Origin: Trichocoleus sp.
GTDB taxonomy: Bacteria; Cyanobacteriota; Cyanobacteriia; Elainellales; Elainellaceae
Reading direction: 5' to 3'
Assembly (NCBI GenBank): GCA_036702865.1
Contig: DATNQD010000027.1
Location: 1-64,000 of the forward strand
Length of the DNA stretch: 64,000 nt
The notes beneath the pieces were generated by a model. The model saw only the letters and a program-made list of their open reading frames with translations, did not search any database and was not told the origin of the DNA. A program made the position numbers and the translations under genes. Positions 1 to 64,000 of this stretch are shown here, piece after piece. The stretch's first letter is position 1, and each line of letters starts with the position of its first letter.

Positions 1-270
1 CAGCAAGGAGTGTCCCAGGGAGTTCGGTGGCGTGGAGACTGCCACTGTCAAGAAGTTGCAGCCTTCCAGGTAGGAAGAAGCGATGCCGTGGGTGTACCAG
101 GAAGTGACGAAGGTGGTGCCAGTCAGCCAGCCGCCCAGTGCCAGGTAAGCACAAGGAAACAGCAGAATACCAGACCAACCGACGAAGACGAATCGGTCGC
201 GCTTGAGCCAGTCATCGAGGACGTCGAACCATCCTCGTTGGGCTTGCGCTCGCCCCATTGCTATGGTCAT
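1..270 (-). CDS. psbD: Photosystem II D2 reaction-centre protein, N-terminal 90 residues (gene runs off the window)
   Basis: D2 pairs with D1 in the photosystem II core in the thylakoid membrane and helps bind the reaction-centre pigments and quinones. The reverse strand reads [20 protein letters not shown], followed by [20 protein letters not shown] and the first membrane helix; this is the near-invariant start of cyanobacterial D2. The frame stays open to base 1, so only about a quarter of the usual 350-residue protein is present. The start ATG at 268-270 has a GGAG ribosome site about 7 bases upstream. The copy looks intact. Many cyanobacteria carry two psbD copies and this fragment cannot show which one it is. 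Identification is very secure. Confidence 0.97.
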
Positions 271-401
271 AACGCAATCTCCAAGAATTTGAATTTATAG
301 GTAGAAGATGAGTTCGCCTATTCTCATCCCATGCTTTTAGGCAAATATGCAGAAAACGCGATGGATTGTGAATAGAGTTTACTTTTCTTTACTGTTCACT
401 C

Positions 402-407
402 ATTATA
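402..407 (-). promoter_or_regulatory. Candidate -10 box for psbD
   Basis: On the minus strand a perfect TATAAT lies about 130 bases upstream of the psbD start, giving a 5' leader of roughly 125 bases. No good -35 hexamer sits 17 bases upstream (the sequence there is TGAAAA). The rest of the 280-base divergent gap (271-550) shows no other clear signal. This is a pattern match only. Confidence 0.35.
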
Positions 408-550
408 CAGACACAATTCTGAATTTTTCATCCCTTTGGCTGCAATTTGATGATCGCGATTGAAGCAAGCTTCTGAGAGAGGAACACTTCCTTTGCTGAA
501 AAAGAGATACTAGAGAAGTAGGTTCTACATCAAGGTGGAAAGCAAGTTCC

Positions 551-820
551 ATGTTTATTGTTGACGTGATTTTGAAGAACAACCCAATGCCAGTTTCGGT
601 GCAGCGAAAGTCTGATGAGGATGCAAAAGCACTTTATCAGCAGGTATTGGAGGCGCTGCGATCGGGGAACCCAGCAACGATCGAGCTAACTTGTGAACAG
701 CAGGTGGGTAAAACAGTTTGTGTTTTAGTGAGTGAGATTGCTGCTGTACAAATGGGTGAGAGGACAGGAAGCGCAACCTCTTCGGGCAGACCTCCAGGGT
801 TCTTTGCGCTTGCAGAATAA
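551..820 (+). CDS. Small conserved cyanobacterial protein, UPF0367-like
   Basis: An 89-residue soluble protein of unknown function. It opens with an amphipathic strand (MFIVDVILKNNPMPVSVQRK), then a helical stretch rich in Asp, Ala and Gln, then the strand TIELTCEQQVGKTVCVLVSE and the ending SEIAAVQMGE. This order and size match my memory of the cyanobacterial UPF0367 family; the match is from recall, not a search. A purine-rich GGTGGAAAG lies 8-16 bases before the ATG. The last 20 residues, rich in Gly, Ser and Pro, look like a disordered tail. It is divergent from psbD and stands alone. Confidence 0.75.
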   Translation: MFIVDVILKNNPMPVSVQRKSDEDAKALYQQVLEALRSGNPATIELTCEQQVGKTVCVLVSEIAAVQMGERTGSATSSGRPPGFFALAE

Positions 821-905
821 TGGCAAGGCTCCCTGAGCAAGTGGAATATTGCCAGTGGTTCCTATCTCTTTAGAGAATGTTCTAAAGGTAAAGAGAATTA
901 CTTAC

Positions 906-941
906 GCCCCCTAAATCCCCCGAAACTGGGGGACTTTGAAC
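906..941. repeat. Dispersed cyanobacterial hairpin repeat of the CCCCCTAAATCCCCC...GGGGGACTTTGA type
   Basis: CCCCC at 917-921 and GGGGG at 928-932 form a hairpin with a 6-base loop, flanked by CCCCCTAAAT on the left and ACTTTGAA on the right. This sequence type is familiar from intergenic regions of many filamentous cyanobacteria and is thought to be a small non-coding repeat. Only this copy was noticed here. It lies between the UPF0367-like gene and the ABC ATPase. Confidence 0.6.
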
Positions 942-1051
942 AGTTTGGAGCGGAAGCGCTTAACTCTGGGGCAAACGTAAAACATTTGATACTTCTCAAA
1001 TAACCTCTGATTGGTGATGGCTTCAACCCTGTATTGAACCGAGATTAGAAG

Positions 1052-1726
1052 ATGACAAAGCCAGCGATCGTTGTTCAAGACGTCTCCTTTCAATGGTTAA
1101 CCCAAGCTCCTGTGTTGCAGTCTTGCTCATTAGAAGTGCCACAGGGGGAGTTTTGGATGTTGTTGGGAACAAACGGCAGCGGTAAATCTACTCTGTTACA
1201 GCTGTTAACCGGACTGTTGCAGCCTCAGTCGGGTGTGGTTGAGATGAAGCCGCCTGTCGGTTTTGTTTTTCAAAACCCAGATCATCAGCTTGTGATGCCA
1301 ACGGTGGGAGCTGATGTTGCTTTTGGTTTGGTTGACGAGAAGCTTCCGTTTCGGCAGGTTCGGCAACGGGTGGAAGAAGCCTTGAGTGCAGTGAATCTGT
1401 TGCATCTTCAGCGCCGTCCTATTTATGCCCTAAGCGGGGGACAGAAGCAGCGAATTGCCATTGCAGGGGCGATCGCCCGTCATTGTGAAGTGCTGTTGTT
1501 AGACGAACCAACGGCGCTGCTTGATCCAGATAGCCAAATTGATTTGGTGATCCAAGTTCAGAAGTTGGTGCAAAGTCGAGGAATGGCTGCGCTCTGGGTG
1601 ACTCATCGCTTAGATGAACTGGATTACTGTGACGGTGCATTTCTGCTGGAATCAGGGCGAGTAGTGGATCGGGGTGAGCCAACACGCTTAAAGCAGCGAT
1701 TGTTGCAAAGTCAGGTCAGCGTTTAG
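1052..1726 (+). CDS. ABC transporter ATP-binding protein, ECF/CbiO-like
   Basis: A 224-residue nucleotide-binding subunit. The Walker A motif is GTNGSGKST (about residues 39-47), the Q-loop is VFQNPDHQ, the signature is ALSGGQKQRIAIAGA and the Walker B is VLLLDEPTALLDP, with the switch histidine in WVTHRLDEL. The VFQNPDHQ Q-loop is typical of energy-coupling-factor ATPases (CbiO/EcfA type), which power uptake of vitamins or metal ions together with EcfT and a substrate-binding S protein. No transmembrane partner is adjacent, so the substrate cannot be named; related cyanobacterial and plastid proteins also occur as orphans. It is a single gene with 111 bases to the next one on the same strand. 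Confidence 0.88.
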   Translation: MTKPAIVVQDVSFQWLTQAPVLQSCSLEVPQGEFWMLLGTNGSGKSTLLQLLTGLLQPQSGVVEMKPPVGFVFQNPDHQLVMPTVGADVAFGLVDEKLPFRQVRQRVEEALSAVNLLHLQRRPIYALSGGQKQRIAIAGAIARHCEVLLLDEPTALLDPDSQIDLVIQVQKLVQSRGMAALWVTHRLDELDYCDGAFLLESGRVVDRGEPTRLKQRLLQSQVSV

Positions 1727-1837
1727 CCAAGTGAATTGGCAGAACCCGAGACGATCAGGTTTACACAAAGCAATAATGCGCGACACTATAAGCACATGAC
1801 ATTTTTTCCACCTTGATGCTGAGTTTGACTTTTAACT

Positions 1838-2410
1838 ATGGCTCCCTCAACACCCCAGGCAATCCTTTTGGTTGATGGCTACAACGTGATTGGTGCGTGG
1901 TCTGACTTGAAGCAGACGCGCGATCGTCATGGGTTAGAGGAAGCAAGGCGAGAGCTGGTGGACTCTCTGCTGGAGTACAGCGCTTATCAGAATTTTGATA
2001 CCCACGTTGTTTTTGATTCTCAATATCAAGACAACCCTGGCAACAAGGAAGTGATTACGGGAAATTTGTGTATCTGCTACACCGACTATAAGCAAACGGC
2101 TGACTCTTATATAGAAAGAGCCTGTGCTTTGTTTCGTAAGGATATGCGAAAGTTTACTCAGCGTCTAATTGTGGCAACCTCCGATCGAGCGCAGCAGCTA
2201 ACTGTTGTTGGTTATGGAGCAGAGTGGTTGTCAGCCCAGCGGCTTCAGGCAGAGGTTGAAATCACTTTCTCGCGCGTTCGGCGGAAACAGCAGGTTAATC
2301 GTCAGAAGGTGCGATCGACCAGTCGCTTTCTTGCCAGTGGTTTAGATCCGGCAGCACAGCAGAAACTAGCGGAACTGCGAATGGGCTTTAAGAGCAAAAA
2401 GCTTAAGTAG
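1838..2410 (+). CDS. NYN-domain (YacP/Rae1-like) ribonuclease
   Basis: A 190-residue protein of the NYN family, a PIN-like RNase fold. Acidic residues of the expected active site are visible in ILLVDGYNVIGAW (residues 9-21), in CYTDYKQTADSYIERA and in IVATSDRAQQ. In Bacillus the relative Rae1 (YacP) cuts mRNA inside the ribosome; whether this protein does the same is inference. The C-terminus is strongly basic (RRKQQVNRQKVRS and FKSKKLK), suiting RNA or ribosome contact. The length matches the cyanobacterial members I know. Its stop lies 113 bases before tRNA-Asn. Confidence 0.85.
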   Translation: MAPSTPQAILLVDGYNVIGAWSDLKQTRDRHGLEEARRELVDSLLEYSAYQNFDTHVVFDSQYQDNPGNKEVITGNLCICYTDYKQTADSYIERACALFRKDMRKFTQRLIVATSDRAQQLTVVGYGAEWLSAQRLQAEVEITFSRVRRKQQVNRQKVRSTSRFLASGLDPAAQQKLAELRMGFKSKKLK

Positions 2411-2523
2411 GTGTGACTCAAAGCGAGGATTCAGGAGTGTCTTTTCAAAAAGTCTGAAAAAAGTTTGGGTAAGGGCTTGCAAAACAGAAAGTTTTCTCGC
2501 TATTATGAATCTCGCTGATGCGT

Positions 2524-2595
2524 TCCTCAGTAGCTCAGTGGTAGAGCGGTCGGCTGTTAACCGATTGGTCGCTGGTTCGAATCCAGCCTGGGGAG
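2524..2595 (+). tRNA. tRNA-Asn (anticodon GUU)
   Basis: A 72-base cloverleaf. The acceptor stem TCCTCAG pairs with CTGGGGA (one G-U pair), the D-arm contains AGCTCAGTGGTAGAGC, the anticodon loop is CTGTTAA with GUU, and the T-arm is GCTGG-TTCGAAT-CCAGC. The discriminator base is G, and CCA is not encoded (TTA follows). No intron is seen. Confidence 0.97.
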
Positions 2596-2604
2596 TTAAA
2601 AAAT

Positions 2605-2658
2605 AGCCATACCTAAGTGCAAGTTCTTCTAAGGATTCCTTGCACTTTTGGCTTTTTT
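2605..2658 (+). terminator. Rho-independent terminator after tRNA-Asn
   Basis: A 9-bp perfect stem AAGTGCAAG (2615-2623) / CTTGCACTT (2639-2647) is extended by AGCC (2605-2608) / GGCT (2650-2653) and followed by a run of six T (2653-2658). It starts 10 bases after the tRNA. Confidence 0.85.
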
Positions 2659-2745
2659 GGTAGTTTTGCGGTAATAATTTTTGCGCTGGCTTCATCTGGG
2701 ATCGGTTCGGTGGTAGGTTAGCGGTTGTGGTGCTATTGGGAACCA

Positions 2746-3942
2746 ATGACTGATTCCTCATCTCCAGCGGCAGCATTTGAGCCTGAGTGGAAGCGGCTAT
2801 GGCTGATCAATCCGGGCATTACATTCCTAAATCACGGTTCTTTTGGGGCTTGCCCCATTGCTGTGTTAGAGAAGCAGCAAGAACTCCGTCATTTGCTGGA
2901 AAGCGAACCGCTTCGCTTTATGGAAGACCAGCTAGAAAGCTTATTGGATGCTGCGAGACAAGCACTAGCAGATTTTGTTGGTGCATCCCCAAGTGAACTG
3001 GTTTTTGTGCCAAATGCCACGACGGGCATCAATACAGTGCTGCGATCGCTTTCGTTTCAACCTGGCGATGAATTGCTAACGACCAATCAAGAATATAATG
3101 CCTCACGGAATGCTTTGAACTTTGTGGCAGCGCAATCGGGGGCAACTGTGATTGTTGCAGAAATTCCTTTTCCGATCGCTTCACCTAATCAGGTGATTGA
3201 TGCAGTTATGGCAAAAATTTCTGCTCGAACTCGCCTGGTGTTGATTGACCAAGTGACCAGTCAGACGGCATTGATTCTGCCGATCGAAGCTTTGGTGCAG
3301 CGGCTTAAGCCCTTTGGCATTGAGGTATTGGTTGATGCGGCTCATGCGCCTGGAATGATACCGCTCAATCTAAGAGAACTAGGGGTAGCATATTACACAG
3401 GCAATTGTCATAAATGGATATGTGCGCCCAAAGGAGCTGCCTTTTTATACGTCCGGCAAGATCAACAGTCCCGGATTCGTCCGCTGGTGATTAGTCATGG
3501 AGCAAATTCGCCGCGCCTTGATCGGTCTCGCTTTCATTTGGAGTTTGACTGGATGGGCACCACTGACCCCACTTCCTATCTTTGTGTGTCAAAGGCGATT
3601 GACTGGATGGCGGCTCTTCTGCCGGGGGGTTGGGCAGAACTGATGACCCGAAATCAAGAAATGGCTTTGGCTGCAAGAGCAATGTTATGTGATGCACTGA
3701 ATGTGGCTCCGCCGAGTCCCGACTGCATGATAGGTTCGATGGCAGGAGTTCCTCTGCCTCCCGGTTCGGCAAAAGGTTTGCAAATGCAACTCTTCGATCG
3801 GTTTCAGATTGAAGTCCCAATTATTCCCTGGCAGGGAGTAACAGATCGGCTGCTTCGGGTATCGGTGCAACTGTACAACTCATTGCCAGATTATGATTAT
3901 TTGTCTAAAGCGTTGCTCGTATTGCTGGCGGAAGGGGCGTGA
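2746..3942 (+). CDS. Class V PLP-dependent aminotransferase, isopenicillin-N epimerase-like
   Basis: A 398-residue fold-type I pyridoxal-phosphate enzyme. Visible features are the N-terminal FLNHGSFGACP, the cofactor-contact segment FVPNATTGINTVLRSL, the aspartate region VLVDAAHAPGMIP and the lysine that should form the Schiff base in YTGNCHKWICAPKG (about Lys223). These are marks of the class V group annotated as isopenicillin-N epimerase or cysteine desulfurase-like proteins. The true substrate is unknown; beta-lactam synthesis is not implied, since none of its genes are near. An in-frame start exists at 2725, but the ATG at 2746 gives the normal family N-terminus. It is monocistronic. Confidence 0.88.
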   Translation: MTDSSSPAAAFEPEWKRLWLINPGITFLNHGSFGACPIAVLEKQQELRHLLESEPLRFMEDQLESLLDAARQALADFVGASPSELVFVPNATTGINTVLRSLSFQPGDELLTTNQEYNASRNALNFVAAQSGATVIVAEIPFPIASPNQVIDAVMAKISARTRLVLIDQVTSQTALILPIEALVQRLKPFGIEVLVDAAHAPGMIPLNLRELGVAYYTGNCHKWICAPKGAAFLYVRQDQQSRIRPLVISHGANSPRLDRSRFHLEFDWMGTTDPTSYLCVSKAIDWMAALLPGGWAELMTRNQEMALAARAMLCDALNVAPPSPDCMIGSMAGVPLPPGSAKGLQMQLFDRFQIEVPIIPWQGVTDRLLRVSVQLYNSLPDYDYLSKALLVLLAEGA

Positions 3943-4071
3943 TGGCAAAAGGCGACTCACAGGATTATTTATGGCAAAGCAAACCTGCAAAACAGCGATC
4001 GTCCAAAACGGTTCTCCCCAAACTCTCTATCGGGACAACTCTCCAAGAGTGCAGCGTCAAAGCGGCTGGCA

Positions 4072-5874
4072 ATGGTGTCTTTGAGGGAGCAAACTAGCGT
4101 GAAAGTGACTCCTGGCTCCCACCATCTCCATCTCTGGCTATTGGTCATTTGGACTGTTCTGGGATTGGTTCTGCGTTTTGCTAACCTTGCCGGAAAGACC
4201 CCCTGGACGGATGAGTTTGCCACGATCGTCTTTAGTTTAGGGAATCGGTTTGCAACCGTGCCGCTCGATCAGGTTGTAACGGCTGAAACATTGCTCCAAC
4301 CTTTGTATCCAAGACCTGGTGCCAATCTTGGAGATGTCTTGAGTGCTCTATTCATGGAGAGTAATCATCCTCCAATTTACTTTTTGCTCTCTCATTTTTG
4401 GCTTAAGCTTTTTTCTAACCCAACTGAAATTACTTCCCTTTGGGCAACTCGATCGCTGGCGGCATTTTTAGGAACAGTCTCAATTCCGGCAACTTTTGGC
4501 TTAGCCTGGCTGGCATTTCGCTCGCGGGTCGTTGCTCAAATTGCAGCAGCCTTGATGGCAACTTCGCCGTTCGCGATCTATCTGGCTCAAGAAGCACGTC
4601 ACTATACGCTGCCTATCCTATGGATTATTGGCTCACTAGGCTGTTTAATGATTGCGGCTCGGGCGGTGCGCGATCGGCTGCTGCTTCCAATCTGGGTTTG
4701 TTGGGTCTGGATTGGGATTAACGCTTTGGGCATTGCGACCCATTATTTCTTTGCCTTTACGCTTTTTGCAGAAGCGATCGTCATTGCTTGCTTAGGATTG
4801 ATTCAAAGCTGGCGAGAAGATGGAAGATGGCATCCTTCAACCCACTGGCGACGGATCTGGATTGTTGCGGGTGGCACGCTCATTTCCTGCCTGGTCTGGT
4901 TTCCAGTGCTGCAAAATATTCAGGAAGGAGAATTAACTCGATGGATTTATCAGGGCGATCGAAATGGATTGGCATGGGTTGAGCCGATCTTTCAAGCAAT
5001 TGCCGGATGGATCTCGATGCTGTATTTATTGCCAATTCAGTCCTCGTCAGAATTCCTGTCGCTGATCTCTGGCATTGGATTAGCTCTCCTGACGCTCTGG
5101 ACGTTGCCTAAGTTAATTTCGGGGTTGCAGGTGCAGGCTTTACATCGAGATACAAGGTTGGCTATCTCTGTTTTAGGCTGCTTTATCGTCAGCGCGATTA
5201 TATTATTTTTTAGCGTCACCTATTTTTTTGAGGCAGATTTAACGGGCGCATTCCGCTATAACTTTGTTTATTTTCCAGCCGTCATTGTGCTAATTGGAGC
5301 TGCTCTGGCGTCGGGTTGGGATGTGGCAAAGCAAATTGCTCAATCTCCCGCGACTCATGTTCCGTTGCCCCTCCTGCGGCTGTTGCGCGTTTGCAGCCGA
5401 AAAACGATCGTGCTGCTCGGGCTACTCAGCTTGTTGGGTGGGCTAACCGTGGTGACAAATCTGAGCTATCAGAAGGTTCATCGTCCTGATATTGTGGCGC
5501 AAGCGATTCAGGCAGATTTTCAAGCCAATTCTCCAATTGATACCTTAGTTGCCATTCCTTATCGAAGCCATGGGCAAATTAGTCGATTAATGGGTATTGC
5601 CTGGAACCTGAGATCTGCTCCTCCTGAGATCGATCAATCGAACCTTCAGTTTTTTCTGGCGCAAGACACGCAGCGGAATAGCCGCTCGGCGATCGAAAAT
5701 CTCAGTGCAGTAATTCGAGCATCTGCTAAGCCACTCCATCTCTGGTTGCTCAATTTTCATGAGGTTGAGCAAAATCTACTGGATAAAATGCTGCAAAAAA
5801 ATCGCTGTACGCTAGAAGAGAAATTTCCTTCTGTTGATGGGTTTCGCTATCGGTTATATCGTTGTCGGAGATAG
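4072..5874 (+). CDS. GT-C family membrane glycosyltransferase (PMT/ArnT-like)
   Basis: A 600-residue polytopic membrane protein with about 10-12 hydrophobic helices. The first external loop carries the acidic pair in GKTPWTDEFATI, the position of the catalytic or metal-binding Asp-Glu in polyprenyl-phosphate-dependent GT-C transferases. SNHPPIYFLLSHFWLKLF and AQEARHYTLPI match the next conserved loops of the GT39/GT83 type. Such enzymes move a sugar from a lipid carrier to protein or lipid on the outer face of the cytoplasmic membrane. Acceptor and sugar are unknown. The N-terminus is uncertain: GTG at 4099, behind a GAGGGAG stretch, is a good alternative. It converges on the histidine kinase with 6 bases between stops. 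Confidence 0.82.
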   Translation: MVSLREQTSVKVTPGSHHLHLWLLVIWTVLGLVLRFANLAGKTPWTDEFATIVFSLGNRFATVPLDQVVTAETLLQPLYPRPGANLGDVLSALFMESNHPPIYFLLSHFWLKLFSNPTEITSLWATRSLAAFLGTVSIPATFGLAWLAFRSRVVAQIAAALMATSPFAIYLAQEARHYTLPILWIIGSLGCLMIAARAVRDRLLLPIWVCWVWIGINALGIATHYFFAFTLFAEAIVIACLGLIQSWREDGRWHPSTHWRRIWIVAGGTLISCLVWFPVLQNIQEGELTRWIYQGDRNGLAWVEPIFQAIAGWISMLYLLPIQSSSEFLSLISGIGLALLTLWTLPKLISGLQVQALHRDTRLAISVLGCFIVSAIILFFSVTYFFEADLTGAFRYNFVYFPAVIVLIGAALASGWDVAKQIAQSPATHVPLPLLRLLRVCSRKTIVLLGLLSLLGGLTVVTNLSYQKVHRPDIVAQAIQADFQANSPIDTLVAIPYRSHGQISRLMGIAWNLRSAPPEIDQSNLQFFLAQDTQRNSRSAIENLSAVIRASAKPLHLWLLNFHEVEQNLLDKMLQKNRCTLEEKFPSVDGFRYRLYRCRR

Positions 5875-5880
5875 CAGCAA

Positions 5881-7095
5881 TCAGCGACTAAACGTTTCCA
5901 AGAGCAATGGATCTGAGAGCAATGGAAATGTAACGGTAAAGGTTGAACCCTGGCTAGGTTGAGAGTCGAGGTGAATCTCGCCTTGGAGCAATTTGACCAA
6001 ACGAGACACAACTGCTAAGCCCAATCCAGTGCTATCGCTATCTCGTACCTTGGGGATGGTTCCCTGCACATAAGGTTCAAAAATGCGCTGTTGGTCTTCT
6101 GAGGCAATGCCAAACCCCGTATCTGCAACAATTAAATCCCATTGTTCTGGCGATCGCATTTTACAAGCAACCTGAATTGAACCTTGTGAGGTGTAGCGGA
6201 TGGCATTACTGATCAGGTTAGTGGTAATTTGCTGGAGGCGGAGCGGATCGGTCAAGATACTTTTGGGTGCTCGATCGCAATCCAGATGAATCGTCAGATT
6301 TTTGGCAACGGCAAGCGGCTGTACCATGCTAATGATGCTTTGAATCAGCTCACAAACATTTGTGGTTGCTAAGTGGAGCTGCATCTGCCCTGCTTCGTAC
6401 CGTGAGATTTCTAATGAATCGTTAATCAACCGTAGCAACTGCCGTCCTGATTGCAAAACTCGTTCAATATTTTCCAGGTTGGGGACAGAATCTTTTGTAT
6501 CGCCATCGCGTCGATGCTGTCTCAAAAACAGATCAGAATAGCCAATGATGGAAGTGAGCGGGGTTTTCAGTTCATGAGCAAGCTCTGAAAGATTGCTTTT
6601 GCTGGCACGAACCAGGCGCGTTAATTCTTGATTAGTGAGTTTTAACTGACTTTGTAATTGCTCCAGTTCGTGCAATCGGCTATCCATATAGCTGACAAAG
6701 CACCGAGCGATCGCTTCATCAATCACCGTATCAATCAAGCGAACAGCTCTCAGGATTTCCGCAGGAGACCCACGCAACAGCTCAACTTCAAGAACTGAGA
6801 AAATAATCGATCGCAGCAGCCGATATTCTCGCGCAATCTCCGCCGGATCAAATCCTTGTTCTGCCCGCACTACACCATGTTCAAGGGTCGTCTCCACAAG
6901 CAGCTTAACGTCGCTTGTTTCCTCTTGAGACAAAATAGTTGCCATCGAAAAGAGAACCTTTGGCAAACTATTTCTTAGTGCATTGAAAGTCAGTTCCTGG
7001 CTGGTTTCAATCTGCTCATCTGCTCGTAATGCCTCAACCCATTCTTGAATAATTTGGTCTGCTTTCTGGTGCAAAAGCTTGCCGAAATCTATCAT
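5881..7095 (-). CDS. Sensor histidine kinase with RsbRD-like N-terminal domain
   Basis: A soluble kinase of about 404 residues. Residues 1-150 are helical (LLHQKADQIIQEWVEALRAD...) and look like the RsbRD_N domain found in cytoplasmic stress sensors; no membrane segment is present. A short coiled coil (LHELEQLQSQLKLTNQELTR) leads to the phosphoacceptor HELKTPLTSIIGYSD. The ATPase domain shows the N-box NLISNAIRYT, the G1 box DTGFGI and the G2 box GTGLAV-like sequence STGLGLAVVSRLV. No response regulator is adjacent, so it is an orphan. The TTG at 7116 would extend the frame by 7 residues; the ATG at 7095, preceded by GGTGG, is preferred. It is 254 bases downstream of the DAHP synthase stop on the same strand. 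Confidence 0.88.
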   Translation of the reverse strand: MIDFGKLLHQKADQIIQEWVEALRADEQIETSQELTFNALRNSLPKVLFSMATILSQEETSDVKLLVETTLEHGVVRAEQGFDPAEIAREYRLLRSIIFSVLEVELLRGSPAEILRAVRLIDTVIDEAIARCFVSYMDSRLHELEQLQSQLKLTNQELTRLVRASKSNLSELAHELKTPLTSIIGYSDLFLRQHRRDGDTKDSVPNLENIERVLQSGRQLLRLINDSLEISRYEAGQMQLHLATTNVCELIQSIISMVQPLAVAKNLTIHLDCDRAPKSILTDPLRLQQITTNLISNAIRYTSQGSIQVACKMRSPEQWDLIVADTGFGIASEDQQRIFEPYVQGTIPKVRDSDSTGLGLAVVSRLVKLLQGEIHLDSQPSQGSTFTVTFPLLSDPLLLETFSR

Positions 7096-7323
7096 CACGC
7101 CACCGCTAAGACTCAAAAGGATGGGCGATTTTTGCCAGGATTAAGCGATTTCTAGCAAACAAAACGAGTACCCTTTCTCCCAGAAATCTCCTTAAAGCAT
7201 TCGATCGCCTTTCAGTTTCCGACTGTAGCAGTGTGAGTCAGCCGCTACATCTCAACCAGGATAGAGTTTCTTTTTGCAAAGCTTCAAGGCGATGAACGGG
7301 GTTGAGACGAGTGAGAGCAGACC

Positions 7324-7359
7324 TTTTATACCAACTTTTATACCAACTCTTATACCAAC
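7324..7359. repeat. Three tandem 12-base units at the 3' end of the DAHP synthase gene
   Basis: On the plus strand the unit TTTTATACCAAC occurs at 7324-7335 and 7336-7347, and TCTTATACCAAC at 7348-7359. The last copy contains the DAHP synthase stop codon and its last two codons. Each unit supplies an in-frame TAA on the minus strand. Confidence 0.85.
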
Positions 7360-8210
7360 GAGAATTGAGGAATCGTAGGGGTTCCAGTAGGAATGGTTCG
7401 ACCAACCGCAGCGGCGATCGGCTCCAGACTTCGTACTAATGCAGTCATTTCTTCCAGGGAAAGCGTTTGTCGCGCATCTGAAACCGACTTTTCCGGCTCC
7501 GGGTGACATTCAACCATAATGCCATCTGCACCACAGGCAACTGCAGCTCTTGCCAGGTCTGCTACCAGTTCTCGCTTACCCGTCGCATGACTTGGATCAA
7601 CCACGATCGGCAGATGGGTGAGTTGTTTAATTGCCACCACTGCGCCCAGGTCGAGGATATTGCGCGTGTAGGAGTCGAAACTGCGAATGCCGCGCTCACA
7701 GAGAATCACATTTGAATTGCCGTGACTGAGGACGTATTCGGCTGCCATCACGAATTCTTCGATCGTTGCTGCGAGTCCTCGCTTCAGTAGAATGGGCTTG
7801 TTTACCTGACCCAGTGCCTTCAGCAAATCAAAGTTTTGCATATTGCGGCTACCCACTTGCAGCACATCGGCATAAGCCGCGATTTCCTCAATTTGCGAGA
7901 TTGCCATGACCTCTGTAATGACGGGCAAACCGTAGCGATCGCGCACCGCAGCCAACATTTTGAGCCCCTCTACGCCTAACCCCTGGAAGTCATAGGGAGA
8001 AGTCCGAGGTTTATAAACGCCACCGCGAAGTGCCTGTACCGGAGCTGCTGCTAAACAACTGGCGACTGCTTCCATTTGAGGCTGAGTTTCCACGGAGCAA
8101 GGTCCACCGACAATGAGTAAATCTTTTCCGCCAACGGTCACTGAATTGGGGAGATGAACGATCGTTTTGTGGTCGGGGCTAGTTTTGAGGGTCAGTTTTG
8201 CTTTCTGCAT
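7350..8210 (-). CDS. aroF: 3-deoxy-7-phosphoheptulonate (DAHP) synthase, type I-beta
   Basis: Condenses phosphoenolpyruvate and erythrose 4-phosphate to DAHP, the first step to chorismate and the aromatic amino acids. The 286-residue protein shows IVGGPCSVETQPQ (the N-terminal cysteine metal ligand), GGVYKPRTSPYDFQGLG, QVGSRNMQNFDLL, ILLKRGLAATIEE, IVVDPSHATGKRE and GIMVECHPEPEKS, the ordered motifs of the microbial KDPG-type AroF/KdsA superfamily. It lacks a fused chorismate mutase or a long regulatory extension, so feedback control by an attached domain is not evident. Upstream lies an aromatic-rich leader peptide with attenuator hairpins, which is likely how the gene is controlled. The start ATG at 8208-8210 has AGGA about 8-11 bases before it. 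Confidence 0.95.
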   Translation of the reverse strand: MQKAKLTLKTSPDHKTIVHLPNSVTVGGKDLLIVGGPCSVETQPQMEAVASCLAAAPVQALRGGVYKPRTSPYDFQGLGVEGLKMLAAVRDRYGLPVITEVMAISQIEEIAAYADVLQVGSRNMQNFDLLKALGQVNKPILLKRGLAATIEEFVMAAEYVLSHGNSNVILCERGIRSFDSYTRNILDLGAVVAIKQLTHLPIVVDPSHATGKRELVADLARAAVACGADGIMVECHPEPEKSVSDARQTLSLEEMTALVRSLEPIAAAVGRTIPTGTPTIPQFSLV

Positions 8211-8278
8211 GGGAGGTTTCCTGAGGATAGGGATGAAGGATGAAAGAAGCAGTGAGAATTAGGCGGAATGAGGTCATT

Positions 8279-8309
8279 AAAAAACCCGGAACCTTAGAAG
8301 GACTCCGGG
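8279..8309 (-). terminator. Intrinsic terminator between leader peptide and aroF (attenuator hairpin)
   Basis: On the minus strand CCCGGA pairs with TCCGGG (plus coordinates 8304-8309 and 8285-8290). The stem continues with a 3-bp AGG/CCT inner stem after a small internal loop, and six U follow (8284-8279). It ends about 68 bases before the aroF ATG, so a polymerase stopping here would leave aroF unexpressed. It is one arm of the attenuator described at 8279-8499. Confidence 0.85.
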
Positions 8310-8334
8310 CTGGCGATTCGCTGGCATGACGAGT

Positions 8335-8397
8335 TCACCCGGAGTATGTCCTGGTCCAAAAATAGAATCCAAAAAACCAACTAGAGGTGAGGGTCAT
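8335..8397 (-). CDS. Aromatic-rich leader peptide of aroF
   Basis: A 20-codon reading frame, ATG at 8395-8397 and TGA at 8335-8337, encoding MTLTSSWFFGFYFWTRTYSG. Eight of 20 residues are aromatic (two Trp, four Phe, two Tyr), seven of them within codons 7-14 as WFFGFYFW. It precedes a DAHP synthase gene, the entry point to exactly those amino acids, and its stop codon lies inside one arm of the attenuator. That combination is the classic design of ribosome-mediated attenuation. No strong ribosome site precedes the ATG, which is common in cyanobacteria. Translation itself is inference. Confidence 0.75.
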   Translation of the reverse strand: MTLTSSWFFGFYFWTRTYSG

Positions 8398-8424
8398 CGT
8401 CAATACCGTAATAAGGATTTAGAT

Positions 8425-8456
8425 AAAACAAAAACCGCAGAGTTTGTTCTGCGGTT
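8425..8456 (-). terminator. Second U-tailed hairpin, upstream of the aroF leader peptide
   Basis: The minus strand reads AACCGCAGA-ACAAAC-TCTGCGGTT, a 9-bp perfect stem (8456-8448 / 8441-8433) running straight into TTTTTGTTTT. It lies between arm 1 and the leader peptide. Its 5' side overlaps GGTGAACC (8460-8453), which can also pair with GGTTCACC in arm 1 (8499-8492), so it too could be switched. It might instead end a short independent transcript. Confidence 0.7.
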
Positions 8457-8499
8457 CACCAAGAGTTCCATGTCAAACTGGACTCACTCCGGGTGAACC

Positions 8500-8881
8500 T
8501 CCATAAACCAATACCAAAAAAAGACTGTTGGGCGAGACATAAGACTCTGCAAATGATGCGGATTAAATTTAAGTTACTGCAACCGTAACAAGAATGTCAA
8601 AACTTCGTCAAGCCCTCTAAAGAAGAATTTGGTTAGAATCTGACACGGGAACTGCTGTTTTGATGACAATTTACTCCAACAGCTTATGATGGGCGATCGA
8701 ACAGGATACTTGATATTTAACGGTAGACTAGGGGGCTATGAACGGCTGATCATTCATTTACTAGCTCGGTCTCAAATCAACCCCAGCTATCTGTCTTAAA
8801 GCAGCCCTCTTAAAGCAGCCCTGAACGGAAGCTGCCGATAGCTCAAGCTCCAAATCTTTTAAATCTCAGCAATGCCTCAGC
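8500..8881. other. Divergent intergenic region between the aroF leader and the gliding-type ABC operon
   Basis: No gene is seen. A perfect 14-base tandem duplication (CTTAAAGCAGCCCT at 8795-8808 and 8809-8822) lies 60-87 bases before the ABC ATPase start. On the minus strand TTGACA at 8601-8596 is a possible -35 box for the aroF leader transcript, with GTAACT 17 bases on as a poor -10. No riboswitch was recognised. Confidence 0.5.
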
Positions 8882-9901
8882 ATGATTGAAGCAGAACATT
8901 TAAGCAAAATTTACGGCACGACTCCCGCCATCCAAGATGTGACGTTTTCGGTGGAGAAGGGAGAAATTCTGGGCTTTCTAGGGCCGAACGGAGCCGGAAA
9001 AACAACGACAATGCGAATTCTCACCGGCTATTTGCCAGCCAGCAGCGGCACTGCGCGAATTGCGGGATGTGATGTCCATGAAGATTCGATGTCAGTCCGA
9101 AAGCGGATTGGTTATTTGCCAGAAACTCCTCCCCTTTATCCAGATATGACGGTTGAGGGATTTTTGCATTTTGTGGCGCGTATTAAAGGAGTATCGGCAG
9201 GCGATCGTCCGACGCGAGTCAAGCTGGCAATGAAACGCTGTAGCTTGCTGGAAAAGCGTCAGGTGCTAATTCGCAAACTCTCGAAGGGATTTCGGCAACG
9301 AGTGGGGATCGCTCAGGCGATCGTGCATGATCCGCCAGCCATTATTTTGGATGAACCGACGGTTGGGCTTGATCCGCGTCAAATTATTGAAGTTCGCAAT
9401 TTGATCAAAAGCCTTGCGGGAGAACATACCATTATTCTCTCAACCCACATCTTGCCGGAAGTCAGCATGACCTGTAGTCGTGTGGCAATTATTAACCGGG
9501 GGCAGATCGTTGCGATCAACACACCCGAACAACTCATGGCACAACTGAGAGGTAGTTCGGGTTATGAACTAGAAGTGGCAGGCGATCTGACGATCGTTCA
9601 AGCTTGTTTGCAGCAGGTCGCTGGCGTGAAATCAGTTGAACCGCTATTAGATGAACCATTGCCCGCAAGCCATCATAAGCTGCGTTTGCTGTTGGAAGCC
9701 GGAACCGATCCCGGACGTGAAATTGCCACGGCGATCGTTAATGCAGGACTGGGACTTTATGAAATGCGGCGAACGCAAGCCAGCCTGGAAGATGTCTTTT
9801 TAGAATTGACGACTGAAGAGAAAGTATTGGAGGAGGGTGCGATCGAGCCGTTGCCTGAATCTGCAGCAGAAACCCCGGAAGAGACGGAAGGAGTAGCTTA
9901 A
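8882..9901 (+). CDS. ABC transporter ATP-binding protein of a gliding-type (GldA-like) export system
   Basis: A 339-residue ATPase. Walker A is GPNGAGKTT (about residues 34-42), Q-loop LPETPPLYPDMTV, signature LSKGFRQRVGIAQA, Walker B AIILDEPTVGLDP and switch ILSTHILPEV. The domain arrangement and the roughly 110-residue C-terminal extension match ABC-2 export ATPases of the GldA/NosF/CcmA group. It overlaps the permease start by one base (TAATG), so translation is probably coupled. It begins a four-gene operon (permease, GldG-like, DUF4340). In Bacteroidetes GldA-GldF-GldG is linked to gliding; in cyanobacteria the cargo is unknown. Confidence 0.92.
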   Translation: MIEAEHLSKIYGTTPAIQDVTFSVEKGEILGFLGPNGAGKTTTMRILTGYLPASSGTARIAGCDVHEDSMSVRKRIGYLPETPPLYPDMTVEGFLHFVARIKGVSAGDRPTRVKLAMKRCSLLEKRQVLIRKLSKGFRQRVGIAQAIVHDPPAIILDEPTVGLDPRQIIEVRNLIKSLAGEHTIILSTHILPEVSMTCSRVAIINRGQIVAINTPEQLMAQLRGSSGYELEVAGDLTIVQACLQQVAGVKSVEPLLDEPLPASHHKLRLLLEAGTDPGREIATAIVNAGLGLYEMRRTQASLEDVFLELTTEEKVLEEGAIEPLPESAAETPEETEGVA

Positions 9902-10701
9902 TGGGTGTAATTGTCAGCAATATTATTGCCATCTATCGGCGAGAACTGCAAAGCTATTTCGCTTCTCCATTTGCCTACATTATTGCAGCCGTATTTTGGC
10001 TGTTGAGTGGCTTTTTCTTCGTGGCAATTTTGCTGGGACCAGAAGGGCTGCTGGCGCAAGTTGCGGTGCGCGACCAAATGGGTGTGACGGAGCCGCCGAT
10101 CGACATTCCCTATCAGTTTTTGAACTTGTTCTTGGGCGTTCTGGGTTCCCTGACGCTCTTTGTCCTGCCGATGCTTTCAATGGGGCTTTACACCGAAGAA
10201 CGAAAGCGAGGCACCTTAGAACTTCTAGCAACATCCCCCATTACCAATTGGGCAGTCGCTCTCGGAAAACTGCTTGGGGTGATTACCTTTTTCGTTGCGA
10301 TGGTGCTGCCGCTCATGGTCTATGAGTCGATCGCCCTTAGCGCTGCCAATCCGCCCGTTCAGCCCACGGTAATGATTCTGGGACACTTCGCCCTGATTCT
10401 GCTTGGAGCCGCAATTTTATCGTTGGGAATGTTTATTTCTTCGCTGACCGACAGCACGATTCTGGCAGCAATTCTGACCTTTGCCTTAATTTTGCTGCTT
10501 TGGGTCATTGATCTAGTTGCCACGAATCTCGGTGGCGGCATTGGTGATGCGCTCAGTCACCTTTCCCTGGTGAAAAACTACACCAATCTCACGCAAGGCA
10601 TTTTTGACAGCAGCAGCATCATTGTCTTTATTAGCTACATCATTTTGGGGCTATTCCTAACCGCCCAATCGATCGAAGCCTTTCGCTTCCAACGGTCTTG
10701 A
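9901..10701 (+). CDS. ABC-2 type permease, GldF-like
   Basis: A 266-residue integral membrane protein with six predicted helices, starting with the short cytoplasmic segment IIAIYRRELQSYFASPFAYI seen in GldF and other ABC-2 permeases. Between helices 1 and 2 lies an external loop (VRDQMGVTEPPIDIPYQF). The cytoplasmic elbow YTEERKRGTLELLATSPI, shared by ABC-2 permeases that meet their ATPase there, is intact. It follows the ATPase with a one-base overlap and precedes the GldG-like gene by 86 bases, which is the usual gene order. Substrate unknown. Confidence 0.92.
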   Translation: MGVIVSNIIAIYRRELQSYFASPFAYIIAAVFWLLSGFFFVAILLGPEGLLAQVAVRDQMGVTEPPIDIPYQFLNLFLGVLGSLTLFVLPMLSMGLYTEERKRGTLELLATSPITNWAVALGKLLGVITFFVAMVLPLMVYESIALSAANPPVQPTVMILGHFALILLGAAILSLGMFISSLTDSTILAAILTFALILLLWVIDLVATNLGGGIGDALSHLSLVKNYTNLTQGIFDSSSIIVFISYIILGLFLTAQSIEAFRFQRS

Positions 10702-10731
10702 TTGCGATATCTTTGCTCAATTCTTTTCCAA

Positions 10732-10787
10732 ATTCCGATTCTCGTTTTTCAACCCCTTGATCCCTAGTTCCCGATTCCTAATTCCCA
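10732..10787. repeat. Degenerate heptamer-like pyrimidine-rich spacer before the GldG-like gene
   Basis: The plus strand runs through loosely repeated ATTCCCGATTCC / TAATTCCCAAT-type units right up to the ATG at 10788. Such degenerate short repeats are common in spacers of filamentous cyanobacteria; similar tracts occur here at 21896-21945, 31456-31485, 36437-36475 and 41247-41290. A ribosome-binding site is not visible in it. Confidence 0.45.
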
Positions 10788-12401
10788 ATGAAGCTCACCC
10801 GAAAATTAAACTGGAAGCTCCTAAAATTCTTCTTTTTCCTCAGCCCTGTGCTGCTGATTGTTGGTCTAATTGCAGGGATTGTGTCAGGCAGTTGGAGCGG
10901 TATTCCCTCGGCGCTCATCGTCAGTGCGTTTGTCATATTGGCGCTGTGGCTGCTGTTTGAAGGCTATATGCAGCCCGACTTCTGGCGCAGGCGATCGACC
11001 CAGGTGGGCACAAATGCCTTGATCTCAACGCTGGCAGTTCTGGTTATTTTGGGACTGGTGAACTTTCTGGCAGTGCGGCTGAATGCTCGGGCTGATCTGA
11101 CCGAAAACCAAATTTTTACCCTCGCGCCGCAATCGCAAGAGTTAGTCCGGCAATTGCCGCAGCCTGTGAAGGTGGTTCTTTTTACACCCCAGCCGAACCC
11201 GATCGATCAGCAGCTATTGGATAACTATCGGCGGTTGAATCCTCAGTTCAGCTATGAATATATCGACCCACAAAAGCAACCGGGAATTGCGCGTGAGTTT
11301 AAGGTGCAGGCGGTCGGAGATGTTTTTATTGAATCGGGAACCAATCGCAAATCAATTCAAACAGTCAGTGCTGAGCAGCGTCTCTCTGAACGACGGTTGA
11401 CTAATGGAATTGCTCAAGTCACCAATGGACAGACGAAAAAAGTCTACCTCCTACAAGGACATGGGGAGCGCAAGCTAGAAACTGGGCAGGGAGGATTCTC
11501 GCAGGCAACGGGTCGGTTAGGAGATGAGGGATACAAGACAGAACCGCTCAATTTGGCAGAAAATCCGAAAGTTCCTGAAGATGCTTCAGTGTTGATTCTT
11601 GCCAGCCCTCAACGTGCTTTGCTTGAGTCTGAAGTGAATGCTTTGAAAGAATACCTGAAGCGCAAGAGTGGCTTGATGGTGCTTGTTGATCCGCAAACCG
11701 ATCCGAAACTTGAAGGTCTGTTGCGGGACTGGGGCATTCAATTTAGCGATCGACTGGTGATTGATCCGGCAGGGCAGGCATCAGGGTTAGGTCCGGGGGT
11801 AACCATTATTAGTCAATATGGTGATCACCCTGTTACGCGCGGCTTTGGCAACGGCATTTCTTTCTATCCGCTGGCTCGTCCGGTGCAGCAAACGGCAATC
11901 TCTGGGACTGAGGCAACGGCTTTGCTGATTACGAGCGATCGAACGCAGGCACAGCTTATTGCCCCATCTGGTGAACTGAAGTCTGACCCCGCTGATCCAA
12001 AAGGTCCTTTTTCGATCGGCTATGCATTGAGTCGAACGGTTGAAACCACTCCTACCCCATCGCCCAGTCCTTCGCCAGAAAACGCTAGTCCTTCGCCTAG
12101 CCCTAAGTCTCAGAATGAGACAGAGCCAAAAGCACAAGCAAGATTGATTGCAATGGGAAACTCTAGCTTTGCGACTGACGGGCTATTAGGGCAGCAGTTA
12201 AACGGTGATCTCTTCCTGAATTCTGTGAGTTGGTTGAGTCAGCAGGATGATCAGGTACTAACGATTCGCCCGAAAGAAGTGACGAACCGTCGGCTTGTTT
12301 TGTCTGTGCCGCAGCAGATGGCTTCTGCCCTGATTTCAATGGCGATTTTGCCAGCGATCGGTCTGTTGGCAGCAGGTTTAGTTTGGTGGAAGCGGAGATA
12401 G
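10788..12401 (+). CDS. GldG-like ABC-type substrate-handling membrane protein
   Basis: A 537-residue protein. Two N-terminal membrane helices (about residues 12-60) and a third at about 80-100 precede a large extracytoplasmic domain; a last helix (ALISMAILPAIGLLAAGLVW) ends in WWKRR. The domain opens with the GldG-like block NARADLTENQIFTLAPQSQE and continues with VKVVLFTPQPNPIDQQLLDN and KKVYLLQGHGERKL, as in the GldG/ABC_transp_aux family. Near residues 420-450 is a low-complexity Pro/Ser linker (PTPSPSPSPENASPSPSP). The C-terminal helix is typical of GldG. The next gene starts 4 bases after the stop, so the pair is surely co-transcribed. Confidence 0.88.
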   Translation: MKLTRKLNWKLLKFFFFLSPVLLIVGLIAGIVSGSWSGIPSALIVSAFVILALWLLFEGYMQPDFWRRRSTQVGTNALISTLAVLVILGLVNFLAVRLNARADLTENQIFTLAPQSQELVRQLPQPVKVVLFTPQPNPIDQQLLDNYRRLNPQFSYEYIDPQKQPGIAREFKVQAVGDVFIESGTNRKSIQTVSAEQRLSERRLTNGIAQVTNGQTKKVYLLQGHGERKLETGQGGFSQATGRLGDEGYKTEPLNLAENPKVPEDASVLILASPQRALLESEVNALKEYLKRKSGLMVLVDPQTDPKLEGLLRDWGIQFSDRLVIDPAGQASGLGPGVTIISQYGDHPVTRGFGNGISFYPLARPVQQTAISGTEATALLITSDRTQAQLIAPSGELKSDPADPKGPFSIGYALSRTVETTPTPSPSPSPENASPSPSPKSQNETEPKAQARLIAMGNSSFATDGLLGQQLNGDLFLNSVSWLSQQDDQVLTIRPKEVTNRRLVLSVPQQMASALISMAILPAIGLLAAGLVWWKRR

Positions 12402-12405
12402 CGGT

Positions 12406-13128
12406 ATGAAAATTCAGTCCTCGACATTTCTCCTGGTTCTAACAGCGCTGCTTTTGGGGGGCGTAACACTGCTAGTGGTGCAAAATTCGCCGTCCTCTCA
12501 GCCCTCCGAACAAACGGCAAGTGCAGAGCAGACCGATCTATTTGGATTTGAGGAAAAGCAAGTTCAAATGCTCTCGGTCACAACTCCAATTCGATCGCTC
12601 AAATTTGAGCGGGATAAAGAAGGCAAATGGCAAATGATTGAGCCAGAAAAAACTCCTGCCAGTGATGCTTCGATCGCCTTTCTGCTGGATCTGATGACAT
12701 CCGGCAAGAGCGAACGTACCTTTACGGCTCCCGCCAGCGATCGAGAAAAATATGGGTTTCATCAGCCGTTTGGAACCGTGGAAGTGAAGCTCGACAATCA
12801 GGAAAGTCACAAGCTGATCCTGGGTGAATATGATTTTAATCGCAGCTTTATTTATGCCTCAACTGATCCTTCTGCTGAACCGAACGCAGAGCTAAAAGTT
12901 TCACTGGTGTCGCCCAGTTTTGAGAATGCAGTGAATCGATCGTTGATTGAATGGCGACAGGCTGCTGAATCTTTTCCCAGCCCAGCCCCTGCTAAAGGGG
13001 CAAGCCCCTCTCCGTCTCCCAGTCCGGCAGAGTCACCCAGTTCCAGTGCGTCTCCATCTCCTAGCCCATCTCCTGCGGCATCTCCTGCCCCATCTCCTGC
13101 AGCATCTAGCCCTTCACCTTCGCCCTAA
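12406..13128 (+). CDS. DUF4340 domain protein of the gliding-type ABC operon
   Basis: A 240-residue protein with one N-terminal membrane anchor (STFLLVLTALLLGGVTLLVV), an extracytoplasmic domain and a Pro/Ser/Ala-rich tail of about 45 residues made of PSPSP and SPAASPAP units. The middle contains LFGFEEKQVQMLSVTTPIRS, ASDASIAFLLDLMTS and YGFHQPFGTVEVKL, the pattern of DUF4340 proteins that follow GldG-like genes in cyanobacteria and other phyla. The tail resembles the linker in the preceding gene and may span the cell wall (inference). Last gene of the operon. Confidence 0.85.
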   Translation: MKIQSSTFLLVLTALLLGGVTLLVVQNSPSSQPSEQTASAEQTDLFGFEEKQVQMLSVTTPIRSLKFERDKEGKWQMIEPEKTPASDASIAFLLDLMTSGKSERTFTAPASDREKYGFHQPFGTVEVKLDNQESHKLILGEYDFNRSFIYASTDPSAEPNAELKVSLVSPSFENAVNRSLIEWRQAAESFPSPAPAKGASPSPSPSPAESPSSSASPSPSPSPAASPAPSPAASSPSPSP

Positions 13129-13179
13129 AAAGCAACCTAAGATCATAGAATCAGCTTTTTATCACTGGACTCGCACAAA

Positions 13180-14118
13180 TTGTCAGCACAGATCACCCTT
13201 CAAGTCGAATTTGCAACCGATCGCCTCGATCGCTATTTAGCCGAACAGCTACCAGATCTGTCCCGATCGCGGGTGCAAAAACTGATCGAACAGGGACAAG
13301 TACAAATTAACGGAGCAGTTTGCACTTCTAAAAAGGTTGCATTGCAATTGGGCGATCGAATTGATTTAGAAATCCCGGATGCAGCGCCACTGGAACTACA
13401 AGCCGAAGATATTCCGCTGGATATTCTCTATGAAGACGAGCATTTATTAATTCTCAATAAGCCTGTGGGTTTGGTTGTGCATCCCGCTCCTGGTCACGAA
13501 GATGGCACACTAGTCAACGCACTTTTGGCGCATTGCAAAGGCAATCTAGCTGGAATTGGTGGCGTGCAGCGTCCAGGCATTGTGCATCGACTCGACAAAG
13601 ACACGAGTGGCGCATTAGCGATTGCCAAAACCGATCAAGCGCATCAACATTTGCAAGCGCAATTTAAGACCAAAACCGCCCGCCGCGAATATTTGGGTGT
13701 AGTGTACGGTGCGCCTTCAACCAACAGTGGTACGATCGACGCTCCCATCGGACGGCATTTAATCGATCGCAAAAAAATGGCAGTGATTCCAGAAGAACGA
13801 GGCGGCAGACGGGCTGTGACTCACTGGACGATCGCAGAAAGGCTCGATAACTTTACGCTGGTGCGCTTTCAGCTTGAAACCGGACGCACCCATCAAATTC
13901 GGGTTCACAGTGCCCATATTGGACATCCAATCGTTGGTGATCCGCTTTATGGCTCAGGACGATCGATTGGTGTCAATCTGACTGGACAAGCGCTGCACGC
14001 TTATAAACTAACGCTTCAGCATCCAATCACCAATGAGCCGATCGAGGTGACCGCAGAACCACCGCCAGAATTTGCCAAATTACTGGAAGTTTTGAGACGC
14101 AGAGTGATAGCAACTTAG
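13180..14118 (+). CDS. RluA-family 23S rRNA pseudouridine synthase (RluD-like)
   Basis: A 312-residue enzyme converting uridine to pseudouridine in RNA. An N-terminal S4 domain (RLDRYLAEQLPDLSRSRVQKLIEQGQVQING, read in two parts at residues 14-44) is followed by the catalytic domain. The catalytic aspartate lies in PGIVHRLDKDTSGALAIAK, and HAYKLTLQHP and ETGRTHQIRVH are also present. This is the RluC/RluD layout. The start is a TTG at 13180; no ATG gives a complete S4 domain. Which uridines it modifies cannot be told. Confidence 0.93.
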   Translation: MSAQITLQVEFATDRLDRYLAEQLPDLSRSRVQKLIEQGQVQINGAVCTSKKVALQLGDRIDLEIPDAAPLELQAEDIPLDILYEDEHLLILNKPVGLVVHPAPGHEDGTLVNALLAHCKGNLAGIGGVQRPGIVHRLDKDTSGALAIAKTDQAHQHLQAQFKTKTARREYLGVVYGAPSTNSGTIDAPIGRHLIDRKKMAVIPEERGGRRAVTHWTIAERLDNFTLVRFQLETGRTHQIRVHSAHIGHPIVGDPLYGSGRSIGVNLTGQALHAYKLTLQHPITNEPIEVTAEPPPEFAKLLEVLRRRVIAT

Positions 14119-14411
14119 GCGATAGAGATTCGGTTTTGCAATGAGGCGATCGGCTCAAATTGTTTGATTTCAGCACAACCTGTTCCAACATTTGCTCCAA
14201 AATCTGAGTATCCTTTTTCCTCAAAAATTTCTCTAGAGATCAAGCATTGAATGAAACATTGGGACGGAAATGTAGAATCGATTGCCCAAATTTTGTTGAT
14301 GTTTAGTTCAATCTTGCGAGAACAGAGGTATTAATTGATAATAGAACGAACGTATCAACTACTACGGATTGCGTTCTGTGCCCGTTGCGGCAGTTCTCTA
14401 CAGTCGATCGC

Positions 14412-16127
14412 ATGAATCCCGAAATCCCCCTCGGTTCTGTTATTCAAGGTTCACTCAGTCAAGGGTTAGAAGTTCGCCTGCATCCAGATGTATCGGTAGA
14501 AGAGATGCGAGTGGGCAAATTTCTGGTTGTGCAAGGAACCCGATCGCGCTTCTTTTGTATGCTTACCGATGTTTCTCTGGGAACGGCAAGCCAGCGAATA
14601 CTGGCAAACCCACCCGATCCGGCAAACACCTTTTTGCACGAAGTTTTAGCAGGAACAGGGACATACGGGACGATCGATCTGTCGCCGATGCTGATGTTTA
14701 CCCCAAAGGATGCAGAAAAAGAGGAGCGAGAGAATACTGGAACAAGGGGAAAGAAGGGCAAGGCGAAGACGATCGAGGCGAATACAAACGCGGTTGAACT
14801 GTTGCCAGTAAAAACAATTCCCAGCCACTTCAGCCAGGTTTATGACGCTTCTGAGCGAGATTTTCGGGCGGTGTTTGGTTGGGAGGATGACCCGCAGCGA
14901 CGCAACTTTGCAATCGGACAACCGATCGATATGGACGTGCCGATCTGTCTGGATCTCGATCGCTTTATCGAGCGCAGCAATGGCATATTTGGCAAATCGG
15001 GAACTGGGAAATCGTTTCTGACCCGATTGCTTTTATCAGGGATTATCCGTAAACGAGCGGCAGTCAATCTGATTTTTGATATGCACTCAGAGTATGGCTG
15101 GGAAGCGACACGAGAAGGCAAGCAGTTTAGTACTGTGAAAGGCTTGCGGCAGCTATTTCCCAGTGAAGTGCAAATTTATACGTTGGATACAGAATCGACG
15201 CGCCGACGCGGTGTCCGTGATGCTCAGGAACTCTACATCAGCTACGACCAAATTGAAGTCGAAGATTTGATGCTGGTGCGCGGTGAACTGAACCTCTCAG
15301 AAGCCAGCCTGGAAAACGCGATTATTCTACGCAACGAGTTTGGCAAAGCCTGGATTTCGCGCCTGCTGGCGATGAGCAACGAGGAGATTCAAGAATTTTG
15401 CGAAGTGAAAATGGGCAGCAAGTCGTCCATCATGGCACTTCAGCGCAAGCTGACCCGTCTAGATGACATGAAGTATCTGCGGCAAACCTGCCCGAAAAAT
15501 TATGTGGGTCAAATTCTGGAGTCTTTAGATGCCGGAAAGCATGTGGTAATTGAGTTTGGTTCTCAGTCCAATATGCTTTCTTATATGCTGGCAACCAACG
15601 TCATTGCGCGGCGAATTCATCAGGCTTACGTTCATAAAGCCGAGCGATTCTTGCAGACCAAAAACCCGATCGATCGCCCCCAACCGTTAGTGATCACCAT
15701 TGAAGAAGCGCATCGATTTCTGGATTCTGCGACCGTCCGGCAAACTATCTTCGGCACGATCGCTCGTGAGATGCGGAAGTACTTTGTCACGCTTTTGGTG
15801 GTTGATCAGCGTCCATCGGGCATTGATAATGAAGTCATGTCGCAGGTTGGAACCCGAATTACAGCTTTGTTGAACGACGAAAAAGATATTGATGCCATTT
15901 TCACCGGAGTGTCTGGCGGACAGGCATTGCGATCGGTTTTAGCCAAGCTTGACTCCAAACAGCAGGCGCTCATTCTTGGTCATGCTGTTCCAATGCCCGT
16001 GGTCGTTCGGACTCGTCCCTACGACGAAACCTTTTATGCAGAAATTGGCGAAACGCCTTGGGAGGACCTGCCCGAAGCCGAAATCTTCGCGGCTGCCGAA
16101 GCGGCAAAAGCAGACTTGGGGTTTTAA
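14412..16127 (+). CDS. HerA-like DUF87 ATP-binding protein
   Basis: A 571-residue P-loop ATPase. The first 100 residues form a small beta-rich domain like the HAS-barrel of HerA (SVIQGSLSQGLEVRLHPDVS). The Walker A GKSGTGKSF (about 193-201), Walker B PLVITIEEAHRFL and the arginine-bearing LLVVDQRPSGIDNEVMSQVG are those of HerA/FtsK-type hexameric motors that move DNA. An insertion rich in charged residues (about 105-135, EKEERENTGTRGKKGKAK) separates the barrel from the motor. The usual NurA nuclease partner is not adjacent. A longer in-frame TTG start at 14385 exists; the ATG at 14412 is preferred. Confidence 0.85.
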   Translation: MNPEIPLGSVIQGSLSQGLEVRLHPDVSVEEMRVGKFLVVQGTRSRFFCMLTDVSLGTASQRILANPPDPANTFLHEVLAGTGTYGTIDLSPMLMFTPKDAEKEERENTGTRGKKGKAKTIEANTNAVELLPVKTIPSHFSQVYDASERDFRAVFGWEDDPQRRNFAIGQPIDMDVPICLDLDRFIERSNGIFGKSGTGKSFLTRLLLSGIIRKRAAVNLIFDMHSEYGWEATREGKQFSTVKGLRQLFPSEVQIYTLDTESTRRRGVRDAQELYISYDQIEVEDLMLVRGELNLSEASLENAIILRNEFGKAWISRLLAMSNEEIQEFCEVKMGSKSSIMALQRKLTRLDDMKYLRQTCPKNYVGQILESLDAGKHVVIEFGSQSNMLSYMLATNVIARRIHQAYVHKAERFLQTKNPIDRPQPLVITIEEAHRFLDSATVRQTIFGTIAREMRKYFVTLLVVDQRPSGIDNEVMSQVGTRITALLNDEKDIDAIFTGVSGGQALRSVLAKLDSKQQALILGHAVPMPVVVRTRPYDETFYAEIGETPWEDLPEAEIFAAAEAAKADLGF

Positions 16128-16987
16128 CAGGAATAAAGGGCGAGAGACAAAATAATCGAAAGAAAGTGTGAGGATCAGACAGGATTGGGAACTCTAGGTT
16201 CTAATATGCTTCAGTCCTGAATATTAATTTCCTTGTTTCACTCGATTCTCAGATCACTGTATTTTGCTCCAATATTTTGCTCCAATCCTGGCAAGCTTGT
16301 CTCTCTACTGGTCTCTCTCTCAGCCTCTCTAGAAGTTCGGTTTCCCTCTGGGGTGATCCGTACCCCGATCGGGGTAGATTCAAGGCATCATAAGTAATAA
16401 GGGCGAACAAGCGTATTCATGACTTGATGCAGATGAACTGAAGCCGATCGTCCATCACAATAACGACAAAATGTATGCAAGATCGTGGTTTCCCTTTAGT
16501 TGTCAGTCCCCTAGTGAGTTCATCCACTTGGATGAAGCCTCTCCTCTTTACCAGGCGTTAAATTTATATTACTATTTAAATTAAAGCAAACTCATAATGA
16601 TTTCGAGTTGTGCGATATTACGCCTGATGCACCCATTCAATGTCCTGATTCGTCGTCTTCTGGTGTGGTCGCTTTTCCAATTGTGAGTTCAAAGTTCATA
16701 TTTTGAGGTATGATCACCTTCCTGTCAGAGTTTCGTCGTGGATTAGAGACAATCCGACCGAAACATTCACCTGTTGACCTCGCTTCATGCCAGGTAAGCA
16801 TCTTTATTTAGTAACCTTCTTTGCATCCAACCGGATCTCAACAGCATTTTGAGTTTGCAGACTTGAGGCGATCGTCTTCTTACTCAACCCTTCGGTATCG
16901 CCTTTTGCCATTTGTGCATTCGGAAACTGCGGTTTCCCTAATCCCCTATTTCTTAGCAGCCCTGTTTGTTGGAGTTCAAGATATCCC
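16128..16987. other. Long intergenic region upstream of the sigma factor gene
   Basis: About 860 bases with no convincing gene on either strand. It contains a perfect 16-base palindrome TACCCCGATCGGGGTA at 16361-16376 and a CT-rich stretch at 16299-16330. The length suggests a long 5' leader or several promoters for the sigma gene, as often seen for stress-responsive group 2 sigma genes. No tRNA, known riboswitch or transposon end was found. Confidence 0.5.
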
Positions 16988-17992
16988 ATGCCAACTGTAG
17001 AGAACGAAACCAAGACACCCAAAGAGAAGGCAGATAAAACACTGTTCTCGGCAGATATGGTGCGTACCTATCTGCATGAGATTGGGCGTGTGCCCCTGCT
17101 GACTCATGAACAAGAAATTGTCTACGGCAAGCAAGTCCAGCAGATGATGAATCTCTTTGAAGCCAAAGAGAAGCTGGAAAGCAAGCTCGATCGTGAGTTA
17201 ACTGATGCTGAGTGGGCTGCTCAAGTGAAACTAGGCGAAGACGAACTACGGAAGACGATTCGCTTAGGGCAGCGTGCCAAGCAAAAAATGATTGAAGCAA
17301 ACCTGCGCTTAGTCGTGGCGATTGCCAAGAAATATCAAAAGCGCAATCTCGAATTCCTGGATTTGATTCAGGAAGGCACATTAGGTCTGGAGCGCGGCGT
17401 TGAGAAGTTTGACCCGACTCGCGGCTACAAGTTCTCGACCTATGCCTACTGGTGGATTCGTCAGGCAATTACCCGTGCCATTGCTCAGCAAGCCCGCACG
17501 ATTCGTCTGCCAATTCACATCACTGAGAAGCTGAACAAGATCAAGAAAGTGCAGCGAGAGCTAACGCAGCGGCTTGGTCGTAGCCCAAATCCGGGAGAGA
17601 TTGCTGAAGCCCTAGAGTTAGAGCCTGCTCAGATCCGGGAGTACCTGCTGATGTCGCGTCAGCCTGTCTCTCTGGAACTGCGGGTCGGTGACAACCAGGA
17701 CACTGAATTGCAAGACCTGCTGGAAGATGAGAGCGAAAGCGCATCCCCTGAGAGTTTTGCGACTCAAGAATCGCTGCGGCAAGACCTGGAAGGAATGCTT
17801 TCTGAGCTAACGCCGCAACAGCGCGAAGTTTTGACGCTCCGATTTGGTTTAGCAGATGGCAACGAGCTATCTCTAGCAAAAGTCGGTCAGCGGATGAACA
17901 TTAGCCGAGAGCGGGTCCGTCAACTTGAGCGGCAGGCGCTAGATCATCTGCGTCGTCGTAAAGCAAATGTGCGCGGCTATCTTGCCAGCTAA
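16988..17992 (+). CDS. sigB: Group 2 RNA polymerase sigma factor, SigB-like
   Basis: A 334-residue sigma-70 factor. Region 1.2 starts at DMVRTYLHEIGRVPLLTHEQ; region 2 includes MIEANLRLVVAIAKKYQKRN, GTLGLERGVEKFDP and the -10-binding YKFSTYAYWWIRQAITRAIA; region 3 has RLPIHITEKLNKIKKVQREL; region 4 ends with LTPQQREVLTLRFGL and the helix-turn-helix SLAKVGQRMNISRERVRQLE. The short N-terminus (about 25 residues before region 1.2) and the loss of region 1.1 fit group 2 factors. The reading is closest to my memory of Synechocystis SigB, which serves heat, dark and nutrient stress; assignment among SigB to SigE is inference. A terminator follows at 18063. Confidence 0.87.
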   Translation: MPTVENETKTPKEKADKTLFSADMVRTYLHEIGRVPLLTHEQEIVYGKQVQQMMNLFEAKEKLESKLDRELTDAEWAAQVKLGEDELRKTIRLGQRAKQKMIEANLRLVVAIAKKYQKRNLEFLDLIQEGTLGLERGVEKFDPTRGYKFSTYAYWWIRQAITRAIAQQARTIRLPIHITEKLNKIKKVQRELTQRLGRSPNPGEIAEALELEPAQIREYLLMSRQPVSLELRVGDNQDTELQDLLEDESESASPESFATQESLRQDLEGMLSELTPQQREVLTLRFGLADGNELSLAKVGQRMNISRERVRQLERQALDHLRRRKANVRGYLAS

Positions 17993-18062
17993 TTTGTCCA
18001 GCTAATTTGTAAATCGATCGCACCGTCTTTTCGGACGGCTTATTATCAAGCAATAGGAGTGG

Positions 18063-18090
18063 GGGCAGATGACTGCCCTCTTTTTGTTTT
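18063..18090 (+). terminator. Rho-independent terminator after the sigma factor gene
   Basis: GGGCAG (18063-18068) pairs with CTGCCC (18073-18078) around the loop ATGA and is followed by TCTTTTTGTTTT. It lies 70 bases after the sigma gene stop, just before the convergent RTX gene ends. Confidence 0.8.
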
Positions 18091-18101
18091 GTTCTCGATT
18101 T

Positions 18102-19922
18102 TTAGAGCAGGGTAAAGTCAGCAGCGGTAATTGTTCCTTTCAAGGGTTGACTAGAGGACTCACGAGTGAGAGTCGCAAACTGTCCTCCGATCCCAAATCC
18201 ATTGCTGCCTTTGTTGGTGTTGTAGAAGAGCTTGCCATTACTGCGGTTATAGACAATGACAGCTTGACTGGTGGCAGCCGATCGATCGCTCTCTACCACT
18301 GCAAACTGATTCTTAAAGCCACGTTTGGTTGATTTTTTGAGGGCAGTGAATGTTGTTTTAACGAGCGCAATTTTATCTTGCCCGCGCGTTAGCCCTTGAA
18401 TGATATCGATGCCCGGTGAAACGGTTTGGAACGGTGAGCCTGTATCAAACACAAACCGATCGCGACCTGCCCCACCGATGAGCTGATCATTTCCCGCCCC
18501 ACCCACAAGCTGATCGTTGCCGCTGCCACCTTCTAAACGATCGTTGCCTAAGCCGCCGTATAGCAAATCGTCATTATTACCGCCAAGCAGAATATCATTG
18601 CCACTTTCGCCATAAAGCGTGTCGTTGCCGTCTCCACCGTTTGCGATATCGTCTCCATCGCCTGCATAGAGCAAGTCGTTGCCCAGCCCTCCGTTCAACT
18701 GATCATTTCCGACTTCGCTGTAGAGAATATCGTTGCCATCGTCGCCATTTAGCGTATCGTTACCGTCGCTTGCATACAGCTCATCATTGCCATTGCCGCC
18801 CGAAAGCTGATCGTCGCCAGTTTCGCCATAGAGCTTGTCATTACCGTCCTCGCCCTGGAGAACATCAGCATCAAAGCCACCGTACAGTTTATCGTCTCCA
18901 ATGCCACCACTCAGGAGGTCATTTCCGGCTTCGCCGTAGAGTTCATCGTCGCCAGTTTCACCATAGAGCTGGTCATTACTGATACTACCGAAGAGCTTGT
19001 CGTTATCGTCGCCGCCATAAAGAGTATCGTTTCCGGCTTCTCCCTGTAGCTCATCATTGCCGCTGCCCCCGTAAAGCTTATCGTCTCCTTCTCCTCCAAA
19101 CAGCGTATCTTGACCACTGCCGCTAACGAGCTGATCGCTACCATCCCCACCATTGAGATAGTCATCTCCTTCGCCGCTGTCCAAGCTATCATCGCCTGTG
19201 CTGCCAAAGAGTTCGTCATTGCCCAACTCGCCAAAGAGCTGATCGTTGCCTGCCTCACCAAACAACTTGTCGTTGTCATTACCGCCCCGGAGAATATCCT
19301 GGTCGTCACCGCCAAAGAGTTGATCGTTACCGTCACTGCCAGAGAGACTGTCATCGCCACCCTGACCATACAGCTCATCGTCTCCCTGATCGCCGTTCAG
19401 CGTATCGGTGCCATCACCGCCATACAGTTTGTCATTGCCGATCGCTCCAGAAAGCGAGTCATTTCCGGCTTCGCCAAAGAGTTGGTCATCACCGCTACCC
19501 CCGTTTAGTGAGTCTATTCCGTCCCCACCAAAGAGCCGATCGTTTCCAGCCTCGCCAGCGAGCGTATCATCGCCTGGACCGCCGCTCAAGAAATCGTCGC
19601 CATCTCCACCGAGAAGCGAGTCATTTCCTTCCACGCCGTACAGTTCATCGTCTCCTGACCCTCCACTCAGTGAGTCATTGCCATCGCCACCATATAGTTT
19701 GTCGGCATCATCGCCACCCTCTAGCTGATCGTTGCCTGCATCACCGAACAGAGAATCCTGCCCTGCCTGACCATAAAGTTGATCGTCGCCAGTTTCACCA
19801 AATACCGTGTCATTGCCTGCATCAGCGGAAACGGTGTCATTACCGCCTAACCCATGCAGCTCATCATCCTGAGTGGTGCCAACGATCGTGTTGTCCTGCT
19901 CGGTGCCAAAAATAACTGCCAA
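18102..19922 (-). CDS. RTX (hemolysin-type calcium-binding) repeat protein
   Basis: A 606-residue acidic protein. From residue 5 to about 470 it is almost entirely glycine/aspartate nonapeptides of the GGxGxDxLx type (GGDGNDSLSGGSGDDELYG and about 50 similar units), which fold as a parallel beta-roll binding calcium. The last 130 residues (RDRFVFDTGSPFQTVSPGID, KIALVKTTFTALKK, ... TAADFTLL) match the C-terminal region of cyanobacterial RTX proteins carrying a type I secretion signal. There is no enzymatic domain and no N-terminal signal peptide, so it is probably an exported surface or matrix protein. No type I exporter genes lie in this window. The repeats open long antisense frames that are not genes. 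Confidence 0.93.
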   Translation of the reverse strand: MAVIFGTEQDNTIVGTTQDDELHGLGGNDTVSADAGNDTVFGETGDDQLYGQAGQDSLFGDAGNDQLEGGDDADKLYGGDGNDSLSGGSGDDELYGVEGNDSLLGGDGDDFLSGGPGDDTLAGEAGNDRLFGGDGIDSLNGGSGDDQLFGEAGNDSLSGAIGNDKLYGGDGTDTLNGDQGDDELYGQGGDDSLSGSDGNDQLFGGDDQDILRGGNDNDKLFGEAGNDQLFGELGNDELFGSTGDDSLDSGEGDDYLNGGDGSDQLVSGSGQDTLFGGEGDDKLYGGSGNDELQGEAGNDTLYGGDDNDKLFGSISNDQLYGETGDDELYGEAGNDLLSGGIGDDKLYGGFDADVLQGEDGNDKLYGETGDDQLSGGNGNDELYASDGNDTLNGDDGNDILYSEVGNDQLNGGLGNDLLYAGDGDDIANGGDGNDTLYGESGNDILLGGNNDDLLYGGLGNDRLEGGSGNDQLVGGAGNDQLIGGAGRDRFVFDTGSPFQTVSPGIDIIQGLTRGQDKIALVKTTFTALKKSTKRGFKNQFAVVESDRSAATSQAVIVYNRSNGKLFYNTNKGSNGFGIGGQFATLTRESSSQPLKGTITAADFTLL

Positions 19923-20227
19923 TGTCCCTACCCCTTACCACGAGTGCGATCGGTTTGGTAGGATGTCCCCTGAGTTGTGCTTGCCTGTAATTGCCTTGCA
20001 GTTTCCTCTTGGTTTATGACCGCATGCAAAGATGCCCTTTCCTGAATTCAGGAAGGACGTAAGCTACTAATTTGTATCAGCGCTTCGGCTGGATTCCGTA
20101 ATTTCACTACTATCCTAGTCCCCAAACCCTCGATCTTTGTGAAGAGACGATCGGGATTTGGCGGAAAGGCTATTAAGCAACAATAAAATTTTAGCTGTAA
20201 AATATCAGCGATTTGGCAAGTTGCGGT
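19923..20227. other. Intergenic region upstream of the RTX gene
   Basis: About 305 bases without a gene. It carries a perfect 16-base palindrome TTCCTGAATTCAGGAA at 20039-20054. Since the RTX gene (leftward) starts at one end and the duplicated-domain gene (also leftward) stops at the other, the promoter for the RTX gene should lie here; no clear -10/-35 pair was recognised. Confidence 0.5.
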
Positions 20228-20623
20228 TCAAGACTGCCCGAGCCGAATCTTTGCTGCTTGCTCAAACCAGCGCACCACCTGAGAAACCGTTAACGCCTCG
20301 ATCGCCACACCTTCTTCTTGTGCAACCTGGCTTAAGGGCTTGAGCGAGGAAAGCATAATGCGGCTAAAGAAGTTTAAAAACGATGCGTCGCTCTCGATCT
20401 GCTGCTGAATTGCTTCGTCTTGCATAATCCAGTCTTCGATCTGCTCTGGCGTCACTTCCTCGATCGCCTGCCCGGTCTGTTGCGTAATTTGCTTTAGAGT
20501 GCGGAGCGAGTATAGCGAGACTCTTGCCAAAAATTTATCCTGAGACGTCAAAAGTGCTCGATCGACTTCCGTCACTTCTTCAAGGGTGAGAAACTCGATC
20601 GGTGCAGGTTGGGAATTGAACAT
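20228..20623 (-). CDS. Conserved hypothetical protein with two copies of a helical unit, downstream of sufR
   Basis: A 131-residue, mostly helical soluble protein I do not recognise. It is an internal duplication: residues about 28-70 (FLARVSLYSLRTLKQITQQT, EEVTPEQIEDWI) align with about 83-125 (FLNFFSRIMLSSLKPLSQVA, EALTVSQVVRWFE), each being two or three helices with the same hydrophobic pattern. No cysteines are present, so it is not an Fe-S protein itself. It begins 40 bases after the sufR stop on the same strand, so it may be the second gene of a sufR transcript. Function unknown. Confidence 0.75.
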   Translation of the reverse strand: MFNSQPAPIEFLTLEEVTEVDRALLTSQDKFLARVSLYSLRTLKQITQQTGQAIEEVTPEQIEDWIMQDEAIQQQIESDASFLNFFSRIMLSSLKPLSQVAQEEGVAIEALTVSQVVRWFEQAAKIRLGQS

Positions 20624-20663
20624 GGATGGCTCCTGAAGTTGCTCCTCGATTACTCCTGAATCA

Positions 20664-21314
20664 TTACTCCTGAATCAGATAGCCGCAGCGATGCTCCCCA
20701 TTCACCAGCCAATGAGTTCGCTCGACTTTGCAGCCTTGAAGGGCGATCGAAAACATTTCTAGCTCGTGGCCGCAAACGCTGGGAAAAGACTCAGCGATGT
20801 GAGAAATCGCACAGTGATATTCAGTGATGACAAAACGTGGTGCAACATCTGTAGAGGCTTCTGGATCCACATCATGCCACTCTGCCATATAGCCTTCTGC
20901 CTGCCGTAGTTCAACAAGTTTGGCGACGCGCTCTTGGAGGGAACCTGTGCCAACTCGATCGCGGTACTCTAAGGCTTTGCGCTGCCACTGCTTTTGGAGA
21001 ATTTTGCTGACCTGATCTTTGCCCACGGTCTCAGCCAGAGTATCCAGCAACGATACAGCGAAGTCATCGTAGCGATCGGGGAGTTGGTCGCGTCCTTTGC
21101 GGCTCAATTTGTAGATATGATTTGGGCGACCCATGCCCGCTTGAATCGCCTGATGCTCAATCAGCCCTTCCTCTTCCAGATCTTTCAGGTGCTTTCGAGT
21201 TGCCTGCGGACTAATGTCAAGTTGCTCGGCAAGTTCTTGAGCAGTGGCATGACCCTGCTTTAATAAGTGATGGAGGATGTCTTGTTTCGTGGAAGGTTGC
21301 TGCGCAGCTGTCAT
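20664..21314 (-). CDS. sufR: SufR, Fe-S-cluster-sensing repressor of the suf operon
   Basis: A 216-residue regulator. Residues 10-60 hold a winged helix (GHATAQELAEQLDISPQATR, KHLKDLEEEGLIEHQ). The C-terminal half has four cysteines spaced C-x12-C-x13-C-x14-C (YHCAISH, PSVCGHE, QGCKVER, EHRCGYL), the arrangement known for cyanobacterial SufR, where cysteines hold [4Fe-4S] clusters. Cluster-loaded SufR represses sufBCDS; loss of the cluster under iron or oxidative stress relieves it. It is divergent from ftrC-sufBCDS, with two matching operator boxes between them, and probably represses itself too. Confidence 0.95.
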   Translation of the reverse strand: MTAAQQPSTKQDILHHLLKQGHATAQELAEQLDISPQATRKHLKDLEEEGLIEHQAIQAGMGRPNHIYKLSRKGRDQLPDRYDDFAVSLLDTLAETVGKDQVSKILQKQWQRKALEYRDRVGTGSLQERVAKLVELRQAEGYMAEWHDVDPEASTDVAPRFVITEYHCAISHIAESFPSVCGHELEMFSIALQGCKVERTHWLVNGEHRCGYLIQE

Positions 21315-21368
21315 CGGTTTCCCCGTGATCTTCAGCGATCGTCTCAGACTACCTTACAAAACGTAAAG

Positions 21369-21386
21369 AAAGTCTTGTCAGACTTT
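21369..21386. promoter_or_regulatory. Dyad AAAGTCT-N4-AGACTTT beside the proximal SufR box
   Basis: A perfect 7-bp inverted repeat with the 4-base centre TGTC lies 2 bases from the first SufR box and about 55 bases upstream of the sufR start. It does not match the SufR box, so it may bind a different regulator or form part of the sufR leader. Confidence 0.4.
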
Positions 21387-21388
21387 GA

Positions 21389-21402
21389 CAACTTTCTTGT
21401 TG
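21389..21402. promoter_or_regulatory. SufR operator box 1 (CAAC-N6-GTTG)
   Basis: CAAC-TTTCTT-GTTG matches exactly the CAAC-N6-GTTG palindrome reported for SufR of Synechocystis. It lies 75 bases from the sufR start and 83 bases from the ftrC start. Confidence 0.88.
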
Positions 21403-21429
21403 CTAAATTTGGTTTACAATTAAGATAAG

Positions 21430-21443
21430 CAACAATAAGGTTG
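21430..21443. promoter_or_regulatory. SufR operator box 2 (CAAC-N6-GTTG)
   Basis: CAAC-AATAAG-GTTG, a second exact match, 41 bases (about four helical turns) from box 1 and 41 bases before the ftrC start. The regular spacing would put two SufR dimers on one face of the DNA. Confidence 0.88.
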
Positions 21444-21484
21444 TTTTAATTATAGAAGCTATCTGTTGTCCTGTCGCCTGCCCT

Positions 21485-21847
21485 ATGAATACATCGATCA
21501 AACCCACTCAATCCTCGGACAAAAATCTTGAGTTGATGAGGAGCTTTTCTGAAAGCTACGCCAAGCGGACTGGCACTTATTTTTGTGTTGATCCGGGCGT
21601 AACTGCGGTGGTCATTGAAGGACTCGCTAAGCACAAAGATGAACTGGGTGCTCCACTTTGTCCCTGCCGTCATTATGAAGACAAAGAAGCAGAAGCGGCA
21701 GCAGCATTCTGGAATTGCCCTTGTGTGCCGATGCGGGAGCGCAAAGAGTGCCACTGTATGCTGTTCCTCACCGCAGACAACGATTTTGCAGGCGACAAGC
21801 AAGAGATTTCTTCTGAAGAAATTCGCACGATTACAAATCAATACTAG
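21485..21847 (+). CDS. ftrC: Ferredoxin-thioredoxin reductase, catalytic (beta) chain
   Basis: A 120-residue subunit that passes electrons from photosystem I-reduced ferredoxin to thioredoxin by way of a [4Fe-4S] cluster next to a redox disulfide. The diagnostic spacing CPC-x16-CPC-x8-CHC is exact (CPCRHYEDKEAE..., WNCPCVPMRERKECHC), giving all four cluster ligands and both disulfide cysteines, plus the active-site histidine after the first CPC. The variable-chain partner ftrV is not here. It sits between sufR and sufB behind a SufR box, 118 bases ahead of sufB and on the same strand, so it is probably transcribed with or like the suf genes. Confidence 0.97.
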   Translation: MNTSIKPTQSSDKNLELMRSFSESYAKRTGTYFCVDPGVTAVVIEGLAKHKDELGAPLCPCRHYEDKEAEAAAAFWNCPCVPMRERKECHCMLFLTADNDFAGDKQEISSEEIRTITNQY

Positions 21848-21965
21848 GGTTCAGGTATTTGGTTTTAGAGAGCTTTAGAGAGTAGAAGCTTACTTCGCTG
21901 ACTCCTGACTCCTCACCTCCAACCCCTAACTGCCGATTCCCACGTCTTGAGAGAACACAAAGCCG

Positions 21966-23402
21966 ATGACAGCATCCGTCAAGTCCCTAGTTAATCAGCC
22001 TTATAAGTACGGCTTCGTCACCGATATCGAGTCTGATACGATTCCGGCTGGGTTAAGCGAAGACGTAGTCCGCCTCATCTCTGCAAAGAAGAATGAGCCT
22101 GAATTTATGCTGGAGTTTCGCCTCAAGGCGTATCGGCAGTGGCTCAAAATGCAAGAACCCAATTGGGCAGAGGTAGGCTATCCACCGATCGATTATCAAA
22201 GCATCGTTTATTATTCCGCCCCGAAGCAGCAAAAGAAGCTCAACAGTTTGGAAGAAGTTGATCCAACGCTGCTGGAAACCTTCGAGAAGCTTGGCATTCC
22301 TCTTTCTGAGCAAAAGCGTCTGTCGAATGTGGCAGTAGATGCCATTTTTGATAGTGTCTCTGTGGCAACCACTTTTCGCGAAAAGTTGGCGAAAGAAGGC
22401 GTCATCTTCTGCTCCATTTCTGAGGCAATGCACGACTATCCTGAATTGATCCAGAAGTATATGGGTAGCGTGGTTCCGGTTGGTGACAACTACTTCGCTG
22501 CGCTCAACTCTGCCGTCTTTACAGATGGTTCATTTGTCTACATTCCAAAAGGCGTCAAATGTCCAATGGATCTGTCTACCTACTTCCGCATTAACAACGG
22601 GGAGTCGGGGCAGTTTGAGCGGACGCTGATTGTGGCTGAAGAAGGGAGTTCTGTCACTTATCTGGAAGGCTGTACTGCTCCGATGTTTGACACGAATCAG
22701 CTTCATGCCGCAGTCGTGGAACTGATCGCGCTCGACAATGCCGAAATCAAATATTCTACAGTGCAGAACTGGTACGCCGGAGATGTGAACGGCAAGGGCG
22801 GTATCTATAACTTCGTCACCAAGCGCGGTTTGTGCCAAGGTAAAAATTCCAAAATTTCCTGGACGCAGGTTGAAACAGGTTCTGCAATTACCTGGAAATA
22901 TCCAAGCTGTGTGCTGCTGGGTGATAATTCAGTGGGTGAGTTCTACTCGGTTGCGTTGACCAATAATATGCAGCAAGCCGACACCGGAACCAAGATGGTG
23001 CATATCGGCAAGAATACGCGCAGCACGATCGTCTCAAAAGGCATTTCTGCCGGGAGGTCGAAGAACAGCTATCGGGGTCTGGTGAAGATTAACCCGAAAG
23101 CAGAAGGAGCACGCAACTACTCCCAGTGTGACTCGATGTTGATTGGGGATACTGCTGGAGCAAACACCTTCCCTTACATCCAAGTGCAGAACAATACTGC
23201 CAGAGTTGAACATGAAGCCTCAACCTCCAAAATTGGGGAAGACCAACTGTTCTACTTCCAGCAGCGCGGCGTTTCCCTGGAAGACGCAATCTCAATGATG
23301 ATCAGCGGCTTCTGTAAGGATGTATTTAGCCAACTGCCGATGGAATTTGCAGTGGAAGCCGATCGCCTGTTAGCGCTAAAGCTGGAAAATAGCGTGGGCT
23401 AA
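21966..23402 (+). CDS. sufB: Fe-S cluster assembly scaffold protein SufB
   Basis: SufB, in the SufBC2D complex, builds Fe-S clusters from sulfur delivered by SufS and its partner. The 478-residue protein is full length, with the hallmark blocks [80 protein letters not shown] and, near the end, [20 protein letters not shown] with its conserved Glu and His. The cysteine of [14 protein letters not shown] is also present. The ATG at 21966 matches the family N-terminus. It is followed by an unusually long gap (about 370 bases) before sufC. Confidence 0.98.
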
Positions 23403-23773
23403 TAAAATTTGAAATGGTTTGAGAAGCTGGCTTGATTCTGGTTGAAGAAGGGTTTCTCTGGGCAGATCAGGTCAGTCAACTTGTGAAGTGAGGCGATCGA
23501 GTTGGGTTCAGACCCTTTCAGTGAGTCATATTAACCTCAGAATTGTAATCGATCAGTTTTACCTGAGTGAGGTTGAGAACGATCGATTTTTCTTTAAGTT
23601 GGTAAGTGGTTTTCCTACAGTTGGGGCAAAGTGAAACATGCCAATTTGCTGTTTTTGATCAGTTTGGTATCTTAAACCGAGTGAATAAACGGCATGACAG
23701 CCTCAGGATGCTGAAGTGAATCAGCAACCTGTAAAGAGAAGAATTGAGAGAGGCATTAGCGAGGTATCGATCG
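23403..23773 (+). other. Long gap between sufB and sufC
   Basis: About 370 bases without a gene in an operon whose other junctions are tight. It carries no CAAC-N6-GTTG box. A separate promoter or processing site could lie here, but none is clear; GATCGATTTTTCTTTAAG at 23581-23598 is AT-rich without a convincing hairpin. No remnant of another suf gene is seen in any frame. Confidence 0.45.
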
Positions 23774-24556
23774 GTGATTATTGACAACAGCGAAGTGATT
23801 TTATCGGTGAAGGATTTGACCGCGAATGTGGAGGATACTCCCATTCTGAAGGGGTTAAATCTGGAGATTAAGGCGGGCGAAATTCACGCGATCATGGGAC
23901 CGAACGGTTCCGGCAAAAGCACCTTTTCCAAGATACTGGCGGGTCATCCGGCTTACACCGTTACGGGTGGCGAAGTGATTTATCGCGGACAGAATTTGCT
24001 GGAGTTAGCCCCTGAAGAACGGGCGCGATCGGGCATTTTTCTCGCCTTCCAATATCCACTCGAAATTCCAGGTGTCAGTAATGTTGATTTCCTGCGCGTT
24101 GCCTACAACTCCAAGCGCAAGCATGAAGGGTTGGAAGAACTGGATGCCTTCGATTTTGATGAACTGGTGCGTCAAAAGCTGGACGTGGTGAAAATGAATG
24201 CCGCATTTCTGAATCGCAGCGTCAATGAAGGCTTCTCTGGCGGTGAAAAAAAGCGGAACGAAATTCTGCAAATGGCACTGCTAGAACCGAAGCTGGCAAT
24301 TCTGGATGAAACGGATTCTGGCTTAGATATTGATGCGTTGCGAATTGTGGCAAATGGCGTCAACCAACTGGCAAACGGCGACAATGCCATGCTGGTGATC
24401 ACGCACTATCAACGCCTGCTTGAGTACATCATTCCTGACTATGTTCATGTCATGGAAGCTGGACGGATTGTCACGACGGGCGGCAAAGAAATGGCTCTGG
24501 AGCTGGAAGAGCGCGGCTATGACTGGATTCGGGAAGAGGAGGCAGCGACAAGATGA
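23774..24556 (+). CDS. sufC: Fe-S cluster assembly ATPase SufC
   Basis: The ABC-type ATPase subunit of SufBC2D, about 260 residues. Walker A is [11 protein letters not shown]-loop [15 protein letters not shown], signature [16 protein letters not shown], Walker [15 protein letters not shown] and switch VITHYQRLL; the aspartate-rich Walker B and the FSGGEKKR signature are particular to SufC. The family N-terminus ([15 protein letters not shown]) fits a GTG start at 23774; a TTG at 23744 would add 10 residues. It overlaps sufD by 4 bases (ATGA), so the two are translationally coupled. Confidence 0.96.
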
Positions 24557-25899
24557 CAATTCCAACTTCTGTACCCGAACAAACTGGATTAAGCTCAGCG
24601 GCGCAGCAGCGAATTGAATTTTTGCATCATCTGGTGAGCCTGATTGGGCAAGCTCCGATCGCCTCAGGTTGGCTGCACGAATTGCGCGATCATGCGATCG
24701 TCCGTGTCCAAGAGCAAGCCTTCCCGACGACCCGCGACGAAGAATGGCGGTTTACCGATCTCTCGGAACTGGTGCAGGTGCGCTTTGAGGCAATGGGTGA
24801 TCATCACTCTGCCGTCAATATTGATAGCGTCTCGCAGTTTTCCTTGCCCGAAGAAAGCACCCGTCTGGTGTTTGTAAATGGCGTTTATGCATCGGAGCTT
24901 TCGACGCTTGGCAGTCTCCCTGAAGGCATCATCGTCAGCAATTGGTCTGGATTAGGAGACAGTCAGCGCGATCGGCTTCAGGCTTATTTGGGGAAGCAGC
25001 CTGGATCAGGAGAGCTATTTACGGCTCTCAATACTGCAGGGTTGACCGATGCAGCGATCGTTTTTGTTCCGAAAAACAAAGTTATTCAAGCACCAATTCA
25101 CCTGCTATTTGTGGCAACGAGCCGCAGTACACCGACCTTCATTCAGCCTCGCTGTTTAGTGGTGGCAGAAGCAAATAGCGCAGTGACTCTGGTTGAGGAT
25201 TATGTTGCTGTTGGCGAGGGGCGATCCTTCACCAATACTGTTACGGAAATCTCGCTGGCAGAGAACGCCCAGGTCAGTCACACTAGAATTCAGAGAGACT
25301 GTGTGGCAGCGTTTCATATTGGTAAAACCGCCGTTTCTCAGGCTCGGACTTCTAACTACACCTGCAATGCCATTAGCTTGGGCGGCAAGATTGCCCGTCA
25401 TCATTTAGAGATTTATCAGACGGGAGAGCAAACGGAGACTTATCTCAACGGGCTGACGATGATTCGAGGACAGCAACTCAGCGATACCCATAGCTCGATC
25501 GCCCTCACCCATCCCTACGGCATGACCCGTCAGTTGCACAAATGTATCATTGATGACCGGGCGCACGCTGTCTTTAACGGTAAGGTATTTGTACCGCAAG
25601 CAGCCCAACAGACTGATGCCGGGCAGTTAAACCGCAACTTACTGCTTTCTCCCAAAGCCAGAGTTGATACTAAACCAGAACTCGAGATTGTTGCAGACAA
25701 CGTGAAATGCACTCATGGTGCAACGGTCAGCCAGCTTGACGCAGACGAAATCTTTTACCTGCAAAGCCGAGGTATTGATGCAACCAGCGCCGAAAGATTG
25801 TTGGTTTATGCTTTTGCCTACGAAGTTCTCGACAAACTGCCGATTGGCTCTTTAAAGCAAACGCTTGCTCAGTTTGTCACCACCTTCATGAAGAAGTAG
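24553..25899 (+). CDS. sufD: Fe-S cluster assembly protein SufD
   Basis: A SufB paralogue of 448 residues in the SufBC2D scaffold, needed for iron acquisition by the complex. Visible blocks are [80 protein letters not shown] and the closing [20 protein letters not shown] with the conserved histidine. It starts inside the sufC stop (ATGA) and ends 53 bases before sufS. The long N-terminal helical domain is intact. Confidence 0.97.
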
Positions 25900-25952
25900 C
25901 CTTTTAAGCTCCGATCGCCTTTTCGACTCATCCTTCATTCCTCATTCCTCTC

Positions 25953-27215
25953 ATGACTCTTGCCCAGGAAAGAACACTCGCCTCCAAATTCCGTGCCGAC
26001 TTCCCGATTCTGCGCCAAGAGATTCACGGGAAGCCCTTGGTTTATCTTGATAATGCGGCAACTTCCCAAAAGCCGATCGCTGTTCTGAATGCGCTGCGGC
26101 ACTATTACGAGAACGACAACGCGAATGTGCATCGAGGTGTACATACCCTCAGTTCACGGGCAACGGATGCCTATGAGGGTGCGAGGGATAAGGTAGCGGC
26201 ATTTGTCAATGCGGCTTCTCGGCAGGAGATTGTCTATACACGCAATGCCAGCGAAGCAATTAACCTGGTTGCTTATGCCTGGGGCAATGCCAATCTTACG
26301 CGTAGCGATGAGATTATCCTGACGGTGATGGAGCATCACAGCAATTTGATCCCCTGGCAGCTCCTGGCACAACGTACTGGAGCCGTCCTGAAGTTTGTGG
26401 AGCTAACCGAGACTCAGGAATTTGATCTGGAGCATTACAAGTCGCTGCTGTCGGATAAAACAAAGCTCGTTTCGATCGTGCATGTCTCAAATACGCTGGG
26501 CTGTATTAATCCAGTGAAAGAGATTACTGCATTGGCGCATCAGTATGGCGCGAAGGTGCTGATCGATGCCTGCCAGAGTACCCCCCATATGACGATCGAT
26601 GTGCAGGACATTGACTGTGATTGGCTGGTTGCCTCTGGTCATAAAATGTGTGCTCCGACTGGAATTGGCTTCCTCTACGGCAAGCTGGATGTCCTCCGGG
26701 CAATGCCACCGTTCCTGGGTGGTGGTGAAATGATTGCGGATGTGTTTCTCGATCATTCCACTTATGCTGATTTGCCCCACAAGTTTGAAGCAGGTACACC
26801 TGCAATTGCTGAAGCGATCGGGCTAGGGGCAGCGGTCGATTATCTCACTGCGGTCGGAGTAGACAAAATCCACGCCTATGAGCAGGAGTTAACCGCTTAC
26901 CTGTGGCAGCAGATTGGGCAGATTCCTGAAGTCACAACCTATGGTCCTAAGCCCAACGCAGATGCCAGCAACCGAGCGCCTCTGGTTTCCTTCACGACGG
27001 GTGCAGTCCATCCGCATGATTTATCGACCATTCTTGATCAAGCAGGGATTGCGATTCGCGCCGGACATCACTGCACGCAGCCACTACACCGCCATGTGGG
27101 AGCACAATCGACCGCCAGAGCCAGCCTTTACTTCTACAACACCCGCGAAGAAGTAGACGCGTTCATCAAATCTCTGAAAGAAGCGATCGATTTCTTCGGC
27201 AGTATTTTTGGGTAA
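25953..27215 (+). CDS. sufS: Cysteine desulfurase SufS (group II)
   Basis: A 420-residue PLP enzyme that releases sulfur from cysteine as a persulfide for the Suf scaffold. The N-terminal FPILRQEIHGKPLVYLDNAA, the PLP lysine in SGHKMCAPTGIGFLYG (about Lys231) and the persulfide cysteine in IRAGHHCTQPLHRH (about Cys374) are all present; the short loop around this cysteine marks group II. It closes the ftrC-sufBCDS gene set. A sufE gene is not in the window. Fully intact. Confidence 0.97.
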   Translation: MTLAQERTLASKFRADFPILRQEIHGKPLVYLDNAATSQKPIAVLNALRHYYENDNANVHRGVHTLSSRATDAYEGARDKVAAFVNAASRQEIVYTRNASEAINLVAYAWGNANLTRSDEIILTVMEHHSNLIPWQLLAQRTGAVLKFVELTETQEFDLEHYKSLLSDKTKLVSIVHVSNTLGCINPVKEITALAHQYGAKVLIDACQSTPHMTIDVQDIDCDWLVASGHKMCAPTGIGFLYGKLDVLRAMPPFLGGGEMIADVFLDHSTYADLPHKFEAGTPAIAEAIGLGAAVDYLTAVGVDKIHAYEQELTAYLWQQIGQIPEVTTYGPKPNADASNRAPLVSFTTGAVHPHDLSTILDQAGIAIRAGHHCTQPLHRHVGAQSTARASLYFYNTREEVDAFIKSLKEAIDFFGSIFG

Positions 27216-27366
27216 TTCAGTCCGGTTTTTCAACGGATGCGTCGCTTCGTTCTGGGGCGGCGTTTTTGCTGCTGACACGAAAACGCAGAATTGTTCTGCC
27301 GCTGATCAAAGCTATTTGAGCAAAATTTTGGCAAAATAGAATAGTACAGATATACTCAGCTTGTGG

Positions 27367-27765
27367 TTACTCCGAAGGAAGAAGTGCCATGACCTGATCA
27401 ACAAACTGCTGGTGATCCACAACAGGTTTGGAGATATAGTCATCTGCACCGCTTTGTTTCAGAAAATTCTCTCGATCGCCCTCCATTGCGTGCGCTGTAA
27501 CCAGAATGATCGGTAAGCTGGATGTTTGGGGATCGGCTTTGAGCATTTGGGTGATTTTGATGCCATCGACTGGCTTACCCTGATAAACACTGTGCGACAG
27601 GGACACATCCATCAAAATGATATCTGCCTCATGTGCTTGAGCAATTTTCATGACCTCATCCACATTCTCGGTATGCTTGACTTCCAACCCTCCCCGCTTG
27701 GTCAAAATTTTGGAGAATACCCGCGCATTGATCAAATCATCTTCTACAATCAAAACCGTTTTCAT
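27367..27765 (-). CDS. Single-domain response regulator
   Basis: A 132-residue receiver with no output domain. The acidic pair is in VLIVEDDLINARVF, the phosphoacceptor in ADIILMDVSLSHSV (about Asp54), the conserved Thr in IILVTAHAM and Lys in ADDYISKPV. The segment after the phosphoacceptor (SLSHSVYQGKPVDGIKI) is a few residues longer than in CheY. It resembles DivK/CheY-type proteins that hand phosphate to or from a hybrid kinase. No kinase is adjacent. It is divergent from the topoisomerase gene and converges on sufS. Confidence 0.9.
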   Translation of the reverse strand: MKTVLIVEDDLINARVFSKILTKRGGLEVKHTENVDEVMKIAQAHEADIILMDVSLSHSVYQGKPVDGIKITQMLKADPQTSSLPIILVTAHAMEGDRENFLKQSGADDYISKPVVDHQQFVDQVMALLPSE

Positions 27766-27987
27766 CTCGCTCGCCTCTCTCGCTATCTCCTAACCTAATC
27801 CCAAATTGGATTATCGTCATAGTAAATGGTTGATTCATCCTATGACTTGACGCAAAACATAGGGTTAACACCGCCAACTATGCTATCGCGCTACAGCATC
27901 TCTGAAACAATCCAGTGAAGCGGGCTGCAATCTTCTCTAAAGGACTGTCACTCTCATTGACTCGCAAATTGGCAAGGAACGACGCTC

Positions 27988-30522
27988 ATGGCTGAACAAT
28001 TAAACATTTTGAATTCGGGACAGGTGATTGCAACTGCTCTGCATACTGAAGTGCAGCAATCGTACCTGGAATATGCCATGAGTGTGATTGTGGGGCGGGC
28101 ATTACCGGATGTCCGAGATGGCCTGAAACCCGTTCATCGCCGCATTCTCTACGCGATGCATGAGTTAGGCTTAACGCCCGATCGCCCTTACCGCAAATGT
28201 GCCCGTGTCGTCGGGGATGTGCTGGGCAAATATCATCCGCATGGTGATCAGGCGGTTTATGATGCGCTGGTGCGAATGGTGCAAACCTTTTCCAGCCGCT
28301 ATCCGGTGCTAGAAGGGCATGGCAACTTTGGTTCGGTGGATGATGACCCTCCGGCAGCAATGCGCTACACCGAAACTCGCTTATCGCCAATCGGCAATGA
28401 GGGCTTGCTGTCTGAAATTGGGGAAGCAACCGTTGATTTCATTGGCAACTTTGACAACTCTCAGCAAGAGCCGATCGTTCTTCCGGCGCAGCTGCCGTTT
28501 CTGCTGCTCAATGGCTGCTCTGGAATTGCAGTTGGCATGGCAACCAACGTACCGCCTCACAACCTGGGTGAACTCATCGATGGACTGATTGCCCTGATCG
28601 ATCGCCCTGATCTGCCTGATGAAGAACTCTTCAAGCTGATTCCGGCTCCTGACTTTCCCACAGGCGGCGAGATTATTGATGCATCGGGCATTCGAGAAGC
28701 CTATCGGACTGGACGCGGCAGCATCCCCATTCGTGGCGTTGCCAAGCTAGAAGAAGTGAACCTGGGGCGAGGACGGCATCGCAGGCTCGGAATTATCGTC
28801 ACGGAACTGCCATTTCAGGTCAACAAAGCTGCTTGGATCGAAAAAATTGCTGAACTGGTCAACGCAGGAAAAATTGACGGCATTGCTGATATTCGGGATG
28901 AGAGCGATCGCGAAGGAATGCGCGTGGTCATTGAGCTACGCCGCGAAGCCCAGCCTGCTGCTGTTTTAGACAAGCTCTACAAGCTAACAACGCTGCAAAT
29001 TAACTTTGGCGTGATCATGCTGGCACTGGCGGATGGGCAACCACGCCAAATGCCTCTGCGTGAAATGTTGCAGCAGTTCCTCAACTTCCGCGAAGAAACG
29101 CTGACGCGACAATATCGCTATGAACTAGACAAGGCAGAGAACCGATCGGATATTTTGGCAGGAATGCTAACGGCGCTGAGTGATCTGGACAGCCTGATCG
29201 AAATTTTGCGCCGCTCTCCTGATGGCAGTACTGCGAAAGTTCAGATGCAGGAGCGATTTAGCTTTAGCGATCGGCAGTCTAGTGCGATTCTGGCGATGCC
29301 ACTCAGTCGGTTGACGGGCATGGAGCGACAGAAAATTCAGGAAGAGTTTGATCAATTAACCGATCGAATGCAGGATCTCCATCGCTTACTAGACAACCGG
29401 AAGGAACTGCTGAAATCGCTGAAAAAAGATTTGCGGACGCTGAAGCGTAAATATGCCGACGAACGACGCACACGCATGGTTACAGCAGAACAGCAAGCAG
29501 CCGAATCGGCGCAACTGGCAGAACTGGGGCTTGAAGGTGAACCAGCCGAGCAAGAGGTGGTGCTGGAGTTCACGCAGAAAGGCTATGTGCGGCGATCGAC
29601 TCCCAAGGCATATCAGCGGCGACAGGAGAAGCAAGAAACGGTGCCAACCCAAACGCTGATCGACAATGAAGACTTTACAAGCCAAACTGCGATCACAACG
29701 ACAAATCATGATCTGCTGGTTCTGACAAAAGACGGTAAAGCTTACAGCATCAAGGTTGAGGATATTCCGCCCACTCCGAGACAGTCTAAGGGAACGCCGT
29801 TAGTCACCCTGTTGCCGCCAACGGCTCAAAGTGATTTAGAGGCGATCGTGGCTCAGTTTGTCATCTCTCCTGAACCAGAGGATTTGGAAGGGTTGGATCT
29901 GGTGATGCTGACGCGCCAGGGACGGTTTAAGCGATTGCCGCTCACGGAGTTTACCAACCTGACCGGACGCGGATTGACTGCCCTAAAACTGAAGGATGAT
30001 GAACTGCTGGCAGTTGTCCTGACGCAGACAGGAGAGCAGTTGATCCTTGCCACTTCAACTGGACGCGTGCTGCGCTTTGACATCAACGATGAGCAAGTGC
30101 CAATCATGAGCAGAACGGCTCAAGGGCTGCAAGCTCTCCGACTGCATAAAAATAAAAACGAAAAACTGATTAGCTGCGTTGCTACCCTCCAAGACGATGA
30201 TTTGCTGCTCGTGACAGCAGAGGGCTACGCGAAGCGAATTCCCGTCTCCAAGCTCAAGCCAACGATGCGCGGTGAACTGGGTATGAACGCCATTCAGTTT
30301 GCCAATAAAACAGATTCACTGGCAGGCATTTCGATCGCCTTTCCCAATACCGAAGTCACGGTTCTGACCAGTGCCGATCGTATGACCAAACTTCCGGTCG
30401 ATAAAGTACCCCTTTTGGGACGTATGGAGGGGGGCGATCGGGTGCTGAAGCTGACCAAACAGGAGCAGGTCATTCGTTTGTATAGTGAGTTGGCAGATGA
30501 GGAAGAACCAGAAGAAACGTAA
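27988..30522 (+). CDS. Type IIA DNA topoisomerase subunit A (GyrA/ParC)
   Basis: An 844-residue DNA breakage-reunion subunit. The N-terminus has [20 protein letters not shown] and [16 protein letters not shown]; the catalytic tyrosine is in [15 protein letters not shown] (about Tyr127). The C-terminal half (from about 510) is a beta-pinwheel of repeated blades ([64 protein letters not shown]). The GyrA-box position reads [10 protein letters not shown] rather than the canonical QRRGGKG, so gyrase versus topoisomerase IV is open; cyanobacteria often have two A subunits. It lies alone, 45 bases before cobI. Confidence 0.9.
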
Positions 30523-30567
30523 GAAAAGTGCGGATCAAGGTTGCCCGAATCGCCAATAATAGACCGT

Positions 30568-31296
30568 ATGGTTAAACAGATTGGTACACTCTACGGAGTC
30601 GGAGCCGGACCCGGAGATCCGGAGCTTATTACCCTCAAAGGACTGCGCATTTTGAAGGACGTGCCGATCGTGGCATTTCCGGCAGGTCTTCGGGGTAATC
30701 TTGGCGTTGCTCAACAAATCATCGCGGAATGGCTACAACCGCACCAAATCCAACTGCCGCTCGATTTTCCTTACGTGCAAGATGAGACAGCCTTGATGCA
30801 GGCTTGGCAAACTGCCGCCGATCGCGTTTGGGAATATCTAGTTCAGGGTCAGGATGTGGCGTTTGTCTCGGAAGGTGATGTCAGCTTCTATAGCACCTTT
30901 ACCTATCTGGCGCAGACCTTGCAGCAGAGCTATCCTGAAGCGATCGTGCAGACAATTCCCGGCATCTGTTCACCGATGGCTGCCGCCGCTGCTTTAGGCA
31001 TTCCCCTGACCATTCGCGCCCAAAAGTTGACCGTTTTGCCTGCACTTTACAGCGTTACAGATTTAGAAACTGCCCTGAAAACTGCTGATGTTGTGGTTTT
31101 AATGAAAGTAAGCTCAGTCTACGCGCAGGTCTGGTCAATTTTGCAGCAGCATGGGCTACTTCAGCAAAGCTATGTGGTAGAACGCGCCACCCGGTCAGAT
31201 CAAAAGATTTATGCTGATCTGCGCGACCAATCTGATCTCAAACTGCATTATTTTTCGCTGCTCATTGTCCAGGTTGCGCCGCCAGAACTGCAATAA
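30568..31296 (+). CDS. cobI: Precorrin-2 C20-methyltransferase
   Basis: Methylates C20 of precorrin-2 (or the cobalt form) using S-adenosylmethionine, early in corrin ring synthesis for vitamin B12. The 242-residue protein has the SAM-binding start LYGVGAGPGDPELITLKGLR, the second glycine loop in FVSEGDVSFYSTFTYLAQ and the IPGICSPMAAAAALGIPL segment, which together mark CobI/CbiL among the tetrapyrrole methylases. The ATG at 30568 is preferred over the upstream TTG at 30541. No cobalamin riboswitch precedes it, and no other cob gene is near. Confidence 0.92.
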   Translation: MVKQIGTLYGVGAGPGDPELITLKGLRILKDVPIVAFPAGLRGNLGVAQQIIAEWLQPHQIQLPLDFPYVQDETALMQAWQTAADRVWEYLVQGQDVAFVSEGDVSFYSTFTYLAQTLQQSYPEAIVQTIPGICSPMAAAAALGIPLTIRAQKLTVLPALYSVTDLETALKTADVVVLMKVSSVYAQVWSILQQHGLLQQSYVVERATRSDQKIYADLRDQSDLKLHYFSLLIVQVAPPELQ

Positions 31297-31522
31297 GCTC
31301 GCACCTTTAAGCAACTTTTCTCGCTGCTTAACGGTCGTGAAGGATGGGCGAAGTTCTCCCAAAGGGATGCGGTAGGATTGAGAAGTTTGTGGAGAGGGAG
31401 CAGACAAGGAGCGTGGGAAACACAGGAAAGGAATGAGCAATGAGGGATAACTGAATTCATAACCCCCATTACCCATTACCCGATCGACGGGATTCAGAAT
31501 TGTGGTTTAGCGAGCGAGTGAT

Positions 31523-32602
31523 ATGTCATCCTCATTGCGGTTTCAGGACTTGCCAACCTTACAGAAAGCTGCCCAACAATGGGCTAAAAACCCAGGATTT
31601 TGGGCTGGGATTACCTCTCTAGGGCTGCATGGAGCGTTGTTTGTGCTATTGCCGCTGCTGCCTTACACAGCACTCAAAACAAATGTGCCTGAGGCGAAGC
31701 GATCGGTTGGGCTAGTCCAGCTAACACCAGAAGAACAGGCGCGTCTTCCTGATTTTTCGACCGCTCCAGAAATCCAGCTGCCTTCGATCGCTCAGGCTCC
31801 GGTGCCACAATCCAGGTCGGATTTTTCAGCACTGCCACCGATCCCCAATTCATCCACGATCGCGCCGCCTCCAATCTCACCCTCTTTCATTAATCCGCTG
31901 CCCATTCCCTCTTTTCCCATCTTTATACCGCCGCCGATTCCCCAGACCACGACGCAAATTCCAATTCCCCAAACCCCAGCGAGTCCGGCTGCCAGTCCTT
32001 CGCCTTTGCCCTCTGCATCACCCTCTGCGCTGCCGCAGGTCACTCAAGCAGATCCCCGGCTGCCTAATCAGCCCCAGACCAATGATCAGAGTGATGTTGC
32101 TGCCAGTCCCCAGTCTAGCCCTCAGCCCAGCAGCACCCCTCAGCCTTCTCCAGGAGAACAACTGATTGCCCGTCAGCAGGAGTTGCGACGCCTGTATACC
32201 TATAACCCTGAAGGAACCACAACTGAAGCGGCACTAGAATCCTATACGGGGTGGCTGGGAAGTGCAGTGCAGTGGCTGGGGGCAGATTGGGATCGGCAGG
32301 GCAAGGCGCAAGAGCTAAAGCTGGTGGGAGACTATCCTAAAACGGCTTGTGTGCGAAAGCTGAGTGGCGCGGCGATCGTCGGTGTGCTGGTTGATGAACA
32401 GGGCAAAGTAGTCGAGGAACCTGAACCTCCAACTCTGCTGCAAAGCTCTGGCTATCCCATTTTTAACGATCGCGCTCTGCAAGCTGCTGTGGCTCATGAG
32501 TTTGAGGCAACGGGCAAGAAGCAGGCATATCAAGTGCTGGTGCAGTTTGATGGTGACGAAGCCTGCCCCAAGACCGCCAGCCCTGAAACTCCCGCAGGAT
32601 AA
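31523..32602 (+). CDS. TonB-like protein: membrane anchor, Pro-rich linker, TonB C-terminal fold
   Basis: A 359-residue protein built like TonB. A membrane helix (about 28-48, FWAGITSLGLHGALFVLLPL) is followed by a long Pro/Ser/Ile linker (residues about 75-215, with PPISPSF, IPIPQTPASPAASPSP and similar), then a C-terminal domain with ACVRKLSGAAIVGVLVDEQG, GKVVEEPEPPTLLQSSGYPI and FNDRALQAAVAHEFE, as in TonB C-terminal domains. TonB couples inner-membrane energy to outer-membrane receptors; here no ExbB/ExbD or receptor gene is adjacent, so the role is inference. It might instead be a structural envelope protein of the same fold. Confidence 0.72.
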   Translation: MSSSLRFQDLPTLQKAAQQWAKNPGFWAGITSLGLHGALFVLLPLLPYTALKTNVPEAKRSVGLVQLTPEEQARLPDFSTAPEIQLPSIAQAPVPQSRSDFSALPPIPNSSTIAPPPISPSFINPLPIPSFPIFIPPPIPQTTTQIPIPQTPASPAASPSPLPSASPSALPQVTQADPRLPNQPQTNDQSDVAASPQSSPQPSSTPQPSPGEQLIARQQELRRLYTYNPEGTTTEAALESYTGWLGSAVQWLGADWDRQGKAQELKLVGDYPKTACVRKLSGAAIVGVLVDEQGKVVEEPEPPTLLQSSGYPIFNDRALQAAVAHEFEATGKKQAYQVLVQFDGDEACPKTASPETPAG

Positions 32603-32707
32603 TAATCTGACATTGGAGGTATGACAGGGTTTGAGCGAATCAGATATGGATCGAGTACGGGCGGATGATTTGCTCTTCCTTACCCCCGCCGCGTCCAGCC
32701 AATTGCT

Positions 32708-33862
32708 ATGACCCTCGATCTTGCCTTCAACGCTCAACTTTGTACGATCGCCGATCGGTTGTTTGAATTGATCGATCGCTTTTCGGAAGCGCGCGTGTTG
32801 GTAATTGGCGATCTGACGCTGGATGAATTTCTGACAGGTCAGGTAGAACGAGTCTCACGGGAAGCCCCAGTGCTGATTTTGCGGCATGAGCAAACGAAGC
32901 AAACGCCTGGCGGCGGAGCCAATGCTGTTTATAACCTGGCGGCTTTGGGGGCACAGGTGCAGGCAGTTGGGCTGATGGGTCAAGATGAGCAGGGGCAGGC
33001 ATTACGTCAGTTGTTTCAGGCGGTCGGAATTGAGACAAACGGCATTTTTGTTGATCCGGATCGCCCCACTGTGACTAAAACTCGGATTTCTGGTCACTCT
33101 CGCCAGTCTGTGACGCAGCAAATCGTCCGGATCGATCGCAAGTCTGATCAGTTACCTCATCCTGAGTTGCAGCAAAAGCTCGCAGATTATGTTCAGTCTC
33201 AGCTTGGCTCGGTCGATGCGGTGGTTTGCTCCGACTATGGAGATGGTACGCTGACGCCTCCTGTGATCGCCGCTGCCCTTGCCCATCCTCGATCGATCGT
33301 TGATACCCAAAAAGAACTCGATCGATATCAGGGTGCCTTCCTGTTCACGCCCAATCTTCCTGAAGCAGAAAAAGCGGTTGGCTATGCCATCACAGACGCT
33401 GAAATGCTCAGCCGCGCCGGACAAGATCTGCTTGCTCAAACCCAGGCTCAGTTTATTTTGATTACTTGTGGCGAAGCAGGCATGACTTTGTTCGATCGCT
33501 CAGGCAACGAGCAAACAATTCCTGCCTTCAACCGCACCGCTGTTTTTGATGTCACAGGTGCAGGGGATACGGTTGTTGCGGCGCTAACTCTGGCACTGAC
33601 CGCAGGCGCATCTTGCTGGGAAGCCGCCATTTTGGGCAACTTAGCTGCCAGTTTAGTTGTGCGGCAATTCGGCACAGCAACCACAACTCCCGCCGCGATG
33701 AAAGCTGCCCTGCAAGCCCTTCTCGAAAGCCTGGCTCAGCCTGCTCAGACTGTGATGACAGCAAATTCTTACAGCACTTATCCGGAAGCTATCCTCACCC
33801 GAATCCATTTGACAGAACCGGGAGTGCGGAAATCAGTCACAGAGAATTTGGGCGATCGATAG
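32708..33862 (+). CDS. PfkB-family sugar kinase, heptose 7-phosphate kinase (RfaE1/HldE N-domain)-like
   Basis: A 384-residue ribokinase-fold enzyme. After a 25-residue lead come VLVIGDLTLDEFLTGQVERV, the first PfkB signature GGGANAVYNLAALGA, SGHSRQSVTQQIVRIDRKSD and the catalytic AVFDVTGAGDTVVAALTLAL with its anion-hole GAGD. The order is closest to the kinase half of HldE, which phosphorylates heptose 7-phosphate for LPS core synthesis. The nucleotidyltransferase half is absent; instead about 45 residues of unknown type follow. Substrate assignment is therefore tentative. Confidence 0.82.
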   Translation: MTLDLAFNAQLCTIADRLFELIDRFSEARVLVIGDLTLDEFLTGQVERVSREAPVLILRHEQTKQTPGGGANAVYNLAALGAQVQAVGLMGQDEQGQALRQLFQAVGIETNGIFVDPDRPTVTKTRISGHSRQSVTQQIVRIDRKSDQLPHPELQQKLADYVQSQLGSVDAVVCSDYGDGTLTPPVIAAALAHPRSIVDTQKELDRYQGAFLFTPNLPEAEKAVGYAITDAEMLSRAGQDLLAQTQAQFILITCGEAGMTLFDRSGNEQTIPAFNRTAVFDVTGAGDTVVAALTLALTAGASCWEAAILGNLAASLVVRQFGTATTTPAAMKAALQALLESLAQPAQTVMTANSYSTYPEAILTRIHLTEPGVRKSVTENLGDR

Positions 33863-33869
33863 AAGCTTG

Positions 33870-34379
33870 TTAGTAGACCTGCGACCAAGTTGTTAGCAGA
33901 AAAGTAATCACTGGAACGACTGCCAGCAAGCCCTGAACTAATTTTCCAACTACTGTGCCAACTAAAATTCCCACTCCGGCTTTAAGTGCCAGCAGCAAGT
34001 CACGACGGTAAAGCAATTCCCCAATCACTGCTCCCAGAAACGCGCCAAGCAACAGCCCCACAATCGGACCACCGATCGGCAAAGCAGGGAGCAAGCCCAG
34101 AAATCCGACAGTAAGACCAATGACTGCTCCAATTTGTCCCCACTGACTCGCGCCTGCCTGCTTCGCTCCCAAATAACTTGCCAAAAAATCAACTCCTAAA
34201 TTTGCCAGCAGCACCACTACCGCCACCGCCAACGGAATCCAAATCCCCGCAAAGCCATTCACAACTCCCCAAACCACGATCGCTCCCACAATCAAAATTG
34301 CCCCCGGAATTCCGGGCAGCACTGCACCCAAAACACCAATGAACATCACGAGAATGAGTGACCAGTAAAGGAGTGCCAT
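33870..34379 (-). CDS. DUF456 family membrane protein
   Basis: A 169-residue, very hydrophobic protein with about five membrane helices and three glycine-rich turns (GVLGAVLPGIPGAILIVGA, VGFLGLLPALPIGGPIVGLL, LLGAFLGAVIGELLYRRD), the pattern of DUF456 proteins. A single basic loop (YRRDLL) lies near the C-terminus. Function is unknown for the family. It converges on the heptose-kinase-like gene (7 bases between stops) and lies 120 bases downstream of the CCB assembly gene on the same strand. Confidence 0.88.
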   Translation of the reverse strand: MALLYWSLILVMFIGVLGAVLPGIPGAILIVGAIVVWGVVNGFAGIWIPLAVAVVVLLANLGVDFLASYLGAKQAGASQWGQIGAVIGLTVGFLGLLPALPIGGPIVGLLLGAFLGAVIGELLYRRDLLLALKAGVGILVGTVVGKLVQGLLAVVPVITFLLTTWSQVY

Positions 34380-34499
34380 AATTCGAGATCAAGGATAAAA
34401 GAATACGGAGAGATGATAAGGAGCAGCTTAGTGAAGTGAAACTAAAATTCTCAAAGTTCCCTAAAGGAGACTTAGAGGGCTGTGCAAGAGCTTGACCCA

Positions 34500-35156
34500 T
34501 CACCGATTCACTCCCTCCTGTAGTCTACTCAAACTATCTGCCAGTTTATCGGCGATTCCGGCGACCCAGTTCTCATCCTGCTTGGTGTAGCTGCGAGGAG
34601 CATTTGCGCCCAAAATCAAGACACCCTGGCTACCGATCGGCTGACAAATTACCCCTTGAGTATTCTCAGGCAAATAATCAAATTCGACTTTGCCGGGGTA
34701 GAGGGCAAGTTTGACCAGATAAACGGGTTTTTGGGTGGTGAGGACTCTTTGCACGATTGTACCGGGCTTGACTTCTGGGTTGTTGCCCAGAATGCCGCGC
34801 CGCAGAATCGTTTTGCCGTCGTACCAGACAACGATCGATCGAGTGACGGTGTTCGTTAGCAGCAAATGGGTTGCCCAGGCAAGTTCGGTTTGAATTGATT
34901 CAGGCAAGTCTCTGGCTAAATCAAAGCCTTCTTCGCCAATCAGTTGCACAGTATCCGGTGGAACAGGTTGAACTCGCTCCCACAGAAGCCCGGTGAGGAT
35001 CAGCAGCGCACTCAAAATCACGCCCATTACGTCCGATCGCGACTGAGAGTCAGTCAGTGTTGGGGTAACAAACCGATTCAGCATCAGTAATGTGCCACCC
35101 AAGATACCAACTGCGATCGGCAATCGCCGCAATACTGCGTTTTGATCCTTTGCCAT
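34500..35156 (-). CDS. Cofactor assembly of complex C subunit B (CCB2/CCB4-like)
   Basis: About 218 residues. CCB proteins help attach heme c-i covalently to cytochrome b6 in the b6f complex; in chloroplasts CCB2 and CCB4 work as a pair. The protein has two N-terminal helices (LPIAVGILGGTLLMLNRFVT and MGVILSALLILTGLLWERVQ) and then a soluble domain with GEEGFDLARDLPESIQTELA and GVLILGANAPRSYTKQDENW. This layout matches the cyanobacterial family as I recall it. The ATG at 35156 is preferred over the TTG at 35174. Its substrate complex is represented in the window by petM. Confidence 0.82.
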   Translation of the reverse strand: MAKDQNAVLRRLPIAVGILGGTLLMLNRFVTPTLTDSQSRSDVMGVILSALLILTGLLWERVQPVPPDTVQLIGEEGFDLARDLPESIQTELAWATHLLLTNTVTRSIVVWYDGKTILRRGILGNNPEVKPGTIVQRVLTTQKPVYLVKLALYPGKVEFDYLPENTQGVICQPIGSQGVLILGANAPRSYTKQDENWVAGIADKLADSLSRLQEGVNR

Positions 35157-35337
35157 AGCGTTACCCCAACTCAAAGCTGCGGAGTCACAAATCCACCGCT
35201 TTTCTCATCTTGACATTTATCCTTCTCGCAATGTTCAAAGTTGTTTCGTTTAAAGGGCGGCTCACAGCCTATGATCGGTAAAAGTCTGCCTCAAGATAGA
35301 GCCATTTGTTCTTTGCCATTTCTGTTCAATTTGGTTT

Positions 35338-36438
35338 ATGAGTAACTCTGCTGCAACCCCAACTCTTTCTTCCCCTGAAACCCTCTCTGATCAAGATTGG
35401 TCACAGCTGTTGCAACAGCTTCTCGATCGCCAATCGCTTGACATAACGCAATCCATCTGGCTGATGGAAGGTTGGCTGGCTGAAGCAATTCCCCCTATCC
35501 TGTCGGGCGCAATTCTGGCTGCGATTCAAGCAAAAGGAGTTTCGGCAGCAGAGTTGGCCGGGATGGCACAGGTCTTGCAGGCTCGATCGCTGGCAGGTAA
35601 AGATTCTCTGACGTTTCCCCAACCTTTAATTGATACCTGCGGTACGGGCGGCGATGGCGCATCCACCTTTAATATCTCGACCTGTGTGGCGTTTGTGGCG
35701 GCGGCAGCAGGCGTTCCGGTTGCCAAGCATGGAAATCGCGCAGCATCTAGTAAAGTCGGTTCAGCGGATGTCTTAGAAGCGTTAGGTATTCAACTCAATG
35801 CCAGTCCCGATCGCATCAAGGCGGCGGTTTCAGAGGTCGGTGTGACGTTTCTGTTTGCTCCAGGCTGGCATCCGGCAATGAAATCGGTTGCACCACTGCG
35901 AAAATCCCTCAAAATCCGCACTGTTTTTAATTTACTAGGCCCCCTTGTCAACCCATTTCAGCCCACTGGACAAGTGATTGGTGTTTTCAATCCTACGTTA
36001 ATTGAAACGATCGCTCAAGCACTCCATCAGCTTGGCAGAGCCGAAGCCATTGTTCTCCACGGACGCGAACGCCTGGATGAAGCCGGACTCGCTGATGCCA
36101 CTGATCTCGCCATTCTCGCTGATGGTGAAATCCGATCGCTCGTCATCCACCCCGAAGAACTCGGACTTACTCCTGCCCCCACTGATGCCCTACGCGGCGG
36201 CGAAATTGCTGAAAATACTGAAATCCTGCGATCGGTGCTGCAAGGCAAAGGGACAACTGCCCAGCAAGAAGTGGTTGCCCTCAACGCTGCCCTCGCACTC
36301 AGAGTGGGTTGTGCCATCCCCGACATCCCCAACGACCCGATCGCCACTTACCGCAAAGGCATTACGATTGCCAAAGACATTCTTGCAAGCGGAACAGCTT
36401 GGACAAAGGTGGAACAGTTAGCTGAGTTTTTGCAATAG
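35338..36438 (+). CDS. trpD: Anthranilate phosphoribosyltransferase
   Basis: Second committed step of tryptophan synthesis: anthranilate plus PRPP gives phosphoribosyl anthranilate. The 366-residue protein has the PRPP loop [19 protein letters not shown], the anthranilate-site segment [39 protein letters not shown] and [20 protein letters not shown], and the metal-binding DE pair in [12 protein letters not shown]. An N-terminal extension of about 20 residues precedes the usual start. It is alone, not in a trp operon; trpE lies about 20 kb away on the other strand. No attenuator is seen upstream. Confidence 0.96.
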
Positions 36439-36512
36439 GGAGTGGGAAGTAGGGAAGAGGGAGCAGGGAGCAGCTTTCTAAAATTGCTGATTACCTATTA
36501 CAAATATCCCCA

Positions 36513-37463
36513 TCATCCTCTCTCCCGAAACTCGACTTCATTCTCGCGGATTGTAATGTCATAGTTCCCGAAGAAGTCGTGCCCTAGTAGTCCGAGGGTG
36601 AGATCGGAGCCAGCAATGGCAACCAGCACGTTTTGGGCAACGGCTCCGCCAACATTGATCGATCGCACATAGCCGAGCGGAAAAGAAACATTGCGCTGAC
36701 TGGCAGTATCAACGAAGGTTTCGGCAACGGGAACCACACCAAGCGCCGATGCCATCCTGTGGGTGATCAATGTGCCGCTGGCTCCAGTATCCAAAATCAT
36801 GTCGAACTGCTTGGAACCGTTGAAGGTGACCCGAATCACGGGAGTATTGCCCGCTCGCCGGATAATTGGCGCAAAAAAGGTGCCTTGGCTCCGGTCCGCT
36901 GAGTTCGCTAGGGCAGGGTTCTTCTGGGGGACAGCAGCGATCGGACGAGCACTGGGTCTTACAGGAGCAGGATTAACCGGACGCGGGACAGCCCGAGGCA
37001 GCAGGAATTCAGGCGGCAAGGTGACAACGCCATCAGGATTGCGGGCAGCCGTCGATCGGTTCGATTGCCGTTGAGCAACAGCCAAATTGCGCTGATATTG
37101 AGTCAGTTTGCGCTGTGCCTGACCATAGTTCTGATTCGATCGCGGTACTGACCTCATCAGCTCGATCGCCTGCTGCCACCGACTCGCCACCAACCGCCAA
37201 TCATCTTTTGACTGAGCAGACTGACTCATCGAAAAAGCACGGGAAGCGCGATCGAGTGCCTGCGAATAGAGATCAGGTTGAGGAGTAGGAGGTTTCGTTG
37301 CTGCACTGGTTGGGCTGGCAGGAGGCGAAACTGGAGATGGTGCAACAGGCTCGGATGTGGTGTTGAGCAAGTGGCTGAAGGAGGGAGTGCAGGCAGTTCC
37401 GCCAACGGTCAGGATGCCTGTGAGCAGAAGCAAAACGGCAGGATAGAGAGAGGAATTGGGCAT
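36513..37463 (-). CDS. Retroviral-type aspartic protease domain protein, exported
   Basis: A 316-residue protein. An N-terminal hydrophobic segment (YPAVLLLLTGILTVGGTAC) is a signal peptide, possibly ending in a weak lipobox at Cys25. A Pro-rich stretch is followed by a helical region (residues 65-140, DWRLVASRWQQAIELMRSVP), a second Pro-rich linker and then an aspartic protease domain of about 110 residues with the active-site DTGASGTLIT and the later hydrophobic-Gly LTLGLLGHDFFGNYDI. One DTG per chain means the active form should be a dimer. Substrate unknown. The gene lies 63 bases downstream of the surE stop on the same strand. Confidence 0.85.
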   Translation of the reverse strand: MPNSSLYPAVLLLLTGILTVGGTACTPSFSHLLNTTSEPVAPSPVSPPASPTSAATKPPTPQPDLYSQALDRASRAFSMSQSAQSKDDWRLVASRWQQAIELMRSVPRSNQNYGQAQRKLTQYQRNLAVAQRQSNRSTAARNPDGVVTLPPEFLLPRAVPRPVNPAPVRPSARPIAAVPQKNPALANSADRSQGTFFAPIIRRAGNTPVIRVTFNGSKQFDMILDTGASGTLITHRMASALGVVPVAETFVDTASQRNVSFPLGYVRSINVGGAVAQNVLVAIAGSDLTLGLLGHDFFGNYDITIRENEVEFRERG

Positions 37464-37526
37464 GGAGGGAGGCGTGCTGATAGTCCAGGAAGGCAGAAAG
37501 CGACAGCCCTTTTCTTCAGTGTGCCC

Positions 37527-38228
37527 CTAAATGCGAACTTGTGATACAGCGATCTGACCACCAAAGCAGACTGCAACATCTGAATCAGGATCACGGAGCC
37601 GCTGTCCATATTCCCCGGCATAGATGAGATGTGTTCCTTCAACTCGGTAGTTCCCGGGCAGCGGTTGAGTGCAGAGGGGGCAGAAAACAATTTCTGGGTC
37701 GGGCATTCCTGCCTCAAAAAAGGGGAGATTGACATTCCAGAAAGTTCCTGGTTCAATCGCCTGCTGCATCAGCTTATCGAGAACTTTCACCGTCAGTTGG
37801 GTCGTCACTTCCCAATCGATCGTTCGTCCCTTAAGCATGTATTGCGAAATGGCAATGCCTGGTACGCGATAAAAAGCGGCTTCGCGCACTGCTGCCACGG
37901 TTCCAGAAACGTAGATATCTGCCCCTAAATTGCCCCCAGCGTTTACTCCGGAAATGACCCAATCAACTTGACCGCACAAATGATTCAGCGCCACGCGAGT
38001 ACAGTCGGCAGGCGTACCATCGATCGCATATTCATCCTTCGATCGGCAGTCTACCTGAATCGGTCGGTGCGTTGTCATCTGATGCCCACAACCGGAGTGA
38101 GGTAATCGGGGTGCGACGACCAGCATTTGATGATCACCTGTCATTGGAACTGCCTGACTCAGCGCCTGGTGCAGCGATCGGATGCCTGGTGCCTCAATGC
38201 CGTCGTCATTGGTAAGAATAATCGCCAT
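37527..38228 (-). CDS. surE: 5'/3'-nucleotidase SurE
   Basis: A 233-residue metal-dependent nucleoside monophosphate phosphatase linked with stationary-phase survival. The metal site is shown by ILTNDDGIEAPGIRSLHQAL (Asp-Asp near the N-terminus), the serine in RLPHSGCGHQMT and the asparagine in VISGVNAGGNLGADIYVSGT. VNLPF, in GTFWNVNLPFF, is another family mark. Length is slightly short of the usual 250 residues but complete. It is preceded closely (7 bases) by the secreted-protein gene on the same strand. Confidence 0.95.
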   Translation of the reverse strand: MAIILTNDDGIEAPGIRSLHQALSQAVPMTGDHQMLVVAPRLPHSGCGHQMTTHRPIQVDCRSKDEYAIDGTPADCTRVALNHLCGQVDWVISGVNAGGNLGADIYVSGTVAAVREAAFYRVPGIAISQYMLKGRTIDWEVTTQLTVKVLDKLMQQAIEPGTFWNVNLPFFEAGMPDPEIVFCPLCTQPLPGNYRVEGTHLIYAGEYGQRLRDPDSDVAVCFGGQIAVSQVRI

Positions 38229-38235
38229 TCAGCCT

Positions 38236-38973
38236 CTATTGCGCCATTTGCATCATTTCGTTTGCCATCCCTGATTCTTGAATGCAAATGGCATAAAGCT
38301 GAACTGAACTCAGCCCCGGGACTTGCTGCTGTGCCTGCTGAACCGACATTCCAGGCGAGGTACAAAAGTTTTGCACCACCTGACGATATTGATTGTCTGT
38401 TCCCAGTAGCGTTTGCAGATTATTGGTTTGTTCCATTGTTGGCAAAAGTCGCTCGATCACTTGATCGGTGAGAACAGAAGCCGATTGAGGAGCCGCCGTT
38501 GCCACAAGCCCGCTGCGAGTAATTGCTGCCTCAACAGCACTTCTTAACACCGTTGATCCCTGGTCACTTTTAAGAAAAGCCGATAACATCTCTGGCGTCA
38601 CTCGCGGATCTTTTGCGATTACAGAGCGCAAACCCACCAGGCTGCTTGCCGTCAAAATATCTGAAATCGTTCCAACATAGCTTTGAAACGGCACATCAGT
38701 TTGAGCTGCTCCATCCCCGCAAACAACCGAACCCGTGGAGCTGGCTCCTGCGGCAAGATTGACCTGTCCTTTGTCGTGGCAAGCGCTCAGAGTCTTCTGG
38801 ATTTCCGGCGAGAACATCTGCGTTAACCGCTGCATTGCTGTACTCGCTGGCTGTGACTCTGCTGCCCGGACGGGTAAGGAAAATGTGGCAAGGGCACTCA
38901 ACCCAATCCAGCTAGAGGCGATCGACCAAACAGAGCGGCGAAAAAGTTGCTGAACTGTGAAGCGATGGGTCAT
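38236..38973 (-). CDS. Secreted protein of unknown function
   Basis: A 245-residue protein that I do not recognise. A signal peptide (residues about 10-37, SVWSIASSWIGLSALATFSL then PVRAAES) predicts export with cleavage after Ala-Ala. The mature part is helical and polar, with four cysteines in KTLSACHDK, SVVCGDG, QNFCTSPG and YAICIQES that could form two disulfides in the periplasm. The C-terminus is Met- and Gln-rich (MANEMMQMAQ). The ATG at 38973 is preferred over the TTG at 38991. Its stop is 7 bases before the surE start, so the two may be co-transcribed. Confidence 0.78.
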   Translation of the reverse strand: MTHRFTVQQLFRRSVWSIASSWIGLSALATFSLPVRAAESQPASTAMQRLTQMFSPEIQKTLSACHDKGQVNLAAGASSTGSVVCGDGAAQTDVPFQSYVGTISDILTASSLVGLRSVIAKDPRVTPEMLSAFLKSDQGSTVLRSAVEAAITRSGLVATAAPQSASVLTDQVIERLLPTMEQTNNLQTLLGTDNQYRQVVQNFCTSPGMSVQQAQQQVPGLSSVQLYAICIQESGMANEMMQMAQ

Positions 38974-39041
38974 AAGTCGGAAAATAAGCAAACATCTGTT
39001 GCATCATAACCGACAAGTTTCTGAACGAGAGTGCTTCGCTG

Positions 39042-39659
39042 CTACCAACGTAATCCTGAACGAGGTACTGGTTGCCCACAGAGCACCTGCCGCATTTTCT
39101 CCATGTTTGTGGGGAGGTCGAACCGCATTGCCTGCTGAATAAACTGGGTGGGGACAGGGATGGTTGGGGTTGCCTGTACAGAGTAAGTGAGCAGCGTGCC
39201 AGTCTGCAAATCTTGCAGTTTGAGGTTTGCGGTAAAGTCAGCAAAACTTCCTTTCTCTAGCTGGAACTGAATTTGCTGCCAGGTCGTTTGCGCCGTCTCA
39301 AAAACTTTCAAATAAATTTCAACCTGAGCCGTGAACAGAAAGAAAGCTTTGCTGGCAACCTGATAGAGCCGCTTGTATTTTCGAGTTGCGCCTTCTGCGA
39401 TCCCGTCACCCCGGCTCAGAATTTCGCTTTGAACCAGATCAGGAAAGTAGAGTACCCAGCGTGGGTAGTCTGTTACCTGTTGCCAAACTTGCGATCGTCC
39501 CAGGGGTAAGTACATCTGGGCAGTCACGGCTCCGCCCCACATCGAATGGGACTGAGTTTGGAGCAGAACATCCCCTTGCAGGAGTTTTGCCCGGTTTCCC
39601 TGATCCCAATTAGTTTGGCTGCTGGGGTCAACCAGGACAGATGTAATGACTCCACTCAT
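39042..39659 (-). CDS. SRPBCC (START/polyketide cyclase-like) family protein
   Basis: About 205 residues. After a beta-rich N-terminus (LLQGDVLLQTQSHSMWGGAV) comes AQMYLPLGRSQVWQQVTDYP, the usual entry to the SRPBCC helix-grip fold, then RWVLYFPDLVQSEILSRGDG, KRLYQVASKAFFLFTAQVEI and the C-terminal helix PTQFIQQAMRFDLPTNMEKM. The fold binds hydrophobic ligands; the ligand is unknown. Cyanobacteria have many such proteins. The ATG at 39659 is favoured over the earlier start at 39707. Its stop is 69 bases from the secreted-protein gene on the same strand. Confidence 0.8.
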   Translation of the reverse strand: MSGVITSVLVDPSSQTNWDQGNRAKLLQGDVLLQTQSHSMWGGAVTAQMYLPLGRSQVWQQVTDYPRWVLYFPDLVQSEILSRGDGIAEGATRKYKRLYQVASKAFFLFTAQVEIYLKVFETAQTTWQQIQFQLEKGSFADFTANLKLQDLQTGTLLTYSVQATPTIPVPTQFIQQAMRFDLPTNMEKMRQVLCGQPVPRSGLRW

Positions 39660-39939
39660 ATCCACACTCCTTATGCACTGATTCAACTCAAAGTTCGATT
39701 GCGGCAAGTCTGCTCAACAGCTATTTGGCACTCTCTCATGCCTACTCTCAGAATTCTATGCTTTCATCGCTAATTCCACTGTTATTTCACTGTTGTATTC
39801 TGCGCCATCTAAAGAAACAACCGCCCGATGGCGGAGCCATCATGAAGAGATTAAGAACTTTTAAGGGAAAGACTACAGTGATCGTACTCAATTACTTTGT
39901 TTAGAGATAAAAGAAGTTGACGATCGCTATTTTGGTCGG

Positions 39940-40206
39940 TTGGCTCATGAATCCTCAATGCCTCTGCCGCTATATGTCACAATAGGTTGCGTTAATTCCC
40001 TGTGGGCAGGAGGCGCAACGTTTGTGAGGCAATCCCCCAATCTTGGCATCACCATCTTTTTGTACATTGCTGGAATTTTGCTGGTGTTTATGGCGATCGT
40101 CTTGATGCTGCAAGCATTTGGCGTTGTTGTGCCCAAGCCGGCAATCTGGGCGATTGTGCTGTTGGCAATTGGGTCTGGAATTCTTGCTGGGATTCGCAAC
40201 CGCTAG
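39940..40206 (+). CDS. Small membrane protein of unknown function
   Basis: An 88-residue protein (or 82 if the ATG at 39958 is used instead of the TTG at 39940) with two hydrophobic helices, LGITIFLYIAGILLVFMAIV and PAIWAIVLLAIGSGILAGIR, and a short basic end IRNR. No conserved motif is recognised. It precedes another two-helix small membrane protein on the same strand by 77 bases; the two may be related small envelope or thylakoid proteins. Confidence 0.6.
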   Translation: MAHESSMPLPLYVTIGCVNSLWAGGATFVRQSPNLGITIFLYIAGILLVFMAIVLMLQAFGVVVPKPAIWAIVLLAIGSGILAGIRNR

Positions 40207-40283
40207 AAAAAAGCTGCAAAATCGAGCCGATCGATAAAATAAGTCAGGCTGGATCTGTTACTCACCGCATCAGAAAAACTGCT

Positions 40284-40466
40284 ATGAGCAAATCCATTAG
40301 ACCCGAAACCAGCGTTTTCCTAAGCCTGCTGATCTTGACGATCGTGGTTTGGGTCATGCGTGGCTTCGGCATTCTCACTTTCATTCCCGGCGGCATCATC
40401 TGGCTTCTCATCGTTTTGACTGTTGGCGCAGCCGTTGTTAGTGGCTTAATGGGCACAAGAAGATAA
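40284..40466 (+). CDS. Small two-helix membrane protein of unknown function
   Basis: A 60-residue protein starting at ATG 40284: MSKSIRPETSVFLSLLILTI, then VVWVMRGFGILTFIPGG and IIWLLIVLTVGAAVVSGLMG, ending in TRR. Two helices are joined by a short glycine/proline turn. A longer frame begins at 40002, but it overlaps the preceding gene and has unlikely composition, so the short form is favoured. The spacing and similar plan suggest a functional link with the preceding small membrane gene. Family not recognised. Confidence 0.6.
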   Translation: MSKSIRPETSVFLSLLILTIVVWVMRGFGILTFIPGGIIWLLIVLTVGAAVVSGLMGTRR

Positions 40467-40471
40467 GCTCC

Positions 40472-40510
40472 ACTGTTCACCCTCGACTGTTCACCCTCGA
40501 CTGAACCCCC
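40472..40510. repeat. 14-base tandem repeat after the two-helix gene
   Basis: ACTGTTCACCCTCG occurs at 40472-40485 and 40486-40499, with a partial third copy (ACTGAACCCCC) after it. It lies in the spacer before the next gene. Confidence 0.7.
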
Positions 40511-40568
40511 CTTTTTCATTCATCCTTGCTGCGTCTCCCCTTCGCCTGTCCCCTTTTCCTCATCGCCT

Positions 40569-40943
40569 ATGTTTACCGTTACCCTCGACGAAATCGACCA
40601 ATACCGAACAGATCTGACAAATGACCCGATCGCCTTGCGTGCCCTGGATATGATCGAAGACTGTGAAGGCGATATTGAAGATGCTGCAATTACGCTGGCA
40701 TTACAGGTGGGACAACAGCCCGATCGCTCTGATCAATGGCTGGACGGTTTGGCGAAGCGGTGGCGAGTGTTTTTATGCGAAACAGAACATAAAGAACCTT
40801 TGTTGGCAGGCTCGATTGTTGAGGCAGTGCGATCGCTATCTGTTGAGACTTCCCTGCCGAGCATTTTGGCAGTGCCAATTGTTCTCTACGTGTTGAAATC
40901 AGGCGTTGAGTCGTTTTGTAAGCCACTTGAAGAAAAGCTGTGA
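40569..40943 (+). CDS. Conserved hypothetical soluble protein upstream of acylphosphatase
   Basis: A 124-residue acidic, mainly helical protein that I do not recognise. It starts MFTVTLDEIDQYRTDLTNDP, contains an Asp/Glu-rich segment (DMIEDCEGDIEDAAITLALQ) and ends with a hydrophobic helix PSILAVPIVLYVLKSGVESF, too polar at the ends to be a clear membrane span. Its stop is 4 bases before the acylphosphatase ATG, so the two genes are co-transcribed and perhaps translationally coupled. Function unknown. Confidence 0.75.
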   Translation: MFTVTLDEIDQYRTDLTNDPIALRALDMIEDCEGDIEDAAITLALQVGQQPDRSDQWLDGLAKRWRVFLCETEHKEPLLAGSIVEAVRSLSVETSLPSILAVPIVLYVLKSGVESFCKPLEEKL

Positions 40944-40947
40944 GCCG

Positions 40948-41250
40948 ATGAATCCTTCTCAACCTTCTGAAGAAACAATCCGTGCCCATTTGTTTGTCTC
41001 AGGTCGGGTACAGGGAGTGGGCTATCGTGCCTCAACTTCGGATATGGCAAAACTGCTGAAGTTGAATGGCTGGGTGCGCAACCTGCGAGATGGTCGGGTT
41101 GAAGCAGTCTTTGAAGGATCGACTGCTCAGGTTGAAGAAATGCTGCGCTGGTGTCAGAAGGGACCTCCGGCAGCGATCGTTGAAGAAATGGTTGTGGAAT
41201 ATGAGACTCCAGAGGGGCTGAAGCGGTTTGAGGTAGAGCGATCGAGGTGA
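40948..41250 (+). CDS. acyP: Acylphosphatase
   Basis: A 100-residue enzyme hydrolysing acyl phosphates. The phosphate-binding loop with its catalytic arginine is in LFVSGRVQGVGYRASTSDMA, and the asparagine of the second motif is in LNGWVRNLRDGRVEAVFEG. Both catalytic residues are therefore present and the domain is complete. The N-terminal 10 residues are an unstructured lead. The ATG at 40948 follows GAGCCG; the frame is open upstream but would overlap the previous gene. Confidence 0.95.
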   Translation: MNPSQPSEETIRAHLFVSGRVQGVGYRASTSDMAKLLKLNGWVRNLRDGRVEAVFEGSTAQVEEMLRWCQKGPPAAIVEEMVVEYETPEGLKRFEVERSR

Positions 41251-41254
41251 GGGA

Positions 41255-42340
41255 TCAGGGGGCAGAGGTTAGGGATAAGGGAGTGGGAGATTTAGCAAGT
41301 TCGATCGCCAGTTCGATGGCGGCTTTTAGACTGGTTGCATCCGCAATGCCTTGACCCGCAATATTGAAGGCTGTACCGTGATCAGGCGATGTGCGGATAA
41401 AGGGTAAGCCGATCGTAGTGTTGACGGCGCGATCGAATGCCATGAGCTTGACCGGGATTAAGCCCTGGTCGTGATATAGAGCCAAATAAGCATCATGAGC
41501 ATCGTTATTCGGGTTAGCTATGCCATACCAGGCTAGTCCCGGACGTACCCAAAGGGTATCTGGTGGAAACAGTCCTTCCAGCGTGGTTTGAGGAAAGCGG
41601 ATTTTCATTTGCTCTAGCCAGGGCATCAGCCAGTCGATTTCTTCGCGCCCGAGTTGTCCCTGTTCGCCACTGTGGGGATTAAGTCCGGCGATCGCAATAC
41701 GAGGATGAGAAATTCCAAAGTCTTGATGGAGGGAATCGATTAATAAACTGAGCTTTCGGGTCAGCAAGTCTGGGGTGAGGGCATCAGGAACGTTGCGCAG
41801 TGGAATATGAGTTGTGGCTAAAAGCGTGCGAAGTGCCCAGTTTGTGTGAGGCGATCGTGCCACAAATAGCATTCCAAACCTGCTAGAGCCAGCTTTCTCC
41901 GCCAGGAATTCGGTTTGCCCGGGGTAGAGATGTCCAGCGGCTTTCCAGGCAGATTTAGCGATGGGTGCTGTCACAATGGCTTGAAATTCACCCTGGAGGG
42001 TTTTGTCGATCGCAGTTTCTAAAAACTGAAAGCTCGCTTCGCCACTTGCTGCGTTGCCTATTCCTGATTGAATTTGATCAATTACTGTCTTTTCCAATGG
42101 AACGTTCAGCACAGAAAGTTCATCGGGATTGGGGACAGCAGCGGAAAGTTGGGTCTTGAGGCGATCGTAACTTTGCTGCAACAGCGTCCGATTCCCAACT
42201 AGCGTGATGCGGCAAGCCTGATCGATCGTCAAATCCGATAATGCCTTCAAAACGACTTCCGTCCCAATTCCTGCCGGATCACCCAGCGCAATTGCCAGCG
42301 AGGGACGCGAATTTGCAGAAGAATTTACTGAATGTTCCAT
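41255..42340 (-). CDS. pdxA: 4-hydroxythreonine-4-phosphate dehydrogenase
   Basis: Oxidises 4-phosphohydroxy-L-threonine in the pathway to pyridoxal phosphate. The 361-residue protein shows [19 protein letters not shown] at the start, [39 protein letters not shown] with its metal histidine, [14 protein letters not shown] and [19 protein letters not shown], which together give the three histidine/aspartate metal ligands and the substrate loop. The ATG at 42340 matches the family; a further in-frame start at 42397 adds an unlikely 19 residues. It converges on acyP with 4 bases between stops. Confidence 0.95.
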
Positions 42341-42509
42341 TGTCAAGCCTTCAGATGAGCCGCCAAACTGCCTTAATATACTTAATACAGGTTGCACTTC
42401 GCCCGATTTCTTTTGCTCACAGCCGCATTTGTAGGTCTTAAAAAGCGAGAAATTAGGATGAAGAGACAGCCTTGCAACCGTGATTATGACTCAGGAGTAG
42501 AAATAAGCG

Positions 42510-42614
42510 ATGGGCAGTGAGATCTTTAGTGTTGCAGCAATGCTTTTCACGCTGGTTTTAGTTGGTTTGAGCGTTGGCTTCTTGATGCTCAAAGTCCAGG
42601 GTGGCGAAGAATAA
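42510..42614 (+). CDS. petM: Cytochrome b6f complex subunit PetM (34 residues)
   Basis: A one-helix subunit of the b6f complex. The 34 residues read MGSEIFSVAAMLFTLVLVGL then SVGFLMLKVQGGEE: a short N-terminus, a single membrane helix and the PetM ending (L-K-x-Q-G-x-E-E). AGGAG lies about 11 bases before the ATG. It is divergent from pdxA and converges on the SmtB-type regulator. PetM is commonly missed in automatic annotation because of its size; here the C-terminal motif makes the call reliable. Confidence 0.88.
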   Translation: MGSEIFSVAAMLFTLVLVGLSVGFLMLKVQGGEE

Positions 42615-42633
42615 TCGACCCAAATTCAAAGCA

Positions 42634-43029
42634 TTACGCTTCTTCGGGTTCGTCTAAATGTTCAGCCACCTCTCGATATAGATTGAGTACGTGGCTGTCC
42701 TTCAAATAATAAAACACGTTTCGTCCTTGCTTGCGGTAGCTGACCAAACGCACTGAGCGAAGTACCCGCAGCTGATGCGAAACGGCTGACTCGCTCATTT
42801 TGACGATCGCTGCCAAATCACAGACGCAAAGTTCTTGCTTTGCCAAGGCTGAGACAATTCGCAGACGGTTTGCATCCCCCAATAAGCCAAAAAATTCTGC
42901 CATTCGCTGAGCCTTCTCTACGCTCAACACTTCCCGATGCAGCTGACGCATATTCAGCAGATCAACCGGGTGGTGAACTTCGCAGCTGGGCGATTGGGCA
43001 GTTGGTAATGAGGCGGAATCCAAATCCAT
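42634..43029 (-). CDS. ArsR/SmtB-family metal-responsive repressor (zinc type)
   Basis: A 131-residue winged-helix regulator. FFGLLGDANRLRIVSALAKQ, ELCVCDLAAIVKMSESAVSHQLRVLRS (in two parts) and VSYRKQGRNVFYYLKDSHV match SmtB/ZiaR closely. The C-terminal helix LKDSHVLNLYREVAEHLDE keeps Asp, His, His and Glu at the positions that bind zinc in SmtB (alpha-5 site), and the N-terminus has the cysteine of SPSCEVHHPVD plus CVC in the recognition region, as in ZiaR. So zinc (or Co/Cd) sensing is likely. The usual target, a metallothionein or P-type ATPase gene, is not adjacent; the next gene is ycf39, divergent. Confidence 0.9.
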   Translation of the reverse strand: MDLDSASLPTAQSPSCEVHHPVDLLNMRQLHREVLSVEKAQRMAEFFGLLGDANRLRIVSALAKQELCVCDLAAIVKMSESAVSHQLRVLRSVRLVSYRKQGRNVFYYLKDSHVLNLYREVAEHLDEPEEA

Positions 43030-43367
43030 AGGAAAAGCAATCCGGGAATTATGATCAGGCTACCAGAAGAAACTGGTCTGGAGATAAAAATGCCACTCCA
43101 AAGCTCAAAAATTCTTTCTCCATCTTCAGCCTAACAAGTTTTGCAAAGTCTCTGCACGTTAGGAATCACATTGGGAATCACGTCAGGGAATCAGGAACCA
43201 AAGCAGTGAATGCTGACCAATAGAGCAAGCTTACCCTCCTCCCTGTTCTGTAATAAAACTTCGCAAAAACACGCTTCTCTGTGTTTCTCAATAATTCCTT
43301 GAAGGTGATCGATCGGTTTTAGGCTATCTTAGACTAAGAAAGTTAATGATTCGTTACGGAATCCCTC
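43030..43367. other. Divergent gap between the SmtB-type repressor and ycf39
   Basis: About 340 bases with no gene. No 12-2-12 SmtB operator palindrome was recognised. AAACAC and GTGTTT (near 43265-43285) make a weak hairpin with an 8-base loop. Promoters for both flanking genes should lie here. Confidence 0.4.
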
Positions 43368-44357
43368 ATGACCCTACTCGTTGTTGGTGCTACAGGCACT
43401 TTAGGAAGACAGGTGATACGTCGTGCCCTAGATGAGGGATATCAGGTGCGATGCTTGGTGCGAAGTCCTCGGAAAGCTTCCTTTTTGAAGGAGTGGGGTG
43501 CAGAGCTAGTTCGGGGAGACTTATGTGAACCCGAAACCCTCACCGAGGCGCTGGAAGGCATAACAGCAGTGATTGATGCTGCAACAACTCGACCAACTGA
43601 TTCACTCAGCATGAAGCAGGTGGACTGGGAAGGCAAGGTGGCTTTGATTCAGGCAGCAAAAGCGGCTGGTGTAGAGCGGTTCATCTTCTTCTCCATTCTC
43701 AACGCCGAGAAATTTCCCCAAGTGCCGCTGATGGAAATCAAGCGATGCACCGAGCTATTTTTAGCGGAATCTGGCTTAAACTACACCATTCTCAAGCCCT
43801 GTGGTTTTATGCAAGGGTTGATTGGTCAATATGCAATTCCGGTTTTAGAGAAGCAGGCAGTTTGGGTGATGGGAGAGAGTGCGCCGATCGCCTACATGGA
43901 CACACAAGACATCGCAAAGTTTGCAGTTCAAGCTCTCAAAGTTCCTGAAACTAGCAATCGTACTTTTCCGGTAGTTGGGCAGAAAGCCTGGGGAGCCTAC
44001 GAAATTATCAAGCTCTGTGAAAGGCTGTCAGGCAAAGAAGCAAAAGTGACCCGGATGCCGATCGGCATTCTCCACGCGGTTGAACGAACAGCACGGTTTT
44101 TTCAGTGGGGCTGGAACCTTGCCGATCGTCTTGCCTTTACTGAGGTTATTGCCACCGGGCAGCCTTTAATTACCTCAATGGATGAGACTTATGCCACTTT
44201 TGGCATTGATCCGCAGGAAATTACAACGCTGGAAGCCTATATGCAAGAGTATTTCGGCCGCATTATGAAGAAGCTGAAAGAAATTGAATATGAGCGGGAA
44301 AAGGCAAAGGAAAAAGCAAAGAAAAAGCGCAGCCCCTTTAAATCACCAACCAAATAG
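43368..44357 (+). CDS. ycf39: Ycf39 photosystem II assembly factor (NAD(P)-binding, HCF244-like)
   Basis: An atypical short-chain dehydrogenase that helps insert pigments and protein during early D1/reaction-centre assembly, with high-light-inducible proteins. The 329-residue protein begins LLVVGATGTLGRQVIRRALD (Rossmann glycine motif GATGTLGRQ), then RCLVRSPRKASFLKEWGAEL, VERFIFFSILNAEKFPQVPL, and LNYTILKPCGFMQGLIGQYA; the Tyr-x3-Lys catalytic pair of true dehydrogenases is missing, as usual in Ycf39. The last 40 residues are highly charged (EREKAKEKAKKKRS). It is close to petM. Confidence 0.93.
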   Translation: MTLLVVGATGTLGRQVIRRALDEGYQVRCLVRSPRKASFLKEWGAELVRGDLCEPETLTEALEGITAVIDAATTRPTDSLSMKQVDWEGKVALIQAAKAAGVERFIFFSILNAEKFPQVPLMEIKRCTELFLAESGLNYTILKPCGFMQGLIGQYAIPVLEKQAVWVMGESAPIAYMDTQDIAKFAVQALKVPETSNRTFPVVGQKAWGAYEIIKLCERLSGKEAKVTRMPIGILHAVERTARFFQWGWNLADRLAFTEVIATGQPLITSMDETYATFGIDPQEITTLEAYMQEYFGRIMKKLKEIEYEREKAKEKAKKKRSPFKSPTK

Positions 44358-44590
44358 ACTGCCAGCTTTTAACAACTGACAGGGTGAGCATCTCGCTTGC
44401 CTGCAGTTGAATAGGGTTAGGAAGATTTCTGAGAGAACAGAGATTCTTAACCCCTTTATGTTTTGCTTTTGTCGCAGATGGTAGGGCATTTGGGAACAGG
44501 AGTGAGGCAGGCTTTTACCCGATCGCGTTGTTCTAGCTCACATAAAGCAGGCTAGATCACGGTCATTGAGTTGATGGAAAACACCAAAGG

Positions 44591-45418
44591 CTATTGCGCG
44601 GATGCTCTTGCTGCCTGCTGCTGGTTTGAGTACATCGCACGGAGGACTAAAGCCGGGTCAACCCAGTTGCTATCATACTTTAAGCCCCAATGCAGGTGTG
44701 GTCCGGTTGTCCGTCCGGTCATGCCAACTCTCCCAATTCTTGCTCCTGCTGCAATCGGCTGACCCACCTGGATTTGCAGCCCACCTTCGCGATCGAGCAT
44801 ATAGCGCCCATTCTGGTCTTCCTCAACGTGACCCTGCATGTGGCAATAAATATGCGTCCAGTGACCTGACTCCACAACAACAGATGTACCGCAGTTGGTG
44901 TCATCTGTGACTTCAACAATTTTTCCTGCCCACCAGTTCCGCACATAGCTGCCTTCTGGAGCTGCCATATCAAGACCGTAGTGAAACTCTTGAGTATAGC
45001 CACCTGTTGCTGAATTGCGATAGCCGAAGGGCGAGGTATATGCCTGAAAATTTTCTACTGGGAAGGACGCACCAAACCAGTTCCCTGTTGCGACCTGAAT
45101 CGGATTGATTTGAGAAACTGGCTGCTGCGGATCATTTGCAGTACCAATATTGCGTGCCACAGTCTGAGAATGGTCAGTTGTCGATCGAACTCCGAAGTCA
45201 AGCGTGTTGCTTTGAGCGGATGGCGCGACTGGCGCAAGTGTCTTGGATTGCGGCAATGGACTCGGTAGGGGAGATGACAGGAAACTGGGAATGGGCAGAC
45301 TATTCAGATCCAGTGCTTTGACCATTTTTTCTCCCGTTTCGAGGACAACCAGGCTACATAAACTAACGCCTGCCAGGAGAAAGAGCTTGCCTAAATGTTT
45401 CACTTTTTTCTGCATCAT
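44591..45418 (-). CDS. M23 (LytM) family metallopeptidase, membrane-anchored
   Basis: A 275-residue probable cell-wall hydrolase. An N-terminal hydrophobic segment (LGKLFLLAGVSLCSLVVLET) anchors or exports it, then a Ser/Pro-rich linker reaches the LytM domain at about 135-262. The zinc ligands are visible in EFHYGLDMAAPEG (His and Asp) and GRTTGPHLHWGLKYDSNWVD (His-x-His), and the fold opens with AYTSPFGYR. All four expected residues are present, so peptidoglycan peptide cleavage is likely. It faces ycf39 across a 230-base gap, convergent. Confidence 0.92.
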   Translation of the reverse strand: MMQKKVKHLGKLFLLAGVSLCSLVVLETGEKMVKALDLNSLPIPSFLSSPLPSPLPQSKTLAPVAPSAQSNTLDFGVRSTTDHSQTVARNIGTANDPQQPVSQINPIQVATGNWFGASFPVENFQAYTSPFGYRNSATGGYTQEFHYGLDMAAPEGSYVRNWWAGKIVEVTDDTNCGTSVVVESGHWTHIYCHMQGHVEEDQNGRYMLDREGGLQIQVGQPIAAGARIGRVGMTGRTTGPHLHWGLKYDSNWVDPALVLRAMYSNQQQAARASAQ

Positions 45419-46193
45419 TTCGATCGCGGGGACTTCTGTTCGACTTCCTCACCGTTTCAACCACTCGTGAGCCGAGTCAGAGATAACGAATTTCAGGTTT
45501 TTTCAGGTTTTGAAAGCTGAGTGCATCAACCCAGTACCTTAACAGAAATTCATCTTGCTGAAAATGAAGTTTTTGTCATTTTTAAAGACAGTCAAAATAA
45601 TTTGTCAAAGGTAGCCAGAGATAGGATTGACGCGTTCCAAAATTACGCTAAATGCAAGTTGCCCCTCCTAGAATAATTCAGCTTTGAACGAATGTACTGA
45701 GAATTTGACGAACAATTTGATGAACTTTGTTGTAGCAGGGATGAGGCATTGATGGGTGGGCATTAAGCGGTCTGTCTAGGGAGTCGTTGACGAACTAAGA
45801 AGACTGACGAAAAAAACTTCCGTTTGTCTCCCAATTCATGTCAAACCAGACGACCGCTTAAACTATACTTAACACTACGTAATGGATAGGGTGCGTCTAG
45901 GGCAGCTCGGTGGTCGGTGCTCAGAAATAATTTCCCTTTGAAAGTAGGTGCATTGAAACCTCCGTTAGGTTTTGGCGAGAATTTTGGGCAAGAATTAAAG
46001 AGAACTGCGATAAACGTGAAAAAACGATAAACCTGAGCGGTTTTTTCTGAACCTGGGGTTTCAACTTGTGGGAATTGGGATACACCGATAACGGGGGTAT
46101 TGTATCCGTCGAGCAAATGAGTGGAGCAAATAAATTGTCGTTGCTCCTCCTGTCTTTGTCGAATCAAATCTAAATGCACTGAGCAATGCTGCC
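45419..46193. other. Long gap upstream of the adenylate cyclase gene
   Basis: About 775 bases between two divergent genes. No convincing gene is present; the longest frame (45841-46179, minus) has no recognisable feature. TATACT at 45864-45869 is a possible -10 box for the cyclase. The sequence is AT-richer than the genes around it. A long, regulated leader is possible. Confidence 0.4.
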
Positions 46194-48635
46194 ATGACGA
46201 ATGCTTCGCAGAACATGCTGATGGCTTTCTCGCAGGCCAACCTCAAAGGCGGGTTGAGCGATCGAGTGCAGGAACTTCCGCTAGAGCGCTTCCGGGAGCT
46301 TTTAGAGCAAATTACAGGCGAATTTCAGCACTTTCTCCAGGCGATCGATCTAATCAACAACGAAGCTCTGGAAACGCTGCTTGAGCAGATTTTGGAAGCT
46401 TTCACGCTCAAGATTGGGCAACTGTTGGATGCCGATCGCACCACGATTTTCCTGGTAGATGAAGAAAAAGAGCAGCTCTGGTCAAGAATTGCTCATGGCG
46501 CGGATGGAAAACCGCTGGATATTCGGCTGCCGCTCAAAACGGGAATTGCAGGATATGTAGCCGCGACCGGAAAGTGTTTGAACATTGCCGATGCTTATGG
46601 TCATCCGATGTTTAATCAGGAGGTCGATCGAGAGACTGGCTATGTGACGCGCAACATTCTCTGTATGCCCATTTTCAGTGGCAAGAAGCAGGTTGTGGCA
46701 GTTGTGCAATTGCTCAACAAAAAGACAGGTACAGCCTTTGATCAGCGGGACGAATACCTGTTTCGAGAATTTGCTGCCTCAATGGGGATTATTCTAGAAA
46801 GCTGTAACTCTTTCTATATTGCCGCCCGTAATCAGCGAGGCGTTGCGGCATTGCTCAAAGCTACTTCCTGCCTGGGGCAGAGCCTCGACCTGGAAAAAAC
46901 GCTGCGTGTGGTGATGGAAGAAGCCCGAAATTTGATGCAGGCAGACCGCAGTACGCTCTTTCTGGTTGATCGCCAAGTGGGGCAACTCTGGTCGAAGGTG
47001 GCGAAGGCAGATGGGCAGACGATGATGGAAATTCGGATTCCTGCCGATCGCGGGATTGCCGGGTATGTGGCTTCGACGCGTCAAACGCTGAACATTCCCG
47101 ATGCCTATGCCGACCCGCGTTTTGATTCCACTGTCGATCGCAAAACGGGCTATGTAACTCGCAATATTCTTTGTATGCCAGTCTACAACTCCGAGAGTGA
47201 GTTAATTGGCGTGACGCAGCTCATCAACAAACATCAGGGTACGTTTACCGCTTCCGATGAAGAGTTTATGCGAGCGTTTAACATCCAGGCAGGGGTAGCG
47301 CTGGAGAATGCTCAACTGTTTCAAACGGTATTACTGGAAAAGCAGTATCAAAAAGACATTCTCGAAAGTCTCTCGGATGCGGTGATCTCAACGGATATGC
47401 AGGGCAGGATTGTCACGATCAATGATGCAGCCCTGCAACTGTTAGGCTGCCCCAATGTGGTAGAACAGGGGCGAGTTGCGTTGGAAAGATGCTCTACATC
47501 GCTGGTTGGTCGCCTGGTTTGGGAAGTTGTGCCGATCGAGGCATTGCAGGTAAGACTGAAAGAGAGCTTGGAGCATGGGAAGCGGCAGTATTTGCCAGAG
47601 CAAAGTTTGATTTTTGGTGTGCCTTTGTGGAATAGCTCAGAGTTGGAAAGAGGGGCGATCGAACGCAGCATTAATCTGACGGTGAATCCGCTCCGTAACC
47701 CAGCAGGTGAAGTGCGAGGTGGATTAGTGGTTCTGGAAGATATCAGCCAGGAAAAACGGATGAAAGCCACAATGTATCGCTATATGACACCGGGAGTAGC
47801 GGAGCGAGTCATGGCGCTGGGTGAAGATGGCTTGATGGAAGGCGAACGCAAAGAAGTTACGATTCTCTTCTCTGATATTCGGGGTTATACGTCACTGACC
47901 GAAAAGATGGAGGCGGCAGAAGTCGTTTCGCTGCTCAACAATTATTTTGAAACGATGGTGGAGGCAGTCTTCAACTTTGAAGGCACACTCGACAAATTCA
48001 TTGGTGATGCACTAATGGCAGTCTTTGGTGCACCCCTGCCGCTCGAAAATCATGCTTGGATGTCGGTACAGTCTGCCTTAGATATGCGCCGACGTTTGGC
48101 TGAGTTTAATCGAAAACGGCAGCACAGCGGCCATGTCCCCATTCGAGTTGGAATTGGCATTAGTTCGGGCGAAGTTGTCTCTGGAAACATTGGCTCCCAA
48201 AAACGGATGGACTATACCGTAATTGGGGATGGCGTTGATATTAGCTCTCGCTTGGAAGGAGTCACAAAGGAATACGGCTGCGACATCATTTTGAGCGAGT
48301 TTACCTATAACCTCTGCAAAGACAAAATTTGGGTTCGCGAACTCGATTGCATCCGGGTCAAAGGCAAAACCAAGCCAGTAGTAATTTATGAACTGCTGGA
48401 CGATCGCCAACACCCGCTCGATTCGATGATGCAAGAATTTCTGGAGCTTTATCAGGCGGGTCGAATGGCTTACACCGACGGGGCATTTGGGCAAGCGATC
48501 CGGTACTTCCAGCAGGCACAACGGCTGCGAAGCGACGATCGAGCGATCGAGGTGCATCTAGAGCGATCAAAAACCTATTTGATGAGCCCCCCACCTGCTG
48601 ATTGGGATGGAGTGTATACGATGCTGAACAAGTAG
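46194..48635 (+). CDS. CyaB-type adenylate cyclase: GAF-GAF-PAS-cyclase (class IIIb)
   Basis: An 813-residue soluble cAMP-producing enzyme. Two GAF domains (about 50-210 and 225-395) each end in an NK-x-F-x3-DE motif (NKKTGTAFDQRDEY; NKHQGTFTASDEEF), the sign of cyclic-nucleotide-binding GAFs. A PAS (about 400-520) and the cyclase domain (about 555-735) follow. The metal aspartates are in ILFSDIRGYTSLTE and FIGDALMAVFG; the purine-selecting pair is Lys in TLDKFIGDA and Thr in MDYTVIGDG, as in class IIIb adenylate (not guanylate) cyclases. A TPR-like tail ends the protein. The layout matches Anabaena CyaB1/CyaB2, activated by cAMP. Confidence 0.92.
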   Translation: MTNASQNMLMAFSQANLKGGLSDRVQELPLERFRELLEQITGEFQHFLQAIDLINNEALETLLEQILEAFTLKIGQLLDADRTTIFLVDEEKEQLWSRIAHGADGKPLDIRLPLKTGIAGYVAATGKCLNIADAYGHPMFNQEVDRETGYVTRNILCMPIFSGKKQVVAVVQLLNKKTGTAFDQRDEYLFREFAASMGIILESCNSFYIAARNQRGVAALLKATSCLGQSLDLEKTLRVVMEEARNLMQADRSTLFLVDRQVGQLWSKVAKADGQTMMEIRIPADRGIAGYVASTRQTLNIPDAYADPRFDSTVDRKTGYVTRNILCMPVYNSESELIGVTQLINKHQGTFTASDEEFMRAFNIQAGVALENAQLFQTVLLEKQYQKDILESLSDAVISTDMQGRIVTINDAALQLLGCPNVVEQGRVALERCSTSLVGRLVWEVVPIEALQVRLKESLEHGKRQYLPEQSLIFGVPLWNSSELERGAIERSINLTVNPLRNPAGEVRGGLVVLEDISQEKRMKATMYRYMTPGVAERVMALGEDGLMEGERKEVTILFSDIRGYTSLTEKMEAAEVVSLLNNYFETMVEAVFNFEGTLDKFIGDALMAVFGAPLPLENHAWMSVQSALDMRRRLAEFNRKRQHSGHVPIRVGIGISSGEVVSGNIGSQKRMDYTVIGDGVDISSRLEGVTKEYGCDIILSEFTYNLCKDKIWVRELDCIRVKGKTKPVVIYELLDDRQHPLDSMMQEFLELYQAGRMAYTDGAFGQAIRYFQQAQRLRSDDRAIEVHLERSKTYLMSPPPADWDGVYTMLNK

Positions 48636-48698
48636 TGCGATATGCAACGAGTAGTGGTGTAAATCGTGGTGCAAAAAGCTTGCCCTGCGTTAAGCAAG

Positions 48699-50723
48699 TC
48701 AACGAGCTGCAACTTCCGGGCGACGACCAGGCAATACGATCGGATCATCATCGATCGACAGTAAAAACTGAATCAGATCGGTCTGGTCTTGGGGTGTAAA
48801 ACCTGCCTTTTGATCCACCCAATAGTTATGTCCACTGCCGTCTGAGTTAATTGCCTGCAAATCAGGATTTCGACGATTCGCTGTCACAGCCGCTTCCCGC
48901 AAACGGCGATCGACCAGGACGCGCAAACTCGCTTCAGGGTCAGGTTCAATTCGCTTCATCCAGGTTCCATCTAGCCCCATTTCGTCGGGATTAGCGACAG
49001 TATACCAGCCTTCTTCACTGGGTTTCAGGGCATTGGCACTGGCAGCAACACCGCCATCATGTAGATAAGGAGCACTGAGATAAAGCCCAATCAAACTGGC
49101 AACTTTGTAACCGCCTGCGGGATTATTCATCGCTAAGGCAAGCTCCAGATCGGCTCTGGGCGTGATGTCAGTCGGTACATCGAGAACTGGAGGATCAGGC
49201 GGCAGGGGAACCGTGAGGCTAGGCGGATAGGTTTGTGGTGCGGTGAAGATTCGCGGCAGTTTGGACAAAGCGACTGCCCTTGAAGGTTGCGCCTTCAGCT
49301 TGATTTCACCAATAACATGATGATTAGTAAAGTATCGTCCAACATGACAGCTAATACAGCCTGCTTGCTCAAAGACTTTTGCACCTTGTTGCAAGCTGTC
49401 TACACTAGCGATCGGCTCGTGTGGGGGTGGGGCAAGCGTGTTCTGATAAGCAGACATGCCGTTCAGTTGCTCTGCAACAGGCAGTCCGGGAGAACTTGCC
49501 ATTAAGCCATCGGGAGCGATCGGAGAACCCTTGGGATAGCCAGGCATTCGGATGACTTCATTCAAACCAGGCTGACCGGGCGTGGGGTCAATGCGATCGA
49601 AAAAGTCAGAGGGTTTTGTGCCTTCGGGCAAGCGAAACTGAGGGTTGGCGGCATTTTGCAGCATCACGCCTAAATAAGTTTCTTTATCGATGCCCAGCAA
49701 TGGCAGACTCGCATCAGCTCCGGTAGAAGGATCAGAGTTTGTGGCATGAACGTTATTGTTCAATGTGCTCAAGCCATGAAACCAGCCCACGGCAGCAAAG
49801 CCGCTCCAGCCATAAGGATAAGCTTCGTGCGTATAAGAAGAAGGATTTTGAGCCGGATTATTGTTGTTGTCAGGAGAGGAATCAAAATTTCCGGGCGACC
49901 AAGCAAGAAACTGAGCATCGACCGCATCTTCAAAGGCTTTTGCATCGGGTAGTTTGGCAGTTTTCCCAGCCGCATTAATGTAAGTTCGATCACCCTCTGG
50001 CATTGATAAGGGCTTGGCTCCGGTTTGACGGAACATTGCAGCAGAATTGGTGGCAAATGCCAGCAGTAAGCCTGAATCAAAATCTGCGTTCGGCGCACCT
50101 TCCATAATTTTCCCGGTTGCCGGATCGACTGCCGCGTGACAGGCAGCACAGGTCATGCCCATTTGAATTTTGCCGCTTCGCTTGTGCAACTGCACGCCCA
50201 ACGGGATCAAAGCACCCTTCGGAATATCTAAACCTGTATCAAGAAGTTGTCCTTTCTGGAAGTTGCGTCCCCCGATCGTCACGTCTTCATCCAGCCTCAC
50301 GCGAAGATTGGTCGTCGGTTTACCACCCAAAGCGATGATCGCTCGCGTCAAATTCTTGAGGTTAATTGCGCCATCGATCGCGCCCAGCACATCGGTGAAA
50401 AAGTATTCGTTGCCGAAGGTTTCGGTATAAAACGCTTTGCGCCCCAGATTGATTAGATCTTCTGTGACTTCAACTGCGCCATTCTCGCGGCTTAGCTGTT
50501 GCTGCCCGGTTTCGGTTTGCAGCAGGCGATCAGCTTCTGTAACACTGACAACCCGACCCATCAGATCATAAGATCCAACCCCCGCAGGGGCAGCCTGTGT
50601 GATCGGTGTCAAGGTATTGCTCAGCTTAGGAGCTGTTCCAGGTAGGGCAAGCTCTGCCCGATAGCCCAATAATCCAACAAAGCCCAACAGCGACAGCAAT
50701 ACCAGAATTCGACCGAAGCGCAT
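48699..50723 (-). CDS. Exported diheme c-type cytochrome of the peroxidase/RoxA-like superfamily
   Basis: A 674-residue protein with an uncleaved anchor or signal peptide (ILVLLSLLGFVGLLGYRAEL). Two CxxCH heme sites are seen: GMTCAACHAAVDP (about residues 190-194) and QAGCISCHVGRYF (about 455-459). Large loops separate them, as in diheme peroxidases and the rubber oxygenase RoxA, which has a similar length and a similarly placed first heme. The C-terminal region has APYLHDGGVAASANALKPSE, a motif common to the MauG/CcpA group. Reaction unknown; peroxidase or oxidative cleavage are both inference. It converges on the adenylate cyclase (63 bases). Confidence 0.82.
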   Translation of the reverse strand: MRFGRILVLLSLLGFVGLLGYRAELALPGTAPKLSNTLTPITQAAPAGVGSYDLMGRVVSVTEADRLLQTETGQQQLSRENGAVEVTEDLINLGRKAFYTETFGNEYFFTDVLGAIDGAINLKNLTRAIIALGGKPTTNLRVRLDEDVTIGGRNFQKGQLLDTGLDIPKGALIPLGVQLHKRSGKIQMGMTCAACHAAVDPATGKIMEGAPNADFDSGLLLAFATNSAAMFRQTGAKPLSMPEGDRTYINAAGKTAKLPDAKAFEDAVDAQFLAWSPGNFDSSPDNNNNPAQNPSSYTHEAYPYGWSGFAAVGWFHGLSTLNNNVHATNSDPSTGADASLPLLGIDKETYLGVMLQNAANPQFRLPEGTKPSDFFDRIDPTPGQPGLNEVIRMPGYPKGSPIAPDGLMASSPGLPVAEQLNGMSAYQNTLAPPPHEPIASVDSLQQGAKVFEQAGCISCHVGRYFTNHHVIGEIKLKAQPSRAVALSKLPRIFTAPQTYPPSLTVPLPPDPPVLDVPTDITPRADLELALAMNNPAGGYKVASLIGLYLSAPYLHDGGVAASANALKPSEEGWYTVANPDEMGLDGTWMKRIEPDPEASLRVLVDRRLREAAVTANRRNPDLQAINSDGSGHNYWVDQKAGFTPQDQTDLIQFLLSIDDDPIVLPGRRPEVAAR

Positions 50724-50999
50724 AAATTACAAGGGTTAGAACGCTGTCAGTTTAACGAAGGCATTGACTCGCTCCATCTATCATCGGTTGAGAGTTGATG
50801 TTGCTTTTGCCTGCTCTCGATCGATTCAGTACAGCTCACGCAAATTTGAGGATTCCTTAACCTGAAACGCCTGCATAGACGAAATTGATTGAAATTTCTG
50901 TAATCAGAGCTACGACTCCTTTCCGGTGTTTCCCGATCGCCGTTAGGATATGGAAGGTGTTTGCTAGTCCTTTTGAATGATTTTGTTGAAGGAGCAACG

Positions 51000-51143
51000 A
51001 TGGATAAAAAACTCAACGTAGCGCAGCCGTCTTCCCAAATTCAGTCTGACTCTGTGGGTGAGCTTGACTTTGAGCAGTGGTCGAGGTTAGTCAAGCGTCA
51101 AATGATTGCTTCTTTGCGCAAACGTCAGCCTGAACTTGGATAA
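51000..51143 (+). CDS. Small conserved-looking protein of 47 residues
   Basis: A short gene starting at ATG 51000 behind a good ribosome site (GGAG, 6 bases spacing). It encodes MDKKLNVAQPSSQIQSDSVG followed by the helical ELDFEQWSRLVKRQMIASLR and KRQPELG. A longer frame begins at 50961, but the ribosome site favours 51000. The amphipathic basic helix may bind nucleic acid or a partner. Not recognised. It is divergent from the diheme cytochrome gene. Confidence 0.55.
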   Translation: MDKKLNVAQPSSQIQSDSVGELDFEQWSRLVKRQMIASLRKRQPELG

Positions 51144-51715
51144 TCTTGAGTTTTTTAGTGCTGCTCTGGTTCTAAGCCTGCTTCGCTGCGATCGCAGTTG
51201 TGAGTTGCTGATAAAACCCCTTTTGCCGCTTCCGTCGCTTCTCAGGCAATGCCTAGTTCAGCCAAATCTTTGGTCAAGATTGAACCGGGGAAAAGATCCA
51301 TATGTTAGATGGTTCTACAGCGGTAGAAATAGTCACTCTCACAAACTGCGATCAAAAAGCGATTTGTCTTTTGAGAAGCATTCCGTCTTGCCAATCTAGT
51401 TACAATAGCAAGTAATGCCTACCAACAGGTCTGGTGTTTCTTCTCACCAGAAACAGGGAACAATGTGGAAACGCTGTTATCCGTTATTAGGATTGCGGGA
51501 TAGCCCTGCCTAACAACAATTGAAGATTCTGTTGATTTACGCTGATAGATCCACCCCTATTAAAATTCGTCCTGATCAGAGTTGCGTTTTTAATAAACCA
51601 CCTGGCTGCCATCAATCGCTATAAATCTTCCTGAACTACTACAACTTTGCGTAACACTGGCTTAGCAGAACATAGCTTGGCAGAATATGGCTTAGCAGAT
51701 ATAGGAGAAAGCTTG
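51144..51715. other. Gap before the hybrid kinase, with a hairpin-rich stretch
   Basis: About 570 bases with no convincing protein gene. Between 51400 and 51510, TACAAT (a possible -10) is followed by a 7-bp hairpin TCTGGTG (51430-51436) / CACCAGA (51445-51451), the short motifs GGGAACA and TGGAAAC, and a GCTGTTATCC...GGGATAGCCC structure. This might be a small RNA gene or the kinase leader. No U-tailed terminator ends it. Confidence 0.3.
51659..51702. repeat. Short imperfect tandem repeat upstream of the hybrid kinase
   Basis: The motif GGCTTAGCAGA (or AGCTTGGCAGA) occurs three times: TGGCTTAGCAGAACAT, AGCTTGGCAGAATAT and GGCTTAGCAGATATAGG. The last lies directly against the AGGAG ribosome site of the kinase. 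Translated in frame it reads as repeated LAE/LAD, but the region is outside the preferred coding start. Confidence 0.6.
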
Positions 51716-52858
51716 ATGGCACCTGCAAAAATCCTCATTGTTGAGGATGAGACAATTATTGCCATGGGAATTGAGCAAAGCTTGCAAGAGGCAGGCTATG
51801 AGATTTGTGGGCTTTGCAATACAGGTGAAAAAGCGTTAGATGCCCTTGCTGCTCTTCAGCCTGATTTAGTCTTAATGGATATTCGTTTGGCAGGCACTTT
51901 AGATGGCGTCGAGACTGCCGATCGAGTTCGCAAAATCTGTCAGTTGCCAGTGGTATTTTTAACGGCAATGAACGATTCATCGACGCTTAAACGTGCCAAA
52001 CTTGCCGAGCCTTTCGGCTATGTCATTAAGCCCTGTGATGACTATGAGTTGGTTGCAGCCATTGAAATCGCTCTAGCCCGCCACAAAGCTGAAACGGCAA
52101 TCCGCTGTGCCCTGGATCGAGAAAAAGAGTTGCGTGATCTGAAGTCTCGTTTTGTCTCAATTCTGTCGCATGAGTTCCGCAATCCGCTTAGCTCAATTTT
52201 TCTGACGCAAGAGCTACTCAAAATTCAAGGTAGAACCTGCACCGAGGAGAAGTTTACGAACTACTGCGATCGGATTGGGGATGCCGTCAGTGAAATGAAT
52301 CACTTGATTGATGAAATATTGACCATTGCAGAAACAGAAGCAACGAATTTTGAGTTTTGCCCTGCTCCAGTCAATCTGCTGGAGTTCTGTAAGCTGGTGC
52401 TGGAAAATTTTTATGGAAAAGCTGGAGCATTCCACTATCTCCACTTTACCTATGAGGACTACGATGAAAATCGGTTTCCGCTGCTGGATACAAAGCTGCT
52501 GAACCACATCCTGACGAATCTTCTATCGAATGCCATTAAATATTCTCCGCAAGGGGGTACAGTCATTCTCAGCCTCCGCTGTACAAACCAAAGCATTGAG
52601 TTTCAGGTAAGCGACCAGGGGATTGGCATTCCGCCAGAAGCCCAAGAACGCCTTTTTGAAGCCTTCCAACGGGCACACAATGTAGGCACAATTCGGGGGT
52701 CTGGTTTGGGATTAGCGATCGTGAAGCAGTGCGTCGAGCTTCATAGAGGCGAAATTCAGGTTTTTAGTGACATGGGGATTGGGACAACGTTTGTTGTTCG
52801 TGTGCCTTTGCACTACTCCCTTGCTCAGAAGCTTGGAGAAGCACAATCATCTGTTTAA
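51716..52858 (+). CDS. Response regulator-histidine kinase hybrid (receiver first)
   Basis: A soluble 380-residue protein. Receiver domain at 1-125: acidic pair in ILIVEDETIIAMG, phosphoacceptor in LVLMDIRLAGTLDG (about Asp57), Thr in VVFLTAMNDSS and Lys in YVIKPCDDYEL. The kinase part has the H-box HEFRNPLSSIFLTQELLK, N-box ILTNLLSNAIKYSPQ, and G boxes DQGIGIPPEAQERLFEAFQR and GSGLGLAIVKQCVELH. Receiver-then-kinase order suggests phosphorelay control of its own kinase activity. The ATG at 51716 has an AGGAG site; an earlier in-frame start at 51647 runs through a repeat and is disfavoured. No partner gene is adjacent. Confidence 0.93.
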   Translation: MAPAKILIVEDETIIAMGIEQSLQEAGYEICGLCNTGEKALDALAALQPDLVLMDIRLAGTLDGVETADRVRKICQLPVVFLTAMNDSSTLKRAKLAEPFGYVIKPCDDYELVAAIEIALARHKAETAIRCALDREKELRDLKSRFVSILSHEFRNPLSSIFLTQELLKIQGRTCTEEKFTNYCDRIGDAVSEMNHLIDEILTIAETEATNFEFCPAPVNLLEFCKLVLENFYGKAGAFHYLHFTYEDYDENRFPLLDTKLLNHILTNLLSNAIKYSPQGGTVILSLRCTNQSIEFQVSDQGIGIPPEAQERLFEAFQRAHNVGTIRGSGLGLAIVKQCVELHRGEIQVFSDMGIGTTFVVRVPLHYSLAQKLGEAQSSV

Positions 52859-52888
52859 GAATTCGCCCTGAAAACTCAGGCGATCGAT

Positions 52889-53104
52889 CTAGGGCATTGC
52901 TCCAGTATCCGAGAAGCGGTAGGAAAGCAGAGAGCCAATCACCAGCAGCAGCTGGAACTGCCAGGGAGCGACAACCAGCGTGACAACGAATGCAACGAGT
53001 GCAACAAAAAGACAGCCGATCGCAACTTCTTGGGAATAGACAACCAGTTTCTGAAATAGATAGGCTGTCCCTAGCGTAGTGAAGAGTGCAGTAATAAACA
53101 ACAT
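52889..53104 (-). CDS. Small membrane protein, two helices
   Basis: A 71-residue hydrophobic protein: LFITALFTTLGTAYLFQKLV, then VAIGCLFVALVAFVVTLVVA and PWQFQLLLVIGSLLSYRFSD, ending in TGAMP. Two to three membrane segments are likely. I do not recognise a family. It converges on the hybrid kinase gene (30 bases between stops). Cyanobacterial genomes hold many such proteins; function unknown. Confidence 0.6.
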   Translation of the reverse strand: MLFITALFTTLGTAYLFQKLVVYSQEVAIGCLFVALVAFVVTLVVAPWQFQLLLVIGSLLSYRFSDTGAMP

Positions 53105-53445
53105 TTGCAGATGGTCAAGGGCAATGGTTTAAGAGGCAATACTTCGGTGGGAATGATTTATTAATCTAATTTAATATTCTACATTTGTAAACCTTAACCT
53201 ATGCCATGTCATCCCCCAGGCAGGCGATGCATAATTTTTTTAGTTCAGCCGGTCATTAAACCTGGGGCAGTAACAGAAGCAATTGTTCCTGGCTAGAGGT
53301 AAAAATCTCTACCTCTGTTCGCCTGCAAGAATCCTTGTGGCTTTAGCCTGCTGAGGATGTCAAAACGGATTTTATAATGACGGAGAGCGTTCTTGAGCGA
53401 TCGCTAGTTTGAGTCCTCTGTGTGTTGCGCTTCCTGGAGAACGTC
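53105..53445. other. Gap upstream of the Ycf66-family gene
   Basis: About 340 bases between divergent genes. TATAAT at 53373-53378 is a strong -10 candidate for the Ycf66 gene, 68 bases before its ATG; the -35 is weak. A 7-bp hairpin AGAGGTA/TACCTCT lies near 53294-53316. No gene is seen. Confidence 0.45.
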
Positions 53446-54372
53446 ATGCTCGCCTATCTGTTAGCTCTCGCTGTTGGGTTTGGTAGTTTCAGCCTCTACC
53501 TGGCTGCTTTCTTCTTTCCAGAAGTTCATCGTAAGTATGATCTGGCTTGGAGCGGAGTCGGGATGTTTTATGCACTCGTGCTGTGGGTTTGTGCCGGACG
53601 CATCACTGGAGGGGTGCTGTTGGGGCAAGTTGCCAGCGTTTCATTGATTGGTTGGTTTGGCTGGCAAACGCTGAAACTTCGTCGAGTTCAAACGCCAATT
53701 GACCTGCAAACTCAACTGCCGCCTGAAGCAACTTCATCCAGTGAGGTTGTTCAATTAACTGCAAAACAACTGCGGCAGGACTTACGCCAGAGTGCGAATA
53801 CTTCTTCCCTGCTTGCCAATCTCGATCGATTTGTTGATTTGGTTGCGGCATTGATCACAGCAGTTCAAAGCTGGATTAGTGCCTTTGTCAGTACGACCCT
53901 GAGTACTCAGACAGGCACTGTTCAAGAAGGCGGTGCTCAAACTCGCTCAAATCCTGATCCAAGTCCTTCTCCGCCTGCAACAGCCCCTAAAACGCCGATC
54001 GCCTCACCCGTAAACGAAACCCCGCCTGCAACCAGTTCTCCCAGCAGTCAAATCACCCCACCTTCGATCGAAATTACGACCGTCCGTATCGAAGTTGATG
54101 GGCTAGAGGGTGGACTGGACAAAAGGTTAGACAAAAATGGCACAAAAGACGATCGATTGAACTCTGGTGTCAAAAGCAATTCCAGTGAGATAGCGCAAAG
54201 CCTCTATGAGGAGCCGGATGCAGAATGGGATGAACTTGAGATCGAAGATGACCCAGATATGGACACGATCGATGGTGCCCTACTCGACGGCATGGGCAGC
54301 ATGACAGAACCGAGCATGATGCCAGAAGGATGGAGGCATCGATCGAACCCGACAGAGCCAAAGCGGGATTGA
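53446..54372 (+). CDS. Ycf66 family protein with long acidic/disordered tail
   Basis: About 308 residues. The first 90 residues carry three membrane helices in the typical Ycf66 sequence (MLAYLLALAVGFGSFSLYLA, FFPEVHRKYDLAWSGVGMFY, GGVLLGQVASVSLIGWFGWQ, then TLKLRR). The remainder is a soluble low-complexity region rich in Ser, Pro, Thr and acidic residues (SPSPPATAPKTPIASPVNET, DAEWDELEIEDDPDMDTIDG), longer than in most plastid Ycf66. The ATG at 53446, with GGAG at 6 bases, is preferred over the TTG at 53422. Ycf66 is conserved in cyanobacteria and some plastids; its job is not settled. Confidence 0.88.
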   Translation: MLAYLLALAVGFGSFSLYLAAFFFPEVHRKYDLAWSGVGMFYALVLWVCAGRITGGVLLGQVASVSLIGWFGWQTLKLRRVQTPIDLQTQLPPEATSSSEVVQLTAKQLRQDLRQSANTSSLLANLDRFVDLVAALITAVQSWISAFVSTTLSTQTGTVQEGGAQTRSNPDPSPSPPATAPKTPIASPVNETPPATSSPSSQITPPSIEITTVRIEVDGLEGGLDKRLDKNGTKDDRLNSGVKSNSSEIAQSLYEEPDAEWDELEIEDDPDMDTIDGALLDGMGSMTEPSMMPEGWRHRSNPTEPKRD

Positions 54373-54433
54373 AGGTCGGATAGAGAGTTAAGAGCGAACA
54401 GCAGATTTGCACTTAATCCCTGTTAAAAAACAG

Positions 54434-55069
54434 CTAAGAAACAGAAGCATGAGGCGGCAGGATAATGTGACGTGCCCCATCCACGATTAGCCAACCTTCT
54501 GCCTGAAGCTGACTTAACAAACGAGTTACTGTAACGCGAGTTGTGCCGATCGCGTTTGCCAACTGCTGGTGGGTTAGCCTGACGCCCAGTCGCGTGCCTT
54601 GGGGGGTGGGCTGTCCAACTTCCTGCTTTAGCAAAACGAGCAAATGACGCAGCCGCTCTTCAACCCGGCGGTAGCCCACCATTGCCAAAATTGCCTCTGT
54701 TTGTTGCAGGCGACGGGTAAGGTGACGGAAGACTCCTTGTGTTAGCATCGGCGACTGTTCTACCTCAACGACTCGCAGCCGCATCAAGTCTACATCACTG
54801 AGCGCAACCGCTTGGTAGGGGCGAATCACTGACAGCGGCAAGCCAAACGGCATTGAAGGGCAAGCCAAGCCTAGTAAAGCCTCATCTCCAGTATCGTAGA
54901 GCGTCCCTAGCTGCACCACACCCCGGCATACAATGAGAATTTCATCAGGCAACATTCGAATGGGCTGCCCGCTCCGATAAGGCTGTAAGTTTCGCCCTCG
55001 ATACAACTCCTCTAGCAGTTGACGTAGATCGGGGAGTGAATCCGCTTCCAGGGCTGAGGCGTTAAACAT
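54434..55069 (-). CDS. Crp/Fnr family transcriptional regulator
   Basis: A 211-residue regulator. Residues 30-120 look like the cNMP-binding-type beta-roll (ILIVCRGVVQLGTLYDTGDE, LLGLACPSMPFGLPLSVIRP), but the phosphate-binding cassette of true CRP (R-x-A-x-S) is not evident. A dimerisation helix follows, then a helix-turn-helix RLTHQQLANAIGTTRVTVTR / LLSQLQAEGWL. The binding domain may sense something other than cAMP. It resembles the orphan Crp-family regulators (NtcA relatives) of cyanobacteria. It converges on the Ycf66 gene and lies downstream of trpE on the same strand. Confidence 0.87.
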   Translation of the reverse strand: MFNASALEADSLPDLRQLLEELYRGRNLQPYRSGQPIRMLPDEILIVCRGVVQLGTLYDTGDEALLGLACPSMPFGLPLSVIRPYQAVALSDVDLMRLRVVEVEQSPMLTQGVFRHLTRRLQQTEAILAMVGYRRVEERLRHLLVLLKQEVGQPTPQGTRLGVRLTHQQLANAIGTTRVTVTRLLSQLQAEGWLIVDGARHIILPPHASVS

Positions 55070-55339
55070 GTTGATTTACCAAGGCGCAACGTCTAAGCAA
55101 CAGCCTAGTGGCGCAGGTTAAAGGAAAGGTAATGCTCAGATTAGGAGCAAATTATATTTTGATTGGGATGGGGTTAAGAGAGCGAGAATTCAGAGCCAGG
55201 TAGCAGGGGTAACAGACTAAAAAATCCGCAATCAGAGTTTGTCTAGACATTAAACCCCAGATTCCGGATTTTGGCTGTCGTCTAGAACTCATCCCAACCG
55301 ATCGCTGACACAAAACCGATCGCAACTGACCTCAAACGC

Positions 55340-56896
55340 CTACTCTAAAGAGCCGATTGCCTCTAACATGCCTCGCGCTTTGTTGAGGGTTTCTTCGTAC
55401 TCGCGTTCTGGTTCAGAGTCTGCGACTAGCCCTGCGCCTGCCTGTACGGTGACAGTATGCTTGCCATCTGCTCGACTTCGGACAACCATCGTGCGAATGG
55501 CGATCGCTGTGTTCAGTTGTCCTTCAAAGTCGTAATAGCCATAGGAACCAGAATAAACCCCTCGACGGCAGGGTTCCAGGTTATGAATAATCTCCATTGC
55601 CCGAATTTTGGGTGCACCGCTCACCGTTCCGGCGGGGAAGCAGGCTTTGAGGAGTTCCCAGGCAGTTTTGCCCGGAGCCAGCTTGCCAACTACGTTGCTA
55701 ACAATATGCATCACGTGCGAGTAGCGTTCAATCACCATTAGCTCATCAACGCTGACCGTACCATTCGCACAGACACGTCCCAAATCGTTGCGCCCCAGGT
55801 CTACGAGCATCACGTGTTCAGCAATTTCTTTTGGGTCTTGCAGCAGGTCATTGGCATAAGCAAGATCTGCTTGCGGGGTTTTTCCGCGAGGGCGGGTTCC
55901 GGCGATCGGTCGGACTGTTGCAACAATCGGCGCATCTTTTCCTAAGGATCGTTCTGCCTTGACCATGACTTCTGGACTGGAACCAATAATTTGCCAGTCG
56001 CGGAAGTGAAAATATGCCATATAGGGGGAAGGATTGACCAAGCGCAGCGATCGATACAAAGCGAATGGGTCGCCGCTATATTCAGCCTCCAATCGCTGAG
56101 AAATCACGACTTGAAAGATGTCTCCAGCCCGGATATGTTCCTTGGCTCGTTCCACGCTTTGGCAAAACTGCTCTTTCGTAAAATTGCTGCTGTACTGAAA
56201 CTCTGGGCTCTGTCTTCTGCTCTCTGCTGCCTGCCCTCGCTGCTGAGGCGAAGTCCATTTCAAGATCGTGTCTTGTCTTGCCAGGGGCAACTGTAGCTTT
56301 TCAACCATTTGATTGACCTGAGCGCAAGCCTGCTGATATGCCTGCTGCAGGTCTGTATCAGGATCACGTAGATCAGCATAAGCGACCGCCCAAATCTTAC
56401 GGCGCACCTGGTCAAAAATTAACAGGTGGTCAATTTGCATCCATAGTCCATCAGGCAAATCGGTTTCTTGAGCCGAATAGATAGGCACACGTGGCTCGAT
56501 CCAATTGATCAACTCATAGCCCCAGAAGCCAAAAAGCCCGCCAATTCCGGGAGGAAGCTGAGGTAGGGTGACTGGATGGTAAGGCTTCAGACAGAGGCTG
56601 AGTGCCGTAAAGGGGTCGCCCTCAAACGTGCGGGTTGCACCATTGCGATAGGTTTGCACCGTTCGATCGCCTTTTGCTTCCAGTGTCCAAACCGGATCGC
56701 AGCCGAGCAAGCTATAGCGTCCAATTCTTTCGCCCCCCTCGATCGATTCCAGCAAAAAGCTGTAGGGCTGTCCGGCACAGACCTTATACCAGGCGGAGAC
56801 GGGCGTATCCAGGTCTGCAACCCATTCCTGATAGACAGGTACAAAATTGCCTTGCTGAGCGAGTGCTGTGAATTGCTCGAAGTCAGGAAAAGTCAT
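55340..56896 (-). CDS. trpE: Anthranilate synthase component I
   Basis: Makes anthranilate from chorismate, with glutamine-derived ammonia from TrpG. The 518-residue protein shows the tryptophan feedback-site motif SFLLESIEGGERIGRYSLLG, the N-lobe segment GIGGLFGFWGYELINWIEP, GDIFQVVISQRLEAEYSGDP, TVRPIAGTRPRGKTPQADL, EHVMLVDLGRNDLGRVC, TVSGAPKIRAMEIIHNLEPC and VQAGAGLVADSEPEREYEE. These are all the conserved chorismate-binding blocks. Feedback inhibition by Trp is thus expected. Its upstream region shows no leader peptide like that of aroF. TrpG is not adjacent. Confidence 0.96.
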   Translation of the reverse strand: MTFPDFEQFTALAQQGNFVPVYQEWVADLDTPVSAWYKVCAGQPYSFLLESIEGGERIGRYSLLGCDPVWTLEAKGDRTVQTYRNGATRTFEGDPFTALSLCLKPYHPVTLPQLPPGIGGLFGFWGYELINWIEPRVPIYSAQETDLPDGLWMQIDHLLIFDQVRRKIWAVAYADLRDPDTDLQQAYQQACAQVNQMVEKLQLPLARQDTILKWTSPQQRGQAAESRRQSPEFQYSSNFTKEQFCQSVERAKEHIRAGDIFQVVISQRLEAEYSGDPFALYRSLRLVNPSPYMAYFHFRDWQIIGSSPEVMVKAERSLGKDAPIVATVRPIAGTRPRGKTPQADLAYANDLLQDPKEIAEHVMLVDLGRNDLGRVCANGTVSVDELMVIERYSHVMHIVSNVVGKLAPGKTAWELLKACFPAGTVSGAPKIRAMEIIHNLEPCRRGVYSGSYGYYDFEGQLNTAIAIRTMVVRSRADGKHTVTVQAGAGLVADSEPEREYEETLNKARGMLEAIGSLE

Positions 56897-57446
56897 GCCC
56901 CGATGTTATTAGGTTAAAAGTGCCTTATAGTCTATCATCCTCGGTTTCGATCCAGATTTCATCCCTGCGGATCATCCGATTGCAGGATGGAATTTGACTC
57001 GGAACAGGAGAATATTAAGTTAATCAATGATCGACTTTACAAGCTGTTAAACTCATTTACACTGTCAGAGGGTGCAGAGCTAAGCGATCTTACAGAGCTA
57101 TTTTAGTTTTGTCCTCATTCCTAAGATGGAACTAAGGTAGATATACTGAAGAGACAAATCGCTGATCATTTTACGCTTAGTGCTATCAGGATTTGTTAAC
57201 GCAGCAGCTTTTGGTTTTTGGCAATCTTTTTCTTAAGAGTACCGGAAAACGAAAGTTTCAGACTGTATCTGAACTGAGTAAGGTGAAAAAGAAGAATCCG
57301 AATTCAATGACCTCGATCGCTTCGACCTCACGGATTCTGTACTCTGAAATTTTCATCCGTCTCATCTAAGAAGCTCCATATCCCAACGTTGAGTTTTCGA
57401 GAAGTCCCTTAATTCAATTCGCTCCAGTGACAGGAGAAATCACCCG
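56897..57446. other. Long divergent gap between trpE and a small conserved gene
   Basis: About 550 bases with no gene. TATACT at 57142-57147 is a possible -10 box on the plus strand, which would give a leader of nearly 300 bases. That leader carries an 8-bp inverted repeat AGAATCCG (57293-57300) / CGGATTCT (57331-57338) around two GACCTC repeats. No Trp-rich leader peptide was seen for trpE, although I checked this region for one on the minus strand. Confidence 0.4.
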
Positions 57447-57683
57447 ATGAAGGATTTTGTTTTGAACGCGCCCAATGAAAATCGCTACACCTACTTTGTG
57501 GCGTACTACGGCAAAGAATTCCACAAGCAAACTGCTGTTCTCCACGTACAGCATGACTTCACCGATACCATTCAAGATCTGCACCTCAAAATTCGCGCCA
57601 GAATGAGTGAAGTGCTCGGAGAAGATAACCCATCTTGCTATCACATTTTGGCTTTAGCTGCTCCTGAAGCAATCCCTGTGTAG
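57447..57683 (+). CDS. Conserved hypothetical protein, 78 residues
   Basis: A small soluble protein that I do not recognise: MKDFVLNAPNENRYTYFVAY, then YGKEFHKQTAVLHVQHDFTD, TIQDLHLKIRARMSEVLGED and NPSCYHILALAAPEAIPV. It has alternating strands and helices, one cysteine, and several aromatic and His residues (KQTAVLHVQHDF). AGGAG sits about 10 bases before the ATG. The strong terminator after it and the long leader before it suggest a monocistronic, regulated transcript. Confidence 0.72.
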   Translation: MKDFVLNAPNENRYTYFVAYYGKEFHKQTAVLHVQHDFTDTIQDLHLKIRARMSEVLGEDNPSCYHILALAAPEAIPV

Positions 57684-57775
57684 CACCAAACAAAGATTCA
57701 TTGATCCCCATCGACTTCTACAGAATGGGCGATCAATATTAAATCCCGTTTCACAATTGCTTTAGTCGTTCGTTG

Positions 57776-57817
57776 CATCCAGTTCCCCAATTTGATGAGG
57801 GCTGGATGTATTTTTTT
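57776..57817 (+). terminator. Rho-independent terminator after the 78-residue gene
   Basis: CATCCAG (57776-57782) pairs with CTGGATG (57802-57808); a TCCCC...GAGGG inner stem strengthens it, and TATTTTTTT follows (T-run 57811-57817). Confidence 0.85.
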
Positions 57818-57832
57818 ATCTCATTCCCTGCC

Positions 57833-57863
57833 AAAAAAAGGGCGCATTGATGGATTACGCCCC
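57833..57863 (-). terminator. Rho-independent terminator after the EF-G-like gene
   Basis: On the minus strand GGGCG (57862-57858) pairs with CGCCC (57844-57840) and is followed by seven T (57839-57833). It serves the leftward EF-G-like gene and faces the terminator of the neighbouring plus-strand gene 15 bases away. Confidence 0.8.
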
Positions 57864-57926
57864 TTTAGAGAGATTGAGATGAATGACTAGGGCAAGTTAG
57901 CCCTCAGTGGTGATGGGATTTGTGAT

Positions 57927-59960
57927 TTAGTGACTGTTGCCATTACCCGACTTGGCTAAAAGCTTTTCTGCCACTTTATCTGGAACTTCTTGCAGGTGAT
58001 CAAACTGCCAGCAGAATGAGCCAACGCCCATCGTCAGCGATCGGAGTTCTACAATCAGGTTTTGCATTTCGGCTTGAGGGATTTGTGCCTGAACTTCATC
58101 CCAGCCATGCCAGTTTGCTTTTGCTTCGTAGCCTAAAACTTGACCTCGATGCCCGTTGATCAATCGCAGCACGTTTGAGGTGAAAGCATTGGGTACAGAA
58201 ATTGTCACTAGGAGAATCGGCTCCAGCAAACTCGGTTCACATTTGCTCATGCCTTCCTGCATGGCCAGCCGCGCCGCTTGCTTAAAGGCTTGCTCAGAAC
58301 TATCGACAGAGTGATAGGAACCGTTCGTCAGCGTTACGGCAACATCCACAACAGGAAAGCCTAAAGGTCCATTGACCAGGGATTCGCGCACGCCCACCTC
58401 AACACCGGGGATATATTGCCGAGGCACAACTCCACCAACGATCGTTTCATTGAAACTAAAGCCAGTGCCGCGCGGTAAGGGTTTGATATCGAGATAAACA
58501 TCGCCAAACTGCCCATGCCCGCCGCTTTGTCGCTTATAGCGTCCGTGGATGTTGTTGGCGGTACGACGAATCGTTTCCTTGTAGGGGACTTGCGGCAGAT
58601 GGGTTGTCATCGGCAGACCGTACTTACGACGCAAGCGATCGAGCGCCACCTGGAGGTGAATTTCGCCCTGTCCCCACAGAATGATTTCATGGGTATCGCC
58701 ATGCTGCTCCCAGGCAAGCGATCGGTCTTCTTCCATCAACTTGCTTAGGGCGCTGCTGAGTTTAACTTCATCGCTGCGTTTTTCAGGCGTAATTGCCAAC
58801 GCATAGACTGGAGCAACCCGTTCGGCAGATAATAGGGGTTTGGTCACGGCATCGGTGCTGAGCGTATCACCCGTTTTGATGCCTTCCAGTCGTCCTAAAG
58901 CGACGATCGATCCGGCATTGGCTTCATTTAGGGTTTGTTGCTGTTGTCCACTCAAGCGGTAAAGTCCACCGATCCGAGCCCCATTCAAGGTCATGCCATC
59001 GGTTAATTTGCCTTGCCAGACGCGCACTAGCGAAAGCCTGCTGCCCTGCGCCGTACTGTAGGTTTTCAAGACTTGAGCGATCGGGGTTTGGCTGGGCTTG
59101 GAGAGGCGACGCTCAGCCATTGTATTGGGTTCGGGGGCTTCTCGCAGCAGCGCTTCCAACAGAGGACGCACCCCAAAATCCTGTTCTGCAATACCAACCA
59201 GGACGGGCACAATCAGGTCGGCTCCCAGTTCCATTTTCAGATCAGTCAAGATTTCTTCTTGGGGCGGTTCAATGTCTTCGAGCAGTTCTTCTAGCAGGTG
59301 ATCATCAAAGTTTGCCAGGGTTTCCAACATTTCGACCCGAGCCGCATGTTCTTGTTCTTTCAAATGCTCTGGTAAAGGAATGGGGTCAGCGGGTGCGCCC
59401 GGATGATATTGATATGCCTGCTCGGTAATTAAATCAATGAATCCTTCAATGGTTTCGCCTTGCCCGATCGGATATTGATGCGGTACGAGCGGACGGCTAG
59501 AAACTGATTTCAAGGCTTGCAAAATATCGGAAAAACTAGCATGGGCGCGATCCATCTTATTCACAAAGACGAGATGCGGAATTTCCCAATCATCTAAAAA
59601 CTGGAACAGCGGAGCGAGGGTCAAAACTCTAGCGCAATCTGGCTCACAAACCACGATCGCAGCATCGACACCGACCAGCGCATCATAGGTTTCTTGAGCA
59701 AATTCAATTGAACCGGGACAGTCTAAAAACGTAAAACAAATGCCGCCATATTCAGTGCTAGCGGCATTGACTTCAACAGTCATCTGGCGATCGCGGGCTT
59801 CTTGTGAAGCATCTCCCACAGTATTTCGCTCAGTCACTTTCCCTTTGCGTGTTGTTGCGCCAGTCACCCACAAAAGGCTTTCGAGCAACGAGGTTTTACC
59901 GCTGAGATAAGGACCCACGATCGCCACGTTTCGTGAGCCGGAGAAAACTTTCTCACTCAT
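57927..59960 (-). CDS. Elongation factor G-like GTPase with altered G3 motif
   Basis: A 677-residue translational GTPase. G1 is GPYLSGKTSL (about 16-25), G3 FLDCPGSIEF (about 77-86), G4 VFVNKMDRAH (about 131-140). Domains II-V follow, with SGGHGQFGDVYLDIKPLPRG and NGSYHSVDSSEQAFKQAARL as in EF-G. In normal EF-G the G3 box is DTPGH and its histidine triggers GTP hydrolysis; here it reads DCPGS, so that histidine is replaced. The usual switch I sequence is also changed (GDASQEARDRQMTVEVN). It is therefore probably not the housekeeping EF-G but the divergent EF-G-like paralogue seen in cyanobacteria. A role in hibernation or recycling is inference. Confidence 0.9.
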   Translation of the reverse strand: MSEKVFSGSRNVAIVGPYLSGKTSLLESLLWVTGATTRKGKVTERNTVGDASQEARDRQMTVEVNAASTEYGGICFTFLDCPGSIEFAQETYDALVGVDAAIVVCEPDCARVLTLAPLFQFLDDWEIPHLVFVNKMDRAHASFSDILQALKSVSSRPLVPHQYPIGQGETIEGFIDLITEQAYQYHPGAPADPIPLPEHLKEQEHAARVEMLETLANFDDHLLEELLEDIEPPQEEILTDLKMELGADLIVPVLVGIAEQDFGVRPLLEALLREAPEPNTMAERRLSKPSQTPIAQVLKTYSTAQGSRLSLVRVWQGKLTDGMTLNGARIGGLYRLSGQQQQTLNEANAGSIVALGRLEGIKTGDTLSTDAVTKPLLSAERVAPVYALAITPEKRSDEVKLSSALSKLMEEDRSLAWEQHGDTHEIILWGQGEIHLQVALDRLRRKYGLPMTTHLPQVPYKETIRRTANNIHGRYKRQSGGHGQFGDVYLDIKPLPRGTGFSFNETIVGGVVPRQYIPGVEVGVRESLVNGPLGFPVVDVAVTLTNGSYHSVDSSEQAFKQAARLAMQEGMSKCEPSLLEPILLVTISVPNAFTSNVLRLINGHRGQVLGYEAKANWHGWDEVQAQIPQAEMQNLIVELRSLTMGVGSFCWQFDHLQEVPDKVAEKLLAKSGNGNSH

Positions 59961-60454
59961 ACAAACCTTACCTTTTCCTAATCGGAATTAACAGCAAAGC
60001 TGAAGCAGCAATTTTGCATTACTGCCTTGTTAAAGGGATAAAGCAATCAGCATTCTGATCATTGGCTATCAGCGATTGCAAAAGGAATTTGAAGGTTTAG
60101 AAATTGTGGTTTGTAGGGTGTGAACAAGGCTGAAAGCAAATCGCTGAATGCTAACGGCTAGTCAATTCAAGTTATGATCCCTATTGCTTTAGTTTTAGAT
60201 TAACGCGCCCATAACCTTTGGGAGATCATCAGTTAGGAAAATTTATGTAGATAAGCTTCTGTTACCGATTTTAATAATTTGTAATTGGGCAATTGAAATG
60301 ATGTTCTGCCATAGAAATAGAAGGTGATTGGCTTCTGGTCGGCTGTTATCTTGCTGCCTCAATTTCCCCGGGTTGAGGGAACTTTGAAATGGCTTCCGTC
60401 TCCTGCCTCCTGCTGCTCCCTGCTATCCCCGATCGCGTTTGGCAAAATAGAAGA
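59961..60454. other. Gap upstream of the EF-G-like gene and the PD-(D/E)XK-like gene
   Basis: About 490 bases between divergent genes. No gene is seen; both promoters should lie here. A pyrimidine-rich repeat-like tract (CTCCTGCCTCCTGCTGCTCC) is at 60400-60419. Confidence 0.4.
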
Positions 60455-61246
60455 ATGGAGCGCTTACCAACCCTTCTTTTTCCCTCGTCTCTGCAAAATA
60501 TTCAATCGATCGCCCGATCGCTATCCCAAACCGAAATTCGACAAGCTTTCAGTCAAACAACCCCTCCGATGGGTGTTCATGCCAAGCCGCCGAAAGGACG
60601 ATCGGAATCTCAGTTTGAGCGAGATCTGTGGCAATATTTTCCCGGCAAAATTCATACAGGTCTGTTGATGCGGCGATCGGACTATCACCAGCCTTATGTG
60701 CCAGATTTTGCTTACATTGACCCCGGCTTCAATTTGCATCTTGATATTGAGGTGGATGAACCCTACACGCATGATACGCACCAACCCTTGCACTATTGGG
60801 GCTGTCCCAAAGATATGCAGCGCAATCAGGCTTTTCTAGATTGGGGTTGGGGGGTGATTCGCTTCAGTGAGGCTCAGGTGATTCAGGCTCCGGCAAGCTG
60901 TTGTAAAACGATCGCCAGCGTCATTGCCCAACTCACGGGGGATAGCAGCATCATGAATGCCTTTCGCCACATTCCGACCCTTAAGCCTGCTCGTCGGTGG
61001 ACTGAAACAGAAGCGCAACAAATGGCAGAGTCTGATTACCGGGATTCATATTCAGCACAGACTGGACCTCAAGCGAATCCTGCCCGCAAAAAGCGTCAGC
61101 GTCAGCAGCATGCTTCACCCACTCAAGGAACGATCGTCACTGCCAACTTCACCTTCTATTGTCCTGAATGTGGTGAAGGTCCAATTCCCTGGCGAGGGCA
61201 TTATGTCTGCTGCCCAACCTGCCAATATGATGCATTTGTGCTGTGA
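60455..61246 (+). CDS. PD-(D/E)XK-like nuclease fold protein with C-terminal zinc ribbon
   Basis: A 263-residue protein. The N-half has a restriction-endonuclease-like outline: Glu in SESQFERDLWQYFPGK, a PD pair in YQPYVPDFAYIDPGFNLH-like sequence, and the strand LDIEVDEPYTHDTHQP; the usual catalytic lysine is not at the E-x-K position (it reads E-V-D). The segment FLDWGWGVIRFSEAQV matches the conserved end of such domains. A basic linker (ARKKRQRQQH) then leads to a C-terminal ribbon CPECGEG...CCPTCQ with the four cysteines of a zinc site. Not recognised as a named nuclease. ATG 60455 is favoured over upstream 60389. Confidence 0.78.
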   Translation: MERLPTLLFPSSLQNIQSIARSLSQTEIRQAFSQTTPPMGVHAKPPKGRSESQFERDLWQYFPGKIHTGLLMRRSDYHQPYVPDFAYIDPGFNLHLDIEVDEPYTHDTHQPLHYWGCPKDMQRNQAFLDWGWGVIRFSEAQVIQAPASCCKTIASVIAQLTGDSSIMNAFRHIPTLKPARRWTETEAQQMAESDYRDSYSAQTGPQANPARKKRQRQQHASPTQGTIVTANFTFYCPECGEGPIPWRGHYVCCPTCQYDAFVL

Positions 61247-61251
61247 TATGC

Positions 61252-63276
61252 CTAAAGCGGCAACTGCCAGACGCGAACGGTTTTATCAGAACTGCCACTA
61301 ATCAGGGTTTTCCCATCCGAGCTGAGGGCGATCGAGTTGACGGTATCAGCGTGATCGGTCCAGGTTGTAACGGCTCTACCCGTTGCCAAATCCCAGAGCT
61401 TAATGGAAGTGTCGCTGCTGCCGCTGATAATGAGGCGATTGTTGGGCGTAACGGCGATCGCATTGACATCGCGCATATGTCCAGTAAGCGTGCGAATCAG
61501 TTCCCCAGTTTGAATATTCCAAAGGCGAATCGTTTTGTCTTTGCTGCCAGTCACCAGGGTTTGACCATCTGGGCAGAAGGCAATGGCATTGATCGGGTTA
61601 ATATGCCCAACGAGCGTATGCAGCTGTTCGCCGGTTGCCAGATTCCAAAGCTTTGTTTTGTTGTCCAGCCCACCACTTGCCAAAATCTTGCCGTCTGGGC
61701 TAATGGCAATTGCCCGGATCATTCCTGCCACTCCAGGCAGCGTTTTCATCAGTGCGCCCGTATTGAGGCTCCAAATCCGAATCGTGCGGTCTTCGCCACC
61801 GCTGGCAAATAGTTTTCCGTCTGGGCTAATGGCGATCGCATTGACATCGCGGCTATGTCCGGTCAGCGTTCCTAGCAGCGCCCCATTGTGGAAGTTCCAG
61901 ATTTTAATCGTGTAGTCATCACTGCCGCTGACGATCGCTTTTCCGTCTGGGCTGATGGCGATCGCATTGACGCCACGATGGTGTCCTGTCAGGGTTAACA
62001 GGGGTTCTCCGCTGTTGAGATTCCAGGTTCGAATTGTGTCATCCAAACTGCTGCTTGCCAAGGTTTGATTGATGGGGCTAATTGCGACACAAGTAACCCA
62101 AGAAGAATGTCCAGTGAATGTATGCAAACAGCAGGACGATCGACCACGAGACTGGATTCCTCTGGAGTTTGGCAGCCCTGAAGTGGGAGCAGCACTATTT
62201 CGAGCAGGGGTACCGGAGGTCGGCGGCTTTGATGAAGGCTGCGGAGCAGAAACAGCACGGGCAGAAGGTTGAGCCATTGGTGGACGAGAAGGCTGGGCTT
62301 TTGCGGGAGGCATGGAAGGACGCATCGCCGGAGAGCCAACTGCTGGAGCAGAATGTGCCATTCGCGGAGTTGAAGGCAAGAAGGAGTCGGCATTGAGGTC
62401 GCGCATCACCTCATCCGCAGACTGATAGCGTTCGTTCACTAGGTCTTTCAGCAAATTGTTCAAGATGTGAGCAATTTGATCGCTAACAAGCACGCCTTTC
62501 TCATCGCGCAAATACTCTCGCCAGATCCAGCGACCATTCAGCGGATCGTAGAGATTATCGGGTCGGTTCTGAGTCAGCAGGTGCAAACAAGTTGCTCCCA
62601 GGCTGTAAAGGTCGCTAGAAGGATATGCCTTGCCGCCTCGAAACTGCTCCATTGGTGCGTAGCCTTCTGTGCCGATCCGGGTTCCTGGCTCTCCAGCCGA
62701 ATCTTCGTTAAGCTGCTTAGCAACCCCAAAATCGATCAAGACGAGGCGATCGTCTGACTGGCGGCGCAAAATATTGGCAGGCGTGATGTCACGGTGGATC
62801 ACCTGATGCTTGTGCGTGAAGCGCAATACTGGCAAAACATCAGCCAACACATCTCGAATTTGCCGCTCCGTGAAAGCTCCGTTTTGCCGCATTTCTTGCA
62901 GCAAGCTTTGTCCCTCAATAAATTGCTGCACCAGATAGAGATAGCCATCTTGCTCAAAGTAAGCCAGCAGCGTCGGAATTTGAGGATGCTCGCCCAACTC
63001 ATCCAATCGAACTGCTTCCTGATTAAAAAGCTGTACTGCTTTTTCTAGCGACTTCGTTCCCTGAACTTGTGGCGAGAATTGCTTGATAACACAGCGGCTA
63101 TTGAGGCGGTCTTCATCGACAGACAAATAAGTTTTGCCAAATCCGCCCTGCCCTAGCGGTTGCACTGCCCGATAACGCCCTCTCAGCAAAACCAAGGCAT
63201 TACCACAAGCCTGGCAGACCTTTGCGTCGTCCAAATTAATCGGTTTTCGGCATTGAGGATTGAGACAGCAAATCAT
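61252..63276 (-). CDS. Serine/threonine protein kinase with seven C-terminal WD40 repeats
   Basis: A 674-residue fusion. The N-terminus is a zinc ribbon typical of cyanobacterial kinases (MICCLNPQCRKPINLDDAKV, then CQACGNAL). The kinase domain (about 32-300) has GQGGFGKTYLS, the lysine in RCVIKQFSPQ, the catalytic loop VIHRDITPANILRR and DFGVAK. The catalytic loop lacks the usual lysine (HRDxK reads HRDIT). A Pro/Ser linker (300-380) leads to seven WD40 blades (ISPDGKLFASGGEDRTIRIW and similar), a propeller for binding partners. It may be membrane-free and signal through the propeller. Partner unknown. Confidence 0.93.
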   Translation of the reverse strand: MICCLNPQCRKPINLDDAKVCQACGNALVLLRGRYRAVQPLGQGGFGKTYLSVDEDRLNSRCVIKQFSPQVQGTKSLEKAVQLFNQEAVRLDELGEHPQIPTLLAYFEQDGYLYLVQQFIEGQSLLQEMRQNGAFTERQIRDVLADVLPVLRFTHKHQVIHRDITPANILRRQSDDRLVLIDFGVAKQLNEDSAGEPGTRIGTEGYAPMEQFRGGKAYPSSDLYSLGATCLHLLTQNRPDNLYDPLNGRWIWREYLRDEKGVLVSDQIAHILNNLLKDLVNERYQSADEVMRDLNADSFLPSTPRMAHSAPAVGSPAMRPSMPPAKAQPSRPPMAQPSARAVSAPQPSSKPPTSGTPARNSAAPTSGLPNSRGIQSRGRSSCCLHTFTGHSSWVTCVAISPINQTLASSSLDDTIRTWNLNSGEPLLTLTGHHRGVNAIAISPDGKAIVSGSDDYTIKIWNFHNGALLGTLTGHSRDVNAIAISPDGKLFASGGEDRTIRIWSLNTGALMKTLPGVAGMIRAIAISPDGKILASGGLDNKTKLWNLATGEQLHTLVGHINPINAIAFCPDGQTLVTGSKDKTIRLWNIQTGELIRTLTGHMRDVNAIAVTPNNRLIISGSSDTSIKLWDLATGRAVTTWTDHADTVNSIALSSDGKTLISGSSDKTVRVWQLPL

Positions 63277-63614
63277 GGCAGGTAGTGCACTCAGGCAGAT
63301 AGTGGTTCTACGATTCCCCTAAACTTAAAATGCCCAAATTGAGCAATTGCGTAATGCACTCAGGGAGACAGAGGACGAGAAAACAAACCTGAGAGATCAG
63401 CGACGAAACGAGTCAGCGATCGTTCAGCTTGTCAAACAGTTCCAAGGCAACGGCAACCAGATCGAATCTTATTCAAATCTTAAACGGGTTTTTTCAATAA
63501 TAGGTTGAATACGTGCTATGTCCGATCGCTCTGAAGAGATTCGTTGAAGTCCTGATGATGACTCCTTATTTTAAGCTGATTGCCCTGCTCAAACTCAGTC
63601 TTTTGACAAGCGAA
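63277..63614. other. Gap upstream of the WD40 kinase gene
   Basis: About 340 bases. It contains a 10-base direct repeat TGCACTCAGG at 63286-63295 and 63355-63364, 69 bases apart, next to the kinase start. No gene or terminator is recognised. Confidence 0.4.
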
Positions 63615-63917
63615 TTACGCTTTTTCTTTACCTGCTGCATCTTTCTGCCAGATTGCTTGCTGAAACCCTAATACAACCAGCACATTTGCCAGGGTCAAGA
63701 AAGACTCAGCCCCACCATGCAGCCAATCCACATTTGCTAAGGCTTCTCCATAAGCCACCTTTGCATAAATTCCTGCCGGGATTGTTACCCCCACAAACAC
63801 CAGAGTCATATAGAACCCAATGAGTGAGAGCCGGGGTGCTTGGCGCGATCGAGTCAGAAACCAGAGAAATCCAAGGTAAGGAAAGAGGGAAAGGGCAAAC
63901 AGAGCTTCTGGAGTCAT
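63615..63917 (-). CDS. DUF3593 family small membrane protein
   Basis: A 100-residue protein with three hydrophobic helices: LFALSLFPYLGFLWFLTRSR, LIGFYMTLVFVGVTIPAGIY and FLTLANVLVVLGFQQAIWQ. The segment KVAYGEALANVDWLHGGAES between helices 2 and 3 is the conserved core I recall for the cyanobacterial/plastid DUF3593 family. Function unknown. In other cyanobacteria it is often next to a DUF2499 gene; in this window no such gene fits in the 83 bases left upstream, so it may lie beyond the end. Confidence 0.85.
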   Translation of the reverse strand: MTPEALFALSLFPYLGFLWFLTRSRQAPRLSLIGFYMTLVFVGVTIPAGIYAKVAYGEALANVDWLHGGAESFLTLANVLVVLGFQQAIWQKDAAGKEKA

Positions 63918-64000
63918 AAAACTTAAAATAAAAGATAAAAACTTCGGTTTAACGAACCTGAACCGCTCTACACCCGCCTAACCCCTCATCTCTTGCTGCT

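What the first reader, a model, noticed from the sequence alone, without database searches (positions are those of the whole stretch)
8279..8499. Aromatic-rich leader peptide and four-arm attenuator in front of DAHP synthase
A 20-codon reading frame with eight aromatic residues (WFFGFYFW core, then Y18) sits between a promoter-proximal arm and a U-tailed terminator upstream of aroF. Arms 1:2 pair over 13 bases exactly, 2:3 over 8 bases, and 3:4 form the terminator. Arm 2 contains the leader stop codon. The layout satisfies the logic of the E. coli trp and phe attenuators, but all three aromatic amino acids appear in one leader, as would suit control of the first common step. Whether such cyanobacterial leaders are already described I cannot say.
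Basis: partly seen in the sequence, partly recalled or inferred. Interest (0 to 1): 0.9.

Follow-up and report, generated by a model that had tools for sequence, protein, structure and literature searches.

The report
Twin aromatic attenuators before DAHP synthase
In many cyanobacteria the gene for the first enzyme of aromatic amino-acid synthesis is preceded by two RNA switches in a row, each with a tiny gene packed with phenylalanine, tyrosine and tryptophan codons, which should let the gene be read only when charged tRNAs for these amino acids run short.

Summary
The leader at 8397-8335 (MTLTSSWFFGFYFWTRTYSG) and its terminator exist. So two complete attenuators stand in series before a catalytic-core-only DAHP synthase (8210-7350). 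Of 165 non-identical upstream regions of orthologues (cyanobacteria plus two Obscuribacter-type genomes), about 97% have element A and 96% have B. Both leaders carry Phe, Tyr and Trp codons in fixed register with the stop codon. All four helices covary. A promoter motif lies upstream of A only. Covariance models find one A and one B per genome, only before this gene; trpE-like, pheA and other DAHPS genes lack them. Best explanation: tandem ribosome-mediated attenuators, both sensing all three aromatic tRNAs. I found no report of leader-peptide attenuation in cyanobacteria in the searched library. Nearest precedents: C. glutamicum aroR-aroF (one leader) and Salmonella mgtCBR (tandem, different signals). 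New variant of a known kind; function is inferred, not measured.

The parts
8582..8611 (-). Promoter-like element: TTGACG (8611-8606), 18-nt spacer ending in TGT, TACGGT (8587-8582); extended -10 type; start expected near 8575
   Evidence: Motif TTGAC-N16/17-TGnTAYnnT upstream of leader A in 37 of 158 regions, 0.0 expected in dinucleotide shuffles, absent between A and B and between B and the gene. Activity not measured.
8484..8540 (-). Leader A ORF: MSRPTVFFWYWFMEVHPE*, 18 codons, 6 aromatic codons in a row
   Evidence: Sequence; conserved upstream of orthologues with fixed register to the stop
8492..8499 (-).
   Evidence: Pairs with 8460-8453; covaries in 71 sequences
8453..8460 (-). Arm 3 of attenuator A, GGTGAACC; shared by antiterminator and terminator
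   Evidence: antiterminator hairpin 8501-8448 folds at -25.1 kcal/mol, z -4.4
8425..8457 (-). Terminator A: GAACCGCAGA-ACAAAC-TCTGCGGTTT followed by U tract
   Evidence: Terminator scan; fold -15.2 kcal/mol; 97.7% of cells paired, 6 pairs with changes on both sides
8335..8397 (-).
   Evidence: conserved
8338..8345 (-). Arm 2 of attenuator B, ACTCCGGG, running into the stop codon 8337-8335
   Evidence: Pairs with 8309-8302; covaries in 70 sequences
8302..8309 (-). Arm 3 of attenuator B, CCCGGAGT; shared by antiterminator and terminator
   Evidence: antiterminator 8347-8301 folds at -18.2 kcal/mol, z -3.0
8279..8311 (-). Terminator B: AGCCCGGAGTCC-TTCTAAG-GTTCCGGGTT followed by T6
7350..8210 (-). 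Regulated gene: 286-aa type I-beta DAHP synthase, catalytic core without an N-terminal regulatory domain
   Evidence: NF006421/TIGR01361/PF00793; aligns to residues 79 onward of the 338-aa chain 1rzm and to nearly all of the 262-aa chain 1zco

Best explanation
Two ribosome-mediated transcription attenuators act in series between one promoter (about 8611-8582) and the DAHP synthase gene. In each, a ribosome translates a short leader whose 6-8 aromatic codons lie just upstream of arm 2. When Phe-, Tyr- and Trp-tRNAs are charged, the ribosome runs on to the stop codon, covers arm 2, arms 3:4 form the terminator and transcription stops. When any of the three charged tRNAs is scarce, the ribosome stalls in the aromatic block, arm 2 stays free and pairs with arm 3, the terminator cannot form and polymerase reads on. 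Polymerase must pass both gates, so read-through probabilities multiply; because each leader carries all three kinds of codon, shortage of any one opens both. This probably supplies end-product control to a DAHP synthase isoform that lacks an allosteric domain. Shown here: the ORFs, their conservation, the mutually exclusive covarying helices, the fixed geometry, promoter motif placement, and uniqueness to this gene. Inferred: translation of the leaders, stalling, termination and read-through in vivo, the multiplicative logic and the physiological reason.
For: Tandem leaders in nearly all orthologues. Aromatic codons at positions -12 to -7 (A) and -14 to -7 (B, except -11) from the stop, 74-98% aromatic although TTT/TTC/TAT/TAC/TGG interchange; F, Y and W all present in 152/155 and 149/155 leaders. 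Observed aromatic fractions exceed column-independent expectation, e.g. 0.94 against 0.56. Covariation: A2:A3 94.0% of cells paired, 7 pairs with changes on both sides; A3:A4 97.7%, 6; B2:B3 82.6%, 5; B3:B4 91.1%, 5; covariation score reached by 0 of 500 shuffles each, slid controls far lower. Own arms pair better than arms swapped between species for A2:A3 and B2:B3. With an assumed ribosome footprint, structure before the terminator is -14.6 and -18.2 kcal/mol with the ribosome at the last aromatic codon but -3.0 and -1.6 with it at the stop. Promoter motif only upstream of A. Covariance models: one strong A and/or B per genome, always at this gene, and none at E < 0.1 in the genomes without the orthologue. 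No comparable leaders at trpE-like, prephenate dehydratase or long DAHPS genes of the same genomes.
Against: No RNA or protein data. Leader A shows no Shine-Dalgarno enrichment (5 of 157 against 8.75 in control windows); leader B only modest (24 of 151 against 6.5). The promoter motif in strict form is found in only about a quarter of regions. Some lineages keep one element only: B missing in Pseudanabaenaceae, L220 and L071; A missing in L026, L046, L054. Tight transcription-translation coupling in cyanobacteria is assumed. Shuffle tests of covariation do not correct for shared ancestry. The two B helices do not exceed shuffles in the number of doubly changed pairs or pair types. Geometry uses an assumed footprint of 12 nt.
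Confidence: 0.9

Rival explanations
1. One four-arm attenuator: 8499-8487 is arm 1, pairs with arm 2 of leader B and so sets the no-translation state to termination.
For: In the window the pairing is perfect over 13 bases and dominates the fold of the whole region (-36.8 kcal/mol).
Against: Only 1 of 151 regions has it; others have 3-7 bp, like mismatched species. The same bases are the conserved, covarying arm 2 of attenuator A. A terminator at 8457-8432 lies between them.
Confidence: 0.03
2. Tandem attenuators plus a long-range link special to this lineage: in RNAs where terminator A formed but leaked, the freed arm 2A captures arm 2B and forces termination at B (a second check).
For: 13-bp match in the window, 7 bp or long imperfect duplexes in a few others (L142 -28.3, L021 -26.2, L034 -25.2 kcal/mol).
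Against: No excess over arms swapped between species across the set. Both arms share the CACCCGG/CCGGGTG-like make-up that their own helices require, so matches can arise by chance.
Confidence: 0.1
3. The conserved peptides act in trans (as peTrpL does in Sinorhizobium) or are functional small proteins, and the terminators are secondary.
For: Peptides are conserved over great distances; leader peptides with functions in trans are known (PMC7298713).
Against: Conservation is confined to the aromatic block and to codons forced by arm 2; N-termini and lengths vary (16-22 aa as a rule) and aromatic residues interchange freely. The elements never occur away from this gene in the genomes searched.
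Confidence: 0.04
4. A translation-independent RNA element (T-box, riboswitch or protein-bound leader) with fortuitous ORFs.
For: Terminator and antiterminator hairpins as in riboswitches.
Against: No Rfam family matches here. Spacers between arms are variable, with no aptamer-like core. The conserved stretch upstream of the arms is an aromatic codon block with synonymous and F/Y/W interchange.
Confidence: 0.02

Closest known systems
E. coli trpL-trpEDCBA and pheL-pheA attenuators
   Same: Leader peptide rich in the regulated amino acid's codons, alternative antiterminator and terminator, control of an aromatic biosynthetic gene
   Different: There one leader per operon, mainly one amino acid, four arms with a 1:2 hairpin; here two leaders in series, all three aromatic amino acids in each, three arms each and no conserved 1:2 hairpin; a different phylum and the first common enzyme
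Corynebacterium glutamicum aroR-aroF attenuator (Neshat et al. 2014, as cited in PMC11802643; PMC4046766)
   Same: Aromatic leader peptide in front of a DAHP synthase gene
   Different: Single leader with Phe-Tyr-Phe, reported to respond to Phe but not Tyr; no Trp codons mentioned; an actinobacterium. No homology tested here
Salmonella mgtCBR tandem attenuators mgtM/mgtP (PMC3641672)
   Same: Two short ORFs, each with its own attenuator, in one leader mRNA
   Different: The two sense different signals (ATP and proline); [quoted passage not shown] Here both have the same three-amino-acid specificity and the gene is biosynthetic
Histidine leader peptides in Firmicutes (Naville and Gautheret 2010, PMC2965389)
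   Same: Leader-peptide attenuation outside Proteobacteria and Actinobacteria found by comparative genomics
   Different: Firmicutes, hisS/hisZ, single; [quoted passage not shown]

Membership tests
Ribosome-mediated (leader-peptide) transcription attenuator | Short ORF with clustered codons for the amino acid(s) made by the regulated pathway | tested here: met
   Both leaders, F/Y/W clusters; nearly all orthologues
Ribosome-mediated (leader-peptide) transcription attenuator | Intrinsic terminator between leader ORF and structural gene | tested here: met
   Two terminators
Ribosome-mediated (leader-peptide) transcription attenuator | Antiterminator that excludes the terminator and overlaps the end of the leader ORF | tested here: met
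   Arm 3 shared; arm 2 spans the last codons and stop; covariation
Ribosome-mediated (leader-peptide) transcription attenuator | Promoter upstream of the leader ORF(s) | tested here: inconclusive
   Conserved promoter-like motif upstream of A in 37/158, none elsewhere; no start-site data
Ribosome-mediated (leader-peptide) transcription attenuator | Leader is translated; read-through depends on charged cognate tRNA | not testable with these tools
   Needs reporter, starvation, ribosome profiling or term-seq experiments
Classical four-arm trp-type attenuator | Conserved 1:2 hairpin that forces termination without translation | tested here: not met
   The only 1:2 candidate (A2 x B2) is confined to this genome
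[quoted passage not shown]
   By codon content only: both leaders hold Phe, Tyr and Trp codons in 152/155 and 149/155 cases
T-box or other Rfam cis-regulatory family | Match to a curated covariance model | tested here: not met
   Only a tRNA in the window reaches a gathering score

The most novel reading that the evidence does not exclude
A cyanobacterial, two-stage attenuator in which two leader peptides with the same three-amino-acid specificity gate one gene in series, giving low leak and steep derepression on shortage of any aromatic amino acid, and taking over end-product control for a DAHP synthase without an allosteric domain. It would be the first leader-peptide attenuation described in cyanobacteria and the first series of two attenuators with the same specificity.
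Probability: 0.65. Interest if true: 0.85.

Novelty: new variant of a known kind. Interest (0 to 1): 0.78.

Why it matters
Attenuation by leader peptides was worked out in enterobacteria and was long held to be confined to Proteobacteria and Actinobacteria. A conserved pair of such switches across filamentous and other cyanobacteria indicates that the mechanism works, and is old, in a phylum where to my knowledge none is recorded. The arrangement poses a testable design question: why two gates with the same key? It also offers a ready control point for engineering aromatic compounds in cyanobacteria.

Tried and rejected
Cross pairing A2:B3 and B2:A3: no excess over swapped arms. Rfam: nothing. 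Shine-Dalgarno at leader A: none. Simple sigma-70 consensus scan of the window: only a weak opposite-strand site, and the generic best-promoter score over all regions barely exceeded shuffles; the extended -10 motif was found only by comparing close relatives. Aromatic leaders at trpE-like, prephenate dehydratase and longer DAHPS genes: none. Laying the whole genome for scanning: not available. ORF picking by pattern misassigned a few loci (L197, L215, L053, L058), corrected with the covariance models and by eye.

Full report
What was checked. The window's minus strand from 9300 to 7000 was read. It is followed by GGTGAACC (8460-8453), complementary to GGTTCACC at its own 3' end, and by a terminator at 8457-8432. 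The region is therefore two attenuators in series: A (8540-8425) and B (8397-8279).

Conservation. Orthologues of the 286-aa DAHP synthase were collected from whole genomes, from named genome records and by taking upstream stretches. In 165 non-identical upstream regions, automatic picking found leader A in 159 and leader B in 156. After covariance-model checks and leaving out two truncated contigs, element A is lacking in about four regions (L026, L046, L054, and L211 with a weak match) and element B in about six (L069, L212, L215, L216, from one family that includes a named Pseudanabaenaceae record, plus L220 and L071). A typical pair is MFSNNSYFYFWFRVVHRG + MSYLTNWFYGFYFWPSLSSG (L029). Named carriers include Nostoc, Calothrix, Scytonema, Drouetiella, Pegethrix, Hydrococcus, Symploca, Laspinema and two Obscuribacter/Melainabacteria genomes (L068 both, L071 A only).

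Coding evidence. Counted from the stop, codons -12 to -7 of A and -14 to -7 of B (except -11) are aromatic in 74-98% of leaders, with TTT, TTC, TAT, TAC and TGG interchanging; Phe, Tyr and Trp all occur in 152/155 A and 149/155 B leaders. Shuffling each nucleotide column independently lowers the aromatic fraction in every column, most where TGG alternates with TTT or TAC (for instance 0.99 to 0.69 at A -9 and 0.94 to 0.56 at B -7). So whole aromatic codons are kept, not single bases.

RNA evidence. Alignments A1 (71 diverse sequences) and A2 (70) were tested for four named helices. Antiterminator A2:A3: 94.0% of cells paired, 7 of 11 pairs with changes on both sides. Terminator A3:A4: 97.7%, 6 of 10. 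Antiterminator B2:B3: 82.6%, 5 of 10. Terminator B3:B4: 91.1%, 5 of 10. Covariation scores were not reached by any of 500 shuffles and fell sharply on sliding by 1-3 columns. For the two B helices, the number of doubly changed pairs and of pair types does not exceed shuffles; the cell counts and scores do. Arm 3 is common to both helices in each attenuator, so they exclude each other. Own-species arms pair better than swapped arms: A2:A3 -20.7 against -18.0, B2:B3 -22.7 against -20.1 kcal/mol.

Geometry. With an assumed leading edge 12 nt beyond the first base of the A-site codon, a ribosome at the last aromatic codon leaves a pre-terminator structure of -14.6 (A) and -18.2 (B) kcal/mol on average; at the stop codon -3.0 and -1.6. 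That is the order required by attenuation: stall means read-through, completion means termination. In the window itself a stall at the last A codon (F -7) frees only part of arm 2A, and at W -8 or earlier most or all of it.

Promoter. Close relatives share TTGACt-N15/16-TGnTAYnnT upstream of leader A. In its strict form it is in 37 of 158 regions, against 0.0 in shuffles, mostly 25-50 nt before the leader; it never occurs between A and B or between B and the gene. In the window it reads TTGACG (8611-8606) and TGT-TACGGT (8587-8582).

Specificity. Covariance models R1 (A) and R2 (B), run on 30 related genomes, gave 21 genomes with a strong A hit and 20 with a strong B hit, one each and before this gene; G392, of the one-element family, has A only. 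No genome without the orthologue has a hit better than E 0.4. The trpE-like, prephenate dehydratase and longer DAHPS genes of nine such genomes have no comparable leader with terminator.

The regulated enzyme. P0001 is a type I-beta DAHP synthase. It aligns with nearly all of the 262-aa chain 1zco and with residues 79 onward of the 338-aa chain 1rzm, so it lacks the N-terminal domain which, from general knowledge, carries allosteric control in the Thermotoga enzyme. The same genome holds a second, 374-aa DAHP synthase without leaders. That expression control replaces missing feedback inhibition is inference.

Known systems. Leader-peptide attenuation of a DAHP synthase is known in C. glutamicum (aroR-aroF, single leader, Phe-Tyr-Phe; PMC11802643, PMC4046766). 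Tandem leader-ORF attenuators are known in Salmonella mgtCBR, with different signals (PMC3641672). In 2010 no leader-peptide system was held to exist outside Proteobacteria and Actinobacteria apart from new Firmicutes candidates (PMC2965389). Ten searches of the open-licence full-text library found no report in cyanobacteria; subscription journals are largely not covered, so novelty is provisional.

Verdict. The finding is genuine and larger than reported: a conserved pair of aromatic-codon attenuators in series. The case for the mechanism, by analogy and comparative evidence, is strong (0.9); the double-gate logic and the physiological purpose are inferred.

Noticed in passing
L081, L082, L086, L094, L095, L099, L101, L102, L105, L111 (upstream of DAHP synthase): Acidobacteria carry a single aromatic leader before DAHP synthase (for example MTRGFASSYRFWFRYFTG, LMRIVSFNSFRFWFWYGT), followed by a conserved terminator of the form AACCCACTC..GAGTGGGTTTT. 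It looks like a separate one-stage attenuator; R2 matches L094 weakly (20.6 bits).
   Followed up: partly
L085, L087, L091: Photobacterium DAHP synthase genes have a leader with CAFFSWWW or CALFSWWW and a terminator AAGCCCGC..GCGGGCTTTTTT; Enterovibrio (L078, L080) shows the terminator.
   Followed up: partly
L012 (-323 to -281), L031 (-312 to -270): In these two, leader A stops right after the aromatic block (MFTANSYFYFWYP*, MFIHNFYLYFWYK*), so arm 2A lies just 3' of the stop; a natural test of how far the ribosome must run to cover it.
   Followed up: no
L068, L071, L053, L058, L197, L220, L069: Model R2 (element B) also matches element A of several loci weakly (15-28 bits), which may mean that A and B arose by tandem duplication.
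   Followed up: no
window 55379-56176 (-): A chorismate-binding enzyme gene (trpE/pabB type) lies in the same window without any such leader.
   Followed up: partly
window 2524-2595 (+): A tRNA gene, the only Rfam match in the window.
   Followed up: no
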